The notes beneath the pieces were generated by a model. It saw only the letters and a program-made list of their open reading frames with translations. It had not been told where the DNA came from and searched no databases. Of a stretch of 64,000 nt of DNA, positions 1 through 64,000 are shown piece by piece. The position numbers and the translations under genes were made by a program. This DNA is from Actinotalea subterranea (GTDB taxonomy: Bacteria > Actinomycetota > Actinomycetes > Actinomycetales > Cellulomonadaceae), in NCBI RefSeq assembly GCF_008364845.1, contig NZ_VTTP01000003.1:248001-312000 (forward strand), written 5' to 3'. The first letter of the stretch is position 1. The number at the start of each line of letters is the position of its first letter.

Positions 1-462
1 CGCCGTGGCCTCGTCGAGGAGCGACGCGCCGGCGATCGGCAGGCCCGTGAGGTCGGCGACCATGGTCTGGAAGTTGAGGAGCGCCTCGAGCCGACCCTGG
101 CTGATCTCCGGCTGGTACGGCGTGTACGCGGTGTACCAGGCGGGGTTCTCGAGCACGTTGCGGCGGATCACCGGCGGGGTGACAGTGCCGTGGTAGCCCT
201 GGCCGATCATCGACGTGAGCACCGTGTTGCGGCTCGCGACGTCGCGCAGCGCGGCGAGCACCTCGGCCTCGCTGCGCGCCGCCGGCAGGGCGAGGGCGCG
301 CGACATGCGGATCGACGAGGGCACCGCGGCGTCGATCAGCGCGTCGAGGGAGTCCGCACCGACCTGCGCGAGCATGCGGTCCAGGTCCGTGGGCCGCGGC
401 CCGACGTGGCGGTCGACGAAGCCCTCGGCGGCGGGTGTGGTGGTGTGCGCTGACGTGGTCAC
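1..462 (-). CDS. gcvP: Glycine dehydrogenase (glycine cleavage P protein), N-terminal part, cut by window edge
   Basis: The first 154 codons are present and the rest lies beyond position 1. P protein is the PLP-dependent decarboxylase of the glycine cleavage system; it transfers the aminomethyl group of glycine to the lipoyl H protein. The N-terminal region reads [17 protein letters not shown], then an [17 protein letters not shown] block and [20 protein letters not shown], which are highly characteristic of GcvP. The start is a GTG at 462. A tandem glycine riboswitch lies directly upstream on the same strand, which independently supports the call. The PLP lysine is in the missing part. Confidence 0.95.
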
Positions 463-509
463 GGGCGGCTCCAGGGCTGTGCCCGGCGCATGCCGGACGG
501 GGGCAGGGC

Positions 510-730
510 CTCCCCGCTCTGTCATCCGTACGCCTGGGCGCACGACCTGAGAGTTTGGCCGGTCCGCCTGTCGGGGCGCGCCGGCTTGCACCGTCGGTGG
601 GCCACCCGGGGGCGGCCGCTTTCCAGAGTTGCCTCACCGTGGCGGTACGGGGGCCTGAGAGATTCCCGGGGAGGGTTTGCTCCTTCGGCGCCCCGGTCCG
701 TGAAGGCCGGGGACTCTCCCGCCACAGCTC
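510..730 (-). promoter_or_regulatory. Tandem glycine riboswitch upstream of gcvP
   Basis: Read on the minus strand, the first aptamer (about 648-724) contains GCGGGAGAG, GCGCCGAAGGAGCAA (677-690) and AATCTCTCAGGC (653-660), the standard glycine aptamer core. The second aptamer (about 510-630) contains AACTCTGGAA, CACCGACGGTGCAAG (585-599), AAACTCTCAGGTC (544-556) and a closing GACAGAGCGGGGAGGC segment. Two aptamers in tandem in front of gcv genes are the classic arrangement, normally an ON switch that raises glycine cleavage when glycine is abundant. The expression platform was not modelled. Confidence 0.93.
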
Positions 731-799
731 GAGCAGCGTGTTCGGTTGTTCAGCAGGGCCAGCGTAGACCGCCGCGCCACCCGGCCCGCGCTCCCCCGC

Positions 800-2029
800 C
801 TACGCGAGCGTCGCCTGCCAGGCGACGATCCGGTCGACGGCCTCGTCGACGACCGCGGCCGGTGACGCGAAGGACAGCCGCACCCAGTCGCGCCCGTGCA
901 CGGCGTCGAAGTCCGTCCCCGGTGTCATCGCGACATCAGCCTCGGCGAGCAGGCGCGCGCACCACGTGACCGAGTCGAGGCCCGACGCCGAGATGTCGGC
1001 GTACAGGTAGAAGGCGCCGTCGGGCGGGGCGACACCCCAGCCGAGCTCCGGCAGACGGCGCAGCAGCAGCTCACGTGACGCGGCGTACGTCGCGACGTCG
1101 GCCTCCGCGGCCGCGTACCCCTGCGGGCTCATCGCCGCCACGGCGGCGTGCTGCGCGAGGCCCGGCGGGCACAGCGCCACGTTGCCCGCGAGCGCGTCGA
1201 CCGGTGCGACGAGGTCGGGTGGCAGCACGAGCCAGCCGAGCCGCCACCCGGTCATGGCCCAGTACTTCGAGAACGAGGAGACGACGACGGCGCCGCGGTC
1301 CGTCCAGCGCGCGGCGGTCGCCTGCTCCGGCGGTGCTGACGGGTGCGGCGTGCCCGGGGCTGCGGGCATCGGCGCGGCGTCGGAGGCACCCGGGCGGGCG
1401 TAGACGATGCCGTGGTAGATCTCGTCGCTGATCAGGCGCACGCCGTACTCGGTGCACCAGGCCGCGAGCGCGTCGAGCTCGTCGGGCGTGACCATGGTGC
1501 CGGTCGGGTTCGCGGGGCTCGCGAGGACCAGGCCGTCGAGGCCGCCGTCGTAGTACGCGGCCATGAGCTGGTCGACCGTCGGCTGGTAGCGCGACGCGGG
1601 GCCGCAGTCGAGCTCGACGACCTCGCAGTCGAGCGCGGCCAGGATGTTCCGGTAGGCCGGGTACCCGGGCCGGGCGATCGCGACCCGGTCCCCGGCGTCG
1701 AACGCCGCGAGGAACGCGAGCATGAACGCACCGGACGAGCCCGTGGTGACCGCGACCTGCTCGGGCGTCACGTCGACGCCGTACCAACGGTCGTAGTGCT
1801 CGGCGATCGCGGCACGCAGCGGCGGGACGCCGACAGCCTCGGTGTACCCGATGTCGCCGACGGCGAGGAGCGCCGCCGCCCGGTCACGCACGACCGACGA
1901 CGCCCCCGCCAGGGGCTGGCCCGCGCACAGGTTGATGACGGGCTGGCCCGCGTCGCGTCGGGCGTTGGCCGCCGCGAGCACCTGCATCACGGCGAACGGA
2001 GGGACCTGGGCTCGGCGCGCGACCTTCAT
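800..2029 (-). CDS. PLP-dependent aminotransferase, fold type I (class I/II)
   Basis: A 409-residue cytosolic aminotransferase of the aspartate aminotransferase family. The PLP Schiff-base lysine is K255 in SSFSKYWAMTGWRLGW. Cofactor contacts are N174 in SPANPTG and D202/Y205 in SDEIYHG, and a C-terminal VRLSFA carries the carboxylate-binding arginine. Residues about 211-240 are a Pro/Ala-rich insertion that does not resemble the catalytic core. The start MKVARRAQ at 2029 is preferred because the frame upstream is Arg/Pro-rich non-family sequence belonging to the neighbouring gene in another frame. Substrate cannot be read from sequence; the closest pattern is the branch of putative valine/aspartate-type aminotransferases. 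Confidence 0.88.
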   Translation of the reverse strand: MKVARRAQVPPFAVMQVLAAANARRDAGQPVINLCAGQPLAGASSVVRDRAAALLAVGDIGYTEAVGVPPLRAAIAEHYDRWYGVDVTPEQVAVTTGSSGAFMLAFLAAFDAGDRVAIARPGYPAYRNILAALDCEVVELDCGPASRYQPTVDQLMAAYYDGGLDGLVLASPANPTGTMVTPDELDALAAWCTEYGVRLISDEIYHGIVYARPGASDAAPMPAAPGTPHPSAPPEQATAARWTDRGAVVVSSFSKYWAMTGWRLGWLVLPPDLVAPVDALAGNVALCPPGLAQHAAVAAMSPQGYAAAEADVATYAASRELLLRRLPELGWGVAPPDGAFYLYADISASGLDSVTWCARLLAEADVAMTPGTDFDAVHGRDWVRLSFASPAAVVDEAVDRIVAWQATLA

Positions 2030-2082
2030 GCACCCATCCTGGTGCCGTCCACCCCTCCTGGCGCCGTCCGCGCGGCCGGTGT

Positions 2083-2490
2083 CTACCCGAAGTCGAGGAT
2101 GTCGCTGAGCCAGGACTCCTTGCGCTTCTTGTAGGGGCGGCCGTCGCGGTACTGGTCGGGGTAGCCCTCGCGGCGCGGCTCGCGGTAGCCGTCCCGGTAC
2201 TGGTCGGGGTAGCCCTCGCGGCGTGGCTCGCGGTACGGCTCGGGCGCGGGGGCCGGGCGGTAGGTCCGCGGGTCGGGTGCCGGCGGGAACGCCGCCGCGG
2301 GTGCGGGGGCGGGCGCGACGGGTGCGGGGCCGGTGGCTGCCCCGGGTCCGGGGGCCGTCGCGGCGCGGTCGAGGATCTTGTCGAGCTCCCCGCGGTCGAG
2401 CCACACCCCGCGGCACGTGGGGCAGTAGTCGATCTCGACCCCCTGCCGCTCCGACATCACGAGCTCGGCATCGTCGATCGGGCACTTCAT
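2083..2490 (-). CDS. Zinc-ribbon (zf-TFIIB-like) domain protein with tyrosine/arginine-rich repeat tail
   Basis: A 135-residue protein. Residues 1-45 match the small zf-TFIIB ribbon: MKCPIDD, then YCPTCRGVWLDRGELDKIL. Three metal cysteines are visible (C3, C23, C26); where the first knuckle normally has a second Cys there is Asp (CPID), so metal binding may be altered. A Pro/Ala linker follows. The C-terminus has two copies of a 14-residue repeat (EPRREGYPDQYRDG) and ends in KKRKESWLSDILDFG. The start at 2490 has a strong Shine-Dalgarno GAGGAGG a few bases upstream. Function in this family is not established. Confidence 0.8.
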   Translation of the reverse strand: MKCPIDDAELVMSERQGVEIDYCPTCRGVWLDRGELDKILDRAATAPGPGAATGPAPVAPAPAPAAAFPPAPDPRTYRPAPAPEPYREPRREGYPDQYRDGYREPRREGYPDQYRDGRPYKKRKESWLSDILDFG

Positions 2491-2567
2491 GGGTCCTCCT
2501 CGGTCGGCGTCGTCAGGCGCGTTCACGGGGTCCAACGCCGGACCGTGGCCGATGGTGCCCGCGAGCG

Positions 2568-3098
2568 CTACCGACCGGGCTCGCGTGCCGCGAGGGCAGC
2601 GCGGGCGTGCTCGACGACGGCGTCGGCCGCCGCCTCGACCTCGGCGAGCGTCACCTCGAACCCCTCCTGGTCGCCGTACCAGGGGTCGTCGACGTCGAGC
2701 AGGTGCTCGGGGCCGTCGGTGGGCGCCGCGGGGTCGAAGGAGCGGTACATGCGCACACGGTCGCGGAGGCGCGGCTCGTCGTGCGCGAGCGCACGCAGCG
2801 CGCGGGCGTGGGCCGAGGTCATCGCGAGTACGAGGTCACGCGTCGCGAGGTCGACGGCCGTGACCTGGCGAGCCCGGTGCGCGGGGACCGGGTATCCGTG
2901 CGCGGCGAGCACGCGCTGGGCGCGCCGGTCGATGGGACGACCGTGCTCCTCGTCGCTGATCCCGGTGGAGTCGACGAGCACGCGGTCCCCGAGCCCAGCG
3001 CGCTCGAGGCGGTCCCGCAGCACGACCTCGGCCATGGGTGACCGGCAGATGTTGCCGGTGCACACCGTCATCACGCGGTACACGTGGGGTTCCGTCAT
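2568..3098 (-). CDS. Low-molecular-weight protein-tyrosine phosphatase
   Basis: A 176-residue protein with the LMW-PTP P-loop CTGNICRSP, so C13 is the nucleophile and R19 binds phosphate, and the general-acid loop DVDDPWYGD near the C-terminal third. The length is slightly above the usual 150-165 residues. It removes phosphate from tyrosine on proteins, often in exopolysaccharide or stress signalling, but no kinase gene is nearby to suggest a partner. The gene overlaps the upstream acetyltransferase by 4 bases (3095-3098), so the two are translationally coupled. Confidence 0.93.
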   Translation of the reverse strand: MTEPHVYRVMTVCTGNICRSPMAEVVLRDRLERAGLGDRVLVDSTGISDEEHGRPIDRRAQRVLAAHGYPVPAHRARQVTAVDLATRDLVLAMTSAHARALRALAHDEPRLRDRVRMYRSFDPAAPTDGPEHLLDVDDPWYGDQEGFEVTLAEVEAAADAVVEHARAALAAREPGR

Positions 3099-3631
3099 GG
3101 TCGTCCTCCCTCACCGAGCTCGGCGGCCATGAGCACCCCGACGCCGCCCTGGAACGTGATGCCCGCGAACGTGGAGCCGCGTGCGACCTCCCGGAACCCG
3201 TGCTGGGCGTGCACGAGGATCGACGGGAGGTTGCCGGCGTTGATGACGCTGCGCAGCACGTCGGCGCGCTCCGCGGACCAGGCGACGAGGCCGCCGAGGA
3301 GGCGGTCGGCCGTCCCGCGCCGGCGGTGGGCGGGCGCGACGGTGAGCGCCTGGACGTACAGGCCGTCGGGGACGTCGAGCCCGGTGAGCGGTGCGACGCG
3401 GGCCCAGCCGACGACCTCGCCGCCGCGGTCCCCGACGAGCACCTGACCCTCGGGGGCGGCCACCCACGCGGCCAGCCGGTCGCGGAACCCGGCGGGAAGC
3501 TCGCCGCGGCTCGAGGCTACGGCGGCGACGCCCTCGACGTCGTCCGTGCGGGCGGCGCGGATCACGACGGAGGGGTCGAGCACCCCGCGGGTCGCGGGCT
3601 CGAAGTCGGCGAAGAGCGGCACGCGCGTCAT
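3095..3631 (-). CDS. GNAT-family N-acetyltransferase
   Basis: A 178-residue protein with the GNAT acetyl-CoA site: YVQALTVAPAHRRRGTADRLL, where the R-R-x-G-x-A loop binds pyrophosphate, followed by an INAGNLPSILVHAQHGF segment typical of the fourth GNAT motif. The substrate cannot be predicted. The start ATG (3631) has only a weak ribosome site (GGCAGG), and about 300 nt of leader precede it, comprising a 12-codon ORF, strong RNA helices and eight 7-bp repeats. The phosphatase gene follows with a 4-nt overlap. Confidence 0.88.
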   Translation of the reverse strand: MTRVPLFADFEPATRGVLDPSVVIRAARTDDVEGVAAVASSRGELPAGFRDRLAAWVAAPEGQVLVGDRGGEVVGWARVAPLTGLDVPDGLYVQALTVAPAHRRRGTADRLLGGLVAWSAERADVLRSVINAGNLPSILVHAQHGFREVARGSTFAGITFQGGVGVLMAAELGEGGRP

Positions 3632-3664
3632 CCTGCCATCGCGCGATCACGCCGAACGGCCGTC

Positions 3665-3720
3665 GGCTGCGGGCTGCGGGCTGCGGGCTGCGGGCTGCGG
3701 GCTGCGGGCTGCGGGCTGCG
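3665..3720. repeat. Eight perfect tandem copies of a 7-bp unit (GGCTGCG)
   Basis: The 56 bases are exactly eight copies of GGCTGCG with no mismatch, in the leader between the structured RNA element and the acetyltransferase start. A 7-bp unit is not a codon multiple, so this is not coding. Such short arrays change copy number by slippage. Confidence 0.97.
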
Positions 3721-3729
3721 GGCATGGAA

Positions 3730-3890
3730 CAGCCCGTGGGCTACCGGTCAGGGGGACCGGCGCGCCGTGCTGGACGATGCACGGCTCCCACGGGCTGCGG
3801 TGACTGCCTGGGTCTCGCTGCCGCACGAGCGGTAGGGGACCGGAGGCAATCCGTCCGATGCCATCGGGCGACTAGCGGGCAGTCACCTCA
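3730..3890 (-). promoter_or_regulatory. Highly structured leader RNA overlapping a 12-codon ORF
   Basis: Two long perfect inverted repeats lie in series. The first pairs 3878-3887 (inside the leader ORF) with 3799-3808, GGTGACTGCC against GGCAGTCACC, and encloses two small hairpins (3855-3867 and 3821-3832). The second pairs 3787-3797 with 3730-3740, CAGCCCGTGGG against CCCACGGGCTG, and encloses a GCCGTGC/GCACGGC hairpin and a CCGGTC/GACCGG hairpin. A ribosome on the leader ORF would cover one strand of the first helix. It matches no riboswitch class I recognise; ribosome-mediated attenuation is an inference. Confidence 0.6.
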
Positions 3891-3910
3891 CGCGTCCGAA
3901 GAGAAATCAT
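3872..3910 (-). CDS. Putative 12-residue leader peptide (MISLRTREVTAR)
   Basis: ATG at 3910, stop TAG at 3872-3874. It has a very strong Shine-Dalgarno, GAAAGGAGGT at 3921-3930 (minus strand), and sits about 30 nt behind a good promoter. The strength of initiation for so short a frame, and the burial of its last codons in a 10-bp helix, suggest that the act of translation matters rather than the peptide. No run of one amino acid codon reveals a starvation signal; arginine occurs three times. Confidence 0.6.
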   Translation of the reverse strand: MISLRTREVTAR

Positions 3911-3943
3911 CTTCTGGACCACCTCCTTTCCCGTGTGACAACG

Positions 3944-3973
3944 ACGGTACGTCGGCCCCGCGCGTCGTGCCAA
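3944..3973 (-). promoter_or_regulatory. Promoter for the leader RNA
   Basis: Minus strand: -35 TTGGCA (3968-3973), an 18-bp spacer, and -10 TACCGT (3944-3949), which fits the actinobacterial housekeeping TAnnnT pattern. Transcription should start near 3937, giving a roughly 27-nt 5' end before the 12-codon ORF. Confidence 0.6.
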
Positions 3974-4099
3974 GGGTTTTCGCCGAGGTCGAACAGGGTC
4001 CATCAGGTGGGCCCGAATCGGGGCGTCGCGAGGGTGCTGCTCGACGCGCTGGGCGCGGCCATGAGCGGTCGGACGGCGACGGACCCGCGGTCGCAGCGG

Positions 4100-4492
4100 T
4101 CAGTCGAGGCGCGTGCCGCCCCGGCCGAGGGGTGCCACCGCACGGGCGGCCGACGACGCCCGGGCCGCGCCGATGATCAGCCAGGCCACGCCCCAGGCGG
4201 AGCCGCCGATCGCCACGACGGTGAAGGCCACGCCGTCGTGCAGGAACGGCGCCGCGAGACCCGACAGCGCCATGCCGGCCGCGCCGATGTCCGTGGGCCC
4301 GCGAGCCGCCAGGTGCCCGACGCGCCACGTCTCCGGGCTCCGCTGCACCGTCGGGGTGCGGATCCCCGCCCACGGGTTGGGCCCCATCCGGCCCGACGCC
4401 GCGCGGCGGACGACGACAGCAATCGCGATCGCCCCCAGGACCAGGCAGACGCCCGCCACGAGTGCGGCCTCCAGCGGTATCGGCTCGTCCAT
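4100..4492 (-). CDS. SdpI-family membrane protein
   Basis: A 130-residue membrane protein. The first transmembrane helix is ALVAGVCLVLGAIAIAVVV. Next comes the SdpI/YhfL signature GPNPWAGIRTPTVQRSPETW, then two more hydrophobic segments (GAAGMALSGLAAPFLHDGV and VVAIGGSAWGVAWLIIG). SdpI of Bacillus protects against the SdpC toxin; most actinobacterial relatives are short proteins of unknown role. The start at 4492 is chosen because the upstream frame is Arg-rich non-family sequence and because the following promoter-like block ends exactly at this ATG. Confidence 0.82.
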   Translation of the reverse strand: MDEPIPLEAALVAGVCLVLGAIAIAVVVRRAASGRMGPNPWAGIRTPTVQRSPETWRVGHLAARGPTDIGAAGMALSGLAAPFLHDGVAFTVVAIGGSAWGVAWLIIGAARASSAARAVAPLGRGGTRLD

Positions 4493-4546
4493 GACGGCCC
4501 CCTTCTCGCTCGAAGGGAGCCTAGCCACGGCGGGACGGGCCTGCCC
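4490..4546 (-). promoter_or_regulatory. Promoter/leader block, first copy
   Basis: Minus strand: CCGTGGCTAGGCTCCC, then TCGAGCGAGAAGGGGGCC and the ATG of the SdpI gene. TAGGCT (4518-4523) is a plausible -10. Almost the same block occurs in front of the gene at 5393. Confidence 0.5.
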
Positions 4547-4605
4547 CAGCTGGTCCGGCGCATCAGGCGACCTCGAGCGCTCAACGACACCGGGGACACC
4601 GTCGA

Positions 4606-5118
4606 CTACTCCCCGACGACACCTAGGACCAGCTGGTCGCCCGACGCCGAGAGGTAGGCGGTGCTGTGCCACCCCTGGTACGAGAACGCCGCGTCGAGCT
4701 GCTCGCCCATCAGCAGGTCGCCGTCGGGCACGGCGGGAGCCAGTGCGTCGACAACGTCCGGTGCGTCAGTGGCGGGCGCCAGATCGAGGGTGTTCCGCAG
4801 TTCGTCCGCGGTGCCGGGCGGGAGTGTGACGACGGCGTCGATCCAGTACAGGGACGGCCCGGGGGCGTCGCTGGAACCGAGCGTGCCGCTGTACCAAGTG
4901 GCGTCCTGCACGCCTTCGAGCGTGGGGATCCGGGACGTCAGGGGGGCGAGGTCACGGCGTTCGGTGCCGTCGCCGGTCTTGGTGGCGGTCTGCGGCATGT
5001 CGGTACGAGTCCCTTCGGGGGTGCGGGGGCCGGCGTCGCACGCGGCAAGGCCGAAAGTGGTGGCGACGACGACGGCGATCGCCGCCAGGCGGCCGCGTGC
5101 GGTCCGACGATGGTTCAT
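4606..5118 (-). CDS. Small lipoprotein, unknown function
   Basis: A 170-residue protein with an N-terminal signal RRTARGRLAAIAVVVATTF and a lipobox GLAAC, so it should be lipid-anchored on the outer face of the membrane. The mature part has no domain I recognise; it contains an ATWYSGTLGSSD segment and a C-terminal FSYQGWHSTAYLSASGDQL stretch. It overlaps the upstream 92-residue gene by 4 bases (5115-5118), so the two are probably partners. Confidence 0.75.
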   Translation of the reverse strand: MNHRRTARGRLAAIAVVVATTFGLAACDAGPRTPEGTRTDMPQTATKTGDGTERRDLAPLTSRIPTLEGVQDATWYSGTLGSSDAPGPSLYWIDAVVTLPPGTADELRNTLDLAPATDAPDVVDALAPAVPDGDLLMGEQLDAAFSYQGWHSTAYLSASGDQLVLGVVGE

Positions 5119-5393
5119 CCCCCCGGCTCCTCGGTGAGGACTTCGGTCGCACCCTCGGGGGAACCGACCTGCCAGGTGATGGTCCGGGTGAGCCCGCCGC
5201 TCGTCGGGAACGGCTTGGCCCAGCCGACCTCGGTGAAACGGCCGTTGGCGTCGTCGGGCGCGCCGCTCGCGATGTCGGCCTGACCACGGTTGAAGCTGTA
5301 GTGGTCCTCGGCGTGCACAGTGACGGTCATCGTCACGGTGGTGCCCTCGACGGTCATCTCGTCGTCGACGCTAACGCGCATCCGCTCGTGCAT
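5115..5393 (-). CDS. Hypothetical protein, 92 residues, first gene of the lipoprotein pair
   Basis: A soluble, acidic small protein rich in Thr and Val near its N-terminus (TVEGTTVTMTVTVHAEDHYS), suggesting a beta-strand fold, with no signal peptide or membrane helix. I do not recognise a family. The stop overlaps the start of the lipoprotein gene. The ATG at 5393 follows the second copy of the promoter/leader block. Confidence 0.7.
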   Translation of the reverse strand: MHERMRVSVDDEMTVEGTTVTMTVTVHAEDHYSFNRGQADIASGAPDDANGRFTEVGWAKPFPTSGGLTRTITWQVGSPEGATEVLTEEPGG

Positions 5394-5446
5394 GACGGCC
5401 CCCCTTCCCGCTCGAGGGGAGACTAGCCACGGTGGGAGGCCTGGTG
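5391..5446 (-). promoter_or_regulatory. Promoter/leader block, second copy
   Basis: Minus strand: CCGTGGCTAGTCTCCC, then TCGAGCGGGAAGGGGGGCC and the ATG. It aligns with the block at 4490-4546 over its whole length with few changes; the putative -10 is TAGTCT (5420-5425). The duplication implies shared regulation of the SdpI gene and the lipoprotein pair. Confidence 0.5.
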
Positions 5447-5917
5447 CGGAGGACCGCGGCCGGTCGGGTCTACCGGTCGCCCTGACTGACCTCGGGAGAT
5501 CTCGCCCGCAGCTCTGCTACGGCCGATGCGCGGGCGGCTGGTCCGTTCGGACGAAGCACGCGCAGGACGAAGGCGCGGGCGCCGCCGTGATGAGCGCGAT
5601 CTCAGCGATCCCGGTCGTAGGGTCAGTGGCTGGGAAAGCCGTCACTCAGGCGTTCGGTACGCCAAGCGGGGTGACCCAGGCGGCAACTACCCGCGTGGCG
5701 ATGAATCAACCAGGGCGCTTTGGCCGCACGGTCACCTTCTGGGCCGACCATGTCGATGCTTGGATCTTGAACCTGGCGCCACCTTCGGCAGTGAGCTCGT
5801 CATTCGCGTGGCTATCATCAGACGGGCGCTTCCACCTACTAGGGGATTTGATGCCACTCGCATACCAACCGGCTTCTCGCCCTCCTGACAAACTCCGCCA
5901 TAGCCCTGGGGGCTTCC
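5447..5917. other. No confident gene
   Basis: Several frames are open on both strands but none has family resemblance, a clear ribosome site and consistent GC-rich third positions together. A plus-strand frame from 5588 (MSAISAIPVVGSVAG) is the most protein-like but loses coding character near 5860. The base composition is visibly less GC-rich than in the neighbours. Confidence 0.4.
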
Positions 5918-6184
5918 GTGCTCATTCTTGGCGCAGGATGCGGGATTGCTTTCGAGGCGGTCACGGGGAGTCACGTGGGCGTGGCCGTCGCCCAGGCGGC
6001 CAGCAGCCTGCTTCGGGCGCCACTGCTCGGCCTGGGCTTCGTGTGGGCAGCCCGTTGGAGCGTCGCACGGCGAGATCTGTCGCGAGGACGAGGACCGTCG
6101 GCCACGTCGCAGCCAGGCACTCGCGACCTTGTCTACGCCCTGCCGCTAGCAGTCGCCGTGGCCGCCTTTGTCCTGCTCGTATAG
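5918..6184 (+). CDS. Possible small membrane protein, maybe truncated
   Basis: From a GTG at 5918, 88 residues with two to three hydrophobic segments (SVLILGAGCGIAF when read from just upstream, SSLLRAPLLGLGFVWAARW, and YALPLAVAVAAFVLLV at the end). The hydrophobic reading continues upstream of the GTG to 5852 without any ATG, GTG or TTG, so the N-terminus may have been lost or lie in another frame. No family is recognised. It reads toward the similar-looking gene at 6593. Confidence 0.35.
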   Translation: MLILGAGCGIAFEAVTGSHVGVAVAQAASSLLRAPLLGLGFVWAARWSVARRDLSRGRGPSATSQPGTRDLVYALPLAVAVAAFVLLV

Positions 6185-6592
6185 GCGGGGTCGCCGCCTT
6201 GGTTAGACCATTCAACTCGTCCCCGGCGCGGCGAGCGGCCTGGATGACCTCGCGAGTTCAAGGTGCTGGCAGAGACGGGCGGCCAACGAACGTCGGGGGG
6301 AGCAGCGCGCCGTACGGCTCACAGCGCGATACCTCCTGCACAAAACGCACGATCGCGGGCCGCGCGAGGACGATGACGAGGGTGGCTTTGGCGGCTCATC
6401 GCACTCCAGGGCGTGTTGGGCGAGGCGTCGGCGCTCGGGTAGAGGTCGAGGGCGTGGACGCTCGTGACAGGCGCGGGCGAGCGGATGGTCTGCCCACCCG
6501 GTGGCGGAGTCGCTCGCCAGCCCGGGGGCTCCCGGCCATGAGCCCACCTGCCAGACTCGACCCCATAACCGCGGCTACCGCCTGGCAAGATC
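6185..6592. other. No confident gene; possible remnant on the minus strand
   Basis: On the minus strand, 6258-6395 reads AKATLVIVLARPAIVRFVQE with strong GC third-position bias and a normal-looking stop, but there is no start codon upstream before a stop. It looks like the tail of a decayed gene. Nothing else is supportable here. Confidence 0.3.
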
Positions 6593-7207
6593 ATGATCAG
6601 TAGCGGACGTTATCGAAAGAGTGAGCCCGCAACTACGGCCGACGCGGCCGCTCGCTGCCGCGAACCGCACAGGGAGCGACCCATTCGATATATCCGAGAA
6701 TCCGCGTTTGCCTGGCGCCTGCTCTATCGCTTCTCGAGGCCCTTCGTCACGCGCTCCGTCGCTTCCCGAGATTCTCGTGGCCGATCACGGGAAGGAATAG
6801 CCAGGGACGTCGTCAACGATGGCTTGGGTCCGCAGGCTTCGGTGTGGGGCCGCGACTACGCCCTCGAGGTGCTGACGTACTCGGTCCCGGTGCTGTCGTT
6901 CGTCGCGTACCTGCCGGCTGCTGCAGCCGCGCTGGTGGCGCGCTCGTTCGTCGGCCCGCTCGCTGCGGGTTCTGCCCTGGCGCTGGCCGTTGCACTGATC
7001 TTCCCCGCACTTGGGCTCGTCGCACCCTTGTCACTACGTTTCGCACGCGCGCGCCGCCAGCTGCGTGCATGGCAAGCGAATGGCGAACCACCGGGAGAGT
7101 CGCCGTCGGACGACTCGCTCCCGACACGTGCTGACCTCGTCGTCGGCGTATCGATCGGAGCGGTGTTCAGTGCCGCGCTCATCGCTGGTGTGCTCCTCGA
7201 CCACTGA
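6593..7207 (+). CDS. Hypothetical membrane protein
   Basis: As read from ATG 6593 the protein is 204 residues, but the first 80 are Arg-rich and unconvincing. A GTG at 6841 gives a 122-residue protein starting with WGRDYALEVLTYS, followed by three hydrophobic segments (VPVLSFVAYLPAAAAALVA, LAAGSALALAVALIFPALGL, LVVGVSIGAVFSAALIAGV) with a basic loop between the second and third. The latter start fits a small three-helix membrane protein better. No family is recognised and no neighbour indicates a job. Confidence 0.5.
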   Translation: MISSGRYRKSEPATTADAAARCREPHRERPIRYIRESAFAWRLLYRFSRPFVTRSVASRDSRGRSREGIARDVVNDGLGPQASVWGRDYALEVLTYSVPVLSFVAYLPAAAAALVARSFVGPLAAGSALALAVALIFPALGLVAPLSLRFARARRQLRAWQANGEPPGESPSDDSLPTRADLVVGVSIGAVFSAALIAGVLLDH

Positions 7208-7269
7208 AGGAGCACGACGACCGGTTGAGTCCAGGATCGGCTACCGCAGCCTCACAGCCGCCGCCCACC

Positions 7270-8340
7270 TCACCCCTTGACCGCCCCGCCGAGCCCGGCG
7301 CCGCGCAGGAAGAGGCGCTGGAACACCAGGAACACCAGCACCGGGATGATCGTGGAGATCGCGAGCGCGGCCATGAGCACACCCATGTCCGTGGATCCCT
7401 GCAGGGACGGCAGGCGCACGGACAGCGGTTGCAGGTCCGGGTTCGGCAGCACGAGCAGCGGCCACAGGAAGTCCTTCCAGGACGCGATCACGGCGAACAC
7501 CGAGACGACGCCGAGGATCGGCTTGCTCATGGGCAGCACGATCGACCAGAACAGCCGGAACGGCCCGGCGCCGTCGACCCGTGCGGCCTCGAACACCTCG
7601 CGCGGGAGCGAGTCGAAGAAGCGCTGCACGAGCACCACGTTGAACGCGCTCGCACCCGCCGGGAGCCACACGGCCCAGAACGTGTTGAGCATCGACGACC
7701 CGACGGGCGGGTCCAGGATCGTCAGGTACAGCGGCACGAGGAGCACGACGGCGGGCACGAACAGCGTCGCGAGGACCGCCCATTGGAGCGCCTTCGCGTA
7801 GCGGGGGCGCAGCACGGACAGCACGTACCCGCCCGTCGCGGCGACCACTACCTGGCTCACCCACGAGCCGGCCGCGACCCACACGGTGTTGAGGAAGTAG
7901 TGGCTCACGCGCACGTCGTTCCACGCCTCGGCGAGGTTGCCCCACGCGATGCCGTTCGGGAACACCGCGAGCGGGGTGCGCAGGATGTCCTGCGTCGGCG
8001 TGACCGCGAACTTCGCGAGCAGCACGATCGGGCCGATCCCCCAGATCACGAGCAGCACGAGCATCACCAGGTGCACCGTCGACATGCCGCGCCGCACGAG
8101 CGGACGTCGCCAGTCGGCCTCGGACAGGATGCCGCGGTCGGCCTCCGCGTCCCGAGCCCGGCGACGCCGCCTCGAGCCACGGCCCGACGAGCTCCCCGGC
8201 CCTTCATGCGCGGGACGGCCCGCCAATGCACGGGACTGGACGCCCTCGCCCCGGCCCAGGTTCCCCCCGGCCGCTCCCGTGGCGGCTCCGTGGGCGGCGG
8301 CGTGGGCGGCGGCGTGCGAGCCTGCGGCGGTCGTGGTCAC
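7270..8340 (-). CDS. Sugar ABC transporter permease, MalG type
   Basis: A 356-residue inner-membrane subunit of a carbohydrate importer. The core begins near STVHLVMLVLLVIWGIGPI and has six membrane helices and the ATPase-contact EAA loop (FEAARVDGAGPFRLFWSIVL). The GTG start at 8340 overlaps the stop of the upstream permease by 4 bases, so I chose it; that gives an unusual 80-residue Ala/Gly/Arg-rich cytosolic N-terminus. An internal ATG at about 8085 would give the more usual 270-280 residues. No ATPase is encoded here, so a shared MsiK-like ATPase elsewhere is likely, as in many actinobacteria. Confidence 0.9.
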   Translation of the reverse strand: MTTTAAGSHAAAHAAAHGAATGAAGGNLGRGEGVQSRALAGRPAHEGPGSSSGRGSRRRRRARDAEADRGILSEADWRRPLVRRGMSTVHLVMLVLLVIWGIGPIVLLAKFAVTPTQDILRTPLAVFPNGIAWGNLAEAWNDVRVSHYFLNTVWVAAGSWVSQVVVAATGGYVLSVLRPRYAKALQWAVLATLFVPAVVLLVPLYLTILDPPVGSSMLNTFWAVWLPAGASAFNVVLVQRFFDSLPREVFEAARVDGAGPFRLFWSIVLPMSKPILGVVSVFAVIASWKDFLWPLLVLPNPDLQPLSVRLPSLQGSTDMGVLMAALAISTIIPVLVFLVFQRLFLRGAGLGGAVKG

Positions 8341-9293
8341 GAGGTGCTCCAGCGTCGGGTCAGACGGAAGTAGGCGAGCGACGCGACGGCGAGGAGCACG
8401 GCGAGCAGGAGGCTCAGCGCCGTCGCCTGGCCGTAGTCGGCACCGAGGCTCTGGCCGAACGCGTAGCGGTAGATGAGCAGCAGGATCGTCAGCGTCGCGT
8501 TCGCCGGCCCGCCGCCCGTGAAGAGGTACGGCTCGAGGAACACCTGGGCGGTCCCGATGACCTGCAGGATCAGCGTGATGAGCAGGACGCCCCGCAGGTG
8601 CGGCAGCGTCACGTGCCAGATCTTGCGCCAGATGGACGCCCCATCGACCTCGGCTGCGTCGTACAGCTCGGCAGGGACGCTCGTCAGGGCCGCGAGGTAG
8701 ATGATCACGGTGCCGCCGGCCGCGGCCCACGTGGCCTCGAGGACCAGGGACGGCATGGCCCACGTCTGGTCCTGGAGCCACGGGAACGGCCCCGCGCCGA
8801 GCCACCCGAGGATCGAGTTGAACACGCCCTCGGGCCGGGGGTCGTAGAAGAACTTCCACAGCAGCACGGCGACGACGGGCGGCACGACGACGGGCAGGTA
8901 CGCGAGCGCCGAGAACAGCCCCTTGAGGCGTCGCACGTCACTCATCAGCACCGCCGCGACGAGCGGCACGGGGTAGCCGAAGAGCAGCGCGAGCACCGCG
9001 AACCACGCGGTGTTGCGCAGCGCCTGCGGCAGCAGCGGGTCCGCGAACACCGCCCGGAAGTTGTCCAGGCCCACCCACGTCGTGGTGATGAGGTTCGTCT
9101 CCTGGAAGCTCATGAGCACCGCCCGGCCGATCGGCAGCCACGAGAACACGCCGAAGACGAGCAGGAGCGGGAGCGCGAAGACGAGGGCGCTCAGGCCTCC
9201 GCGCCGCACCCACGCCGCGGGGCTTCGTCGGCGCCTGACCGGGGTGGGTTCCGGGGCCGGCGCGCGGCCCCGGGTGACATCGGGGGTGGTCAT
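8337..9293 (-). CDS. Sugar ABC transporter permease, MalF type
   Basis: A 318-residue permease. Helices begin with GLSALVFALPLLLVFGVFSW; the EAA loop is YDAAEVDGASIWRKIWHVTL before the penultimate helices. It pairs with the MalG-type subunit encoded next, whose GTG start overlaps this stop. It is separated from the upstream solute-binding gene by a 145-bp gap containing a long stem-loop. The start ATG 9293 is chosen because the protein opens with a typical basic cytosolic stretch (RRRRSPAAWVRRGG). Confidence 0.93.
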   Translation of the reverse strand: MTTPDVTRGRAPAPEPTPVRRRRSPAAWVRRGGLSALVFALPLLLVFGVFSWLPIGRAVLMSFQETNLITTTWVGLDNFRAVFADPLLPQALRNTAWFAVLALLFGYPVPLVAAVLMSDVRRLKGLFSALAYLPVVVPPVVAVLLWKFFYDPRPEGVFNSILGWLGAGPFPWLQDQTWAMPSLVLEATWAAAGGTVIIYLAALTSVPAELYDAAEVDGASIWRKIWHVTLPHLRGVLLITLILQVIGTAQVFLEPYLFTGGGPANATLTILLLIYRYAFGQSLGADYGQATALSLLLAVLLAVASLAYFRLTRRWSTS

Positions 9294-9360
9294 GCCTCGC
9301 CTCTCAGGGGTCGAGCAGGGACGTGGGGGCCGGACGTCGGCCAGGGGGCATCCGCGGGCC

Positions 9361-9420
9361 CGGCGCCCGGACCGGTCGCACGCTCGTCCAGGGTGAGCGT
9401 GCGACCGACCGGGGCGCCGG
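9361..9420 (-). terminator. Intercistronic stem-loop between binding-protein and permease genes
   Basis: A perfect 12-bp stem, 9374-9385 with 9395-9406 (GGTCGCACGCTC against GAGCGTGCGACC, 9-nt loop), flanked by a further near-complementary pair (9361-9370 with 9409-9420). No U-tract follows. At this place such structures usually stop part of the transcription or protect the upstream mRNA, keeping the binding protein in excess over the permeases. Confidence 0.75.
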
Positions 9421-9438
9421 ACACCGCGGGGGCTGAGG

Positions 9439-10827
9439 TCAGCCCTCGTCGAGCAGGGCCTGGACCTGCGTGTTCGCGGTCTCGAGGAGCGCGTCGATGT
9501 CCGCGTTGTCGTCCGTGAGGACGGCCTGCACCACGGTGTCGAGCGCGCCGTACGTCTCCTGCGTGGAGCGGCTCGGCTCACCGACCACGGGCTGGTCGAA
9601 CATCACGTCCGTGTACCCGACCATCTGCTCGAGCGGCACGTTGATGTAGTCGGCGACCCACTCGAGCGAGAGCTCGTACTGCTCGCGGCTGAAGATGGGC
9701 AGCACGGGCGTGCCGACGGCCTGGCCGTTGTCCGCACGGACCTCGGCGTCGGCCACGGCCTGCTCCTCGTCGAGGAGCTTGCTCAGGTAGAAGAAGTCGA
9801 TCCACCGGACGGCCGCGTCCTTGACGGCGTCGTCCGCCTTGACGTTGACCGCGGCGAGGGTGCCGCCCACGAGCACGCCCGCGTCGTCGCCGTCGACCGG
9901 GATCGCGGTCAGCCCGTAGTCCGCGCTGTCGAGGCCGTTGGTCTCGATGAGCGACGTCAGGACGTCGGAGCCGGACGTGTACATCGCCGTCTGGCCGCCC
10001 GCGAAGGCCTGGTTGATGGTGCTCCAGTCGAGCGTCGTGTCCGCGAGGACCGAGTCGTCCTCCCAGCGCAGGTCGTGCAGGAACTGGAGCGCCTCGCGCG
10101 TGCCGTCGTTGTCGAGCGTCGCCGTGTACGTGCCGTCGTCGCCGGCCTCCTGGACGCGACCCCCGCGCGAGTACGTCGCGGCGGCGAGCTGCCACCCGCC
10201 CGTGTTGTTCGCGGCCATCGTCGCGAAGCCGGCCTGGCCCGTGGCGTCCTTGATCGCCTTGGCGGCGTCGCGGACCTCGTCCCAGGTGGTCGGCGGCTGG
10301 TCGGGGTCGAGGCCCGCCTGCTCGAACATCGCGCGGTTGTAGTGCAGCGCGACGCCGTAGATCGACTTCGCGGGGATCGCGTAGACCTTGCCGTCCTCGC
10401 CCTTGCCGGCGTCGAGCAGCGTCTCGTTGAAGTCGTCCGCGTACTCAAGCGCCTGGAACTGCTCGTCGACGTCCGCGAGCTGGCCGTTCTCGATGAGCGT
10501 CTTGGCGTCCGTCAGCGGGATCTCGTAGACGTCGGGCAGCGTGCCGCCCGCGAGCTGGGCCGCGAACGTGGTGGCCCGCCACTCGTACTCGACGGCCTCG
10601 ATGTCGATGTCCGGGTTGAGGTCCTCGAACTGGGCCACGCGCTCGTCGAACGCGTCGAAGGCCTCCTGCTCGGACCCCGGGATGAGGCTGACGACCCTCA
10701 GCGTGGTCGTCGCCTCCGAGTCACCGGCGGGTGCGGCGTCGTCGCCGTCCGTCCCGGCGCACGCGGTCAGTGCACCCAGGGCGAGCACGCTCGTGAGCGT
10801 CATCGCCGCGCATCGTGTGGACCTCAT
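9439..10827 (-). CDS. Sugar ABC transporter substrate-binding lipoprotein
   Basis: A 462-residue extracellular lipoprotein. The signal peptide ends with the lipobox LTAC, and the mature protein starts with an Asp-rich linker and then TLRVVSLIPGSEQEAFDAF, typical of family 1 carbohydrate-binding proteins (PF01547 type). It delivers an oligosaccharide to the two permeases. It lies 43 bp behind the GH13 gene, so the glucosidase, binding protein and permeases form one operon. Its ribosome site AAGGAG is strong. The ligand is probably an alpha-glucoside, judged from the glucosidase neighbour only. Confidence 0.92.
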   Translation of the reverse strand: MRSTRCAAMTLTSVLALGALTACAGTDGDDAAPAGDSEATTTLRVVSLIPGSEQEAFDAFDERVAQFEDLNPDIDIEAVEYEWRATTFAAQLAGGTLPDVYEIPLTDAKTLIENGQLADVDEQFQALEYADDFNETLLDAGKGEDGKVYAIPAKSIYGVALHYNRAMFEQAGLDPDQPPTTWDEVRDAAKAIKDATGQAGFATMAANNTGGWQLAAATYSRGGRVQEAGDDGTYTATLDNDGTREALQFLHDLRWEDDSVLADTTLDWSTINQAFAGGQTAMYTSGSDVLTSLIETNGLDSADYGLTAIPVDGDDAGVLVGGTLAAVNVKADDAVKDAAVRWIDFFYLSKLLDEEQAVADAEVRADNGQAVGTPVLPIFSREQYELSLEWVADYINVPLEQMVGYTDVMFDQPVVGEPSRSTQETYGALDTVVQAVLTDDNADIDALLETANTQVQALLDEG

Positions 10828-10870
10828 CGTCACTCCTTCTGTGGGTCGAGCCGGTCGGCTCGTTCGTGCG

Positions 10871-12556
10871 TTACTCGGGTGGGGTGGGGGTGGGCCTGGA
10901 GGTGGCAGCTGGTGCGGCGGGCAGCCGGAGCCACACCGCGGTGTCGGTGGGCAGCAGCCCGTCGACGAGCTCTCCGCTGGCCACGAGCACGGCGTCGTGC
11001 GCGGGCAGCGGAACGGGCGCGGGGCTGAGGTTGACCACGCATGCGAGGCCGTCGCCGCGCATGAACGCGAGCACCCCGTCGTGCGCGTCGGCGTCGAGCC
11101 AGCGCAGGGCGCCGGTGCGCAGGTCCGGGTCGTCGCGGCGCAGCGCGAGCAGCGTGCGGTAGAGGCTGAGCATCGAGCCCGGGTCCTGCGCCTGGTGCTC
11201 GGCGGTGAGGTCTGCCCAGTCGCGCGGCTGGGGCAGCCAGGGCTCGCGCGCCGTCGGGGAGAAGCCGTAGGGCGGTGCGTCGCCGGACCAGGGCAGCGGC
11301 ACGCGGCAGCCGTCCCGCCCGGGGTCCACGCCGCCGGAGCGGAAGTGCATGGGGTCCTGGAGGCGGTCGAGCGGCAGGTCCTCGACCTCCGGCAGCCCGA
11401 GCTCGTCGCCCTGGTACACGTAGAGGCAGCCGGGCAGTGCGGCCGTGAGGACCGCTGCGGCGCGGGCCCGACGTCGCCCGACGGCCAGGTCCGTCGGCGT
11501 GCCGAAGCGCTTGGCGGCGAAGTCGAAGGACGAGTCCGCGCGGCCGTAGCGCGTGACGGGCCGCGTGACGTCGTGGTTCGACAGCACCCAGGTGGCGGGT
11601 GCGTCGACGGAGCGGTGCGCCTCGAGCGTCGTCTCCACGGACTCGCGCAGCTCCTTCGCGTCCCACGGCCGGGCCATGAAGTCGAAGTTGAAGGCCGTGT
11701 GCATCTCGTCCGGGCGCAGGTACTGGGCGAACCGGGCGGCGTCCGCGAGCCACACCTCGCCGACGAGCACGCGCGGCGGGTCGTACGCGTCGGCCACGCG
11801 CCGCCAGGAGCGGTACACGTCGTGCAGCGCGTCGCGGTCCATGTGGGGGTGCTCGCCCGGGCCCGGCCGGTCCGGGACCTCCGGCAGCGCCGGGTCCTTG
11901 ACGAGGAGCGCGGCCGAGTCGATGCGGATGCCCGCGACACCACGGTCGAACCAGAACCGCAGGATGTCCTCATGCTCGGCGCGCACCTCCGGGTGGTCCC
12001 AGTTGAGGTCGGGCTGCTCGGGGGTGAACAGGTGCAGGTACCACTCGCCGGGGGCGCCGTCGGGCCCGGTGGTCCGGGTCCAGGTAGGGCCGGCGAAGCT
12101 CGACTCCCAGCGCGTCGGCATCTCGTCGCCCTGCGGGCCCCTGCCCGGGTGGAACCAGAAGCGCTCGCGCTCGGGCGAGCCGGGGCCGGCCGCGAGCGCC
12201 GCCTGGAACCAGGGGTGCTGGTCGGAGACGTGGTTGGGGACCACGTCGACGATCGTGCGGATGCCGAGCGCGAGCGCGTCCTGGACGAGGCGCTCGGCCT
12301 CGGCGAGCGTCCCGAACGCGGGGTCGATCGTCCGGTAGTCGGCGACGTCGTAGCCGCCGTCCGCCATCGGAGAGCGGTACCAGGGCGTGAACCAGAGGGC
12401 GTCGACGCCCAGGTCACGCAGGTAGGGCAGGCGGGCGCGGACGCCCGCGAGGTCGCCGGTCCCGTCGCCGTCGGCGTCCGCGAAGCTGCGCACGTACACC
12501 TGGTAGATGACCGCGGTGCGCCACCACGCGTCGTCGTGCCTGCCCTGCTCTGCCAC
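10871..12556 (-). CDS. Alpha-glucosidase, glycoside hydrolase family 13
   Basis: A 561-residue intracellular (no signal peptide) GH13 enzyme opening with DAWWRTAVIYQVYVRSFAD, the usual N-terminus of oligo-1,6-glucosidase and alpha-glucosidase subfamilies. The conserved regions are DVVPNHVSDQHPWF, GIRIDSAALL (Asp nucleophile), VLVGEVWL (Glu acid/base) and WVLSNHDVTRP (third Asp). It should hydrolyse imported alpha-glucosides to glucose. The GTG 12556 start is preferred because family members start about 10 residues before WW; an alternative GTG at 12655 adds 33 Arg/Gly-rich residues. It is the first gene of the importer operon. Confidence 0.92.
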   Translation of the reverse strand: MAEQGRHDDAWWRTAVIYQVYVRSFADADGDGTGDLAGVRARLPYLRDLGVDALWFTPWYRSPMADGGYDVADYRTIDPAFGTLAEAERLVQDALALGIRTIVDVVPNHVSDQHPWFQAALAAGPGSPERERFWFHPGRGPQGDEMPTRWESSFAGPTWTRTTGPDGAPGEWYLHLFTPEQPDLNWDHPEVRAEHEDILRFWFDRGVAGIRIDSAALLVKDPALPEVPDRPGPGEHPHMDRDALHDVYRSWRRVADAYDPPRVLVGEVWLADAARFAQYLRPDEMHTAFNFDFMARPWDAKELRESVETTLEAHRSVDAPATWVLSNHDVTRPVTRYGRADSSFDFAAKRFGTPTDLAVGRRRARAAAVLTAALPGCLYVYQGDELGLPEVEDLPLDRLQDPMHFRSGGVDPGRDGCRVPLPWSGDAPPYGFSPTAREPWLPQPRDWADLTAEHQAQDPGSMLSLYRTLLALRRDDPDLRTGALRWLDADAHDGVLAFMRGDGLACVVNLSPAPVPLPAHDAVLVASGELVDGLLPTDTAVWLRLPAAPAATSRPTPTPPE

Positions 12557-12671
12557 GTCGGCGTGACCTCTCGCTCCGTTGCGACGGCGGGCGATGAGGC
12601 CTGCCGGCGAGACCGGTTCCCCTCCCGTGCCGGGGCTGCCTCGCGTCGCCGACACTAAAGGAGGCGACTGG

Positions 12672-12681
12672 TTGCACGCAA
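12672..12681. promoter_or_regulatory. Candidate operator (TTGCACGCAA) before the GH13 operon
   Basis: A short inverted repeat, TTGC-AC-GCAA, lies upstream of the first gene of the operon. The same TTGC/GCAA half-sites occur, in the opposite arrangement, just upstream of the LacI-family gene at 15160. A link between the two is only an inference. Confidence 0.3.
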
Positions 12682-12729
12682 GAACTTGACAGGACGGTTA
12701 TCGAAACGTGATCAGTCTCCGTTGGTCAT

Positions 12730-12773
12730 ACGACAGGCCGCCCGGTGCGGGTGCGCAGCGGACGGCCTGTCGT
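12730..12773 (-). terminator. Terminator-like hairpin after the VOC gene
   Basis: A perfect 11-bp stem, ACGACAGGCCG (12730-12740) with CGGCCTGTCGT (12763-12773), 22-nt loop, between the stop of the VOC gene and the promoter region of the GH13 operon. No clear U-tract. Confidence 0.65.
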
Positions 12774-12834
12774 GACCTCGACCACGCCCGCGGCGCCACG
12801 GGAGCGGGCGACGACGGACGCGATCGGGCGCGCA

Positions 12835-13224
12835 TCACCCCGCGGTCGGGCCGTTCCAGTCCACGAGCTGCACGATCACCCCGTTGGGGTCGCGGACCTG
12901 GAACGCGCGCTCGCCCCACTCCTCGACGGTGAGCGGCATCGTGATGGCGACGCCCTCACGCTCGAGGCGGGCGAGCTCGCCCTCGAGGTCGTCCACGACG
13001 AACGCCAGGATGACGCCCTGCGCGCGGTCGTTGCGCTGGTCCTCCGGGAGCGTCGGCAGCCCGCGCCGGAGGAACACGACGCTCGCGCCGGCGTCGTCCC
13101 GCGCGAGCGACGCGAACCCGTCGGCGGACATCGTGACCGTGAAGCCGAAGTGGTCGACGAGGAACTGCGCCGACGCCTGCGCGTCGTCGACGTTGAGGGA
13201 CACGGCGGTGGCTGAGATCTGCAT
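12835..13224 (-). CDS. VOC (glyoxalase/bleomycin resistance) family protein
   Basis: A 129-residue single-domain vicinal-oxygen-chelate protein: SATAVSLNVDDAQASAQFL opens the first beta-alpha-beta-beta module, and the C-terminal FQVRDPNGVIVQLVDW is the family's typical closing strand pair with the metal-ligand Glu replaced by Gln. Such proteins range from isomerases to drug-binding resistance proteins; the substrate is unknown. The start ATG 13224 has a strong GGAGG. It is divergent from a TetR gene across a 94-bp region with palindromes, so it is probably the TetR target. Confidence 0.85.
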   Translation of the reverse strand: MQISATAVSLNVDDAQASAQFLVDHFGFTVTMSADGFASLARDDAGASVVFLRRGLPTLPEDQRNDRAQGVILAFVVDDLEGELARLEREGVAITMPLTVEEWGERAFQVRDPNGVIVQLVDWNGPTAG

Positions 13225-13267
13225 GCTGCCTCCAGGGCGAGGGTCGAGCGGGAGCGGAACGAACGCC

Positions 13268-13294
13268 GTACATTGTACGACGTACGCTGTACAA
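13268..13294. promoter_or_regulatory. Candidate TetR operator between divergent VOC and tetR genes
   Basis: Overlapping palindromic elements: GTACATTGTAC (13268-13278), GTACGCTGTAC (13282-13292), and TTGTAC (13273-13278) facing GTACAA (13289-13294). Their position between divergent promoters is as expected for an autoregulating TetR repressor. Confidence 0.6.
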
Positions 13295-13318
13295 CGCCCG
13301 AGGAGCGAGAATGTTCCC

Positions 13319-14143
13319 GTGACCCCCGACGCGCCTTCCCGGCGCACGCCCGCCGACGCCGACGCGCCCGCCCGGACGAGCGCCGGCGACCCCGCGCGCA
13401 CGCTCGCGCTCCTGTGGCGGGACCCGTCGGCACTCCCCCGGCGCGGCCCGCGGCGCGCGCTCGACGTCGACACGATCGTCGACGCCGCGATCTCCCTGGC
13501 CGACGACGAGGGCCTCGCGGGGCTGACGATGCGCGCGGTCGCACGCCGCGCGGGCGTCCCACCCATGTCCGTCTACACGTACGTGCCGGGCAAGGCGGAG
13601 CTGCTCGACCTCATGCTCGACGCCGCGTACGCACGCATGGACCGCCGCCCCACCACGGGGCTGCCGTGGCGCGAGCGCGTGCGCGCGGTGGCGGAAGAGA
13701 ACATGGCGCTGTACGAGGCCCACCCGTGGGCCGCCGCCGTGTCGACCCTGCGCCCGCCGCTCGGGCCCGGCCAGATGGCGAAGTACGAGCACGAGCTCGC
13801 GGCGTTCGACGACGCGGGGCTCGACGACGTGACGGTCGACGACTGCCTGACGCACCTCCTCGTCGTCGTCCGGGCGTGCGCACGCGACTCGATCGAGGCC
13901 CACGCGACCCGCGAGCAGACCGCACAGGGCGACGAGGAGTGGTGGGCCGCCGCAGGCCCGGTCCTCGAGCGCGTCCTCGACCCTGCGGCCTACCCGCGGG
14001 CATCCCGGATCGGCTCGGCAGCCGGTGAGGCCCACGGCAGCGCGCACGAGCCGGCGCACGCCTACCGCTTCGCCCTCGACCGCGTGCTCGACGGCCTCGA
14101 GCGCCTCGTCGAAGGACGCGCGGGGACCGCCGCCGACGGGTGA
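13319..14143 (+). CDS. TetR/AcrR-family transcriptional regulator
   Basis: A 274-residue repressor. The N-terminal 45 residues are a low-complexity Ala/Pro/Asp extension; the HTH is at about residues 60-100 (TIVDAAISLADDEGLAGLTM, then RAVARRAGVPPMSVYTYVPG). The C-terminal ligand domain contains WAAAVSTLRPPLGPGQMAKYE, typical of the TetR_C_1 group. The GTG 13319 start is the first in-frame start after the intergenic palindromes; GAGGAG lies about 12 nt upstream. It likely represses itself and the VOC gene. Confidence 0.88.
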   Translation: MTPDAPSRRTPADADAPARTSAGDPARTLALLWRDPSALPRRGPRRALDVDTIVDAAISLADDEGLAGLTMRAVARRAGVPPMSVYTYVPGKAELLDLMLDAAYARMDRRPTTGLPWRERVRAVAEENMALYEAHPWAAAVSTLRPPLGPGQMAKYEHELAAFDDAGLDDVTVDDCLTHLLVVVRACARDSIEAHATREQTAQGDEEWWAAAGPVLERVLDPAAYPRASRIGSAAGEAHGSAHEPAHAYRFALDRVLDGLERLVEGRAGTAADG

Positions 14144-14149
14144 GCCCGG

Positions 14150-15160
14150 TCAGGCGGTCGTGGCGGGCGCCGTCGAGCCGCGCACCACGAGCTCGGGCTC
14201 GAACAGGAGCTCGTCCTGCGGGGCGGCCGAGCCGGCGATCTGCCCGACGAGCAGGTCGATCGCGGCGCGACCCATCGGCTCGATGGGCTGCCGCACCGTG
14301 GTCAGGGGCGGGTCCGTGCAGTTCATGAGCGCCGAGTCGTCGTAGCCGACCACCGAGACGTCCTGCGGCACGCGCAGGCCTGCGCGCCGCACCGCCCGGA
14401 TCGCGCCCAGGGCCAGGGGGTCGCTCGCGCACACGATGCCCGTGACGCCCGCACGCAGGAGCCGGGCGGCGGCGGCCTGCCCGCTCTCGAGCGAGTACGC
14501 GCTGCGCGTGACGCGGTCGTCGCCGAGCTCGATGCCCAGGCGCGCCGCCATCGCGCGCGCGGCGCCGAGCTTGCGTTCCGACGGGACGTGGTCGGCCGGG
14601 CCGAGCAGCATCCCGATCCTCGTGTGGCCGAGCGCGGTGAGGTGACCGAGCGCCTGCTCGACGGCGACCTCGTCGTCGCACGAGACGCGCGGGAACGGCA
14701 GCGACTCGATCGACGCGTTGATGAGCACGGCCGGCAGGTTGCGGCGCACGAGGCGCTCGTAGTGCGCGTGGCCGGCGTCGCGCTGCGCGTAGTTGCCGCC
14801 CGCGAAGACGATGCCCGAGACGTGCTGGCCGAGGAGCAGCTCGACGTAGTCGGCCTCGCTGATCCCGCCGGCGGTCTGCGTGCACAGCACGGGCGTGAAG
14901 CCCTGCTGCGCGAGCGCACCGCCGACGACCTCGGCGAACGCGGGAAAGATCGGGTTCGCGAGCTCGGGGAGCACGAGCCCGACCAGCCGGGCCCGCTCGC
15001 CGCGCAGCTTGGTGGGGCGCTCGTACCCGAGCACGTCGAGCGCCGTGAGGACGGCCTGACGCGTGGGCTCGGAGACGCCGGGCTTGCCGTTGAGGACGCG
15101 ACTGACGGTCGCCTCGCTCACTCCGACCTTCTGGGCGACCTCGGCCAGCCTGCGCGACAT
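14150..15160 (-). CDS. LacI-family transcriptional regulator
   Basis: A 336-residue repressor. The HTH is at residues 4-50 ([20 protein letters not shown] then LNGKPGVS), followed by a hinge and a periplasmic-binding-protein-like sugar domain ([60 protein letters not shown]). It responds to a sugar or sugar phosphate. It is separated from the GH13/ABC operon only by the VOC/TetR pair and may control that operon. A palindrome just upstream of its start suggests autoregulation. Confidence 0.93.
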
Positions 15161-15183
15161 GACGCAACTCTACGACAGCGACT

Positions 15184-15196
15184 GCAAGCGGCTTGC
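15184..15196. promoter_or_regulatory. Candidate LacI-family operator upstream of the regulator
   Basis: GCAAGC-G-GCTTGC, a perfect 6-bp inverted repeat around one base, resembling LacI-family operators of the GCAAGCGCTTGC type. It lies 24 bp from the regulator start and between it and the divergent chemoreceptor gene. Confidence 0.5.
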
Positions 15197-15349
15197 GCGA
15201 TCGTGCGCGTCGATCACGCCGCTCGGTGCGACCGGCCCACCGGGCACATGATCGATCCAGCGGGTGAAGCCTGGCCAGGTTCGCTCACCGCGCTCCGCGT
15301 GCGGCCGATAGCGAGGACGCCACTCCCCTGCACGCGTGAGGACATCCCT

Positions 15350-17002
15350 GTGCCATCGAGCCCGACCACCACCCTGCCCGACGGCCCCGACGTGCGCCTC
15401 GCGCGCGACTCCGGGACGCCCGGACGGCCCACCCGCCTCGGCGGCCTCCGGGTGCGGGCACGCATCCTGGCCGGCGTCCTCGTCATGGGCGTCGTCGTCG
15501 TGGTCGTCGGCCTCGTCGGCGTCAGCCAGATGAGCACGCTCGGCAACAACGCGAACGCCCTGTACGAGGAGAACCTGATCCAGCTCAACGAGCTGGCGTC
15601 GATCCAGCGCTCGCTCGCCTCGAGCCGCGCCCGGGTGCAGGAGTACTCGATCGCCGACGACGAGCGTCGGGCCGAGATCAGCGGAGAGGTCGACGAGCTC
15701 CACGCGGCGATGAGCACGGCGATCGAGGACTACCGGCCGCGCGCCATCGACGCCGCGGCGTTCGACGGGTTCGCGGTGGCGTTCGACGAGTACCAGGCGG
15801 TCGTCCCGAAGCTCTTCGAGGTCGCCGAGACGGGCACCACGGCGGACTTCCAGGTGCTGTTCACCGACGAGATGCGCCCCGCGCTGTCGGACGCCGGTGA
15901 CACGCTCGAGGCGGAGCGTGAGGCGCAGGCCGCGGGCGCCCTCGAGCGCAACGACTCCGGCGTCGCGTCGATGGCCAGCGGCCTCCGACTCATCGTCCTC
16001 GTGAGCGTCGTGGGCATCGCCCTCGCGGTGACGCTGGCCCTCGTGGCCGCACGCAGCGTGACGCGTCCGCTCGGCGCCGTGAGCCGTTCGCTCCAGGCCA
16101 TGGCCGAGGGTGACCTGACGGTCGAGTCGGGCGTCTCCTCGCGCGACGAGGTCGGCACGATGGCGCAGGCCCTCACGGGTGCGCAGAGCGCGCTGCGTGA
16201 CGTGATCACCCAGGCGCGCGACTCCGCACTCGCCGTGGCCGCGGCCTCCGAGGAGCTGTCGCTGACGTCCGAGCAGCTCGCCGTCGCGTCCGACGAGACG
16301 TCGGCGCAGGCCGGTGTGGTCGCTGCCGCCGCGGAGCAGGTCAGCGCCAACGTCGGCACGGTCACGGCCGGTGCGCACGAGATGGAGGCGTCGATCGCGG
16401 AGATCGCCCGCAACGCGACCAACGCGGCCCGGGTCGCGGGCAACGCCGTCGAGCTCGCGGGCTCGACCACCCACACGGTCGCGAGCCTGGGCGAGTCCAG
16501 CGCGCAGATCGGCAACGTCATCAAGGTCATCACGTCGATCGCGGAGCAGACGAACCTGCTGGCGCTCAACGCGACCATCGAGGCCGCGCGCGCCGGTGAG
16601 GCCGGCAAGGGCTTCGCGGTCGTGGCCGGTGAGGTCAAGGAACTCGCCCAGGAGACCGCGAAGGCCACGGAGGACATCGCCGAGCGGGTCGCCGCGATCC
16701 AGGCGGACGCGTCGGGCGCCGCCTCGGCCATCGCGCAGATCACCGAGGTCATCACGGAGATCAGCGACTTCCAGACGACCATCGCCTCGGCCGTCGAGGA
16801 GCAGACGGCGACGACGGAGGAGATGAGCCGCAACGTCACGCAGGCCGGGACCGGGACGGAGGAGATCGCGCGCAACGTCTCCGGCGTCGCGTCGTCGGCG
16901 GCCATCGCGGCCGAGGGCGTGGGTCAGACCCGTGCTGCCTCGACCGACCTCGCGCGGCTCGCGAACGACCTCACGTCCGCGATGAGCCGCTTCACGGTCT
17001 GA
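15350..17002 (+). CDS. Methyl-accepting chemotaxis protein (lone copy)
   Basis: A 550-residue receptor. One transmembrane helix follows a basic stretch ([20 protein letters not shown]), then a helical extracellular sensor of about 150 residues of the four-helix-bundle type, a second helix ([20 protein letters not shown]), a HAMP domain ([20 protein letters not shown]) and the signalling coiled coil with the conserved hairpin tip [20 protein letters not shown]. The GTG 15350 is preceded by GTGAGGA. It is the only receptor here outside the che/fla cluster and on the plus strand; a terminator follows directly. Confidence 0.92.
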
Positions 17003-17010
17003 GCACCGAC

Positions 17011-17048
17011 CCGGGGCACGCGGCCGTCATCGGTGACGCGTGCCCCGG
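17011..17048 (+). terminator. Terminator hairpin after the chemoreceptor
   Basis: A perfect 12-bp stem, CCGGGGCACGCG (17011-17022) with CGCGTGCCCCGG (17037-17048), 14-nt loop, 9 bases after the stop codon. Confidence 0.8.
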
Positions 17049-17090
17049 CCCTCGGGCTGCGGCGCCGCTGCGAGCGGTGGCGCGCCGTGC

Positions 17091-17819
17091 TCAGCGCGGC
17101 GGGCCCGGCGGCGGTCCGTACGGGTTGTGACCCGGCGGAAGCGGCGGGTTCACGGGTGGGGCCTGCTGCGGGTAGGCCTGCGGTGGCTGGCCGTACGCCT
17201 GAGGCGCCTGGCCGTAGGCCTGCGGGTACGCGCGTGCGGCCGCCCGGCTCGACCACGTCCGGGTCAGGTGCAGGGCCAGGAAGCCGAGGCCGAACATCAC
17301 GGGGCAGAGCACCAGCAGGAAGGCACCGACGCCGTACCGGTAGCCGTCGGTCGTGACGCCCTTCGTCGAGGTGAGCGCGAACGACTCGACGCCCGCGCCC
17401 GTGCAGCTGATGTAGTCCGTGCCGAGCCAGTCCACGGCGGCCACCGGGACGAACGTGCGCGGCGTGCGCTCGAGCGTCCGCAGGGTCGGCGCGACGCCGT
17501 CGGGCCGCTCGACCACGACCTGGTCGATCTCCTGCTTGCCGGTGCTGTAGACCCGGCTCCTCTTGATGCACTCGACGGTGCTCAGGTCGGCCGTCGCCGG
17601 GTAGGCGAGCACCATGAACCCGCCGGGCCGCACCGTGTTGGTCGGTACCTCCTCGCCGGGGGTGAACTCGGAGTCGACGGAGAACTCGCCCTTGTCCTGG
17701 AAGACGCCCGAGCCCGTGACCGCCATGATCCCGAAGGCGGCCACCATGAGGGACCCGCCGAACCCGACGAAGATCCACATGCCGACGACGAGGCGGAAGC
17801 GCTCCGCGAACCGGCCCAT
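17091..17819 (-). CDS. Hypothetical two-helix membrane protein with proline/glutamine-rich tail
   Basis: A 242-residue protein. The first membrane helix (VVGMWIFVGFGGSLMVAAFG) is near the N-terminus, followed by an extracellular domain of about 130 residues with two cysteines (VECIKRS and ISCTGAG) that could pair, then a second helix (GVGAFLLVLCPVMFGLGFLA). The cytosolic tail is repetitive (PQAYGQAPQAYGQPPQAYPQ). No family is assigned. It stands alone between a chemoreceptor and a DMT transporter. Confidence 0.75.
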   Translation of the reverse strand: MGRFAERFRLVVGMWIFVGFGGSLMVAAFGIMAVTGSGVFQDKGEFSVDSEFTPGEEVPTNTVRPGGFMVLAYPATADLSTVECIKRSRVYSTGKQEIDQVVVERPDGVAPTLRTLERTPRTFVPVAAVDWLGTDYISCTGAGVESFALTSTKGVTTDGYRYGVGAFLLVLCPVMFGLGFLALHLTRTWSSRAAARAYPQAYGQAPQAYGQPPQAYPQQAPPVNPPLPPGHNPYGPPPGPPR

Positions 17820-17979
17820 CAGCGGGCCGCGTCGGGGGCGAGGTGGGCAGTCCGTCTCATGCTGTTCCCGTCACTGGCGAGCTGGGCCTCGGATCCGGGG
17901 GCCCTGGATCGGCGAGGGCGTACGTTACCGCGAACCGGGCACGGCGGGACATGTCGGTCGCGGCCGCTGGCGGGCCTCG

Positions 17980-18999
17980 CTAGTGGGCGTGGCGGTGATG
18001 CAGGTCGGGCACGTGCGGGTGGTCGTGGACGACGCGCTCGTGCGCGTGCGGGTGCTGGTGGCGTCCCGTGAACCCGTCCGGGTGCTCGTGGTCGTGGTGG
18101 CCGTCGGCGTGGTCGTGCTCGTGGTCGTGCTCGACGGCGTGGTGCTCGTGCTCATGGGTGTGGTCGGAGCGGGAGACGAGCCCGACGCCGACGACGGCGA
18201 CGACGAGCGCGACCACGACCATCGGGACCAGCGGCTCACCGAAGACGGTCCAGGCGACGACGGCGCCGAGGAACGGTGCGCTCGCGAAGACGACCTGGGC
18301 GCGCGCCGCGCCGAGGTCCCGCGCGCCCGCGACCCACAGGGTAATCGACGCCCCGTACCCGAGGGCCCCGACGACGAGTGCGGCACCGACCGCGGCCAGT
18401 GGCGGCGGCCCGGCCAGCGTGAGGCCGATGATCGTGTTCGCCCCACCGGCGACGACGCCCTTGGCGAGCGTGATGTGCGCGGGGGCGAGCTCGTCGAGGT
18501 CCGCGGTGACGCTGTTGTCGATCGCCCAGCACACGCACGCCGCGGCGATGAGGGCCGCCCCGATCCGCAGGTCCGTCGTCGCGCCCGGCCCGCTGATGAG
18601 CACGCTCGCCACGGCGACCAGCGCGGCGCCGACCGCGACGTGCCGGCCGATGTGCTCGCGGAAGAACACGGCCGCGATGACCACGGTGAACACGAGCTCG
18701 AGGTTGAGCAGCAGCGACGCCGTCGCGGCGGTCGCGTGCTGCAGGCCCAGCGCCAGCAGCACCGGCCCGACGGCGCCGCCCAGCACCACGGCGGTGATCA
18801 GCCGGCCTGCCCCCCGGCGCAGCGACCCACCGTCGGGGCGGCTGTGCAGGCTGCTCGGCAGCACCGCCAGGGCCGCACCGAGGTAGAGGAGCCCGGCGAG
18901 CGTGAACGCGTTGGTGTCCTGCGCGAGCTGGGCCGCGAACGGCGTCGACGCCCCGAAGAGCAGGGCGGCGAGCCCGCACCGCACGACACCCCGACGCAT
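17980..18999 (-). CDS. EamA/DMT-family transporter with histidine-rich C-terminal tail
   Basis: A 339-residue membrane protein with ten predicted helices in two EamA repeats (CGLAALLFGASTPFAAQLAQ at the start; HITLAKGVVAGGANTIIGLT opening the second half). DMT transporters export small metabolites or amino acids. After the last helix (VVVALVVAVVGVGLVSRS) the final about 61 residues contain 24 histidines, interleaved with Asp and Glu (HEHDHADGHHDHEH). That tail is what metal-cation carriers and metallochaperones carry, so Zn, Ni or Co binding is a reasonable inference; the substrate is unproven. Confidence 0.85.
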   Translation of the reverse strand: MRRGVVRCGLAALLFGASTPFAAQLAQDTNAFTLAGLLYLGAALAVLPSSLHSRPDGGSLRRGAGRLITAVVLGGAVGPVLLALGLQHATAATASLLLNLELVFTVVIAAVFFREHIGRHVAVGAALVAVASVLISGPGATTDLRIGAALIAAACVCWAIDNSVTADLDELAPAHITLAKGVVAGGANTIIGLTLAGPPPLAAVGAALVVGALGYGASITLWVAGARDLGAARAQVVFASAPFLGAVVAWTVFGEPLVPMVVVALVVAVVGVGLVSRSDHTHEHEHHAVEHDHEHDHADGHHDHEHPDGFTGRHQHPHAHERVVHDHPHVPDLHHRHAH

Positions 19000-19273
19000 G
19001 GTTCAGCCCTCACTCCGGTCGGTCCGCCGCGAACGAGTGTCCGCCGGGGCCATTGTCGTCCACGCTCGGGTCGCGGCCGCCCGGGGGCCGGACCGTGGGG
19101 CATGGTCGAGTGGTGGAGTCCGGACGCGCGGTCGCGCCGGCTCCATGGCGATTGCGCGGGTCCCGGCCCAACGAGTCTGCGTTGGCCCTGTTCCGGCGCG
19201 CGGTTGTGGGTCGCTGTCGGCCTCCCGCGCCGTACGCTCTCTCGCGAACCACACCAAACCGCTGGGGCTCGCT

Positions 19274-19660
19274 GTGGACGTCAAGATCGACCTGGATCTC
19301 GCCGCCGGGCAGATCGAGGCTCGCGGCGCGGACTGGGAAGCTCGCGGCCTTCGGGTTGGTCCGATCACGTGGCGCGACCAGGCCCGCACGTGGCCGCACC
19401 AGGTCGTGGCTGGCCGAGCTCGGGCCGCAGAGCCGGACTCCGTTGGAGTCAAGGTGATCTGCGGCGACGAAGAGGGCGAGCTGGTCCTCTACGCCGGAGG
19501 CTGGGCAGACGTCCTGTACTGGGGCGGCCAGGGTTCGAGCGACGTCGTGGACGAGATGGTTGGCGACTACGACTCTCCTCTCACCCAGGATGGCTTCGCA
19601 GGGGTGCTGGACGACTTCGGCGCCCGCTTTCGCGGCGTCGGCAGCGCACTACCGCCGTAG
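19274..19660 (+). CDS. Hypothetical protein, about 128 residues
   Basis: From GTG 19274 the product opens VDVKIDLDLAAGQIEARGAD and contains GVKVICGDEEGELVLYAGGW and ADVLYWGGQGSSDVVDEMVG, an alternating strand/helix pattern with many acidic residues, reminiscent in size and composition of immunity proteins of polymorphic toxin systems. No family is assigned. The start is uncertain because no clear ribosome site precedes it. Codon use and GC are lower than in the flanking metabolic genes. Confidence 0.6.
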   Translation: MDVKIDLDLAAGQIEARGADWEARGLRVGPITWRDQARTWPHQVVAGRARAAEPDSVGVKVICGDEEGELVLYAGGWADVLYWGGQGSSDVVDEMVGDYDSPLTQDGFAGVLDDFGARFRGVGSALPP

Positions 19661-19791
19661 GGCCGCTCCGCGGCGATCGCGGTTCCTGCCCTGCGGTGCG
19701 CCCCCTCCACCGGCCGCCACGGCGTGCGCGCGCAGATCCGGAGGCAAGTGCCCTGGGCCCTCTCACCCAGCCAGGTGAAGACGCATCCAGG

Positions 19792-20283
19792 CTAGGTCGC
19801 CGGATCTCCCAGGACGGCCGTCACCCGAAGCAGCTCCCGCGGCCCCCTCTCCGCGAACTTCCGGAGAGCCGCGATGCACCTCGCCCGCAACGGCTCGTCC
19901 GAGGTCGAGAGCAACGAGTCGAGGACATCAACCGCGAGGAAGTCGTCGGCCTCCGGTGACGCGCTGGAAGCGCGCTCGAGCGCCGCGCCGACAGCCTCCC
20001 GGAGCGCGAGGCGCACGCCCCGTACGACCTCTTCGTCGGCGGCGGTCCGCCCCGCCGAGCCAGCCGCCAGCTGGCTCAGCAGCTCCCAGGACTCTCCGCG
20101 GCCCGCAGGCGATGCGGTCGCGAGGCCGTGCGCGACGAGCCTGGCCACCTCTTCCGCACCAGCACGCAGCACCTGGTTGGGAAGGAACGCCGCCTCGAGG
20201 ATCCACCTCGAACGCTCGGCCTCTCGCGGCGACGAAGCACTTTGCAGCTGCCGGACGAGTCTGGCGCTCGACGGACTGGCCAT
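19792..20283 (-). CDS. Hypothetical alpha-helical protein, 163 residues
   Basis: An almost wholly helical soluble protein, Ala/Leu/Glu/Arg-rich, with a pattern suggesting HEAT-like or bundle helices (ADDFLAVDVLDSLLSTSDEP, then RARCIAALRKFAERGPRELL). No signal peptide, no membrane segment, no recognised family. It lies downstream of the peptide/ABC genes on the same strand but is separated by gaps of about 100 bp, so operon membership is uncertain. Confidence 0.6.
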   Translation of the reverse strand: MASPSSARLVRQLQSASSPREAERSRWILEAAFLPNQVLRAGAEEVARLVAHGLATASPAGRGESWELLSQLAAGSAGRTAADEEVVRGVRLALREAVGAALERASSASPEADDFLAVDVLDSLLSTSDEPLRARCIAALRKFAERGPRELLRVTAVLGDPAT

Positions 20284-20385
20284 CAGATCCGATTCGTTCG
20301 TAGGCAGTCCGCCCGCACCCTCGAGCGCCCACCCCGGTTCCCTGTCACAAGGGTGGGGTCCATGGCTCCTCCTGGGTTTCGGACG

Positions 20386-20751
20386 TCAGGCACCGTCCAC
20401 CACCGTGACCCCACGCGCTCGCGCACGGTCCATGAGGCGCGTGATCCGCGGAGGAGCAACGGGGTAGATCCGGACTTGATCTCCGCGAACCAACGAGAGA
20501 TCGACCCCCAGGAACACTCTCCGAAGGCTCGCCACCTCGTCCCATGCGCACGCGACGACTTGGCCTCCGCGAGCCGATGCTGTCCACCTGGGTCCGAGAA
20601 GTCGGGTCATGACGAGCCGAAGCGGCTTCACAGCCGTCAGCTCGACGGACGCCTCATCGAACCGAAGACCAAGCAGCGGCCAGGTCGCCGCGACCTTGCC
20701 GGGAAACACGGCGCCGACTCGCATCGCTCGCCTCACCGCGCTCTCGGTCAC
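20386..20751 (-). CDS. Hypothetical protein, 121 residues
   Basis: A small basic protein with alternating strands (ATWPLLGLRFDEASVELTAV) and a C-terminal helix (PPRITRLMDRARARGVTVVD), suggestive of a PH-like or small beta-barrel fold. I do not recognise a family. It lies 138 bp after the large permease gene on the same strand and could belong to that locus. Confidence 0.6.
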   Translation of the reverse strand: MTESAVRRAMRVGAVFPGKVAATWPLLGLRFDEASVELTAVKPLRLVMTRLLGPRWTASARGGQVVACAWDEVASLRRVFLGVDLSLVRGDQVRIYPVAPPRITRLMDRARARGVTVVDGA

Positions 20752-20889
20752 GGTCCACCCCGTGGACCTCAGCTAGAAGCAGCATAGGGACGCGGGCAGC
20801 CTCGCGCGGGCTCAACTTCGACAGGGATGGGCCGGGCGATGCTCGGCCGCCATCTCGCCAACGGAAGCCACCGGCGCGGAGGAGCCCAC

Positions 20890-23061
20890 CTATCGGGGCC
20901 GCGGAGAGCTACGAACGGCCAGCGCCGCAGCGACTGTCGCGGCAGTTGCGACCGCCGCGCCGACAACGAGAAGAACCCCAACTACAGAGTCGGCGGAGCT
21001 GATGGCCCCTGCCCCGAGCCGGGTTGCGCTGAAGCTGATGAGCAACCCGCATGCGGCGCCCAGCGCGGCCCCCAGCATGAGGGGCAGCCCCACGAGCCCG
21101 CCTCCCAGCCCTAGGAATCGCGGGAACGACCCCGCATAGATGGCGAAGATGCGATGGCGACCGCGCATGCGCACCATCTCGTTACCGAGCGATGCCACAC
21201 CCATCGCAGCGGCCAAGAGGCACGCAAGAGCTCCGGCCGCCACGATCCACAACGCCTGTCGCGCTCCGACGGCCGAGCCGACGACCCACGTCTGCCCGGG
21301 CTGTTCGAGAGCGGGCACCGGGCTCACAACGGCTCTGGCCGACGACGAGACGGCCACCGGGTCGATCGGCGCGCCGTCGCCCGAGATGAGCAGTACCTGA
21401 CCGGGACCAACTGGCCCGGTTCGAACCACCGTCGCGTCCGTGGGGCCCCAAAGGCGCAGCGCCGGGGGAGCGTCGCCGCCGAGGCTGCCCAGCGGGGCGC
21501 TGGCCCCCTCACCGGGCACGCACGATCCGAACAACTCTTCCTGCGTGGCGCAGGTGGCGACGATCTCAGCGGCCGCGGTGGGTGTCGGACCACCGACAAG
21601 CTGAAGCAGGTGTATGTCGGAGGGCAGCGACGACTCCAAGAGCGGCAGCCACGGCGCCTTCTCAGAGGTGTTCATGACAAAAGATCTCTCCGCATTGAGG
21701 ACTTGCGCCTTCTTTGCCTGCACGAACACCTCAGCCGGGCGAGTCGCGAGAACGGTCGCGAAGGTTGCGACGAGGCCAACTATGCCCATGAACACCGTCG
21801 CGCGGACGGCTGGGCGCGACATGACTGCCATCTCCTGCCCGACTAACAGAAGTGTTGGGCGACTCGTTCGCCGACCAACTCTGATAGCGCCGCGTCCGAA
21901 TGCGACAAGGATGCTCGCTGTCGCCGGCCCTAGAAACAGCATGCAACACACGGCGCCGAGGAACATGACGAGAGCCGCGAGATCGGGGTCGGTCGGGAAG
22001 AAGAGCCCGTAGAGCCAGTTCGTAGCTGTTAGGGATGCGACCAGTCCGAGCACCGGTTTCCCCGATACCGATTCTGCGTCTCTGGTTGGCCGCGGGCCAC
22101 GGAACAGCGACCGTCGTGGTCGATTCGTGGCCCAGAGCACCTCCCACAGCAGCACACAAGCTAGAGTCGCCGCCGCCACAGTCGTGACAACCTGCCGAGA
22201 GTCGGTCGACGGCAGGAAGGTGTACCCGGCGAGCGGGAGCGTCCACTCGAAGCGCTGCAAGAGCCCTACGACGAGCAGTCCAGCAACACCCCCAAGGATG
22301 ATCGGCTTCGCCGTTGCACGGAGAAGTGCGACACGAAGTTGAGCACGTGAAGCACCCACCGCAGTGGCGACTGCCACAGCGCGGTCCCTTCGCTCTCCCC
22401 CAAGCCGGGAAGCCACAACCATCAGTACCAGCAGCGGCGCAAGCGCGAAGACAACCGTGAGCAAGAAGGCACCAGACCTGCTCGACTGGTAGAGCGCTGA
22501 CCCGATGAAGCCCTGGTCTCCGCGGCCTTTGTCGACAGGCACTCCGAACCCCGCCACGCCAGTCCAGTACGGCGGCGGATCAAGGAGGGCAGAATCGACG
22601 CCCGCATAGACAATCATCTCTCCAGGGTCCGCCAGAACGATCGGATCGATCGAGCCGACAACCTTCCCGTATCGCGCGAGATAGACGTCGGCCCCGCTGA
22701 GTTCCGCCACGGCCGGCGAGACGAACAACTCACCGGCCTCGGGCCACCGGCTGGAACCCGGCGGGGCGCTGACACTTCCCGTCGGCAAGAACCACTCGAA
22801 GGTGACCTCGTGCCCGTCGATCTGCTCACTACGCATTGTCCAATGGGCTACAAGCGGCTCGCCAGAAGGCCGTGCCACGTCAGTTTCGACCACCTCGACT
22901 GGAGCACGGGCCGCATCCCGCTCCAGCCTCGCGTCATACTCGTGATCGACTCCCGCAAGGATGTTCAGGACGAGCACGCCAATGAAGGCTGTGACACCCA
23001 GAAACCACGTCCAGAGGCGCTCGCTCTCGTCGCCCACCTTGTAGACGTTCAGCGTGGTCAC
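20890..23061 (-). CDS. Large FtsX/MacB-type ABC permease (bacteriocin-associated membrane protein type)
   Basis: A 723-residue membrane protein. An N-terminal helix (TWFLGVTAFIGVLVLNILAG) is followed by an extracellular domain of about 150 residues, then two sets of three FtsX-type helices (GAFLLTVVFALAPLLVLMVV; VGASRAQLRVALLRATAKPI is the cytosolic coupling loop) separated by a second extracellular region with two Cys, and a final helix group (ADSVVGVLLVVGAAVATAAT). Size and layout fit the integral membrane proteins that accompany lactococcin-972-like peptides. The GTG at 23061 overlaps the ATPase stop by 4 bases (GTGA), hence the start chosen. Confidence 0.8.
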   Translation of the reverse strand: MTTLNVYKVGDESERLWTWFLGVTAFIGVLVLNILAGVDHEYDARLERDAARAPVEVVETDVARPSGEPLVAHWTMRSEQIDGHEVTFEWFLPTGSVSAPPGSSRWPEAGELFVSPAVAELSGADVYLARYGKVVGSIDPIVLADPGEMIVYAGVDSALLDPPPYWTGVAGFGVPVDKGRGDQGFIGSALYQSSRSGAFLLTVVFALAPLLVLMVVASRLGGERRDRAVAVATAVGASRAQLRVALLRATAKPIILGGVAGLLVVGLLQRFEWTLPLAGYTFLPSTDSRQVVTTVAAATLACVLLWEVLWATNRPRRSLFRGPRPTRDAESVSGKPVLGLVASLTATNWLYGLFFPTDPDLAALVMFLGAVCCMLFLGPATASILVAFGRGAIRVGRRTSRPTLLLVGQEMAVMSRPAVRATVFMGIVGLVATFATVLATRPAEVFVQAKKAQVLNAERSFVMNTSEKAPWLPLLESSLPSDIHLLQLVGGPTPTAAAEIVATCATQEELFGSCVPGEGASAPLGSLGGDAPPALRLWGPTDATVVRTGPVGPGQVLLISGDGAPIDPVAVSSSARAVVSPVPALEQPGQTWVVGSAVGARQALWIVAAGALACLLAAAMGVASLGNEMVRMRGRHRIFAIYAGSFPRFLGLGGGLVGLPLMLGAALGAACGLLISFSATRLGAGAISSADSVVGVLLVVGAAVATAATVAAALAVRSSPRPR

Positions 23062-23732
23062 CCACACACCCCGTCGCGGCATCGCAGCGAGCCGTCCTCT
23101 AGGAGTAGTTGGCGGTCGGCGCGCTCGACTGTTGTCTGGTCATGCGAGACGACAACGAGGCCGACGCCGTGTGCGTGGCATTGATCGAAGAGGATGTCGC
23201 CCACCACCTCCTTCGTCTCGCCGTCAAGGGAAGCGGTGGGTTCGTCGGCGATGACCAACGGCGGTCGGTTGATGAGGGCCCGCGCGATGCCCACACGCTG
23301 CGCCTCACCGCCCGAAAGCGTTGCGGCGGAGCTCTCGAACTCCGCCATCTCGAGCGAGTCGAGCAATGCACCCGCGCGCCTTTGCGCCTCCTGCCACGGG
23401 ACGCCATTCAGCATCGCAGGAAAAGCGACATTCTCCAATGCTGTCATCGTGGGAATGAGCTCGCTGTCCTGGAATACTAGTCCGACGTTGTTCCGCCGGA
23501 AGCCTGCGAGGCCTGCCCGCCCGATACCCAGGATGTCCTGACCTAGAATGTGGACCGACCCCGTGTCTGGTCTAAGGAGCGCCGAGACGATGGCGACCAG
23601 CGTGCTCTTACCTGACCCGGAGCGGCCAGATATCGCGATCGATGCACCCTCGTCGAGACTGAATGAGACCCCCTTGAGCACCATCCTTCGCCGGTATCCG
23701 AACGTGACATCGCGTACATCAAGAAGTGGCAC
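23058..23732 (-). CDS. ABC transporter ATP-binding protein (LolD/MacB type)
   Basis: A 224-residue ATPase with all motifs intact: Walker A GRSGSGKST (36-44), Q-loop VGLVFQDSELIPTMTALENV, signature LSGGEAQRVGIARAL, Walker B LVIADEPTASLD and switch His in VVVSHDQ. Architecture and length match the ATPases that serve FtsX-like permeases rather than nutrient importers. It is translationally coupled to the permease downstream and lies 73 bp after the secreted-peptide gene, with a perfect palindrome between. Confidence 0.92.
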   Translation of the reverse strand: MPLLDVRDVTFGYRRRMVLKGVSFSLDEGASIAISGRSGSGKSTLVAIVSALLRPDTGSVHILGQDILGIGRAGLAGFRRNNVGLVFQDSELIPTMTALENVAFPAMLNGVPWQEAQRRAGALLDSLEMAEFESSAATLSGGEAQRVGIARALINRPPLVIADEPTASLDGETKEVVGDILFDQCHAHGVGLVVVSHDQTTVERADRQLLLEDGSLRCRDGVCG

Positions 23733-23764
23733 TCTCTCGCCTCACACGCTGCAGGAGGATGGCC

Positions 23765-23796
23765 GTGGCGCCTGTCCAGATCTGGACAGGCGCCAC
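23765..23796. terminator. 32-bp perfect palindrome between peptide gene and ABC genes
   Basis: GTGGCGCCTGTCCAGA followed by its exact reverse complement. As RNA it forms a very stable hairpin. Located 9 bp after the peptide stop and 32 bp before the ATPase start, it probably ends most transcripts and lets a fraction read through, giving much precursor and little transporter. Confidence 0.8.
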
Positions 23797-23805
23797 ACCA
23801 GTCCC

Positions 23806-24183
23806 TCAGTAGGCCCAACCGGAGCAGGTCTGCGAGTCGAACGGATTACTGTTGACGACGCAGACCTTGACGCGCGCAAGCTTGCCACTGCGCTCGTCGT
23901 ACGCGTAGGTCCCGTTTCCCCCGGTAGCCGAGATCGTGAGCACAGGACCGGTGACGCTGATCCTGTTGTAGCTCGCGTCAGCCCGGTGATTGTCGGCCGC
24001 CGTGTCGCCGGCATAGGCCCCTGTTCCCTTACCGTAGCTGGTGTCGTAATCGGCACCGACACCTCCGTAGATCTCAGCCCATAGAGCAGAAGCAGACAGC
24101 GGAACCGTGCTCAACATACCTGCGACGAGCAGGGCGATCAAGAGACGCGCGGGCAGCTTGCGCGTAGTTGCAGTGGTCGACAT
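23806..24183 (-). CDS. Small secreted protein, putative bacteriocin-like precursor
   Basis: A 125-residue precursor. The N-terminus RKLPARLLIALLVAGMLSTV with a Ser/Ala-rich end is a clear Sec signal peptide. The mature part (about 90 residues) is Gly/Tyr/Asn/Asp-rich, has a hydrophobic beta-like centre (ISVTGPVLTISATGG) and ends in KVCVVNSNPFDSQTCSGWAY with two cysteines 12 apart, probably a disulphide. The locus layout (secreted peptide, ATPase, about 700-residue permease) is that of lactococcin-972-like bacteriocins, but the W-x-x-G motif of that family is absent, so this would be a divergent or different peptide. Confidence 0.7.
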   Translation of the reverse strand: MSTTATTRKLPARLLIALLVAGMLSTVPLSASALWAEIYGGVGADYDTSYGKGTGAYAGDTAADNHRADASYNRISVTGPVLTISATGGNGTYAYDERSGKLARVKVCVVNSNPFDSQTCSGWAY

Positions 24184-24460
24184 TTTGCCCTCCGGACAGC
24201 TGGTTGAGACGCGCGGCCTACCCGCGCTACTCGCAACGATGCACGGGTTCGGCAGGCATGTGGACGGGACTCGTTTTGTGTCCCACAGCGAGGGCTTCTG
24301 TAGACCGGCGTGGTTGCACCTGACCGGCAGGCTGCCCCGCATCGGAGCGATTGTGTGGCACATAAGCAGCCGAGTAGCGCGGGATGGTAATGTGCAGTGT
24401 TCGCGCTGCCGGGGAAGCATCGCATTCGTGCGCGCCCGGCCTACCGGGGGGAGAGCCGCG

Positions 24461-24781
24461 ATGACCGAGGAACTGAGTACTTCTACTGCCGAGTCTGCGA
24501 GTGTCTCGGCCCGAGGCAGGCCAAACCTCGACAACACGGCGTTGCCCGGCTGGCACTCTCCTGTGATTCGCGTGCGAGTTCCGAACTCCCTCGCGATCGA
24601 GCTTGAGCAGGTGAGGTCTGGCACACGCGACCCCTGGGGGCCTCCAGCGACCCTGAGCGAGGTCGTTCGCCAAGCTCTCGCTGCGCACGTGCGCCAGTCG
24701 GCGCCGGTGCGGCAGAGCGGGGTGTCACCGAGGCCCGAGAGTGACCCCGGCTCTTCGGCTGAGCGTGAACCCCGAGCCTGA
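24461..24781 (+). CDS. Ribbon-helix-helix-like small DNA-binding protein
   Basis: A 106-residue protein. Residues about 30-75 fit a MetJ/CopG/Arc ribbon-helix-helix: strand HSPVIRVRVPNSLAIELEQV, a turn with DPWGPP, then helix TLSEVVRQALAAHVRQ. Both termini are low-complexity Ser/Glu/Arg. ATG 24461 has GGGGGAGAG upstream. It is divergent from the secreted-peptide gene across 277 bp, so it may regulate that promoter; no toxin gene follows it. Confidence 0.65.
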   Translation: MTEELSTSTAESASVSARGRPNLDNTALPGWHSPVIRVRVPNSLAIELEQVRSGTRDPWGPPATLSEVVRQALAAHVRQSAPVRQSGVSPRPESDPGSSAEREPRA

Positions 24782-24860
24782 CCCAGGCTGTAGAGGCTGC
24801 TGCGCTACGCGGCGGTGTGCAGGGCTAGTGACCGTTGGCCAGGCCCACCCGCCGACCGAC

Positions 24861-26237
24861 CTACGCCCGCACGACGTTCTGGCAGCGCCGGAAGAGGTTC
24901 GTCGGGTCGTACTCCTCCTTGACGGCGAGCAGCCGGTCCCACGTCGCGCCCGGGTAGGCCGCGCGGACGCGGTCGGGGCCCTCGTCTCCGACGAAGTTCA
25001 CGTACGCGCCGGTGTCGCCGCGCGTGATGGTGCGCAGCAGGTCCTCGGCCCACTCGATGCGGCGCGGGCGGGCGGCGGGGTCCTCGATGAACGCGGCCGT
25101 GACGGCCATGATGTTGCGGTCGCGGAAGGCGTAGGCCGTGGAGTCCGCGTCCGCGCGTCCGATGGCGCCCCCGAGCACGCGCAGCTGCACCACTCGCATC
25201 GGTGCGTCCGCGGCCTCGAGGCGGGCAACGATCTCGGCAGCGAGGTCGAGGTCCACGTGGGTCGTGTACCCGGTGCGGGAGATCGCGACCGGGTGGTAGT
25301 CCGGGTCGTGAGGAGGGAAGAGCTCGGGGTAGCGCACCGGCCGGACCATGTCCGCGAGGGGCTCCGCGAGCGCACGGAACGGCGCCAGGGCGGCGGTCGC
25401 GGCGTCGGCGGGGCCCGCGAAGCACATGAGGGCCATGACCACGAGGCGGCCGTGCGCCTCGGCGGGGATGAACGGCATGGGCGGGGCGGGCATCACGTTG
25501 ACGATCGCGCTCAGCTCGTCCGGCGCCGCCTCCGCCGCGGCGAGGAACCCGGCGAGGACCTCGGCCGTCGCCGGCAGCATGAGCATGCCGCCCGTGACTT
25601 CGCCGACCGGGTGCAGCCGGTACTGGAACCGGGTGACGACGCCGAAGTTGCCGCCGCCGCCGCGGATCGCCCAGAACAGCTCCGGGTGGTGCTCCGCGTC
25701 GACACGCAGCACACGCCCGTCGGCCGTCACGACGTCCGCGGCCAGCACGCTGTCGACCGTCAGCCCGTGCTTGCGCGACAGGTACCCCAGCCCACCGCCG
25801 AGCGTGATCCCCGCGATGCCGACCGACCCCGTGTCGCCGAAGCCGACGGCGAGCCCGTGCTCGTCGGTCGCGGTCGTGAGCTCGCCCGCTGTGAGCCCGG
25901 CGCCCGCCCACACGGTGCGCGCCTCCGCGTCGATCTCGAGCGTGCGCAGGTCACGCACGTCCACGACCACGCCACCGTCGACGCTCCCGTGACCGGCGCC
26001 GCTGTGGCCTCCGCTGCGCACGGCTAGCGGCAGGCCGGCGTCCTGCGCGAACCGCACGGCCTGGACCACGTCGTCGTCGTCCACGGGTCGCACGATCACG
26101 GCCGGACGAGGGTCCGTCCCGCCGAGCTGGATGCCGCGCAGCGCGTCGTAGTCGGCATCGGTGGGTTCGACGACACGGCCGCGGACGCGTGCGCGCAGGT
26201 CGAGGACGGCGAGGCTCGGGACGGTGGGCGTGGACAT
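24861..26237 (-). CDS. FAD-binding oxidoreductase, berberine-bridge-enzyme (VAO) family
   Basis: A 458-residue flavoprotein. The PP-loop/covalent FAD site is VRSGGHSGAGHGSVDGGVVV, where H78 is the expected 8-alpha-histidyl attachment residue; GITLGGGLGYLSRKHGLTVD is the second FAD region and lacks the Cys that would give bicovalent attachment. The C-terminus VKEEYDPTNLFRRCQNV is the BBE domain. These enzymes oxidise sugars, oligosaccharides or phenolics with O2 or another acceptor. No signal peptide is seen. The ATG 26237 start gives the usual length. It is monocistronic. Confidence 0.92.
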   Translation of the reverse strand: MSTPTVPSLAVLDLRARVRGRVVEPTDADYDALRGIQLGGTDPRPAVIVRPVDDDDVVQAVRFAQDAGLPLAVRSGGHSGAGHGSVDGGVVVDVRDLRTLEIDAEARTVWAGAGLTAGELTTATDEHGLAVGFGDTGSVGIAGITLGGGLGYLSRKHGLTVDSVLAADVVTADGRVLRVDAEHHPELFWAIRGGGGNFGVVTRFQYRLHPVGEVTGGMLMLPATAEVLAGFLAAAEAAPDELSAIVNVMPAPPMPFIPAEAHGRLVVMALMCFAGPADAATAALAPFRALAEPLADMVRPVRYPELFPPHDPDYHPVAISRTGYTTHVDLDLAAEIVARLEAADAPMRVVQLRVLGGAIGRADADSTAYAFRDRNIMAVTAAFIEDPAARPRRIEWAEDLLRTITRGDTGAYVNFVGDEGPDRVRAAYPGATWDRLLAVKEEYDPTNLFRRCQNVVRA

Positions 26238-26455
26238 GACGCGGCTCCTGGAGGACGAGGGACGGCTGCGGCCCGGTGCGTCCGAGCCTCAGGCTTACTG
26301 ACGGTCGGCGGCAAGGAAATTGATCGGGGTGCGTGGACGACTGCCGGCAGGAGCGCGCGGGCAGCCGTCGGCGGGTGGGCTCCGCGTACCGCGGCTAGGG
26401 TTTCAGCGGGCCGAGGGTGACCGACCGCCCGCACCGGAGCCGACCGAAGGGCAGC

Positions 26456-28282
26456 ATGCGACGCACGACGTCCCGGGCCGGAAGGACGGTGCTCCTCACC
26501 GTCGCGATGGGCAGCCTCGCGCTGCTCGCGTGCACCGCGGCGTCCCCCCACGGCGACCAGGCGGCGGCCCTCGCCGTCGAGCCCCAGGCGGAGGCGACCA
26601 CGGCGCCCGCCACGCCACCCCCCGTGCAGCGTCCTGACGTGGTGCTGCCCGACGCCCCGGCGACCGTCCTCGCCGGCGCCGACGCATCCGCGCGCGCGGT
26701 GGAGATGAGCACGACGCTCTACGAGTCGGCACCCGTCGCCGTGCTCGCACCCGCGGACGACGCGACCGCCCAGCTGCTCGGAGCCCGCACCGCCGTCGCC
26801 CTCGGCGTGCCGCTCCTGCTCACCCCGGCACCAACCCCGGCAGCGACGCCCGCGCCGCCGGTGGATACAGCCCCCACGCCCGAGCCGGCCGAAACCGCCG
26901 CGCCCACCGAGCACGACCCCGCCGAGGTCCGTGCGTCCGCCACGGCCGCCGAGCTCGACCGTCTGGGCGCCCAGGCCGTGCTCGCCGTCGCCGGCTCCGA
27001 GGACTGGGCCACGGCATGGGCCGACGACGCCGACGACGACACCCGGGTCGTCGCACCCCTCCCCCGGAGCGAGAGCGCCGTCGAGCGGCTCATCGGGGTC
27101 CCGCTCCCCACGTCACCCGACGCCAGCGCAGGTCAGGAGGTCGCCGCGGTCGCCACCCTCGAACGGCCCGACGTGTCCGACGCGTCGGACGAGGGAGCTG
27201 CCTCCGACCCGACGCCGAGGGCCACCGACCTACCGTCCACCCGCCCGGCCGACCCGCTCGACGACGCCCTCGTCCTGACCACGGGCGACCCGCTCGACCT
27301 CGCAGCGCTCGCGACGGCCCGCGCGGCCGGCGCCGACGTCGTGACCGCCCCCGGCGGCGACCCGCGCTCCACGAGCGCGACCGTGCAGGCGTTCGCCGAC
27401 GCGAAGCCGCACGCCGTGATCGGCCTCGGCAGCGCCGTCGGCTCCGCGGAGCGCCTCGCGACCCGGGCGGCGACCGCGGCCACCGGCGTCGAGCTGCCGG
27501 GCGGGGGGCAGGTGCTCTTCCCCGGGCGTCGCCTCGTCGCGCTCTACGGGACGCCGCACTTCGCGGGCCTCGGCCTCCTCGGCGAGCAGGACCTGCCAGC
27601 GACGATCGCGCGCGCGCAGGGGCAGGCGGCCGCCTACCAGCCCCTCACGAGCGACACAGTGGTCCCGACGCTCGAGCTCATCGTGACCGTCGCGTCGGCC
27701 GAGGCCGGCCCGGACGGCAACTACTCGAACGAGCTCCCGGTCGAGAGCTTCATCCCGTGGGTCGAGGCCGCCCGCGACGCCGGCCAGTACGTGGTCATCG
27801 ACCTCCAGCCGGGCCGCACCGACTTCGTGACCCAGGCCAAGGCGTACGAGGCGCTGCTGCTCTACCCGAACGTCGGGCTCGCCCTCGACCCCGAGTGGCG
27901 CCTCGCACCCGACCAGGTCCACCTGCGGCAGATCGGCTCCGTGCACGCCGACGAGATCAATGCGGTCTCCGCGTACCTCGCCGAGCTCACGCGCACGCAC
28001 GCGCTGCCGCAGAAGCTCCTCGTGCTTCACCAGTTCACGAACCGGATGATCACCGCACGCGAGACCGTCGACACGTCGCACGACGAGCTGCACGTGCTCA
28101 TCCACGCCGACGGGCAGGGCAGCCAGGGCGCCAAGGCCGGCACGTGGGCGAGCCTCCACCAGGGTGCGCCCGCCGGGGTCGCGTGGGGGTGGAAGAACTT
28201 CGTCGACGAGGACGTGCCGATGCTGACGCCCGAGCAGACCTACCAGGTCCAGCCGCTGCCCGAGCTCGTCACGTACCAGTAG
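26456..28282 (+). CDS. Secreted lipoprotein, about 608 residues, unknown function
   Basis: The product starts MRRTTSRAGRTVLLTVAMG and has a lipobox-like LALLAC, so it is probably a lipoprotein. The N-terminal half is Ala/Pro/Thr-rich and includes alternating DDATAQLLGARTAVALGVPL blocks that resemble cell-wall-binding-repeat-type folds. The C-terminal about 280 residues form a compact domain (ELIVTVASAEAGPDGNYSNE; GQYVVIDLQPGRTDFVTQAK; LALDPEWRL) that looks like a TIM-barrel-type glycosidase fold, but I cannot name catalytic residues. ATG 26456 has GAAGGGC before it; a GTG at 26417 is an alternative. Confidence 0.7.
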   Translation: MRRTTSRAGRTVLLTVAMGSLALLACTAASPHGDQAAALAVEPQAEATTAPATPPPVQRPDVVLPDAPATVLAGADASARAVEMSTTLYESAPVAVLAPADDATAQLLGARTAVALGVPLLLTPAPTPAATPAPPVDTAPTPEPAETAAPTEHDPAEVRASATAAELDRLGAQAVLAVAGSEDWATAWADDADDDTRVVAPLPRSESAVERLIGVPLPTSPDASAGQEVAAVATLERPDVSDASDEGAASDPTPRATDLPSTRPADPLDDALVLTTGDPLDLAALATARAAGADVVTAPGGDPRSTSATVQAFADAKPHAVIGLGSAVGSAERLATRAATAATGVELPGGGQVLFPGRRLVALYGTPHFAGLGLLGEQDLPATIARAQGQAAAYQPLTSDTVVPTLELIVTVASAEAGPDGNYSNELPVESFIPWVEAARDAGQYVVIDLQPGRTDFVTQAKAYEALLLYPNVGLALDPEWRLAPDQVHLRQIGSVHADEINAVSAYLAELTRTHALPQKLLVLHQFTNRMITARETVDTSHDELHVLIHADGQGSQGAKAGTWASLHQGAPAGVAWGWKNFVDEDVPMLTPEQTYQVQPLPELVTYQ

Positions 28283-28338
28283 CTCCGGACGCGCCACGGG
28301 ACGAACCAGAACCGTGGCACCGGCCGGGCACCCGGCGC

Positions 28339-28364
28339 TCCGGGCCCGCCGCGGCGGGCCCGGA
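28339..28364. terminator. Bidirectional terminator hairpin
   Basis: TCCGGGCCCGCC-GC-GGCGGGCCCGGA, a perfect 12-bp stem, between the converging ends of the lipoprotein gene (stop 28282) and the 54-residue ORF (stop 28370). Confidence 0.85.
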
Positions 28365-28369
28365 CGACG

Positions 28370-28534
28370 TCAGACCTGCGTGGACGCCTGCGTGGGGAGG
28401 ATGCCGAAGCATGCGCGCTGGCTCGCGATCGCGGCCCAGCGGGCCAGGAGCTGCGGCGGGACGGGGAGGTCGACCGCTGCGCTGCTGCTGTCGTCGAGGG
28501 AGTATGCCGATCCGGCAAGGCCGAAGTCACCCAT
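28370..28534 (-). CDS. 54-residue protein of unknown function under c-di-GMP riboswitch control
   Basis: ATG 28534 to TGA 28370. The N-terminal half is Ser/Asp/Ala-rich (GSAYSLDDSSSAAVDLP); the C-terminal half has an amphipathic helix (PQLLARWAAIASQRA) with one Cys and a polar end (PTQASTQV). No signal peptide or membrane helix is apparent. GC-rich third positions, a riboswitch ending about 20 nt upstream and a terminator just downstream all argue that it is real and forms its own transcription unit. The ribosome site is weak (AGCAGAG), which fits translational control. The function is unknown; a role in a motile-sessile decision is only inferred from the ligand. Confidence 0.65.
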   Translation of the reverse strand: MGDFGLAGSAYSLDDSSSAAVDLPVPPQLLARWAAIASQRACFGILPTQASTQV

Positions 28535-28544
28535 GGCGCTCTGC

Positions 28545-28625
28545 TTTCGTTCGGTAGCCCGGCTGACCTCGAGGGTCCCGTGGCTTTGCGTCCCTGCCTC
28601 GCGACAGGTTTGCCATTTTCGCTGA
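28545..28625 (-). promoter_or_regulatory. Cyclic di-GMP-I (GEMM) riboswitch
   Basis: On the minus strand the core reads GGCAAACC (28607-28614), a stem capped by a GCGA tetraloop (CTGTCGCGAGGCAG), then GGGACGCAAAGCC (28582-28594) and the closing AGCCGGGCTACCGA (28551-28565). These are the defining blocks of the class I c-di-GMP aptamer in the right order and spacing, including the GNRA loop and the GCAAAGCC receptor. It precedes the 54-residue ORF, not the divergent peptidase. The aptamer ends about 20 nt from the ORF start, so control may be at translation initiation. Confidence 0.85.
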
Positions 28626-28786
28626 CGGTTCACTGTAACCTCCGCGCAACCTCGACAGGCCCGAGAGGCCTGATGCCACCCGTTCGGAGTAGTTCTTTTC
28701 ACCCGCGTGTCGGGCCGTACCCCTCATGTCCGGGGCCGCCCGGCCGATCGAGAGGACGGACACACCCGACCTGGAGGGACGCCCGC

Positions 28787-29407
28787 GTGGAGGCTGTCGC
28801 CAGCATCAACCAGCGGATCCTCGAGATCCGCAGCCACATCGCGACCGTGGCACCGCCCGTCGTCGTCACTTCACGTGCGGCGGCCCTCGGCACCGGTGCG
28901 ACCCAGGGCGCGAGCTTCGCGTCCGCCCTCGCCGACGCCATGGGGACCACCTCGGCGTCGATGCTCGCACCGACGGAGGTCGGCTCGGGCAAGAGCCTCG
29001 TCAACGCGAAGGGCGTGCCCAACGAGCTCCTCGTGCACGGCAACGGCAAGGTCCCGGCAGACGCGCTGAGCGAGATCGGCGACACGGGTCACCGGCTGTG
29101 GACCCCCGCGGCGCGCTCGCTCGAGGCGCTGCGGGACGACGCGGCACGTGACGGCGTCACGATCGGCATCACCGACTCCTACCGCACCTACGAGTCCCAG
29201 GTGGACCTCGCCCAGCGCAAGGGCCTGTACTCGCAGGGCGGCCTGGCCGCCGCACCGGGCACGAGCATGCACGGCTGGGGCATGGCGACGGACCTGAAGC
29301 TGGATGCCACGGCGCAGGCATGGATGCGGGAGAACGCCGGCAGGTACGGGTTCGTCGAGGACACCCCGCGCGAGCCCTGGCACTGGGGCTACCACCCCAC
29401 GCACTGA
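28787..29407 (+). CDS. M15-family (VanY-like) D-alanyl-D-alanine carboxypeptidase
   Basis: A 206-residue zinc peptidase. The C-terminal M15 domain shows GITDSYRTYESQVDLAQRKG, the zinc motif SMHGWGMATD (His and Asp ligands) and the C-terminal EPWHWGYH with the catalytic Glu and third ligand His. No signal peptide is present. The N-terminus (VASINQRILEIRSHIA, then ASFASALADAM) resembles the start of flagellar rod-associated hydrolases, which leave through the flagellar export apparatus; this is an inference. GTG 28787 has a strong GGAGG. It is divergent from the c-di-GMP riboswitch unit. Confidence 0.85.
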   Translation: MEAVASINQRILEIRSHIATVAPPVVVTSRAAALGTGATQGASFASALADAMGTTSASMLAPTEVGSGKSLVNAKGVPNELLVHGNGKVPADALSEIGDTGHRLWTPAARSLEALRDDAARDGVTIGITDSYRTYESQVDLAQRKGLYSQGGLAAAPGTSMHGWGMATDLKLDATAQAWMRENAGRYGFVEDTPREPWHWGYHPTH

Positions 29408-29421
29408 CGGCGGCGCGGACC

Positions 29422-30600
29422 TCACAGGACGCCTGCCGGTGGGGCGTCGCTGCGGGCGACAGGGTCGCGCTCGACCGCGGGCGCCGACCGGCGGAGGGCC
29501 GGGTGGAGTCTCCCCGCGGACCACAGGGGGATCGCGAGCACGAGCAAGAGGCCCGCGGAGACGAGGTACACCGGGCGCACCGTGCCACCCCCGCCGAGCC
29601 ACGGCACGATGAGGCCCGCATAGCCCGACGACAGCAGGCCGCCGACGTTCAAGGCCGCCGCGACCAGTCCCTGTGCGGTGCCACCCGCCTCCGGCGGCAC
29701 GATGGTGCTGGTGATGACCGGGAGGCTGATGGTCGCGCCCATGAGACCGGCACCCGTGACGACGAGGCCGGCGCCGTACAGGGGCAGGCTTCCGTGTGCC
29801 GTCGGCGTCGCCGCGACGACGACCACGAGGCCCACGCCGCAGACGAGGGTCGAGCACGCCAGCACGCGGGCACCGAGCCACGAGTAGAGGCGTCCGAAGG
29901 CCGGCGCCACGACGAGACCGGTCAGGGTCAGCAGCGAGCCGACGACGCCGACCGTACCCGGGTCTCCGATGGCTGCCTGCTGGAAGACGACCGACATCAG
30001 GGTGCTCACGGGGTACACGCACATGACGATGACCACGAAGACCGCCATCGGGACATACGCGGCTCGCGGGATCTGCGCGCGCCGGCCGGAGGCGACGGCG
30101 GGCGGCGCCGCGGGCTCGCGCAGCCAGATCGCCAGGACGAGCAGGGCCGGGAGCCCGACGAGGTGGCCCCACATGGGCGCGGACCAGGAGTGGGCGGCAA
30201 GGCGTCCGCCGAGGACGAGGCTGGCGACCGCTCCCACGCTGAACACGGTGTTGGCGAGCGCGAACAGCCGGGCGCGCCGCACGGCGGTGCCTGCGGTGAG
30301 GACGACGAGGTTGTTCGCGGCGGTCAGCAGCACGCCGGTCGCCGCGCCCCACAGCACGCGGGACCCGACGAGCCACCAGAAGTCGTCGATCACGATGGGC
30401 AGCACGCCCGCGACGACGTACAGGGCGGTCGCGCTCAGCACCAGCGGCCGGTAGCGCAGCCTCCTGCCGGCGATCATCCCCGTCAGCACCGTGACGGGGA
30501 TCATGGCCACGCTCGGGGCGGTGGCCACCCAGGTCGCGCTGGTCGCCGGGACGTCGAACGCGGTGGCCACGTCGGCGATGGCGGGCAGGACGAGGCCCAC
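29422..30600 (-). CDS. MFS transporter
   Basis: A major facilitator protein of at least 392 residues with 11-12 helices: the motif-A-like loop is TGMIAGRRLRYRPLVLSATA, and WGAATGVLLTAANNLVVLTA matches the fourth-helix region of drug/proton antiporters. The GTG at 30600 lies inside the first helix; the same frame stays open upstream with TRGHLAAVLTLFLLTP, which would complete it, but has no ATG, GTG or TTG. The true start is therefore unresolved (perhaps a rare CTG) or the N-terminus is damaged. The substrate is unknown. Confidence 0.8.
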   Translation of the reverse strand: MGLVLPAIADVATAFDVPATSATWVATAPSVAMIPVTVLTGMIAGRRLRYRPLVLSATALYVVAGVLPIVIDDFWWLVGSRVLWGAATGVLLTAANNLVVLTAGTAVRRARLFALANTVFSVGAVASLVLGGRLAAHSWSAPMWGHLVGLPALLVLAIWLREPAAPPAVASGRRAQIPRAAYVPMAVFVVIVMCVYPVSTLMSVVFQQAAIGDPGTVGVVGSLLTLTGLVVAPAFGRLYSWLGARVLACSTLVCGVGLVVVVAATPTAHGSLPLYGAGLVVTGAGLMGATISLPVITSTIVPPEAGGTAQGLVAAALNVGGLLSSGYAGLIVPWLGGGGTVRPVYLVSAGLLLVLAIPLWSAGRLHPALRRSAPAVERDPVARSDAPPAGVL

Positions 30601-30732
30601 GGTCGGGGTGAGGAGGAACAGGGTCAGGACCGCGGCGAGGTGCCCCCGCGTCGCGACGTCTTCGTGGTCGATGGTGAGTCCGATCTCCGCGTCGTGGGCT
30701 GGTGGGCAGGCGCCGACGCCGGCGCTGAGACG

Positions 30733-30769
30733 CCGGGGCAGCGGCCGGCTCGCGCCGGCGCTGCCCCGG
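30733..30769 (-). terminator. Terminator hairpin after the GH3-MFS operon
   Basis: A perfect 11-bp stem, CCGGGGCAGCG (30733-30743) with CGCTGCCCCGG (30759-30769), 7 bp beyond the MFS stop. Confidence 0.8.
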
Positions 30770-30775
30770 CTGAGC

Positions 30776-32062
30776 TCAGCGGGTGCTGCGCACCAGCGAG
30801 ATGGTGATGGCCGAGAGCACGGCGATCCCGGCCGAGATGATGAACCCGGCCCGGTACCCGCCGAGGGAGATGACGGCCACCGACATCACGACGGGCCCGA
30901 GGATCTGGCCGCCGGTGTTCGCCATGTTGAGGATGCCGAGGTCCTTCGCCGCGGTCGTCGGGTCAGGCAGGACCTTGTAGTTCAGGGCCTGGTCGACGGA
31001 GTTGAAGACTCCGAAGGCGAGGCCGAGGCCGAGGACCGCGAAGACGATCATCGCCGCGCTGTCCTGCCACAGGAACGGGACCATGAGCGCGACGGCCAGC
31101 AGCAGCGCGGCGCCCACCACAGGTGCCTTGCGGCGTCCGAGACGGTCGGACAGCGGGCCTGCGGCCGTGCCTGCCACGAGCGAGCCCACGGTCTGGATGG
31201 TCGCGATGGTCGCGATCATGACCCCGGCCGCCGCCGGCGCGAGACCGAAGTGGTCGGTGAGGATGTAGAGCTGGTACCCGGTGATCGAGTACATGGCCAG
31301 GACGAACAGCAGCTTGCCGACGAGCGCGAGGTAGAAGTCGCGGGCACCCCGGCGCGGGAACGAGAAGTTCCGCAGGAGGGTCTCGCGGTCGAGCGGCGCC
31401 CTCGGCTCGTCCGCGGTGGAGCGGTCCGGAGCGATCAGCGCGACGACCGGTCCCGCGAACAGGATCGCGGTGCCGAAGACCATGAGACCCGTCGACGGGT
31501 CCGTGACGAAGCGTGAGGCCAGGATCCCCGCCGCACCCGCACCGAGCGTGCTGCCGATGCCGTAGACGGCGGAGAACGTGCCCCGCAGCTGCTCGGGTAC
31601 CCGGTCGGGAATGATCGCGATCAGCGGCGCGACGATCGCGTTCAGGAAGAACTGGAAGACGCACCACACCACGACCAGACCTGTGACCGAGGTGACGACG
31701 GACAGGGCGTAGAGGGACGCCGCCGTGGCCACCGAGCCGAGGACCATCCAGGGCGTCCGCTTGCCGAACCGGGACCGCGTCCGGTCGGACAGCGCGCCGA
31801 AGACGATGTTGGCGATCAGCGCGACGACCGACCCGGCCATCGCGAGCGTGGCGATCGCCTGGACCTTCTGGTCGGGTGCGACCATCTCCAGCCGCGCGGG
31901 CAGCAGGACGGCGATCCCGGCGACGAACGGGGCGAGCCAGAGCAGGTTGCCGAGGATGATCGCCACGGCGAGCCGGATCGAGAACCTGGGTCGGCCGGGT
32001 GCTTCCTGCACGGTCGGTTCGGACCCTCTCGAGGGGGAGGGGGAGGGAGATACAGACATCAT
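30776..32062 (-). CDS. MFS transporter, probable sugar uptake partner of the beta-glucosidase
   Basis: A 428-residue, 12-helix major facilitator. The loop after the second helix, GALSDRTRSRFGKRTPWMVL, matches the SLC45/GPH-like sugar-carrier branch, and the second-half equivalent is GPLSDRLGRRKAPVVGAALL. It follows the GH3 gene by 38 bp with no terminator, so the two form an operon; transport of a beta-glucoside for intracellular cleavage is the simplest reading. The N-terminus has a short PSPSPSRGS leader before the first helix. A terminator closes the unit. Confidence 0.9.
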   Translation of the reverse strand: MMSVSPSPSPSRGSEPTVQEAPGRPRFSIRLAVAIILGNLLWLAPFVAGIAVLLPARLEMVAPDQKVQAIATLAMAGSVVALIANIVFGALSDRTRSRFGKRTPWMVLGSVATAASLYALSVVTSVTGLVVVWCVFQFFLNAIVAPLIAIIPDRVPEQLRGTFSAVYGIGSTLGAGAAGILASRFVTDPSTGLMVFGTAILFAGPVVALIAPDRSTADEPRAPLDRETLLRNFSFPRRGARDFYLALVGKLLFVLAMYSITGYQLYILTDHFGLAPAAAGVMIATIATIQTVGSLVAGTAAGPLSDRLGRRKAPVVGAALLLAVALMVPFLWQDSAAMIVFAVLGLGLAFGVFNSVDQALNYKVLPDPTTAAKDLGILNMANTGGQILGPVVMSVAVISLGGYRAGFIISAGIAVLSAITISLVRSTR

Positions 32063-32100
32063 TGTCCTTTCGGGTGGGCGGGAACGGTGGGACGGGGGCG

Positions 32101-34248
32101 TCAGGCCAGCGCGAGGCTCGTGGTGGCCGACCTCGGGTCGCCAGCGTGGGCGGCGGCCTCGACCACGATCGCCCCGCGGGGCAGCACGAGGTCGTCCGCG
32201 TCGGCGTCCCAGGTCGCCAGCGGGCGGAGCGAGACGGGCACGCTGACCTCGGCGTGCTGCCCGGGCTCGAGGCCGATCGAGGCGAAGCCCAGCAGCACGC
32301 GGTCCCCGACCTCCGGCCGGTGCCCGTAGACCTGGACGACGTGCCTGCCACTGCGGGAGCCCGTGTTGGTCACCGTGACGGTGACCCGCGCGCCGTCGGC
32401 GCTCGTCTGCTCGGCGGCCGCGCCGGCGAGGGCGAAGGTCGTGTAGGACAGGCCGAAGCCGAAGGGGAAGGCCGCCGGGACGCCGAGGCGGTCCAGGAGC
32501 CGCTGGCCGTGCCAGCGGTCGTACGTGATGGCGGCGGCGTCCCTGTCGAAGTACGGCAGGTGCTCCTCGCTGGTGGGGATCGCGAAGGGCAGCCGGCCCG
32601 ACGGCTCGGCCGCGCCGAGCAGGACGTCGGCGAGGGCGTTCCCACCCTCCATCCCTGCGTACCAGGCCATGACGACCCCGGGCACGTGCTCGCGCCAGGA
32701 CTCGGTGAGCACGGCGCCCGCGGCAACGATGGTGACCACGGTGCGGGGGTTGGCGCCGGCCACCTGCCGGATGATCTCCTCGTCCACCTCACGCAACGTG
32801 AGACGTACGCGGTCGCCTCCCGCATCGATGGCCTCGCTGCCGGCCATGGACGCCCGCTGCTGCTCCTCCGCCCCCTCCGGCACCGGCGGGAACAGGGCCG
32901 TGAGCTCGTCGGTGAAGGCCGACGGGTCGGCGCGCTCGCCCTCGTCGTCGGCGGTGTAGCCCGCGACGACGATCGCGGCGTCGCACGTCGCCGCGATGCG
33001 CGCGGCCTCGGCCGCGTCGTCCTCGAGCACGGCCACCACCTCGGTGTCCGGCAGGGCGGCGCGCAGTCCGGCGAGCGCCGTCACGACGTACGGCGCGCGG
33101 ACGTTCGAGGAGCCGCGGTCCCCTGTGTTCGGCACGTCCGAGAGCCGCCCGACGACGGCGAGCCGCCGCAGCGAGGCCCGGTCCAGCGGGAGGACGGGCG
33201 CCCCGTCGACCGTCTCGTTGCGGAGCAGCACCATCCCGCGGGCCGCGACCTCGCGGGCGAGCGCCCGGTGCGGTGCACTCGCGACGACGTCGGCGGGCGG
33301 CACGGGCTCGCGGTGCTCGGCGGCGAAGCGCAGCTGCGTCGCGATAATCCGCAGCCCCGCGAGCTCGACGGCCTCCCACGACACCGCGCCGGAGGCGAGG
33401 TCGGACTCGAGGCGCTCGGCCCGGATCTGCCGGAAGGGCTCCTCGACGTCGAGCCCAGCGTCCAGGCTTGCCGCCGCGTCGCGGATCCCGAAGACGAAGT
33501 CCGAGACGGTCACGCCCTCGAATCCCCAGCGGTCCCGGAGGATCTCCGTGAGCAGTGCCCGGTTCTGGCCGGCCCACTCGCCGTTGACGGCGTTGTACGC
33601 CGACATCACACCGGCCACGCCCTCGTCGACCACCCGTCGGAAGTGCGGCAGGTAGACCTCGTGCAGCGTGGCGTCGTCCGCGGTGACGTCCACCTTGAGG
33701 CGGGCGTTCTCCATCGAGTTCAGCGCGTAGTGCTTGACGCACGCCATCACGTGGTGCTGCACGCCCCGGGTCAGGGCGGCGCCCATCTCTCCGAGCAGGA
33801 CGGGGTCCTCGCCGTATGTCTCCTGCGCCCGGCCCCAGGCGGGGTGTCGCAAGAGGTTGATGCACACCCCGGCGAAGAAGTTGCCACCCTGCGCGGCGAC
33901 CTCCGCGCCGATGGCCTGGCCGACGCGCTCCTCCAGGTCGAGGTCCCACGAGGCGCCGCGTGCCATCGAGACGGGGAAGGCAGTCGAGCGGCCCATGACC
34001 ACACCGCGGGGGCCGTCGCTGAACCGGAGGCCGGGGATGCCGAGGCGGTCGATCGCGCCGTGCACGAGCGGGCGGACGTTGTAGCCCTCGGTCATCATGA
34101 CCGCCTGGCCCTCCCAGAACGGCTCGTCGCCGTCGAGCAGCCACAGCCGCTCGGTCGGGGTGAGCTCCTGGTACAGCGTGGCGGCCTCGTCCGCGGGCGG
34201 GGCGCCGTGGCGGATCGCTTCGACGGCGTCCTGGAACGGGGTGGACAT
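32101..34248 (-). CDS. Beta-glucosidase-type glycoside hydrolase, family 3
   Basis: A 715-residue intracellular GH3 enzyme with three domains: a TIM barrel (FSDGPRG at 77-83, HPAWGRAQETYGEDP at 135-149, KHYALNSME), the nucleophile region EGVTVSDFVFGI with D250, an alpha/beta sandwich (KHY-linked domain from about 330 with RLAVVGRLSDVPNTGDRGSS), and a C-terminal fibronectin-III-like domain after FPFGFGLSYTTFAL. The residue after the nucleophile is Phe where most family members have Trp, which may shift subsite -1. No signal peptide, consistent with import by the MFS neighbour. It is preceded by a strong palindrome and a TetR gene. Confidence 0.93.
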   Translation of the reverse strand: MSTPFQDAVEAIRHGAPPADEAATLYQELTPTERLWLLDGDEPFWEGQAVMMTEGYNVRPLVHGAIDRLGIPGLRFSDGPRGVVMGRSTAFPVSMARGASWDLDLEERVGQAIGAEVAAQGGNFFAGVCINLLRHPAWGRAQETYGEDPVLLGEMGAALTRGVQHHVMACVKHYALNSMENARLKVDVTADDATLHEVYLPHFRRVVDEGVAGVMSAYNAVNGEWAGQNRALLTEILRDRWGFEGVTVSDFVFGIRDAAASLDAGLDVEEPFRQIRAERLESDLASGAVSWEAVELAGLRIIATQLRFAAEHREPVPPADVVASAPHRALAREVAARGMVLLRNETVDGAPVLPLDRASLRRLAVVGRLSDVPNTGDRGSSNVRAPYVVTALAGLRAALPDTEVVAVLEDDAAEAARIAATCDAAIVVAGYTADDEGERADPSAFTDELTALFPPVPEGAEEQQRASMAGSEAIDAGGDRVRLTLREVDEEIIRQVAGANPRTVVTIVAAGAVLTESWREHVPGVVMAWYAGMEGGNALADVLLGAAEPSGRLPFAIPTSEEHLPYFDRDAAAITYDRWHGQRLLDRLGVPAAFPFGFGLSYTTFALAGAAAEQTSADGARVTVTVTNTGSRSGRHVVQVYGHRPEVGDRVLLGFASIGLEPGQHAEVSVPVSLRPLATWDADADDLVLPRGAIVVEAAAHAGDPRSATTSLALA

Positions 34249-34266
34249 CGGTGTCTCCTCGGAGTC

Positions 34267-34297
34267 GTTACTGCATACCTACGCGGTACGCGGTAAC
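34267..34297. promoter_or_regulatory. Palindromic operator before the GH3-MFS operon
   Basis: A 31-bp imperfect inverted repeat: GTTACTGCATACC and GGTACGCGGTAAC, 13-bp arms matching at 11 positions around TACGC. It lies 18 bp upstream of the GH3 start and 64 bp from the end of the TetR gene, as expected for the TetR target. Confidence 0.7.
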
Positions 34298-34361
34298 GAT
34301 AGCGCCAGCGGACCCGATCGGGAAGGGGCCCTTGGTCCGCCCGGATGCGACCGCGGATGCC

Positions 34362-34994
34362 CTAGGAGAGGCCGGGGACCCCCGCCGCGATCTGCGCCCA
34401 GGCGCTCGACAGGTCGACCTGCGGGTCGCGGAGCCACTGCAGCTGCAGCCCGTCCATCAACGCCAGGAGGTGGCGCGCGAGGGCGGGGCCGTCGACCCCG
34501 GGCTGAGCCAGTCGGGCGAAGCCGTCGAGGGTGACGCGTTGCCGGGAGGTGAAGTAGTCGTGCGCGGGGTGGTCGGGGCTGAGCGACTCGGCGTCCAGGA
34601 CGCTGTAGAGGCGGACGATCTCCGGCTGCGCGGCGTTGCGCTCCATGACCGCCGCACAGATCTCCGCGAGCCCGATGCCCCGCTCACTGGCGATCGACGT
34701 CAGGTCCTCCGGCGACCAGCCCGACGTCGGGTACGGCAGGCCGAGGATCTGGGCCAGCGCGCGCACGTCCTCGAGATCGCGATGGTCAAGCACCGCGACG
34801 AGCATTCCGTCCTTCGAGCCCACGTGGTGGAGCACACCGTTGACCGTCAGGCCGCAGGAGTCCGCGACGTCCTGGATCGACAGCCCCCAGAAGCCACGCT
34901 GCGCGATCACCGACGTCGCCACGTCGATGATCTGCCTGCGACGCTCGTCGGCGGGCAAGCGGGTACGACGGCGGATCGGGAAGTCTGAGGTCAC
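34362..34994 (-). CDS. TetR-family transcriptional regulator of the GH3-MFS operon
   Basis: A 210-residue repressor. The HTH is in RRRQIIDVATSVIAQRGFWG then LSIQDVADSCGLTVNGVLHH; the ligand domain contains IVRLYSVLDAESLSPDHPAH and ends HLLALMDGLQLQWLRDP, as in the TetR_C_6-like group. The GTG 34994 start puts the HTH at the usual distance; a GTG at 35048 would add 18 residues. It lies immediately upstream of, and in the same direction as, the GH3 operon, separated by a palindrome; it probably responds to a glucoside or aglycone. Confidence 0.88.
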   Translation of the reverse strand: MTSDFPIRRRTRLPADERRRQIIDVATSVIAQRGFWGLSIQDVADSCGLTVNGVLHHVGSKDGMLVAVLDHRDLEDVRALAQILGLPYPTSGWSPEDLTSIASERGIGLAEICAAVMERNAAQPEIVRLYSVLDAESLSPDHPAHDYFTSRQRVTLDGFARLAQPGVDGPALARHLLALMDGLQLQWLRDPQVDLSSAWAQIAAGVPGLS

Positions 34995-35082
34995 CCGGCC
35001 ATCATCCCGCGGACGGACCGCGGGGAACGCACCACCCGGATCGCCCACAGGGTGCTTGCAGTGCGCCTCCGGCGCCGGTCGG

Positions 35083-35583
35083 TCAGATGACCAGCACCGA
35101 CGCGTGGCCCGAGCCGTAGCCCGAGACCGTGAGCTCCATGTCGAGGCGCGCGACGTACGCCGTCACCCACTTGTTGACGTCGGGCGGCAGCACCTCGTTG
35201 GGCGCATACGCCTCGTACAGCCGCACGTGCGGGCAGCCGTCGTGGTTGAAGAGCGACGCGGCGATGTTGAGGATCTCCCGCGCGTTGTCGTAGAGGACCG
35301 GTGTCAGCAGGCCCGCCTCGATCGCCGAGTTGGCGGTGGCGGCCGGCATGAGCGCGATCGACGCACCGAGGTACGCGGTCAGCGGCATGTCGACGACGAT
35401 GAGCGAGCGCAGCTTGAGCATGTCGTCGACGTACACGCCGACGACGGCGCCCGGACGCTCGTGGGGGTTGACGATCGCGGTGCCGACGTTGCCGTCGACG
35501 TCGCGCCCCAGCAGGCCCTCGAGCAGCTCACGCACCTCGAGCGCCGCCGGCAGCGGCGTCGGGCGGGTCACCTGGCCGCTCAT
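35083..35583 (-). CDS. CheC/CheX-like protein, last gene of the che operon
   Basis: A 166-residue protein that shows the CheC-family phosphatase signature D-x3-E-x2-N (DNAREILN) once, in LLTPVLYDNAREILNIAASL, at the expected place after a beta sheet (GAVVGVYVDDMLKLRSLIVV). These proteins dephosphorylate CheY-P. The match is short and the rest is divergent, so some uncertainty remains; a docking or adaptation role is also possible. It overlaps the upstream cheY by 4 bases (35580-35583), making it its likely partner. Confidence 0.65.
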   Translation of the reverse strand: MSGQVTRPTPLPAALEVRELLEGLLGRDVDGNVGTAIVNPHERPGAVVGVYVDDMLKLRSLIVVDMPLTAYLGASIALMPAATANSAIEAGLLTPVLYDNAREILNIAASLFNHDGCPHVRLYEAYAPNEVLPPDVNKWVTAYVARLDMELTVSGYGSGHASVLVI

Positions 35584-35942
35584 GCGAGGAAGGGGTCGAT
35601 GGTGTCGCGGAACACCTCGGCGCTGAACGGCTTCGCGATGAGGAACAGCGCGCCCGCGGCGTCGGCCTGCTCACGCATCTCCGTCGAGCCCTCCGACGTG
35701 ACGAACCCGAACGGGATGTCCATGCCCTGCGCGCGCATGGTGCGCAGCAGCTCGATCCCCGTCATCTCAGGCATGTTCCAGTCCGAGAGCACCAGGTCCG
35801 GGTCCATGTTGATGGCGAGCTCGAGCGCCGCGGCGCCGTCGGGCGCCTCGGTGATCTCCCACCAGTCGTACCCCGCCTGGCGGAGCGTGCGGATGACGAT
35901 CTGACGCATCACCCGGCTGTCGTCGGCAACCAGGACTCTCAT
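35580..35942 (-). CDS. cheY: Chemotaxis response regulator CheY (second copy)
   Basis: A 120-residue single-domain receiver: acidic pair D7/D8 in VADDSR, phosphoacceptor D54 in VLSDWNMPEMTG, switch T82 and K104 in LIAKPF. It has no output domain, so it acts by binding the flagellar switch or as a phosphate sink. ATG 35942 is chosen because GAGGTGG sits 6-7 nt before it; a GTG 9 nt upstream overlaps that ribosome site. It is coupled to the CheC-like gene. Confidence 0.9.
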   Translation of the reverse strand: MRVLVADDSRVMRQIVIRTLRQAGYDWWEITEAPDGAAALELAINMDPDLVLSDWNMPEMTGIELLRTMRAQGMDIPFGFVTSEGSTEMREQADAAGALFLIAKPFSAEVFRDTIDPFLA

Positions 35943-35997
35943 CGGTTCCACCTCGTTCGTGCGTCGTTGCTGTTCGGTGCAGTGCGCCGCCGGTCGT

Positions 35998-36474
35998 TCA
36001 CAGGAGCCTCCAGAGGCCGATGACGACCATCCGGCCCCGCCAGTCGAGCGGCAGCTCGTACATCAGGCCCTCGGCGTCGATCTCGGGTCGTTCGTGCGCC
36101 ACCTGGGGCAGCGTCAGCGCACCGGGGTCGGGGACCAGCGCCTTGACGTTCCCGCCGACGACGTTCGCGACCTCGCCCAGGGCGTCGGCCATGTCGGTCT
36201 CGCTGAGGACCTCGTCCTCACCCATCGCGAGCAGTGCACGCGAGAGGTGCTCCACGGTCTCGCGCTCCGCGGTGAGCAGGACCCGGCCCGGCAGGGCGCC
36301 GTGGACGTCGACCCATGCGTACATGGGGTCGGTGAGCTCGGCCTGGTCACCCTCCCAGGGTCGCAGGAAGCCGGGCTCCCCGTCGACCATCGCGGTGAAG
36401 ACCTCCTCGGCGATGACCCAGATGGGGTCCGTCCCCGAGAAGTCGTCCAGCGCGATGTTGATGTCCAGGCTCAT
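35998..36474 (-). CDS. cheX: CheX-type chemotaxis phosphatase
   Basis: A 158-residue protein with the CheC/CheX catalytic signature D-x3-E-x2-N (DALGEVAN) in ETDMADALGEVANVVGGNVK, followed by a Pro-rich segment ending PQVAHERPEI. It should dephosphorylate CheY-P. The N-terminal beta-sheet region contains PMYAWVDVHGALPGRVLLTA. It starts inside the stop of the first cheY (overlap 36471-36474) and precedes the second cheY, so each cheY has one candidate phosphatase coupled to it. Confidence 0.8.
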   Translation of the reverse strand: MSLDINIALDDFSGTDPIWVIAEEVFTAMVDGEPGFLRPWEGDQAELTDPMYAWVDVHGALPGRVLLTAERETVEHLSRALLAMGEDEVLSETDMADALGEVANVVGGNVKALVPDPGALTLPQVAHERPEIDAEGLMYELPLDWRGRMVVIGLWRLL

Positions 36475-36854
36475 GCCGACTCCTCAAGTCCGACCAGCCC
36501 GAGGAGCTGGAGCTTGTCCCGGATCGCGTCCGGGGTGAAGGGTTTGATGACGTACTCGTGGGCGCCAGCGGCGAGCGCGCGCACGATCTGGCTGTGCTCG
36601 CTCTCCGTGGTGATCATCATCAGGGTGACGCCGCGCCACGTGCGGTTCTCCCGCACGGCGGTGACGAAGTCGAGCCCGTTCATGACCGGCATGTTCCAGT
36701 CGATGCAGGCGAGGTCGACCTCGGTGCCCGCCTCGAGGATGTCGAGCGCCTCACGGCCGTCCGCGGCCTCGAGGGTCTCGAAGCCCAACGGTTGCAGTGT
36801 CCCTGCGATGATGCGCCGCATCGTGCGCGAGTCATCGATCACCAGTGCTCTCAT
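36471..36854 (-). CDS. cheY: Chemotaxis response regulator CheY (first copy)
   Basis: A 127-residue receiver with D7/D8 (VIDDSR), phosphoacceptor D52 in LACIDWNMPVMNG, T82 and K104 (YVIKPF). Overlaps cheR and cheX by 4 bases each. It has a short C-terminal extension (LGLVGLEESA). Which of the two CheY proteins drives the motor cannot be told from sequence. Confidence 0.92.
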   Translation of the reverse strand: MRALVIDDSRTMRRIIAGTLQPLGFETLEAADGREALDILEAGTEVDLACIDWNMPVMNGLDFVTAVRENRTWRGVTLMMITTESEHSQIVRALAAGAHEYVIKPFTPDAIRDKLQLLGLVGLEESA

Positions 36855-37681
36855 GCTGCCCTCCGGGCCGCGAGCCGGTAGACGGAGCCGCGACCGACCG
36901 CGACCCTCTCCCAGCCCTCGTCGATGCCGATGGTTGTCTCTGCCGCGCCCAGGAGCAGGTAGCCGCCGGGTCGTAGGACCTGCTGGACGCGCCGGAGCAC
37001 GTCCCGCTTGGTCGCGAGGTCGAAGTAGATCAGGACGTTGCGCAGGAAGACGACGTCGAACGGTCCGCCCGGCGGTGGCGCGTCCAGCAGGTTGTGGCGC
37101 TGGAACGAGATCGCGGACCGCAGCGCCGGGGCGATCTCCCAGTCGGCTCCGATCCGGGTGAAGTGCTTGACGAGCATCGGGGCCGGCAGGCCGCGGTTGA
37201 TCTCGAGTTGGCTGTACCGGCCGGCACGTGCGCGGTCGACCATGAGCTGGTTGATGTCCGTCGCGACGATGCGGAGCTGGACCTGGGGGACGGCGTCGGC
37301 CAGGACCATCGCGATCGAGTACGGCTCCTGCCCGCTCGAGCACGCCGCGGACCAGATGCGCAGGGTGGGTGCGCCGAAGCCGCTGCGGTCCTCGAGGAGC
37401 TGGGGCACGACGTGCTCGGTCAGGGCGTGGAACGGCTGGGCGTCGCGCAGCCAGGACGTCTCGTTGGTGGTGAGCGCCTCGACGACGGCCTCGAGGGCCG
37501 CCGGGCTGGGCGTCGCGCGCAGGCCGCGCACGTACGTGTCGACGTCGGTGGTCCCGGCGGCGCGGGCGATCGGCAGGAGCCGGCTCTCGACCAGGTACTC
37601 CTTGCCGGCCTCGAGCTGGATCGCGCTACGGCGCCGCACGAGGTCGGCGACGAAGGCGAAGGAGTCGGCGCTCAGGCTCAT
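36851..37681 (-). CDS. cheR: Chemoreceptor methyltransferase CheR
   Basis: A 276-residue S-adenosylmethionine-dependent enzyme that methylates receptor glutamates. The N-terminal helical domain includes VEALTTNETSWLRDAQPFHA, the SAM-binding core is LRIWSAACSSGQEPYSIAMV (family motif ACSTGEEPYS), IVATDINQLMVDRARAGRYS and FDVVFLRNVLIYFD. The start ATG overlaps the cheB stop by 4 bases. The length is normal for CheR. There is no C-terminal extension for pentapeptide docking. Confidence 0.95.
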   Translation of the reverse strand: MSLSADSFAFVADLVRRRSAIQLEAGKEYLVESRLLPIARAAGTTDVDTYVRGLRATPSPAALEAVVEALTTNETSWLRDAQPFHALTEHVVPQLLEDRSGFGAPTLRIWSAACSSGQEPYSIAMVLADAVPQVQLRIVATDINQLMVDRARAGRYSQLEINRGLPAPMLVKHFTRIGADWEIAPALRSAISFQRHNLLDAPPPGGPFDVVFLRNVLIYFDLATKRDVLRRVQQVLRPGGYLLLGAAETTIGIDEGWERVAVGRGSVYRLAARRAA

Positions 37682-38796
37682 CGGGCGTCTCCTGTCGCAC
37701 TCAGCTCCGCCGAGGTGACGGTGCGGGTGATGGCTGCTGCGACCTCGTCGATGGGGAGGATCGCGTGGGCGAGGCCGGCTCCGGCGACAGCACCGGGCAT
37801 ACCCCAGACGACGCTCGTGGGCTCGTCCTGGACGATCACGGTGCCGCCCGCGGTCGCGACCTCCTCGCAACCGACCTTGCCGTCCGAGCCCATCCCGGTC
37901 AGGACGACGGCGAGCAGGTCCCCGCCGTAGACGCCGACGGCGGACTTGATCATGACGTCGACGGCGGGCCGGCAGAAGTTGACGGGCGGACCCTGGCTCA
38001 GGTGGGTGCGGGCGCCCGACGCCGAGCGCGTGAGCTCGAGGTGGAAGTCGCCGGGGGCGATGTAGACGGTCCCGGGCTGGAGGTCCTCGCCGCCGGCCGC
38101 CTCGACGACCGAGCTCGGGCCCAGGCGGTCGAGCCGCGCGGCGAGCTGACGCGTGAAGACGGGCGGCATGTGCTGCACGACGACGATGGGCACGGGCAGG
38201 GGCGCCGCGAGGCTCTTGAGCACGCGGGACAGCGCCTCGGGCCCACCGGTCGAGGAGCCGAGGACGACGGCACGGATGGGCCGGCGCAGGCCCTCGGGGC
38301 GCGGCCGCAAGCGCGGCTTGGCACGCTCCGGGGCCGGACGCGCGGGCCCGGGGGCCGAGCGCAGGCCGGGCAGGTCCGAGCCCGTCGGCTTGGGGACGAA
38401 CGCCTTGATGCGCGGGATGAGCTCGCCGGCGACCTGCGCGAGCGACTGCTGGACGCTGCCGACGTTGGCCGGCTTGGTCACGTAGTCCGTGGCGCCGGCG
38501 GCGAGGGCGTCGAGCGTCGCGACGGCGCCGCGCTCCGTCAGCGTCGAGAACATGATGATCGGCATGCGGTGGCCGGCCTTGCGCAGCGCGCGGACCGCCT
38601 CGATGCCGTTCATGATGGGCATCTCGATGTCCATCGTCACCAGGTCGGGTGCGAGCTGCTCGACCTTGCTCAACGCGATCTGGCCGTTCGCCGCGACACC
38701 GACGACGTCGATCGCGGGGTCGGAGGAGAGGGCGTCGGTCACGAGCCGGCGGACGACGACCGAGTCGTCGACCACCAGGACCCTGATGCGTGCCAC
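37678..38796 (-). CDS. cheB: Chemotaxis protein-glutamate methylesterase/deamidase CheB
   Basis: A 372-residue two-domain protein. The receiver has D10/D11 and phosphoacceptor D56 (VTMDIEMPIMNG); a Pro/Arg linker (about 145-180) precedes the esterase domain with the catalytic triad: Ser in VLGSSTGGPEAL, His in VVVQHMPPVFT and Asp in VLTGMGSDGKVG. It removes methyl groups from receptors when phosphorylated by CheA. GTG 38796 has a strong GAGGAGG. It heads the cheB-cheR-cheY-cheX group. Confidence 0.96.
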   Translation of the reverse strand: MARIRVLVVDDSVVVRRLVTDALSSDPAIDVVGVAANGQIALSKVEQLAPDLVTMDIEMPIMNGIEAVRALRKAGHRMPIIMFSTLTERGAVATLDALAAGATDYVTKPANVGSVQQSLAQVAGELIPRIKAFVPKPTGSDLPGLRSAPGPARPAPERAKPRLRPRPEGLRRPIRAVVLGSSTGGPEALSRVLKSLAAPLPVPIVVVQHMPPVFTRQLAARLDRLGPSSVVEAAGGEDLQPGTVYIAPGDFHLELTRSASGARTHLSQGPPVNFCRPAVDVMIKSAVGVYGGDLLAVVLTGMGSDGKVGCEEVATAGGTVIVQDEPTSVVWGMPGAVAGAGLAHAILPIDEVAAAITRTVTSAELSATGDAR

Positions 38797-39149
38797 GTTT
38801 CCTCCTCTTTCGCCGCGCTGTGCGACACGATCCAGATCGGCCACGGCGCCCGTCATGTGAGCCGTCCGTGGGTGCTGCGGGCCCGCTCAGCGGGTGAGTC
38901 GTGCCGGGGCGTGGGGCCCCCGTGCCGGAGCGCGGGTGCCCTCACGGGCGTGTCAGTAGGTGAAGGCCTCGACCTTGGTCCGCAGGTCGGCCGCGAGCTA
39001 CGCGAGCTCGTCGGTGGAGGTGCCCATCTGACCGAGCACCTGCGCGGAGGTCGACGCGGCACCGGCGACGCCGTTGATGTTGACGGTGATCTCCCCGGAG
39101 CCGGTGGCGGCCTCGGTGACCCCACGCGACATCTCGTTGGTCGTGGCCG

Positions 39150-39680
39150 TCTGCTCCTCGACCGCCGACGCGATCGTCAGCTGGTAGTCGTTGATGCTCG
39201 CGATGATCGCCGAGATCTCACCGATCGCCGCCACCGCAGACGCCGTCTGCGCCTGATTCGTCGCGATCCGACCAGCGATGTCCTCAGCCGCCCGCGCAGA
39301 CTCCTGCGCCAGCTCCTTCACCTCACCAGCCACCACCGCAAAACCCTTACCCGCCTCACCAGCACGAGCAGCCTCGATCGTCGCATTCAACGCCAGAAGA
39401 TTCGTCTGCTCCGCGATCGACGTGATCACCTTCACCACGTTCCCGATCTCCGTCGCAGCAGTCGACTCCGAGGACGCCACAGCCTGAGCCGCCACCCGAG
39501 CCGCCTCATTCGCATTCTGAGCAATCTCCCTGATCGACGCCCCCATCTGCTCAGCACCCGCAGCCACCGCCTGCACATTGCGCGACACCTGCTCCGACGC
39601 AGCAGCAACCACACCCGCCTGCACACTCGTCTCCTGCGACCCCGCAGCCACCTGCGTGTTCGCCGCCGACAGCTCCTCCG
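39150..39680 (-). repeat. Shared chemoreceptor signalling-domain DNA block, copy 1
   Basis: Nearly identical in DNA, not just protein, to 47240-47750 and 48930-49460 and partly to 40930-41260. It carries the 27-bp deletion near 39451. Codon choice inside the block (GCT, GGT, CGG and other T- and G-ending codons) differs from the GC-ending style of the flanking receptor sequence. Confidence 0.85.
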
Positions 39681-40515
39681 CCGCAGCCGCCACGGTCTGC
39701 GCGGTCTGGCCGACGGTCGTCATGGTGCTGCGCAGCGCGCCGAGCGCGGTCGCGAGCGAGGCGGCCATCCGGCCGAGCTCGTCGCCGGACGTCACGTGCG
39801 GCTCCTGCGTGAGGTCGCCGCGGGCGAGGGCCTCGACGGAGACGCTCACGGCCCCGACGGTGCGGACGATGCCGCGCACGACTGCGAAGGCGATGAGCAC
39901 CGGGGCCGCGAGGCCCGCGAGCAGGGAGGTGATGAGGAGGACCTCGGAGCGGCTCGCGAGGGCCTCGCCGTCGGCGTGCTCCTGCGCGCCCTGGGCCTCC
40001 TGCGCCTCGGCCTCCGCGCTCATGGCCTCGTTGGCGGCGTCTGCCGCGGGGTACACGAGCTCGCCGTACAGGTCGGCGACGGCCTCGGTCTCGCCCGCGT
40101 CGACCGCGGGGGCGAACTCGTCGCGGAACGCGGCGTGGAAGGCGGCCGCCTGCTCGGCCAGCGTGTCGACGACCGCCGGGTCGTCCGCGAGGGGCCGGTA
40201 CGCCTCGACGAGCTCGGTGAAGGCCGCCTCGCGCTCGACGAGCTCGGCACGCAGGTCGGCGCGCTCGTCGGCGTGGGCGAAGGCGTAGGCGTTCACCCGG
40301 ACCCGGCTGCCCTGGAACGTCCGCTGCATGTCGACGAGGGGCTCGACGGTCTCGTCGTACATGCGCTCCTGGCCGGCATCCAGGCCGCGCAGCGCGGTGA
40401 CTCCCAGCACGCCCATCCCGGTCGCGACCACGGCGAGCGCCCCGAGCGCGGTGCCGATCTTCACGGCGACCGGTCGGTCGGTGAACCATCGGGCCCGCCC
40501 TGCGGGGCGGACGGC

Positions 40516-40523
40516 GGGGGGGG
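40516..40523. repeat. C8 homopolymer at the chemoreceptor start
   Basis: Eight G on the plus strand (C on the coding strand), 14-21 nt into the gene, exactly where a one-base change restores the reading frame. A possible slippage site. Confidence 0.8.
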
Positions 40524-40648
40524 TGCGTGGCGGACATGGTCGACTCCGGGGTAGATCGGGGGGGAGACCCTCCTTCGTCCCGGACCGTTTGTCATTGAAG
40601 GTTCTACGATGGGTCACCCGGGTGAATCCTGGGCCCACCCGGACACGA

Positions 40649-40684
40649 CGACGGGGCCGACGGACGATCCCGTCGGCCCCGTCG
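40649..40684 (-). terminator. Terminator hairpin after the chemoreceptor at 40760
   Basis: A perfect 15-bp stem, CGACGGGGCCGACGG (40649-40663) with its complement (40670-40684), 6-nt loop. It isolates the damaged receptor gene from the upstream unit. Confidence 0.85.
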
Positions 40685-40759
40685 GGGCATGGCGTTGTCG
40701 GGCATGGCGCCGTCGCGAGGCGCCCCCTCAGCTCGACCCAGGAGCTGCTCGTCCCCTTC

Positions 40760-42415
40760 TCAGAAGCTGAACGCCGAGACGCGCGCCCGCAGGTCGGCCG
40801 CCATGCGTGCGAGCTCCTGCGTCGAGGCGCCCATCTGCGTGAGCACCTCGGTGGAGTTGGACGCGGAGGAGGCGACGCCCGTGATGTTCGCCGCGATCTC
40901 GCCGGAGCCGGTGGCGGCCTCGGTGACCCCACGCGACATCTCGTTGGTCGTGGCCGTCTGCTCCTCGACCGCAGACGCGATCGTCAGCTGGTAGTCGTTG
41001 ATGCTCGCGATGATCGCCGAGATCTCACCGATCGCCGCCACCGCAGACGCCGTCTGAGCCTGATTCGTCGCGATCCGACCAGCGATGTCCTCAGCAGCCC
41101 GCGCAGACTCCTGCGCCAGCTCCTTCACCTCACCAGCCACCACCGCAAAACCCTTACCCGCCTCACCAGCACGAGCAGCCTCGATCGTCGCATTCAACGC
41201 CAGAAGATTCGTCTGCTCCGCGATCGACGTGATCACCTTCACCACGTTCCCGATCTCCTTGGCGCTCGCGCCGAGCTCGCTCACGGTGCCCGCGGTCGAC
41301 TCGGAGAAGTGCACGGCCTGCGCCGCGACCTTCGCCGCCTCGTTCGCATTCCCGGCGATCTCCCGGATCGACGCACCCATCTCCTCGGCGCCCGCGGCTA
41401 CCGCCTGGACGTTGCGGCTCACCTGCTCGGCAGCGGCGGCGACGACACCCGCCTGAGCGCTGGTCTCCTCGGACCCGACCGCGACCTGCGCGTTCGCGGC
41501 CGACAGCTCCTCCGCCGCAGCCGCGACGGTCTGCGCCGTCTCGACGACACCCGCGAGGATCTGGCGCAGCGACGCCTGAGCGGCGCTCGCCGACGCGGCC
41601 ATGCGACCGATCTCGTCCTGGTCGGCGACGTCGGCCGGCACCGTGAGGTCACCCGTGGCCATCGCGTCCAGGCTCGTGCCGACCGACTGGAGGCCGCGGC
41701 TGATGCGGCGCGTGATCGCGATCGTCAGGGAACCTGCCGTGACCGCGGCGACGACGAACCCGACCGAGAGGCCGAGGACGACCCAACGGATCTCCTGGGA
41801 CGCCCGTGCCTCGATGTCGGCGACCGCGTTGCGGGCCTGCCCGTCGGCGAGGCCGAGGGCGCGCGCCGCGTTGTCGGGGTCTCCCGCCATGGACGCCGCG
41901 AGCGCCGTCTCGAGGCCCGCAGGGTCACCGGCCTCGACGAACGGCATGAGGGTCGCGTCCCGGTACGCCAGCCAGGCGTCCCACCGGACGAGGAAGTCCT
42001 CCCACTGCTTGGTCTGCGCCTCCGGGTACTCGGACACCTCGGCGATGAGCGCCTCGGCACGCCTGTCGTTCCAGGCCGCCGACGTCAGGAGCTGCTCGCG
42101 TGTCGCGTCGTCCGCTGCGGACGCCGCACGGCGCACCAGCAGGTGGCTCGACTGCTGGATGGTGCGCAGCTCGGCCATCGACCCCTGGAGGTCGTCCGTC
42201 AGCGCCCGCACCTGCGAGAGGTTGCTGCCGGCCCGCACCAGGGCGATCGCCCCGATGCCGCCGACGATCGCGAAGACGAGGCCGAGGACGCCGAGGGCTG
42301 TCCCGACCTTGACCGCGACGGGACGGTCCCAGAACCAGGCAGCCGGGCGGCGTCGGGCGACGGTCGGTGCGTCCGCGTGCCCGGCGTCGCCGTGCACCTG
42401 TGCCTGCGCGCTCAT
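40760..42415 (-). CDS. Methyl-accepting chemotaxis protein, coupled to a sugar-binding protein
   Basis: A 551-residue receptor: basic N-terminus, first helix ([20 protein letters not shown]), an extracellular helical sensor of about 160 residues, second helix ([20 protein letters not shown]), HAMP, and a signalling domain with the [20 protein letters not shown] tip. It ends [15 protein letters not shown] without a CheR-docking pentapeptide. Its ATG overlaps the stop of the upstream sugar-binding-protein gene by 4 bases (42412-42415), so the receptor probably reads that protein's ligand-bound form. Its 3' part shares the repeated DNA block. Confidence 0.93.
40930..41260 (-). repeat. Shared chemoreceptor signalling-domain DNA block, shorter copy
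   Basis: The segment around the signalling tip matches the blocks at 39150, 47240 and 48930 almost base for base, then diverges sharply at about 41260, where the codon style returns to GC-ending. Sharp edges like this suggest gene conversion. Confidence 0.75.
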
Positions 42416-43521
42416 CCGAGCTCCTCCGCCGTGTAGTAGCCGCTCTCGACCAGGACCTCTTCGTAGTTGTCCTGCGTGACCACCTGGGACGCGAGCAGGT
42501 ACGAGGGGACGACCATCACGCCGTTGTCGTAGGACGTGACGTCGTTGGTCTCGGGCTCCTCGCCCGAGAGGAGCGCGTCGACCATCGTGACCGCGACCTC
42601 GGCGAGCTGCCGGGTGTCCTTGTAGATCGTCGAGTGCAGCTCACCGGCGACGACAGCCTTGACCGCGGTGACGTCGGCGTCCTGGCCGGTCACGACGGGC
42701 CAGGGCTTGGCGTCGGTCCCGTAGCCGGCGCCGCGCAGCACCTCGAGGAGGGGCACGGAGATGATGTCGGCCGGCGCGAGGATCCCGTCGAGACGGCGCG
42801 AGGTGTAGTGCGCGTCGAGGAGCGGGCCGAGGCGCTTGGCCGCGGTCTCGCCGTTCCACGCGGGCGTCGCGATGGTCTCGAAGGCTGTCTCGCCCGAGGT
42901 CACCACGAGCACGCCCGAGTCGATGTACGGCTGGAGCAGGCTCATCGCGCCCTGGTAGAAGACCGTCGCGTTGTTGTCGTCCGGCGAGCCTGCGAACAGC
43001 TCGATCGCGAACGGGCCCGTGACGCCCGTGGGCTCACCGGTCTCGTCGATGACGCCGAGCCCGGACAGGAGCGACGTCGCCTGCTGGACGCCGACCCGCG
43101 CGTTGTCGAACGTCGCGTAGTAGTCGATGTCCTGCGTGTCGCGGATGAGGCGGTCGTAGGAGATCACCGGGATGTCGGCGGCCGAGGCCTGCGCGAGCAC
43201 GTCCTTGAGAGCGGTGCCGTCGATCGACCCGATGACGAGGGCGTCCGCTCCGTCGTCGATCATCTTCTGGATCTGGGCGACCTGCGTCGGCACGTCGTCC
43301 TCGGCGAACTGGAGGTCGACCTGGTGGCCGAGGGCCTCGAGCTGCGCCTGGACGTTCTCGCCGTCGTCGATCCACCGCTGGGAGGTCGTCGTCGGCATCG
43401 CGACACCGACCAGGAGGTCGTCACCGTCACCCCCGCCGGCAGGTATGACGGAGCAGGCGGCGAGCCCTCCCGTCAGGAGCAGGGCGCCGACCACAACGGT
43501 CGGTCGCGTGGCGTGCCTCAT
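42412..43521 (-). CDS. Sugar-binding lipoprotein (ChvE/XylF-like), receptor-coupled
   Basis: A 369-residue protein with a lipoprotein signal ([15 protein letters not shown]) and the periplasmic-binding type 1 fold: [60 protein letters not shown] and [20 protein letters not shown], all characteristic of the ChvE multiple-sugar-binding group. No permease or ATPase gene is adjacent. Instead, its stop overlaps the start of a chemoreceptor. ATG 43521 is preferred to 43527 because GAGGGG has the right spacing. Confidence 0.9.
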
Positions 43522-43667
43522 GGACATCCCCTCGTCGTGCTGAACCTCGGGCACCCGTACGGGGCCCACGGACTGATCGGCCAGGACAGGCCGTTTGTGA
43601 GCAGCCGACAGTCCGTCGGCACGTGGTCCGCCCCCACCCGGCCGCCCCGCACCGTGGCCGCGAGACG

Positions 43668-45521
43668 TCAGAACGCGAACCGGCTGACCGACTCCTCGAG
43701 CTCGGACGAGGCGCGCGCGACGGCGTCGGCGTGCTCGCCCATGCGCGTGCTGATCTCGCTCGAGCTGCGCGCGCTCTCGGCGATGCCCGCGATGTTCCCG
43801 GCGATCTCGCTCGAGCTCGTCGCGGCGTCGACGATCGACCGGGACATCTCGTTGGTCGTCGCCGTCTGCTCCTCGACGGCGGAGGCGATGGTCTGCTGGA
43901 ACTCGTTGATCGACGTGATGACCTGGGTCACCTCGCCGATCGCCTCGACCGCCGACGCAGCCTGACCGCTGTTCGCCTGGACGCGCCGCGCGATGTCCTC
44001 GGCCGCCTGCGCCGACTCGCGTGCGAGCTCCTTGACCTCGCCCGCCACGACGGCGAACCCGCGACCGGCCTCGCCCGCCCGCGCAGCCTCGATCGTCGCG
44101 TTGAGCGCGAGCAGGTTCGTCTGCTCCGCGATCGACGTGATGACCTTGACGACCGTGCTGATCTGGGCGGCGCTGCTGCCCAGCTCCGTGACGGTCGCAG
44201 CGGCGTGCTCGGCGCGCGCCACGGCCTCCGTCGCGACCTTGGCGGCCTCGTGCGCGTTGTGCGAGATCTCCCGGATCGAGCCACCCATCTGCTCGGCGCC
44301 CGTCGCGACGTTCTTCACGTTGTGGCTGACCTGCTGGGCCGACGCCGCCACGACCTCGGTCGTCGCGCTCGCCTCCTCGGCGCCGTCACGCACGAGCCGC
44401 GCGGCGCTCGACATCTCCTGCGCCGCACCGGCCATCGCGAGGGCGTGCTCGACGACACCCGAGAGCGTCGCGCGCAGCGCCTGCTGGGCCGTGCCCAACG
44501 CCTCGGCCATGCGCCCCAGCTCGTTGCGGCCGACGACGCGCGCGGTCACCGTCAGGTCGCCCGCCGCCATGGCCTCGAGCGAGTGCTGGACGGCGGCCAC
44601 GGACCTGCGGATCGACCCCGCCGTGGCGAGTCCGAACGCGACGAGCCCGGCGACCGCGACGGCCATGCCGGCGAGCACGGTCCGCAGGGCCTGGTCGGAG
44701 CGCCCGGCGGCGCGCTCGGCACCGACCTCGAGCCGCTCCGTGACGTCGGCCAGCACCAGGTCGAGGTTGCTCTGGTAGCGCAGGGCGAGCGGTTCCGCGT
44801 CGTTGCCGAGCACGCGGACGTACGCCTGCTCGTCGTCGGACTGCGCGGCGGGCAGCAGCACGTCGTCGCGCACGGCGAGCCACTGCGCGTAGGCGTCGAC
44901 GAACTCGGGCCAGCCCTCGAGGTCCGAGCCGCCGGCGGCCTCGACCATCGCGATGTCCGCGGCGACCTGACCGTCGTTGGTCTCCTGCCGGGCCAGCCAT
45001 GGCCCCTGGAGGCCTGAGCCGACCGCGGCGATCTGCGCGACGATCGCGCTCGCCTCGGCCTGGTTCTCGCGGATCCGGTACACGGGCGCGGCGATCTCCT
45101 GCTGGCTCAGCACGATGTCACCCGTGTCCTGGGCGACCTCACGCATCGCGGCGACGGTGCTGAGCGTGAGCAGGCCGCCGACCACGGCGAAGGCGACGAC
45201 GAGCGCGACGATGCGGGTCCGCACCGAGGCGTCGGCCAGGCGCGGGCGGCGGCGGGGGGCGTCGTCGTGCGCGCCGTCCGGGGGTGCGGGGACAGGTGAC
45301 CTGGGACCCTGGGCGACGTCCGGGGCCGCACCGGACGGGTCTGCACCGGACGGGCCGGCGGGGCCGTCCGCCGCGCCGTCCTCGAGGGCTCGCCGCCCGG
45401 GACCGCGCACCCGTACGCGGGCCGCGAGCACCGGCACCCGCGTGAGGAGGCCGGGCACGCGACGCGTGCGGGCGGGGTCGGGTGTGGTGTGCGGCGTCCC
45501 TGCCGCGACTGGTGCCGTCAT
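43668..45521 (-). CDS. Methyl-accepting chemotaxis protein with long N-terminal extension
   Basis: A 617-residue receptor. About 100 residues of Pro/Ala/Asp/Arg-rich sequence precede the first helix ([20 protein letters not shown]), an unusual cytosolic leader. Sensor domain of about 150 residues, second helix ([20 protein letters not shown]), HAMP, and coiled coil with [20 protein letters not shown]. Its signalling-domain DNA is normal GC-rich sequence and lacks the repeated block, so it has diverged from the sisters. It ends [14 protein letters not shown]. Confidence 0.92.
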
Positions 45522-45636
45522 GGCGCCTGCTTCCCTGCGGGCGGTACAGGGGAGGCCCGTGTGCCGCCCCTGCTCTTCGTGTCACCGAGCGCGTCCATGC
45601 GCCCGGGTCGTGCGGTCGTGCGGTCGTGCGGTCGTG

Positions 45637-46851
45637 CTACAGCCTGAAGGCGTCGACCCGGCTGCGGAGCTCGCCGGACATCCGGCTGATCTCGTCGACG
45701 GATCCCTGCATCTGCTTGAGCGTCGCGGCCGACGACGACGCCGCCGTCGCCACACCCGTGATGTTGGTGGCGATCTCGCCCGAGCCGGTCGCGGCCTCGG
45801 TGACGCCGCGCGACATCTCGTTCGTCGTCGCGGTCTGCTCCTCGACGGCCGACGCGATCGTCAGCTGGTAGTCGTTGATCTGGGCGATGATCTGCGAGAT
45901 CTCGCCGATGGCCGCGACGGCCCCGGTCGTGTCGGCCTGGATGGCCTCGACCAGGCGGGCGATGTCCTCGGTGGCCCGTGCCGTCTCCTGCGCGAGCTCC
46001 TTGACCTCACCGGCCACGACGGCGAAGCCCTTGCCGGCCTCGCCCGCCCGCGCCGCCTCGATGGTCGCGTTGAGCGCCAGGAGGTTCGTCTGCTCCGCGA
46101 TCGACGTGATGACCTTGATGACGTTGCCGATCTCCTGCGAGCTCGTGCCCAGCTTCGCGACCGAGACGTTGGTGGCTGCGGCGACGTCGGTCGCGTGAGC
46201 GGCGACCTTCGCGGCCTCGTTGGCGTTGGTCGCGATCTCCCGGATCGAGGAGCCCATCTCCTCGGCGCCGGCAGCGACGGCCTGCACGTTACGGCTGACC
46301 TGCTCGGCCGCGGCGGCGACGACGCCTGCCTGCGCGCTCGTCTCCTCCGCGCCGGCGACCATGCCCGTGCTCGCCTGCTCGAACGTCCCGACCGTCGCGT
46401 CGAGGCCGTCGGCCACGCCCTGGACGCGCGACAGGGTCGCCCGGAGGTTGCGGGCAGCCGCGTCGAGGGCCGAGGCGGCACGGCCGATCTCGTCACGCCG
46501 GTCCAGGCCCGTGGTCTGGCTGAGGTCCCCCGCGGCCATGCGCTCGGCCACGTGCCCCACGCGGGCGATCGCACCGACGATGCGACGCGCCATGAAGACA
46601 CCGACGGCGAGCGTCATCGCGACGCCCGCGATCGAGAGCGCCAGGACGGGGCCGGCGGTCGCGTCGGCCTCGCCGGACGCGAGCTCGCTGCCCGTGAGGA
46701 CCGCGACGACGACCAGGGGGACGAGCGACCAGAGCATCGCGAGCACGTACTTGCTCAGGAACGAGAAGTCGGCCAGACGGCCCTGCGAACCTCGGGCAGG
46801 CAGGGGCGTGGTGGCCGCTACCCGTGGCGTGGCCTCGGTCCAGGCGGTCAT
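45637..46851 (-). CDS. Methyl-accepting chemotaxis protein without extracellular sensor
   Basis: A 404-residue receptor, about 140 shorter than its neighbours. The two helices ([20 protein letters not shown] and [20 protein letters not shown]) are separated by only about 15 residues, so there is no external ligand domain; HAMP and the signalling coiled coil are complete ([40 protein letters not shown]). It probably senses an internal or membrane state, or works with other receptors. ATG 46851 has AGGAG upstream. Confidence 0.92.
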
Positions 46852-46935
46852 GTGCTGCTCCTGACGTGCGTGCAGGGCGATACGTGTCAGGGGCCCCATC
46901 GGCAGGCCGATCCGGGATGTGAGCGGTCTGTGGTT

Positions 46936-46970
46936 CCGGCGCGGCTGCGGGGGGATCGCAGCCGCGCCGG
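46936..46970 (-). terminator. Terminator hairpin between chemoreceptor genes
   Basis: A perfect 13-bp stem, CCGGCGCGGCTGC (46936-46948) with GCAGCCGCGCCGG (46958-46970), 9-nt loop, in the 199-bp gap after the receptor ending at 47051. Confidence 0.82.
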
Positions 46971-47050
46971 GGCCTGGCCCCGCCCGGGACCGCCGTCGAA
47001 CGAACCCGGGCGGGAGATCGTGGTGGCGCCGCAGAGCAGCGCCGGTGGTG

Positions 47051-48664
47051 TCAGTAGGTGAAGGTCGCCACCTTGGTCCGCAGCTCGGAGGCCATGCGGG
47101 CGAGCTCGTCCGTGGAGGTGCCCATCTGACCGAGCACCTGCGCGGAGGTCGACGCGGCACCGGCGACGCCGTTGATGTTGACGGTGATCTCCCCGGAGCC
47201 GGTCGCGGCCTCGGTCACCCCACGCGACATCTCGTTCGTCGTGGCCGTCTGCTCCTCGACCGCCGACGCGATCGTCAGCTGGTAGTCGTTGATGCTCGCG
47301 ATGATCGCCGAGATCTCACCGATCGCCGCCACCGCAGACGCCGTCTGCGCCTGATTCGTCGCAATCCGACCAGCGATGTCCTCAGCCGCCCGCGCAGACT
47401 CCTGCGCCAGCTCCTTCACCTCACCAGCCACCACCGCAAAACCCTTACCCGCCTCACCAGCACGAGCAGCCTCGATCGTCGCATTCAACGCCAGAAGATT
47501 CGTCTGCTCCGCAATAGACGTGATCACCTTCACCACATTCCCGATCTCCTTCGCCGACTCCCCCAACGCACTCACCGTCGCAGCAGTCGACTCCGAAGAC
47601 GCCACAGCCTGAGCCGCCACCCGAGCCGCCTCATTCGCATTCTGAGCAATCTCCCTGATCGACGCCCCCATCTCCTCAGCACCCGCAGCCACCGCCTGCA
47701 CATTGCGCGACACCTGCTCCGACGCAGCAGCAACCACACCCGCCTGAGCGCTGGTCTCCTGCGAGCCGGTCGTCACCTCCGCGGTCGAGGAGGAGAGCGC
47801 GCCGGCGGCCGCCGCGACGTCGTCCGCGGCCGTCGAGACCTCACCGACGAGAGCGCGGATGCTCTCGACCGCGCGGTCCAGCGCGGCCCCGGCGCGGCCG
47901 ACCTCGTCCCGGGAGACGAGCCCGGTGGTCCGCGTGAGGTCGTGCTGGCCGATGGCCTCGGCGACGTCGGCGATGCGCGCGACGGGCCGCACGATCGACC
48001 GGGTCCCGACGATCGCGAGCACCACGGCGCCGAGCACCGCGAGAGACCCGACCCCGATCAGGAGGATCTGCGAGGACTGCTGAGCGGCGTCCTGCTCGGC
48101 CGCGATGGCGTCCGCACGCTCGAGAGCCGAGGCCTGGACGGTGTCCGCGATCTCGGCGATCGCGCTGTACGCGGCGCCCGCCTCACCGTTGATGGCCTCC
48201 ATGGCGGTGCGGTACGCCGCCGGGGTGCCCTCGGCCAGCCAACCGACCACACGGTCGTCCCACTCGAAGAACTCGTCCCAGGCCGGGCGCAGCTTCGCGA
48301 ACTCGGCCGCCTCCTCGGGCGTGGCCGTGCTCGTGTCCAGCGCGTCGAGCCACTCGTAGACCCCGGCCTTGCTCTCCAGGAAGCCCGCACGGTTGTAGCT
48401 GTCCTCGGCAAGCGCGGTCTGCGGACCGTAGACCGTCGTGTCGCCGAACACGAGCGACTGCCAACCGGTCACGTCGGCGATCTGGAACCGCGCCGTCTCG
48501 GCGTCGCGGGCGACGAGCTCCGCCGCCGTGACGCGCTCGCCGTACTCGCGCTGCGCCTGACCCGAGGTGAGGCCGATCGCGACGCACACGAGGACGAGGA
48601 TCCCGATCGCGCCGAACGTGCCGCCGAGCCGGAGCCCGACACTCAGGTTGCGTAGCCGTGCCAT
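47051..48664 (-). CDS. Methyl-accepting chemotaxis protein
   Basis: A 537-residue receptor: first helix [20 protein letters not shown], a helical sensor of about 150 residues rich in Trp and Tyr ([20 protein letters not shown]), second helix ([20 protein letters not shown]), HAMP ([20 protein letters not shown]) and a coiled coil ending [15 protein letters not shown]. The signalling-domain DNA is one of the near-identical blocks. This copy retains the nine residues (ending GESAK) missing from the damaged receptor and serves as the reference for that deletion. Confidence 0.93.
47240..47750 (-). repeat. Shared chemoreceptor signalling-domain DNA block, copy 2
   Basis: Matches 39150-39680 and 48930-49460 with only scattered single-base differences over about 500 bp. 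Confidence 0.85.
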
Positions 48665-48748
48665 GAGGGTGCCTTCCGCTGTGTCATGCCCTGCGGCCCA
48701 CCGACGCAGAGCGGCCCGCCCACGTGGTGTGGGCCGGCCGTGGATCTG

Positions 48749-50374
48749 TCAGTAGGTGAAGGCGGAGACCTTCGCCCGGAGGTCCGCGGCGACCGCGGCG
48801 AGCTCGTCGGTGGACGCGCCCATCTGGACCAGGACGTCGGCGGCGGTCTGGGCCGAGCCGGCGACCCCGTTGATGTTGACGGTGATCTCCCCGGAGCCGG
48901 TCGCGGCCTCGGTGACCCCACGCGACATCTCGTTGGTCGTGGCCGTCTGCTCCTCGACCGCCGACGCGATCGTCAGCTGGTAGTCGTTGATGCTCGCGAT
49001 GATCGCCGAGATCTCACCGATCGCCGCCACCGCAGACGCCGTCTGAGCCTGATTCGTCGCGATTCGACCAGCGATGTCCTCAGCAGCCCGCGCAGACTCC
49101 TGCGCCAGCTCCTTCACCTCACCAGCCACCACCGCAAAACCCTTACCCGCCTCACCAGCACGAGCAGCCTCGATCGTCGCATTCAACGCCAGTAGATTCG
49201 TCTGCTCCGCGATCGACGTGATCACCTTCACCACGTTCCCGATCTCCTTCGCCGACTCACCCAACGCACTCACCGTCGCAGCAGTCGACTCCGAGGACGC
49301 CACAGCCTGAGCCGCCACCCGAGCAGCCTCATTCGCATTCTGAGCAATCTCACGAATCGAAGCACCCATCTCCTCAGCACCCGCAGCCACCGCCTGCACA
49401 TTCCGGCTCACCTGCTCCGACGCAGCAGCAACCACACCCGCCTGCACACTCGTCTCCTGCGAGCCCGAGGCGACCTGGGCGCTGGCGGCCGAGAGGTCGC
49501 CGACCCCCTTGGCCACCGTGTCGGACGCCTCGGCGACCGTCGTGACGGTCGCCCGCAGGGACACGAGGGCGGCGTCCAGCGCCGCGGCCATGCGACCGAC
49601 CTCGTCGCCGCGCGTCAGGCGGGTCTCGGCCGTCAGGTCGCCGGCCGACAGGCGGGCGAGGACGGACTCGACGGCGCCGAGGCCGCGCGTGAGCCCGCCG
49701 GTGACGCGCATGCCGAGGATGATCGCGATGACCGTGCCGAGCGCGCCCGCCAGGATGGTCCACATCCGGATCTGCGCGGCCTTGGCGGTCGCGGCCTCGC
49801 TGGCCTCGAGCGACTCGGCGACCTGGAGGGCGACGATCTCGTCGATGCCCTCGGCGACGGACACACCGAGCGGGGCGACGGTGCTCGCGACGAGCTCGTC
49901 GCGCTCGGCCTTCTTGCCCGCGGCCATGAGCGCGTCGGTCTCGGTGACGGCGTCCGCGTAGGCGAGCACGTCCGCGCGCAGCGTCTCGAGGATGCCCGTC
50001 TCGGCCTCGGTCGGGTCGATCTCGGCGATGTACTGGTCGGCGAGGTCCGCGATGCTCGCGAGGGCCTCGTCGCGGTCCGCCCGGTACTCCTTGGCCGCAG
50101 CGGGGTCGGAGGCGTAGCCGCCGCTGACGGCGTTCCACCGGGCGAAGACCATCTGGTACTTCATCTGGCCCGCGAGCGACGTGCCCTGCACGTGGCGGCT
50201 GTAGAGCTGCTCGGCCGTCGAGGCCATGCTGCCGGCCCCGAGGCTGCCGACGACGACCACGACCACCGTGACGAGCGTCGTGACGATCAGCGCCGTGAGG
50301 ACCTGGGTGCGGACGGAGAAGTCGTGCAGGCGACGCCGACGGTGCCGAGCGCCTGCAGAACCGGGGTGCGACAT
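48749..50374 (-). CDS. Methyl-accepting chemotaxis protein
   Basis: A 541-residue receptor directly downstream of cheW. First helix [20 protein letters not shown], sensor of about 150 residues ([20 protein letters not shown]), second helix ([20 protein letters not shown]), HAMP, and a coiled coil ending [15 protein letters not shown]. The sensor contains the ARWNxxxGGY-like segment seen in four-helix-bundle receptors. The signalling-domain DNA is a repeat-block copy. Confidence 0.93.
48930..49460 (-). repeat. Shared chemoreceptor signalling-domain DNA block, copy 3
   Basis: Matches the blocks at 39150 and 47240 almost base for base; outside about 48850-49465 the two adjacent receptors share little DNA similarity. 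Confidence 0.85.
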
Positions 50375-50533
50375 GGTGTTGCCCTCCAGGTGCCAGGCAC
50401 CGTGCCCGGTCCACCGATGTTCCGTTCGTCCCTCAGCCCGATCGCGTGAGGGGATTTCCGCCGCGATCCGTCCGGAACTACGGCAGACGGGTGATCAAGG
50501 TCCCCGCCGACCGCCGAACCCGGGACCTGCGAC

Positions 50534-50953
50534 CTACGCCGCCGTGGCGCGCTCGACGTCCAGCGCGAGCAGCAGCCCGCCGTCGAGCTTGTACGCGCCG
50601 AGGATGACCTCGCGCAGCTCGGCGGCCAGCGTGTCCGGCGGCGCCTCGAACTGGGTCTCCTCGACGTCGATGACGTCACCGACCTCGTCGACGAGCAGGC
50701 TGATCGGCTCCCCGTCGACCTGGACGACGACCATCATCGGCTCGGCACCCGCCGCGAGCGGCGGCAGACCCATGCGGACCCGCAGGTCGATGCTCAGGAC
50801 GACCTCGCCGCGGAGGTTGACCAGGCCCGAGATGCCGGCCGGGGCCAGCGGGACCGGCGTGCGCGTGTGCGAGCGCAGCGCCTCCTGGACGCGGACGACG
50901 TCGACCCCGTAGCGGGCCCCGTCGAGGACGAAGGTTGCGAGCTGTCGGCTCAT
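50534..50953 (-). CDS. cheW: Chemotaxis coupling protein CheW
   Basis: A 139-residue double beta-barrel adaptor linking receptors to CheA. Recognisable segments: FVLDGARYGVDVVRVQEALR, GISGLVNLRGEVVLSIDLRV (the family's GxxNLRGxVxPVxDLR core), PISLLVDEVGDVIDVEETQF. It starts one base after the cheA stop, so the two are coupled. Confidence 0.95.
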   Translation of the reverse strand: MSRQLATFVLDGARYGVDVVRVQEALRSHTRTPVPLAPAGISGLVNLRGEVVLSIDLRVRMGLPPLAAGAEPMMVVVQVDGEPISLLVDEVGDVIDVEETQFEAPPDTLAAELREVILGAYKLDGGLLLALDVERATAA

Positions 50954-50954
50954 G

Positions 50955-53582
50955 TCACACCCCCACGAGCTCGCCGAAGGCGGCCAGCTCGTCGATGTCG
51001 TCGGAGAAGAAGGACGGGTCGGCAGCGGCCACCGCTGCCCGGATGTCGAGCAGCTCGGTGACGCGCTCCTTGAGGACCGTGGAGCCCACCAGGCCGTGGT
51101 CGCCCAGCTCGCTGTGCCGCGACGCGTGGTCGTCGACGATGTCGATGATCTCGTCGACCACGATCGCCACGCTCCGCTCGTTGCGGGTGTACATGACGAC
51201 CGTGAGCTCGTCGCGCTGGTCGCTGAGGGAGCCGAGCATGCGGTCGAGCCGCGCCACGGGAGTGATCTGGCCGCGGTACTGCATGACCTCGCGGGAGCCG
51301 ACGTGCTCGACGACCGCCGCCGGGAGCTTCTCGAGGCGCGTGACCGCGGAGAGCGGGATCGCCACGCGGCGCCCGTCGCCGATGCCCGCGACCAGGGTCT
51401 GCACCGTCTGGACGTCGTGCAGGACCTCGTCGCTGCGCAGCGCCCGGGCGTGCTCGCCGACGTCCGCGGCCATCGACCGCCGGGCCAGGCCCTGCACGTC
51501 GAGGATCAGCGAGACGCGTCCGTCGCCCATGAGCGTGGCACCCGCGTAGAGGCCGATCGCCTTGAGACGCGCGGAGAGCGGCTTGACGACGATCTCCTCG
51601 GTGTTCAGCACGCGGTCGACGACGAGGCCGAAGCGCACCGTGTCGGCCTGGAGCACGGCGATGACCGTGCGGCCCTCCTCGCTGCGGTCCGGCACGCCGA
51701 ACAGCTCGCGCAGGTCGACGAGCGGCAGGAGGTCGCCGCGCAGCCGGTACACGGGCGAGGAGCCCACGTACTCGATCGCGCCGTCGGACGTGGAGTCGCC
51801 CAGGGCGACCAGCTCGAGGAGGCTGACCTGCGGGATCGCGTAGATCTCGCTGTCGCACTCGACGGTCACCGCGGGCATGATCGCGAGCGTCAGCGGGATG
51901 CGCAGGCGCCACGTGGTGCCGCGGCCGACGGTCGAGTCGATGTCGACGGTCCCGCCGATCGACTCGATCTTGGTGCGCACGACGTCCATGCCGACGCCAC
52001 GACCGGACACGTTGGTCACGGCCTCCGCGGTCGAGAACCCGGGCAGGAAGAGGAGCTGGAGGAGCTCGGCGGGAGCCATGTTCGCGACCTGCTCGGTCGT
52101 GCGCACGCCTCGCCGCACCGCCGTCGACGCGACGGCCTGCGGGTCGACGCCCTTGCCGTCGTCGGTGATCTCGACGACGACCTGACCGCCCGCGTGGTAC
52201 GCACGCAGCGACAGCAGGCCCTGCGCGGGCTTGCCCGCCGCGACCCGGGCGGCCGGCGACTCGATGCCGTGGTCGACCGCGTTGCGGATCAGGTGGGTCA
52301 GCGGGTCCTTGATGGCCTCGAGGAGGCTGCGGTCGAGCTCGGTGTCGCCACCGATCATCTCGAGGCGCACCTGCCGGTCGCACGCGGCCGCGAGGTCGCG
52401 CACCATGCGCGGGACCTTGGACCACACGTGCTCGATGGGCTGCATGCGCGTCTTCATGACGCCCTCCTGCAGCTCCGAGGCGATGAGGCTCAGCCGCTGC
52501 GAGGCGCGCGCCAGGTCCACGTCGCCGCCACCCTCGGCGAGCCGGGAGATGGCGTTGCGTGCCAGCACGAGCTCGCTGACCTGGCGCATGAGGGCGTCGA
52601 GGAGGTCGACGTCCACGCGGATCGAGCCGTCGGCGGCGCTGCGGGCCGTCGTGGCGTCCGAGGACGGGACCTCCGGGGGCGCCACCGCCTCGGCAGGGGC
52701 GGTCACGGGGGCGGGGGGCACGGCGACCTCCGGGGTGTCGGCAGGGGGGTGCGGGGAGGGCACGACGTCGGAACGCCCGACGTCGGTCATGTCCGGCAGG
52801 ACCGGGTGCGGCGCACCGTCGTCGGCCGGACGGGTCTGCTCGGTGGCGGTCTCGGTCGCGACGGCCGACGCGCGGCCCGTCGCACCCGAGGCGGCTGCGG
52901 CGACCGCAGGCTTCTTCGCCACGACGGGCTTCTTGGCAACGACGGGCTTCTTCGCGACCACCGGCTTCTTGGCGACGACCTTGCGCACGGCCGGGGTAGC
53001 CGGAGCGGGGGCGGCGGGCGCCTCGGCGGCGGGCTCGGGCTCGGCGGGCGCCTCCTCGGGCTCGGCCGCGACCGCGGCGAGCACGGGCTCGGCCGCCTCC
53101 ACCACGGGCGCGGGCTCCGGGGCGGTGGTCTCCACGACGGGCTCCGGCTCGGCGGCGGGCTCCTCGGCGGGCACCGCGGCCTCGGGTGCGTCGACCCGCG
53201 CCTCGAGGACCGCGCGGATCCGCTCGACGACGGGCGCGACGTCGACCGATCCCTCGGTGCCGTCGGCCTCGATGGACTCGAGGATCGCGCGGATGCTGTC
53301 GACCATCTCGAGCAGCACGTCGGTCGTCGGCTGGTCCATGGAGCGTCGGCCGTCGCGGAGCTCGACGAGCAGGTTCTCGCCGGCGTGCGTGACCTTCTCC
53401 AGGGAGCCGAACGCGAGGAACCCGCTCGTGCCCTTGATCGTGTGGATCGTCCGGAACACGCTGCCGAGCAGCTCACGGGCTCCCGGGGTGCTCTCGAGCG
53501 CCACGAGGTCCGAGTCCAGCTGGTCGAGGTTCTCGTGGCTCTCGATCAGGAACTCGTGGACGATCTCGTCCAGGTCTTCCAC
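50955..53582 (-). CDS. cheA: Chemotaxis histidine kinase CheA with repeat linker and second CheW-like domain
   Basis: About 875 residues, longer than the usual 650-700. Order: HPt domain with phospho-His in FRTIHTIKGTSGFLAF (about residue 47), a long Pro/Ala/Glu linker containing four VVAKKP-type repeats (about 195-225), dimerisation helices (LLDALMRQVSELVLARNAIS), ATPase domain (HLIRNAVDHGIE N box; VEITDDGKGVD G1; NVSGRGVGMDVV G2), a CheW-like domain and a second CheW-like domain (DGRRVAIPLSAVTRLEKLPA). The GTG 53582 is preferred: GGAGG lies 5 nt upstream, whereas ATG 53594 has no ribosome site. Confidence 0.95.
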   Translation of the reverse strand: MEDLDEIVHEFLIESHENLDQLDSDLVALESTPGARELLGSVFRTIHTIKGTSGFLAFGSLEKVTHAGENLLVELRDGRRSMDQPTTDVLLEMVDSIRAILESIEADGTEGSVDVAPVVERIRAVLEARVDAPEAAVPAEEPAAEPEPVVETTAPEPAPVVEAAEPVLAAVAAEPEEAPAEPEPAAEAPAAPAPATPAVRKVVAKKPVVAKKPVVAKKPVVAKKPAVAAAASGATGRASAVATETATEQTRPADDGAPHPVLPDMTDVGRSDVVPSPHPPADTPEVAVPPAPVTAPAEAVAPPEVPSSDATTARSAADGSIRVDVDLLDALMRQVSELVLARNAISRLAEGGGDVDLARASQRLSLIASELQEGVMKTRMQPIEHVWSKVPRMVRDLAAACDRQVRLEMIGGDTELDRSLLEAIKDPLTHLIRNAVDHGIESPAARVAAGKPAQGLLSLRAYHAGGQVVVEITDDGKGVDPQAVASTAVRRGVRTTEQVANMAPAELLQLLFLPGFSTAEAVTNVSGRGVGMDVVRTKIESIGGTVDIDSTVGRGTTWRLRIPLTLAIMPAVTVECDSEIYAIPQVSLLELVALGDSTSDGAIEYVGSSPVYRLRGDLLPLVDLRELFGVPDRSEEGRTVIAVLQADTVRFGLVVDRVLNTEEIVVKPLSARLKAIGLYAGATLMGDGRVSLILDVQGLARRSMAADVGEHARALRSDEVLHDVQTVQTLVAGIGDGRRVAIPLSAVTRLEKLPAAVVEHVGSREVMQYRGQITPVARLDRMLGSLSDQRDELTVVMYTRNERSVAIVVDEIIDIVDDHASRHSELGDHGLVGSTVLKERVTELLDIRAAVAAADPSFFSDDIDELAAFGELVGV

Positions 53583-53826
53583 AGCGTCCTCCATGACCGG
53601 CCGTAACGGGGCCTCCGCTACACGTCACGAGGCACATCGGCGGTCGGCTGCGGGATGTGAGGGAAGTCCGTGTCGTCCGGCGTGCGTTCACCCGCTCGCG
53701 GACGAGCGGAGCACGAGGTCAGACGGCGGACGGGCCGCCGCCGACCGCGGCACGCGCTCGCCCGCAGCTGCCGCGGAACACGCGGCCCTGCCCCGCCGCA
53801 GGCTGACCGGCCGGAGGGCCGCGAGG

Positions 53827-54165
53827 TCAGCGGCGGGGCGCGGCCGGCTTCGCGGGGGTGACGGCCGGCTTCGCCGACTGGGCGGCCGGCGTCTCGGGCG
53901 CGGACGCACCACTCGCCGCCGCGGGCGCGGGCGGCGTCGGGGGGCGCAGCGCACGCAGGGCCTCGACGGCGTCGTCGTCGGCCGAGCGCGTCGCCTCGAC
54001 GTTGGCCTGGGTCACGGCCTCGAGGATCTCGGCCCGCGTGACGCGGACCTCGCGCGGCGCGTCGATGCCGATGCGCACGCCGTCGCTGCGCACGTCGATG
54101 ACCGTGATGACGATGTTGTCACCGATGATCAGGCGTTCGCCGACGCGACGACTCAGGACGAGCAT
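53827..54165 (-). CDS. csrA: Carbon storage regulator CsrA with C-terminal tail
   Basis: A 112-residue RNA-binding protein. Residues 1-65 are canonical CsrA (MLVLSRRVGERLIIGDNIVI; GVRIGIDAPREVRVTRAEIL), which blocks ribosome binding at GGA sites and in Gram-positives controls flagellin translation with FliW. The last about 47 residues are a Pro/Ala-rich tail (PPTPPAPAAASGASAPETPA) not found in the usual 60-75-residue proteins. It lies between flhF and cheA. fliW is not in this window. Confidence 0.95.
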   Translation of the reverse strand: MLVLSRRVGERLIIGDNIVITVIDVRSDGVRIGIDAPREVRVTRAEILEAVTQANVEATRSADDDAVEALRALRPPTPPAPAAASGASAPETPAAQSAKPAVTPAKPAAPRR

Positions 54166-54295
54166 GGTTGCGAGACTAACGGCTCACCACGCCAACGGCC
54201 GCGCCGATGGTCCGCACCCGTCCCAGCCCGTGGTAATGATCATGCAATCGGGCTGCGCGAGGCGGCAGCGGCCGCACCCGACACGTCGGTCGGAG

Positions 54296-55687
54296 TCAGT
54301 CCCAGCGCGCGTCGTCGGCGAGGCGCTCGCTCAGCACCGCGGCCCACACGACGGGCGAGGCGGGCAGGCCGTCGACCCAGCCCACGGGTGTGCCGAGGTT
54401 GAGGACGGTGCCCGGCGCCTGCGCGTCGAACGTCGCGGTGGCGGCGACGGCGTCGAACGCCCGGCGCGAGCCGACCCCACGCAGCCAGCGCCGCAGGTCA
54501 GCGGCCTTGCGGCGCGCGTCGACGACCGCCCACGCCTGGTCGGGGTGCAGGGCCTCGAGCAGCATCGCCGCCTCGTCCCAGTCGTCGCGCTCGGGCCCGA
54601 CGCCGAGCGCCACGACCGCGGGGACGTCAGCCGAGACGCGTGCGCGGTACCGGGCGAGGGCCGGCACGGTCTGCAGCCGGCGGCCGTGCCCGGCCACGGG
54701 CTCCATGGCGCCCGCGAGGACGATGTCCTCGGGCGCGACGCCCACGCGGCCGGCCATCTGGGTCGCGGTGCGCAGCACGGTCGCGGGATCGCCGGCGACC
54801 GCGAGCACCTGGCCGGGCGCGACGCGCAGGGCGGGTGCGCGGTCGAACCTGCGCACGAGCTGCGAGAGCGGGACGGGCGCACCGGGGTCCCCGAAGCCCT
54901 GGAGCACGCGCGTGGGGAGCCCGAGCTCGAGGAACGTGCTGATCGTCGAGCCCGAGCCGCGATCGTCAGGCTCCGCCGCACGGGCCGGGGTGGGCGCGGG
55001 CGCGGGCGGGGCTGCCGGGGCGGGCTCGACGGCACCGGCGGCGCCCTCGTCGGGCTGCGGCTCCCCCGCCTGCGCCTCGTCGGCGTCGGGCGCGTCGTCG
55101 TCGGCCTCGTCCGCCTCGTCGTCGGGGGCGTCCGCGTCGGGCGCGGCGGCGTCGTCGGCGGCCTGGGCGGGGAGGGTGGCGCGCTGCGGGACGGGGCCGA
55201 CCATCTGGCGCACGGACTCGAGGATCTGGGCGAACGTCTCGCCCGACGTCGACATGACCGGGGCCGGCGGCTCCTCGGGAGCCTCGGGCTCGTCAGGGCC
55301 CTCCGGGGTGCCGGCTCCCCCCGACGCACCGGTCGGCTCGGCCGCCGCCGGTGCCCCAGCGCCCTCGGGCGCCCCGCCGCCGGCCACCCGCCCCGCGATC
55401 AGGTCCGCGTCCTCCTGCTCGGCGGCGTCGGCCGCGGCGAGCAGCGCGTCGATGCCCGCGGCGTCACCCGGTGCCGTGCCGCGCGGGGCGAGGCGGCGCC
55501 GGCCCGGGCGCACGGGCTCGGGCACCTCGACGGTCAGCTCGTAGTGCTCCTTGGCGAAGAACCCCGCGAACCCGCCGGTGCGGATGCGCTCGGCCTTGAC
55601 GATGCGTGCACCCGGGCCCATCTCGGAGCGCACACGGAGCATGAGGGACGGCAGGTCCTCACCGTCAAGCAGCAATCGCGTGGGCAT
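54296..55687 (-). CDS. flhF: FlhF-like flagellar protein with degenerate GTPase domain
   Basis: A 463-residue protein placed directly after flhA with a 23-bp overlap. The N-terminus is FlhF-like: MLRVRSEMGPGARIVKAERI and GGFAGFFAKEHYELTVEV. Residues about 85-240 are an acidic Pro/Ala/Asp linker. The SRP-type G domain is recognisable by position only: at 295-310 VLAVAGDPATVLRTA replaces the GPTGVGKTT P-loop, and no DTAGR motif is seen. It should therefore not bind GTP normally. FlhF usually sets flagellum placement or number; here a scaffold role is more likely. Confidence 0.75.
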   Translation of the reverse strand: MPTRLLLDGEDLPSLMLRVRSEMGPGARIVKAERIRTGGFAGFFAKEHYELTVEVPEPVRPGRRRLAPRGTAPGDAAGIDALLAAADAAEQEDADLIAGRVAGGGAPEGAGAPAAAEPTGASGGAGTPEGPDEPEAPEEPPAPVMSTSGETFAQILESVRQMVGPVPQRATLPAQAADDAAAPDADAPDDEADEADDDAPDADEAQAGEPQPDEGAAGAVEPAPAAPPAPAPTPARAAEPDDRGSGSTISTFLELGLPTRVLQGFGDPGAPVPLSQLVRRFDRAPALRVAPGQVLAVAGDPATVLRTATQMAGRVGVAPEDIVLAGAMEPVAGHGRRLQTVPALARYRARVSADVPAVVALGVGPERDDWDEAAMLLEALHPDQAWAVVDARRKAADLRRWLRGVGSRRAFDAVAATATFDAQAPGTVLNLGTPVGWVDGLPASPVVWAAVLSERLADDARWD

Positions 55688-57728
55688 CACTGACCACCCC
55701 CACGGTCTCGATCTGCAGGCCGGCGCCCGTCGCCTCGCTGTAGGAGAGCACAGGGAGGCGGGGCACCGCCAGCACCACGGTACGCCGCAGGGCGGGCCGC
55801 AGAGCCGGTGCGCAGACGAGGACCGCTTCGCGGCCGCTGGCCTCACCCTGCGCGGCGAGCGTGCGCAGGGTCGTGAGGATCCGGTCGGCACGTGCGGGGT
55901 CGAGCAGAAGCTGCGACCCGCCGTCGCCGGGACGGACCGACTCGAGCAGCGACTGCTCGAGGACGGGGTCGAGCGTGAGGACGCGCAGCACGCCGTCGGT
56001 CGCGTGCGGTGCCGCGAGCGCGGGGCCGAGGCTCGCACGTGCGGCCTCGACGAGGCCCTCGGGGTCCGTGCTGACCTTGGCGCGCAGCGTCAGGCCCTCG
56101 TAGATGCGGCCCAGGTCCCGCACGGCGACCTGCTCCGCGAGGAGGCCCTGGAGCACGCGCTGGACCTCGCCGAGCGTCAGCAGGTTGGGGATGAGCTCGT
56201 CGACGACCGACGGGTTGACCTGCTTGACGCCCTCGGTCAGCACGCGCACGTCCTCGCGGGAGAGCAGGCGGGCCGCGTTGGCGTCGATGATCGCGCCGAG
56301 GTGGGTGATGAGGACCGAGACGCGGTCGACGACGGTCGCGCCGACCATCTCGGCGCCGTGCCGCAGCTCAGCGGGGATCCACTTGCCGGGCAGGCCGAAC
56401 ACGGGCTCGACGACGGGCGTGCCGCCGAGGCCGTCGAGGTTGTCGCCGAGTGCGAGGAGCCGGCCGCCGGGCGCCTCGCCGCGGCCCACCTCGACGCCCG
56501 CGATGCGCACCACGTACGTCGAACGCGGCAGGTCGACCGAGTCGCGCGTCCGCACGGGCGGGACGACGATGCCGAGCTCCATCGCGATCTTGCGGCGCAG
56601 GCCGCGCACGCGGGCCAGGAGGTCCTGGTCGGTCCCGCTGCCGACCATGTCGACGAGGTCGGGTGCGAGCAGGATCTCGAGCGCGTGCACGCGCATCTGC
56701 TCGATGAGCGCCTCGGGCGTGTCCGCCTGACCCGTCGGGCCGGTCACGGCGGTCTGCGCGGCTGCGGCGACCGTGGCGGCCTCGGCCTTCTCGGTGACGC
56801 CCACGCGCCACGCACCGAACAGGAGCAGCGCACCCACGAGGACGAACGGGATCTTGGGCAGGCCCGGGATGAGCGCGAGGGCGATCGCCGCGGCACCCGC
56901 GATCTGCATGGCCGTGCGGCTCTGCGTGAGCTGCTGGCTCGCGGCCGTGCCCATGTCGGCCTCGGCGGTGGCGCGCGTGACGATGAGGCCCGTCGAGACG
57001 GACATGAGGAGCGCCGGGATCTGCGTGACGAGGCCGTCACCGATGGTCAGGAGGCTGAACCGCTCGAGCGACTCGCCCGCGGACATGCCCATCTGCATCA
57101 TGCCGATCGCGAACCCGCCGAGCAGGTTGATGACCGTGATGATGATGCCCGCGATCGCGTCACCCTTGACGAACTTGGAGCCACCGTCCATCGCGCCGTA
57201 GAAGTCGGCCTCGGCCGCGACGTCGGCCCGGCGCTTGCGCGCGGTGTCCTCGTCGATGAGGCCCGAGTTCAGGTCGGCGTCGATCGCCATCTGCTTGCCG
57301 GGCATCGCGTCGAGGGTGAACCGCGCCCCGACCTCGGCGACACGGCCCGCACCGTTGGTAATGACCGCGAACTGGATGACGACGAGGATCAGGAAGATCA
57401 CGAGGCCGATGACGAGCGAGCCGCCGACGACGAAGTGCCCGAACGCGTCGATGACCTGCCCGGCGTAGCCGTCGCGCAGCACGAGGCGAGTCGAGGCGAC
57501 GTTGAGGCCCAGCCGGAACAGCGTGAGCACGAGGAGCATCGAGGGGAACACCGAGAAGTCGAGCGGCCGCTTGACGTACATGCTCGTGAGGAGCACGACG
57601 AGCGACATCGTGATGTTGACGACGATCAGGACGTCCAGCAGCGCCGCGGGCAGCGGCACCACGAGGAGCAGGACGACGCCGACCACGCCGACCGGGACGG
57701 CCAGCTGGGCGAGGTTCTTGCCTCTCAT
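55665..57728 (-). CDS. flhA: Flagellar export protein FlhA
   Basis: A 687-residue core subunit of the flagellar type III export gate. Eight N-terminal helices (LAVPVGVVGVVLLLVVPLPA onward), the FHIPEP-type loop (VITNGAGRVAEVGARFTLDA then MPGKQMAIDADLNSGLIDED) and a soluble C-terminal domain that docks chaperones. ATG 57728 follows GGAGA; the longer frame upstream is non-family sequence. It is the partner of FlhB and of the FliPQR pore encoded just upstream. Confidence 0.97.
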   Translation of the reverse strand: MRGKNLAQLAVPVGVVGVVLLLVVPLPAALLDVLIVVNITMSLVVLLTSMYVKRPLDFSVFPSMLLVLTLFRLGLNVASTRLVLRDGYAGQVIDAFGHFVVGGSLVIGLVIFLILVVIQFAVITNGAGRVAEVGARFTLDAMPGKQMAIDADLNSGLIDEDTARKRRADVAAEADFYGAMDGGSKFVKGDAIAGIIITVINLLGGFAIGMMQMGMSAGESLERFSLLTIGDGLVTQIPALLMSVSTGLIVTRATAEADMGTAASQQLTQSRTAMQIAGAAAIALALIPGLPKIPFVLVGALLLFGAWRVGVTEKAEAATVAAAAQTAVTGPTGQADTPEALIEQMRVHALEILLAPDLVDMVGSGTDQDLLARVRGLRRKIAMELGIVVPPVRTRDSVDLPRSTYVVRIAGVEVGRGEAPGGRLLALGDNLDGLGGTPVVEPVFGLPGKWIPAELRHGAEMVGATVVDRVSVLITHLGAIIDANAARLLSREDVRVLTEGVKQVNPSVVDELIPNLLTLGEVQRVLQGLLAEQVAVRDLGRIYEGLTLRAKVSTDPEGLVEAARASLGPALAAPHATDGVLRVLTLDPVLEQSLLESVRPGDGGSQLLLDPARADRILTTLRTLAAQGEASGREAVLVCAPALRPALRRTVVLAVPRLPVLSYSEATGAGLQIETVGVVSDAHAIAA

Positions 57729-57816
57729 CGGGGGGTCTCCGGTCTCTGGTGGTCGTTCACGTGACGGGCGGTGCGGGCGGTTGCGGGGCGGTGCGGGCTC
57801 GGACCGCGGCGGGTGT

Positions 57817-58926
57817 TCATGCCGCCTCCGGGACCTGGGTCGGCCCGCCCGGCGGGCGGTGCATGCCGGCCGCGGACCCGCGCCGGCGCAGGGCCATGAC
57901 GAACGCGAGGATGCGCGCCACGGCGACGAAGAGGTGCTGCGGGATCTCCTGGCCCACCTCGCACGCGGCGTGCAGGGCACGCGCGAGCGGGATGTCCTCG
58001 ACCATCGGGATGCGCTTGTCGTTGGCGACCTGGCGGATGCGGGCCGCGACGTGCCCGGCGCCCTTGGCGACGACGCGCGGCGCTCCCGTTCCCGGCTGGT
58101 ACCGGAGAGCGACGGCGACGTGCGTCGGGTTGACGAGCACGACGTCGGCCGTGGCCACCTCCGCGATCATGCGGTTGCGGCTCATCGCGATCTGCTTGGA
58201 CCGGATGGCGCCCTTGAGCATCGGGTCACCCTCGGACTGCTTGTTCTCGTCCTTGACCTCGCGCAGCGTCATCTTCGTCTTCTTGCGGTTGCGCCGCATG
58301 ATGACGATGAGGTCGAGCGCCGCGAGGCCGAGGCCCGCGACGACGGCCGTGCGGATCAGGTCGGAGATCCCGGCGCCGGCGGTGCTCAGCACCTGGGTCA
58401 GGGAGTGCGTGCCGGACCCGAGCATGAACGGGACGAGGCCCTGCACGACCGTGTAGAGGACGGCGCCGATCGCGAGGGTCTTGAGCGCGGCCTTGACGCC
58501 CTGCCAGCCCGCCTGGGGCCCGAAGGTCCGCTTGATGCCGTTGACGACGTTGAACTGCTTGAAGGTCGGCTTGATGCGCTTGGTCGAGAAGTGGATGCCG
58601 CCCTGCGCCGCCGACGCGACGACCGCCGCGATCACGACGACCGCGAGCAGCGGCGCGAGCGTCCCGATGAGGGACTGCATGCCCGTGAAGAGCGCCGTCA
58701 CGGCGGCCTCGGGGTCGGGGTCGGCGATGACGTCGGTGACGACCGTGAGCTGGTCGGTCGCGGCCTTGGTGCCGCTGCTCAGCACCATCGGCAGCATGAG
58801 CGCGCCGACGCCGATGCCGAGCCACGAGGAGAGGTCCTGCGACTTCTCGAGGGCTCCGTCGCGGCGGAGCTCCTTCATCCGCTTCGGGGTGGCCTTCTCG
58901 GTCTTGTCCTGCCCGCCGCTGCTCAT
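57817..58926 (-). CDS. flhB: Flagellar export switch protein FlhB
   Basis: A 369-residue export-gate protein with four helices and the self-cleaving NPTH motif at 266-269 (ADVVLVNPTHVAVALRYQ), needed for the switch from rod/hook to filament substrates. N-terminal DKTEKATPKRMKELRRDG is characteristic. After the normal end there is an extra about 20-residue Pro/Gly tail (MHRPPGGPTQVPEA). It overlaps fliR by 4 bases. Confidence 0.97.
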   Translation of the reverse strand: MSSGGQDKTEKATPKRMKELRRDGALEKSQDLSSWLGIGVGALMLPMVLSSGTKAATDQLTVVTDVIADPDPEAAVTALFTGMQSLIGTLAPLLAVVVIAAVVASAAQGGIHFSTKRIKPTFKQFNVVNGIKRTFGPQAGWQGVKAALKTLAIGAVLYTVVQGLVPFMLGSGTHSLTQVLSTAGAGISDLIRTAVVAGLGLAALDLIVIMRRNRKKTKMTLREVKDENKQSEGDPMLKGAIRSKQIAMSRNRMIAEVATADVVLVNPTHVAVALRYQPGTGAPRVVAKGAGHVAARIRQVANDKRIPMVEDIPLARALHAACEVGQEIPQHLFVAVARILAFVMALRRRGSAAGMHRPPGGPTQVPEAA

Positions 58927-59705
58927 CGCGCCACCTCCAGCACGGTGGTCACGGCGGTGTCCGTCAGCGCGCTGATCAGCTGCGGGACGGCGAGGTAGGC
59001 GGTCGCCCCGAGGCTCACGGTGATGAGGATCTTGAGCGGGAACCCGAGCGCGAACGCGTTGAGCGCGGGGGCGACCCGGGTCAGCAGGCCCAGGCCGACG
59101 TCGGCCAGGAACAGGACCACGATGAGCGGGCCGGCGACCTGCAGGGCCGAGAGGAACATCTCCGTCAGGCCCGTCGTGACGGCCTGCCCCATCGCGGCGA
59201 GGTCGAGCGCGGTGCCGAGCGGCAGGGCGTCGAAGCTCCGGGTGAGGCCCCCGATGACCACCTGGTACGCGTCGGACGCGAAGAGCAGCACGATCGCGGT
59301 CATCGTGTAGAGCCGCGAGAACTGTGCGCCGTTGGACTGGCTCATCGGGTCGAACGCGGCCGCGAGCTGGAAGCCGCCGAAGAGGTCGATCAGGTTGCCC
59401 GCGGACTGCACGGCGGCGAACACGAGCGCGACGAGGAAGCCGAGCGCCCCGCCGATGACGACCTGGAGCAGCAGCTGCCCGATGAAGACCGCGGTGCCCG
59501 ACGCGATGGCGGAGCCGACCTCCGTCCCGGCCGCGGCGGCGGCGCGGGGCGCGGCGACGAGGCCCAGCGCGAGCGCGAGCATCGCCTTGACCCGCCCCGG
59601 GATGGCCCGGTGCGAGAAGGGCGGCGCGATGACGAGGAACGCCGCGATGCGCACGCCCGCGAGCATGATGATCTCGACGGTCGCGAGGGGCAGCGTCAAC
59701 CCCAC
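58923..59705 (-). CDS. fliR: Flagellar export protein FliR
   Basis: A 260-residue, six-helix membrane protein of the FliPQR export pore. Recognisable segments: IIMLAGVRIAAFLVIAPPFS, GFLVALVFAAVQSAGNLIDL and FGGFQLAAAFDPMSQSNGAQ, as in all FliR proteins. Its stop overlaps the flhB start (58923-58926), and it begins 3 bp after the fliQ stop. Confidence 0.96.
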   Translation of the reverse strand: MGLTLPLATVEIIMLAGVRIAAFLVIAPPFSHRAIPGRVKAMLALALGLVAAPRAAAAAGTEVGSAIASGTAVFIGQLLLQVVIGGALGFLVALVFAAVQSAGNLIDLFGGFQLAAAFDPMSQSNGAQFSRLYTMTAIVLLFASDAYQVVIGGLTRSFDALPLGTALDLAAMGQAVTTGLTEMFLSALQVAGPLIVVLFLADVGLGLLTRVAPALNAFALGFPLKILITVSLGATAYLAVPQLISALTDTAVTTVLEVAR

Positions 59706-59708
59706 GGG

Positions 59709-59981
59709 TCAGCCCCCCAGGAGCGTGGGGATGCGCTCGAACATCTCGTGCGTGAACGCGACGGACTCGGAGATCATCCAGTGCCCACCGATGAGGAGGG
59801 CCGCGGCCACGGCGATCGCCTTGGGCACGAAGCTCAGGGTGACCTCCTGGACCTGCGTGATCGACTGGAGCAGGGAGATCGCGAAGCCGACGACGAGGGC
59901 GGTCACGAGCACGGGGGCCGCGAGCTTGCCCGCGAGCAGCATCGCCTGGAGGCCGATGTCCAGGACGGCGTTGGTGTTCAT
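59709..59981 (-). CDS. fliQ: Flagellar export protein FliQ
   Basis: A 90-residue, two-helix subunit of the export pore: ALVVGFAISLLQSITQVQEV then TLSFVPKAIAVAAALLIGGH, the family hallmark. The ATG shares one base with the fliP stop (TGATG), so it is coupled. Confidence 0.96.
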   Translation of the reverse strand: MNTNAVLDIGLQAMLLAGKLAAPVLVTALVVGFAISLLQSITQVQEVTLSFVPKAIAVAAALLIGGHWMISESVAFTHEMFERIPTLLGG

Positions 59982-60862
59982 CAGCCGTAGCTCCCCACGA
60001 GTGCGGTGACGATGAGGCCCCAGCCGTCCACGAGGACGAAGAGCAGGAGCTTGAACGGCAGCGACACCATGACGGGCGGCAGCATCATCATGCCCATCGA
60101 CATCAGTGACGCGGAGACGACGAGGTCGATCACGAGGAACGGCACGAAGATGACGAACCCGATGATGAACGCGCTGCGCAGCTCGGAGAGCATGAACGCC
60201 GGGATGAGCGTGGTCATCGCGACGGCGTCCGCCGACTCGGGGTTCGGCTGGTCCGCGGCCCGGGTCACGAGCGCGAGGTCCTCCTCGCGCGTCTGACCCA
60301 GCATGAACTCCCGCAGCGGCCCGCCGCCGACCTCCACGGCCTCCGAGAAGGTGGCGGTGCCCGCGAGGTAGGGCTGGAGCGCGGTGTCGTTCACCTCGGT
60401 GAGCACCGGCGCCATGATGAACATGGAGAGGAAGAGCGCGAGACCGGCGAGCACCTGGTTGGGCGGGACGCCCTGGAGGCCGAGGGCGTTCCGGGTCAGC
60501 GCGAGCACCACGAAGATCTTCGTGAAGCTCGTCATCATGAGGAGCAGCGAGGGCGCGACCGCGAGCAGCGTGATGGTCAGCAGCACCACGATCGAGCTGT
60601 TGGGCCCGCCGTTGACGCCGTTGATGTCGACGGTCACGCTCGGGTCCGCGTCGGGCGCGGCGGGGTCGACCGGTGCGGCCGGGTCGGCGGGCGGGACGGG
60701 CGCGGCGTGCGCGCCGCCCGCCACGAGGACGGTCAGGGCCAGCGCCGCGAGCAGGACGAGCAGCACGAGGGCCGCACGCGTCCATGCCCGACGACGGGCC
60801 GGGCCCTGCGACGGCGACCGGTCGAGCCGGCCCGCGCGGGGCGCCAGGAGGGTGGAGGTCAA
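59981..60862 (-). CDS. fliP: Flagellar export protein FliP
   Basis: A 293-residue pore subunit. An N-terminal signal-like helix (AALVLLVLLAALALTVLVAG) is followed by a Pro/Ala/Asp linker and the conserved core: APSLLLMMTSFTKIFVVLAL, ALGLQGVPPNQVLAGLALFL, PAFMLSELRSAFIIGFVIFV and MGMMMLPPVMVSLPFKLLLF. The start is taken as TTG 60862, which overlaps the fliO stop as TTGA. The next in-frame start codons lie inside conserved sequence, so a TTG start is likely. Confidence 0.95.
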   Translation of the reverse strand: MTSTLLAPRAGRLDRSPSQGPARRRAWTRAALVLLVLLAALALTVLVAGGAHAAPVPPADPAAPVDPAAPDADPSVTVDINGVNGGPNSSIVVLLTITLLAVAPSLLLMMTSFTKIFVVLALTRNALGLQGVPPNQVLAGLALFLSMFIMAPVLTEVNDTALQPYLAGTATFSEAVEVGGGPLREFMLGQTREEDLALVTRAADQPNPESADAVAMTTLIPAFMLSELRSAFIIGFVIFVPFLVIDLVVSASLMSMGMMMLPPVMVSLPFKLLLFVLVDGWGLIVTALVGSYG

Positions 60863-61491
60863 CGCCGGATGGTCCGTTCCTGCACCGCAACCACCGCCTG
60901 GCGCCACGTCGTGGCGTCCAGGATCGATCCCTCGAGGGGGTAGCGGGGCTTGGGAACCGCGGGCATCCGTGCCGCGGGGGTGGACGGGGGCGTGGTGGCA
61001 GCAGCGCTGCGCTGGGACTTCGTGGTGCGGGCACCCGACTGGCCGGTGGCCTTGGGGCGAGGTGTGGCGCCGACCGCCGCGAGGACCGTGGGCCGTGCGG
61101 CCGGGGCCGCCCGCTCGGTGGTCGCGGGCGTGACGACGGGCAGGTCCGCCACGACGTCGACCGCCGTGAGGGCCTCGAGCTCGGCCGGGTCGAGCTCGAC
61201 GCGCTCGACGCGCGCCGGCTCGGTCTCGGGCGCCTCGGCCTCGATCTCGGTGAGCAGGTTGACCCCGTGCTCGCTGACGCCGAGGAGCAGGCGACGCCCG
61301 CTGACCTCGACGAGCGCGAGCGCGCTGCGGCCGCCGAGCGACTGGCGCGAGACGACCGTGAGCGCGGCGGCCCGGGACCGGCGCACGTGCGCGGTCCCGG
61401 ACATCCGACGGCCGGCGTACCAGAGCAGCCCCAGCACGCAGGCCAGGGCCAGCGCCACGCGCAGGCCGAGCACGAGGGTCGAGGAGTCCAT
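60859..61491 (-). CDS. fliO: Flagellar biosynthesis protein FliO
   Basis: A 210-residue assembly factor for the FliPQR pore: one N-terminal helix (GLRVALALACVLGLLWYAG) and a small cytosolic domain (LTVVSRQSLGGRSALALVEV then GRRLLLGVSEHGVNLLTEI), typical of FliO. The remaining about 110 residues are a low-complexity Ala/Pro/Thr tail. It shares one base with the fliN stop (61491) and 4 bases with fliP. Confidence 0.92.
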   Translation of the reverse strand: MDSSTLVLGLRVALALACVLGLLWYAGRRMSGTAHVRRSRAAALTVVSRQSLGGRSALALVEVSGRRLLLGVSEHGVNLLTEIEAEAPETEPARVERVELDPAELEALTAVDVVADLPVVTPATTERAAPAARPTVLAAVGATPRPKATGQSGARTTKSQRSAAATTPPSTPAARMPAVPKPRYPLEGSILDATTWRQAVVAVQERTIRR

Positions 61492-62243
61492 CAGCCCGCG
61501 TGCTCCGCGGAGACGATCTCGGTGATGCGGATGCCGTAGTCCTCGTCGACGACGACGACCTCGCCGCGGGCGACGAGGCGACCGTTGACCATGACGTCCG
61601 CGGGGGCGCCGGCGGCCCGGTCGAGCTCGAGGACCGTGCCGGGCACGAGCTCGAGGACCTGACGCACGGGCAGGCGGGTGCGGCCGATCTCGGCCGTGAG
61701 CGTCATCTCGACGTCGTTCAGGAGGCGCATCGCGGCGCGCTCGTCGTGCACCGGGGTGCCGCCCTCGCCGCGCTGGTGCGGGACGGGCGGTGCGGCCTGG
61801 CGCAGGTGCATGCCGAACCAGGCCTGCGCGGTGCCGCTGGGGTCCGCGAGCGCGACGGCCGTGACGCCGTCCTGCGCGAGCGCGTCGCCCACGGGTGCGG
61901 CGGTCGTCGCGTCGAGGACGCCGGCGCCGAGCGTCGCGGTCGCGGCCTCGAGGGCCGGGCGGAGCGCGTCGGCGAGCGAGATCTGGTCGGCGCCCGCGAG
62001 CGCGGTGGCGACCGCCTCGTCGGCCACGACCATGACCTCGGCGGACACGGCCCCGACGAAGGACGCGCGCACGACGAGCGCGTCGGGCGAGGGCCCGGCG
62101 GACGGGTCGAACGACGCGACGGTCAGGGGCACGGTCGAGGGCAGGAGCCGCGTGAGCTCCTCGGCTGCGGCCCGGGCGATGGTCATCGCCTCGGCCGAGC
62201 CGGCGACGGGCGCCGTCGCGGTGGACATGCTGCGGGGACTCAT
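61491..62243 (-). CDS. fliN: Flagellar switch protein FliN, FliY-like with N-terminal domain
   Basis: A 250-residue protein, about twice the size of enterobacterial FliN. The C-terminal 75 residues are the SpoA (surface presentation) domain: NDVEMTLTAEIGRTRLPVRQ then VLELVPGTVLELDRAAGAPA and VVVVDEDYGIRITEIV. The N-terminal about 150 residues (RASFVGAVSAEVMVVADEAV) look like a CheC/FliY-type domain but lack an intact E-x2-N active site. It forms the C-ring with FliM. The ATG shares one base with the fliM stop. Confidence 0.94.
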   Translation of the reverse strand: MSPRSMSTATAPVAGSAEAMTIARAAAEELTRLLPSTVPLTVASFDPSAGPSPDALVVRASFVGAVSAEVMVVADEAVATALAGADQISLADALRPALEAATATLGAGVLDATTAAPVGDALAQDGVTAVALADPSGTAQAWFGMHLRQAAPPVPHQRGEGGTPVHDERAAMRLLNDVEMTLTAEIGRTRLPVRQVLELVPGTVLELDRAAGAPADVMVNGRLVARGEVVVVDEDYGIRITEIVSAEHAG

Positions 62244-63175
62244 CAGGACTTCTCCTCGGAGGTGACGACCAGGCAGGCCAGGCGGGAGCCGTTGCTCCCG
62301 ATCGCGGCGCGGGCCAGCACGACGTCGCCGACGACGACGTCGAGCGGGGTGTCCGCGCTGTGGTTGAGGGACACGACGTCGCCGACGGCGAGCCGCCCGA
62401 TGCTGCCGGGCGTGACCGTGAGCGGCTTGAACCGGACGGAGACGCCGACGGGCACGCCCCGCACCTGGTCGGAGAGCAGGTCGGTCGCGAGCCGGTGCTC
62501 GCGGAGCTCGTCGGCCGAGCGCTTGTCGCTGGTCTCGCCGTCGCGCAGGGACGCGAGCAGGATGTCGGCGGGGATCATCATGGTCGCGGTCGAGACCCGC
62601 TCCCCCGCGGTGAGCTCGAACGTCGCGACGATCACGGGCTCGGAGGCGGCGACGGCCTGGACGAACTGGGGGTTGTACTGCACGGACTTCACGACGACGT
62701 CGAGCGGGTGGACCGCCGCGAGCGCGTACGTGAGGTCCTTCGAGGCCTGCTGGAGCAGGTCGCGCATGAGGAACCACTCGATCTCGGTGAGCTCGCGCTC
62801 CGGCACGTCGAGCACGATGCCCGGGCCGCCGAGGAGGTAGTCGATCCACAGCATCGTGGTGTCCATGGGCAGCTGGATGACTGCCGTCGAGCGGTTCTGC
62901 TCGATGCCGCACAGGACCATCACGGCGGTGGGCGGCAGGGACCGGATGTACTCGTCGTAGGAGCGCATCTCGACGCGCTCGAGGGTTGCGGCGCCGACGA
63001 CGCGCAGGCGCGAGGTCAGCAGGGTGCCCCACTGGCGCGAGAACGTCTCGAACGCCATCTCGAGGATGCGCCCGTGCTCCCGCGCGAGCGTCATGGGTCG
63101 CCGGAAGTCGTAGGGCTCGGGAGCCGCCGAGCGCTTGCGGCGCGTCGTGGCATTCAGCGTGTCCTGGACCGTCAC
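62243..63175 (-). CDS. fliM: Flagellar motor switch protein FliM
   Basis: A 310-residue C-ring protein. The middle domain has FETFSRQWGTLLTSRLRVVG, LPMDTTMLWIDYLLGGPG and YALAAVHPLDVVVKSVQYNP; the C-terminal SpoA domain has RGVPVGVSVRFKPLTVTPGS and GDVVSLNHSADTPLDVVVGD. The usual N-terminal CheY-P docking motif (LSQDEIDALL type) is absent; the N-terminus is TVQDTLNATTRRKRSAAPEP. GTG 63175 is the best start, although no strong ribosome site is seen. Confidence 0.95.
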   Translation of the reverse strand: MTVQDTLNATTRRKRSAAPEPYDFRRPMTLAREHGRILEMAFETFSRQWGTLLTSRLRVVGAATLERVEMRSYDEYIRSLPPTAVMVLCGIEQNRSTAVIQLPMDTTMLWIDYLLGGPGIVLDVPERELTEIEWFLMRDLLQQASKDLTYALAAVHPLDVVVKSVQYNPQFVQAVAASEPVIVATFELTAGERVSTATMMIPADILLASLRDGETSDKRSADELREHRLATDLLSDQVRGVPVGVSVRFKPLTVTPGSIGRLAVGDVVSLNHSADTPLDVVVGDVVLARAAIGSNGSRLACLVVTSEEKS

Positions 63176-63465
63176 GGCCAGCACATCGGCACACCGCCGG
63201 GGGTGATGAGGCAAAGCCGGGAACCAGATGCGCGGGTGCGTGGAATCACCCGGATCGGCGCCGCGCGTCGCGGCGGGCCTGCCGGCCGTGGCATGCACGG
63301 TCCGGCTCCCCGGGCTCCTGGGACCCCGGGGCGAGGTGGCGCCCTCCATGGCGCCGTGAAAGACAACCGGCTTCCGTGCCGGTCTGCTGCGTCAGCGCAC
63401 CTCGGCCCGGGCGGGCCGCGTTCGGCCCTGCGGGTCGGTGCGCCGGGGACGACGTCCCCCAGTGG
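63176..63465. other. Gap between fliL and fliM; no gene seen
   Basis: This 290-bp gap contains a 6-bp hairpin (ACCGGC-TTCCGT-GCCGGT, 63366-63383) and no convincing ORF. All neighbouring flagellar genes overlap or nearly touch, so a separate promoter for fliM onward, or a processing site, may be located here. Confidence 0.5.
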
Positions 63466-63987
63466 TCACTGGGTCACGTAGTCGGTCAGGTAGACGTCGA
63501 TCACCTCGCCCTCGTAGGCCTCCTCGAGCTGGTGGGCGAGCTCGGTCTTGAGGGCCTCGCGCCCCTCGGGGCTCGACACCTCCTCGACCGTGCGTCCCGA
63601 GAACAGGGCGATGGCCAGGTCGAGCGCGCGCGCGGCGTCGGGCTCCTCCGTGACCTCGGCCGTGAGCTGAAGGCCCATGCCCAGGCGCAGGTAGTGCCCG
63701 CCCGCGAGGTTGATGCTCACGGCCTCGATGACGAACACCTCGCCCTTCTCGGGCTCCGGCTCGGGCTCGGGGGCCGCCTCGGTCGCGGACGCGCCGGGGC
63801 CCATGAGGAACCAGTAGGCCGCGCCGCCGCCGAGGACGAGGACCACCGCCAGGACGATGATCATCAGCTTCTTCTTGGAGCCGCCGCCCTCGCCCTTGCC
63901 CTTCGACTCCGGCTCCGGCTCCGGGGCGCCCGACGTGGGCCTGGCGCCGATCTTCGGCTTGCTCGCGATCACGCGCTGCTCGGTCAT
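63466..63987 (-). CDS. fliL: Flagellar basal-body-associated protein FliL
   Basis: About 173 residues: a cytosolic Glu/Pro/Lys-rich leader, one helix (LMIIVLAVVLVLGGGAAYWF) and an extracytoplasmic stomatin-like domain (FVIEAVSINLAGGHYLRLGM then LALFSGRTVEEVSSPEGREA-like C-terminal helices ending YLTDYVTQ). FliL rings the stator and raises torque. Two ATGs (63996 and 63987) are possible; AGGG has better spacing to 63987. Confidence 0.94.
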   Translation of the reverse strand: MTEQRVIASKPKIGARPTSGAPEPEPESKGKGEGGGSKKKLMIIVLAVVLVLGGGAAYWFLMGPGASATEAAPEPEPEPEKGEVFVIEAVSINLAGGHYLRLGMGLQLTAEVTEEPDAARALDLAIALFSGRTVEEVSSPEGREALKTELAHQLEEAYEGEVIDVYLTDYVTQ

Positions 63988-64000
63988 GGCGGTCATCCCT

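Follow-up and report, generated by a model that had tools for sequence, protein, structure and literature searches.

A c-di-GMP class I-type aptamer linked to an undescribed small-protein family in Actinotalea subterranea and related genomes

Introduction

Usual riboswitch targets are genes of recognisable enzymes, transporters and regulators. On the minus strand of the window, the 64,000-nt stretch of Actinotalea subterranea contig NZ_VTTP01000003.1 analysed here, a first-pass annotation placed a class I c-di-GMP riboswitch ahead of a 54-codon ORF of unknown function. A known aptamer class here marks an undescribed small-protein family, with linkage in 88 of 88 cases, and this linkage hints at when and why the small protein is likely made, ahead of any knowledge of the protein itself. 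The unit is short, which leaves each step open to testing.

Identity of the aptamer

All aptamer blocks claimed for the minus strand are there in the order stated, and the covariance-model check proposed with them returned a cmscan match to RF03167 (c-di-GMP-I-GGC) that spans the full model (1–80) and, with 70.7 bits, exceeds the gathering score of 59 (E 9.7e-15; Table 1). At this site, cmscan itself discarded one lower-scoring hit that overlapped the match and belonged to a family of that clan. The ligand-contacting residues of class I, G20, A47 and C92 in Vc2 numbering, are all canonical in the window aptamer. Among 69 distinct leaders readable by pattern, which are related and were selected by a pattern requiring a small ORF, G20 and A47 are each present in 69, while the C92 position holds C in 67, T in one and is unmatched in one. 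The P2 tetraloop is GCGA in the window and GNRA in 69/69 leaders. With these residues conserved, c-di-GMP is the expected ligand, and the aptamer is one of a class already known, as had been claimed; the family RF03167 reportedly stems from a 2017 paper.

Two further RNA elements were matched on the minus strand of the window, the Ms_IGR-5 sRNA at 3724–3936 (86.7 bits) and a glycine riboswitch at 633–731 (68.3 bits).

Table 1. Features at and around the small-protein gene, in window coordinates
Feature	Position	Strand	Basis or remark
Convergent gene, no Pfam/NCBIfam match	26417..28282	+	found in 12/13 fetched relatives
GC-rich hairpin, possible mRNA 3' end	28339..28364	-	3' of stop codon; equalled by 1 of 300 shuffles
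Small protein gene P0001, 54 codons + TGA (MGDFGLAGSAYSLDDSSSAAVDLPVPPQLLARWAAIASQRACFGILPTQASTQV)	28370..28534	-	ORF 14 nt after aptamer match; conservation
Shine-Dalgarno-like purine stretch GAAAGCAGAG	28539..28548	-	directly 3' of aptamer
c-di-GMP class I-type aptamer (RF03167)	28549..28623	-	cmscan score; ligand residues kept in 69 leaders
Divergent VanY-type D-Ala-D-Ala carboxypeptidase ORF	28580..29407	+	PF02557, E 8.7e-12; 12/13 relatives
-10-like element TACAGT	28632..28637	-	near-fixed distance ahead of aptamer
Chemotaxis cluster, near end: family-less ORF, CheY-type response regulator, CheX, CheR, CheB	35083..38856	-	CheX and CheY beside the VanY and small genes in 11/13 relatives

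Layout of the unit

In 65 of the 69 leaders, a TANNNT element is located 25–28 nt upstream of the aptamer's CAAAC and is absent from the rest of the upstream 60 nt. Given this near-fixed spacing, the 5' end of the mRNA is probably located at or just before the aptamer. The distance from CAAAC to the ATG is 75–81 nt in the 69 leaders, and GGA, GAG or AGG occurs within -16 to -5 of the ATG in 67 of them. As the ribosome-binding site directly follows the aptamer, control of the small ORF would most naturally be translational. ViennaRNA folding of the 69 leaders yielded no consistent alternative pairing or switch and favoured neither an ON nor an OFF mode, and no terminator/antiterminator platform was seen for the window unit. 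The ORF has the 54 codons ascribed to it, although the gap to the aptamer match is shorter than the 20 nt first given.

Beyond the stop codon, the hairpin comprises 11 pairs and a 4-nt loop, and its inner 24 nt form a perfect 12+12 palindrome. The perfect palindrome of the 12-bp terminator in the first-pass annotation is thus real, but the hairpin has no U-tract, so that the terminator label can be given only as putative. Of 16 relatives compared, only four possess a hairpin equalled by no more than 1 of 300 shuffles. Many leaders of small genes also contain ACAGGA, which resembles a CsrA site, and a CsrA gene (window 53827–54165; TIGR00202, 76.1 bits versus 70.1) is part of the flagellar/chemotaxis cluster.

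Conservation and predicted structure of the small protein

Relatives of P0001 were recovered from 17 of 200 family genomes, all of them in the genus of the window (17/19 genomes there). A direct scan of named genomes with P0001 gave zero relatives. The 17-member alignment keeps M1, P26, A31, R32, W33, A34, A35, A37, P47 and Q49, and LPxQ is conserved near the C-terminus of P0001. In further genera, other aptamers precede small ORFs of like design (MDQRG...AWAxxAARxxxxxVPAQR), and hhalign joins these to the group of the window's genus with a probability of 97% (E 9.3e-11). In the wider alignment of 42 members, M1, A37 and P47 are fully conserved, and W33 and Q49 almost fully. For the 25 most similar of 1176 pairs, which are mutually dependent, dN/dS ranges from 0 to 0.66 with a median of 0.23; the median pN/pS over all pairs is 0.97, with synonymous sites saturated and N-termini poorly aligned. 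Judged by the matches in 17 of 19 genus genomes and by the median dN/dS of the close pairs, the ORF is a real gene.

Searches of Pfam (17 and 42 members), NCBIfam (17 members), PHROGs and PDB sequences (42 members each) returned matches only at E ~0.1 or more. The ORF was therefore rightly called one of unknown function, and the small-protein family appears to be new as far as these four collections were searched; a literature search by title found no paper on the small protein or on a riboswitch before bldC. The AlphaFold2 model of P0001 consists of a single helix at residues 27–41 (mean pLDDT 70.9, pTM 0.35), with a low-confidence N-terminus. The first-pass annotation had further proposed that the protein is a new c-di-GMP effector. 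This part is unsupported: no c-di-GMP site was recognised in the small protein and nothing indicates that it binds c-di-GMP, whose RNA aptamer would instead control the expression of the protein.

Linkage of aptamer and small protein across genomes

A profile of the wider 42-member set (A2) was searched in the 200 family genomes and matched 93 of them at E ≤ 0.01. At E ≤ 2.4e-5, a level chosen after inspection of the family list with the next match at 6e-4, 88 matches in 84 genomes were retained. Most of the weaker matches are incomplete or fall within long or disrupted frames; a full-length match in G162 (E 0.0036) may be real and was left uncounted. The aptamer is directly ahead of the small ORF in all 88 cases, 63 of which were established by coordinates (gaps of 11–17 nt) and 22 by reading of the DNA (21 by pattern, one by eye), and in the remaining three (G177, G194, G197) the profile match overlaps the aptamer via an offset N-terminus. 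Aptamer matches occur in 96/200 family genomes, which include all 84 small-protein genomes and 12 without the small protein. The whole unit of -10 box, aptamer, ribosome-binding site and ORF of 38–63 codons is found in four genera of the window's family, namely g1, which is the genus of the window, g13, g16 and g20, the other large group, which we take to be Cellulomonas. Conservation of the ORF together with the aptamer, named beforehand as a check, is thus borne out, and as every recovered copy of the small protein has an aptamer in front, the protein is probably a new c-di-GMP-switched regulator.

Among 345 class genomes, A2 had seven matches at E ≤ 1e-3, the window's own among them, and the best match outside the family (G870, E 3.5e-5) falls just beyond the 2.4e-5 level. 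No aptamer was found by pattern at A2-matching loci outside the family. RF03167 itself was matched at E ≤ 1e-3 in 47/345 class genomes including the window's own, in 12 above the cut-off. The few loci outside the family that could be read precede other genes, e.g. those of a response regulator and of secreted proteins, most out-of-family RF03167 loci being unreadable by pattern.

Other genes behind the same aptamer class

The riboswitch had been described as dedicated to the ORF, which does not hold for the aptamer class. The genome of the window has six RF03167 matches, two above the cut-off, three at 51–58 bits and one weak (28.5), and these precede P0001, a long secreted protein (presumably DUF4214-like), a 23-codon ORF, two BldC-like proteins and, in the weak case, an unclassified ORF. 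Genes like bldC are the commonest other readable target; in the reading of loci, the pattern missed 36/199, some of them genuine aptamers ahead of long secreted proteins, and its 155 hit rows include duplicates and false hits, so that class counts are not totals.

Directly behind RF03167-type aptamers, bldC-like genes encode 56 distinct proteins (L005, L025, L031, L042 and others; L004 by eye). Other aptamers of the window's genus are followed by 23–31-codon ORFs of a different kind (L003, L035, L063, L065, L067, L070, L073, L095, L101, L104), which may be leader ORFs; in L003, a secreted-protein gene comes after the short ORF. At L081 (G135, contig 177), the aptamer is ahead of the gene of a putative EAL-domain protein, presumably a c-di-GMP phosphodiesterase, and a feedback loop is possible there. 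Related proteins (FRMWLRPDGVVELAWAP..., 128 residues in L006) are encoded downstream of the aptamers, one of them weak, of L006, L105 and L164.

Genomic neighbourhood and relation to motility

Thirteen relative loci were fetched with alignment A1 and derive from Actinotalea and Cellulomonas (carbonis, bogoriensis and sp. APG4), both members of the Cellulomonadaceae, and from one unclassified MAG. Within contig reach, tblastn showed one conserved gene order in 11/13 loci (CheX, CheY, family-less ORF, VanY, small gene, convergent gene), in most of which CheR and CheB adjoin as well. L333 retains only the family-less ORF (near the locus edge), VanY and the convergent gene, L336 has the convergent gene only, and L337 is without it. 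The true start of the VanY ORF is probably near 28790. In the window, two MFS transporter genes, a glycosidase gene and a TetR regulator gene occupy the ~5.7 kb between VanY and the chemotaxis end, and the near end of the chemotaxis/flagellar cluster is ~6.5 kb from the small gene; CheA, CsrA, FlhB, FlhA and FliR-type genes are also part of the window. The flagellar and chemotaxis genes said to be nearby are therefore found at that distance in the window and adjoining in 11/13 relatives. Other genera have different genes behind the small gene; these include a same-strand ORF in some of the loci listed, e.g. L179 and L196, and the unit thus need not always be monocistronic.

FlhA was found in 96/196 family genomes. 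Small protein and FlhA occur together in 61 genomes, the small protein alone in 19, FlhA alone in 35 and neither in 81, a cross-table that assumes the searched set to be G000–G195 and includes some draft assemblies. The 19 small-protein genomes without FlhA comprise three of the window's genus, which keep a FliA-type match, and 16 of g20, 11 of which were checked for sigma factors and gave no FliA-type match of 150–172 bits (0/11). The supposed link to motility consequently stands in part, with chemotaxis neighbours in 11/13 loci in its favour and the 19 genomes without a FlhA match against it. Because these genomes keep the small gene, it is not a dedicated flagellar part; it is associated with, not dedicated to, flagella. 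A flagellum-only role of the small protein, which we considered, is weakened by the same 19 genomes.

The locus L336 (Actinotalea sp. Marseille-Q4924, G089) comes from a genome with no FlhA match and has no chemotaxis genes within its 12 kb. Its FliA-type sigma gene and small gene are ~3.6 kb apart, as if an intervening cluster had been lost.

Sigma factors and the PxQ motif

In G102 and G115, the aptamer and the small gene are followed by a FliA-type sigma gene, the ATG of which is a few bases past the stop of the small gene; the two loci are nearly identical. The sigma factor matches TIGR02479 with ~170 bits versus the curated 189.6, and this tier is called FliA-type because one such gene lies beyond the flagellar cluster on the window's contig and because the tier is absent in g20 along with FlhA. 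The small protein of these two genomes ends in LPTP and is the sole one of 70 distinct proteins without PxQ in the last 25 residues. In G172, the aptamer is directly ahead of a WhiG-type sigma gene (253 bits), and the N-terminal extension of this sigma factor holds VIPTQR and VPAQR.

Similar motifs recur in predicted WhiG-type extensions, whose true starts may differ. In the stretch that reaches 110 residues back from the conserved core, [VIL]PxQ is present in 20/27 readable loci of g20 (30 fetched), usually as IPxQ, and [VIL]Px[QP] in 17/19 of the window's genus, with VPRP in 15. All 56 distinct BldC-like proteins have [VI]Px[QP] in their tails. The end motif of the small protein, h-P-x-Q (often then R), resembles G[VI]IPxQ of the g20 WhiG-type extensions and [VI]PxQ of the BldC-like tails, and genes of all three kinds occur behind the aptamer class; [VIL]PxQ is a short motif, also present in several of the ORFs listed for the window. 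The motif changes in parallel in the two protein kinds: in the window's genus, both WhiG-type extensions and BldC-like tails mostly have PxP, and PxQ prevails in BldC-like tails elsewhere and in g20 WhiG-type extensions.

Proposed role of the small protein and alternatives

The reading we favour, to which we give an even chance, is that a c-di-GMP riboswitch sets the dose of a small regulator that binds a partner and may act on WhiG/FliA sigma factors. Once bound by c-di-GMP, the aptamer, which probably forms the extreme 5' end of the mRNA, would alter the access of ribosomes to the adjacent start site, which would set the amount of small protein. The protein has a predicted N-terminus that is unstructured, a single predicted helix with LARWAAxA at its centre and, near the C-terminus, a P that never varies and a Q that hardly does; it would most likely act by binding a partner, and a regulatory role of this type is the best inference. 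WhiG/FliA-type sigma factors would be the best-placed partners: the operon of small gene and FliA-type gene in G102/G115 and the WhiG-type gene behind the aptamer in G172 count for this link, and the near identity of the two operon loci counts against it, as does the missing PxQ of their small protein. Chemotaxis genes beside the small gene in 11/13 relatives and the absence of FlgM matches from 19/19 genus genomes also speak for the favoured reading; the 19 small-protein genomes with no FlhA match, the 12 aptamer genomes that lack the protein and the same-strand ORFs behind some units speak against it. The small protein would belong to a c-di-GMP lifestyle programme that also takes in those bldC-like genes that follow aptamers of this class. 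A bolder reading, which we consider quite unlikely, makes it an RNA-dosed competitor in a three-way circuit, in which c-di-GMP would regulate how much docking-motif peptide is available to displace a sigma factor or a BldC-like protein from a shared partner; if true, this circuit would be a c-di-GMP-to-sigma switch unlike RsiG.

The adjoining FliA-type gene in G102 and G115 would also suit a FlgM-like anti-sigma factor that is dedicated to FliA and made or withheld according to c-di-GMP, as would the chemotaxis/flagellar neighbourhood in the window's genus, where a FlgM (PF04316) match is absent from all 19 genomes. We nevertheless consider such a factor unlikely, since the small protein has no sequence match to FlgM (the 42 members gave no significant Pfam match), is kept in the 19 genomes without a FlhA match and persists in the 11 FlhA-less g20 genomes that also have no FliA-type match. 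The order of genes in G102 and G115, with the small gene preceding the sigma gene, could also mean that the ORF serves as a leader or encodes a sensor peptide, or that it is the protein-coding stretch of a regulatory RNA, its protein being functionless in itself. The ORF is very short, and 23–31-codon ORFs of another kind follow other aptamers of the genus, with a second gene next in L003. Purifying selection in close pairs, a protein-level pattern kept over 42 rows and a next gene that is convergent in the window and in 12/13 relatives make this quite unlikely.

Two further possibilities concern the nature of the protein. A shrunken BldC-like microprotein, with a recognition helix and a C-terminal VPxQ tail, might poison BldC oligomers; the aptamer class is common to bldC-like genes, their products share the tail motif (56/56), and hhalign sets VPPQVLARWAA on VDPKTVTRWAK. 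The hhalign probability is, however, 1.7–4.9, with 1 of 100 column shuffles scoring above the full set, and in a two-block profile test the median BldC-like protein is reached by ~5% of the background (157/2745 fragments, 1064/20000 shuffles). An origin from BldC, which had been suggested by eye, is unsupported by both tests, and we regard the microprotein as highly improbable. One predicted helix and a low-confidence N-terminus would agree with a peptide that associates with membranes or is toxic, in place of a regulator that binds a partner. This helix, however, holds the R and W conserved in the window's genus, with the invariant P and near-invariant Q downstream of it, and we consider such a peptide very unlikely.

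Comparison with known systems

Like FlgM, an anti-sigma-28 factor, the small protein is small and linked to FliA, in two genomes; it differs in being shorter, in having no sequence match to FlgM and in persisting where FlhA is missing. BldC binds DNA through a winged helix (PMC5859096; PDB 6ama, 6amk). It shares with the small protein the aptamer class, through bldC-like genes, and a similar [VI]PxQ C-terminal tail, whereas winged-helix homology of the small protein is unsupported by hhalign and the two-block test. The known routes from c-di-GMP by way of BldD and RsiG act through proteins (PMC8325347, PMC6428758). Our results suggest that, in Actinobacteria, c-di-GMP may also reach bldC-like genes and, in isolated instances, sigma genes of the WhiG/FliA type by way of an RNA. 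The RsiG-(c-di-GMP)-WhiG switch, in which c-di-GMP binds between RsiG and WhiG (PMC8325347), shares with the proposed unit the second messenger, a WhiG/FliA-clade sigma factor, the setting in Actinobacteria and sigma control as the proposed outcome; in the proposed unit, where no c-di-GMP site was recognised in the small protein, c-di-GMP would instead act on the mRNA. With c-di-GMP-I/GEMM-I riboswitches (RF03167), the window unit shares an aptamer that passes the curated cut-off in sequence and structure, has the canonical ligand residues and is placed immediately upstream of the gene. It departs from them in its target, a protein of 38–63 residues outside any described family, and in an aptamer with which the mRNA is predicted to begin and which adjoins the Shine-Dalgarno sequence.
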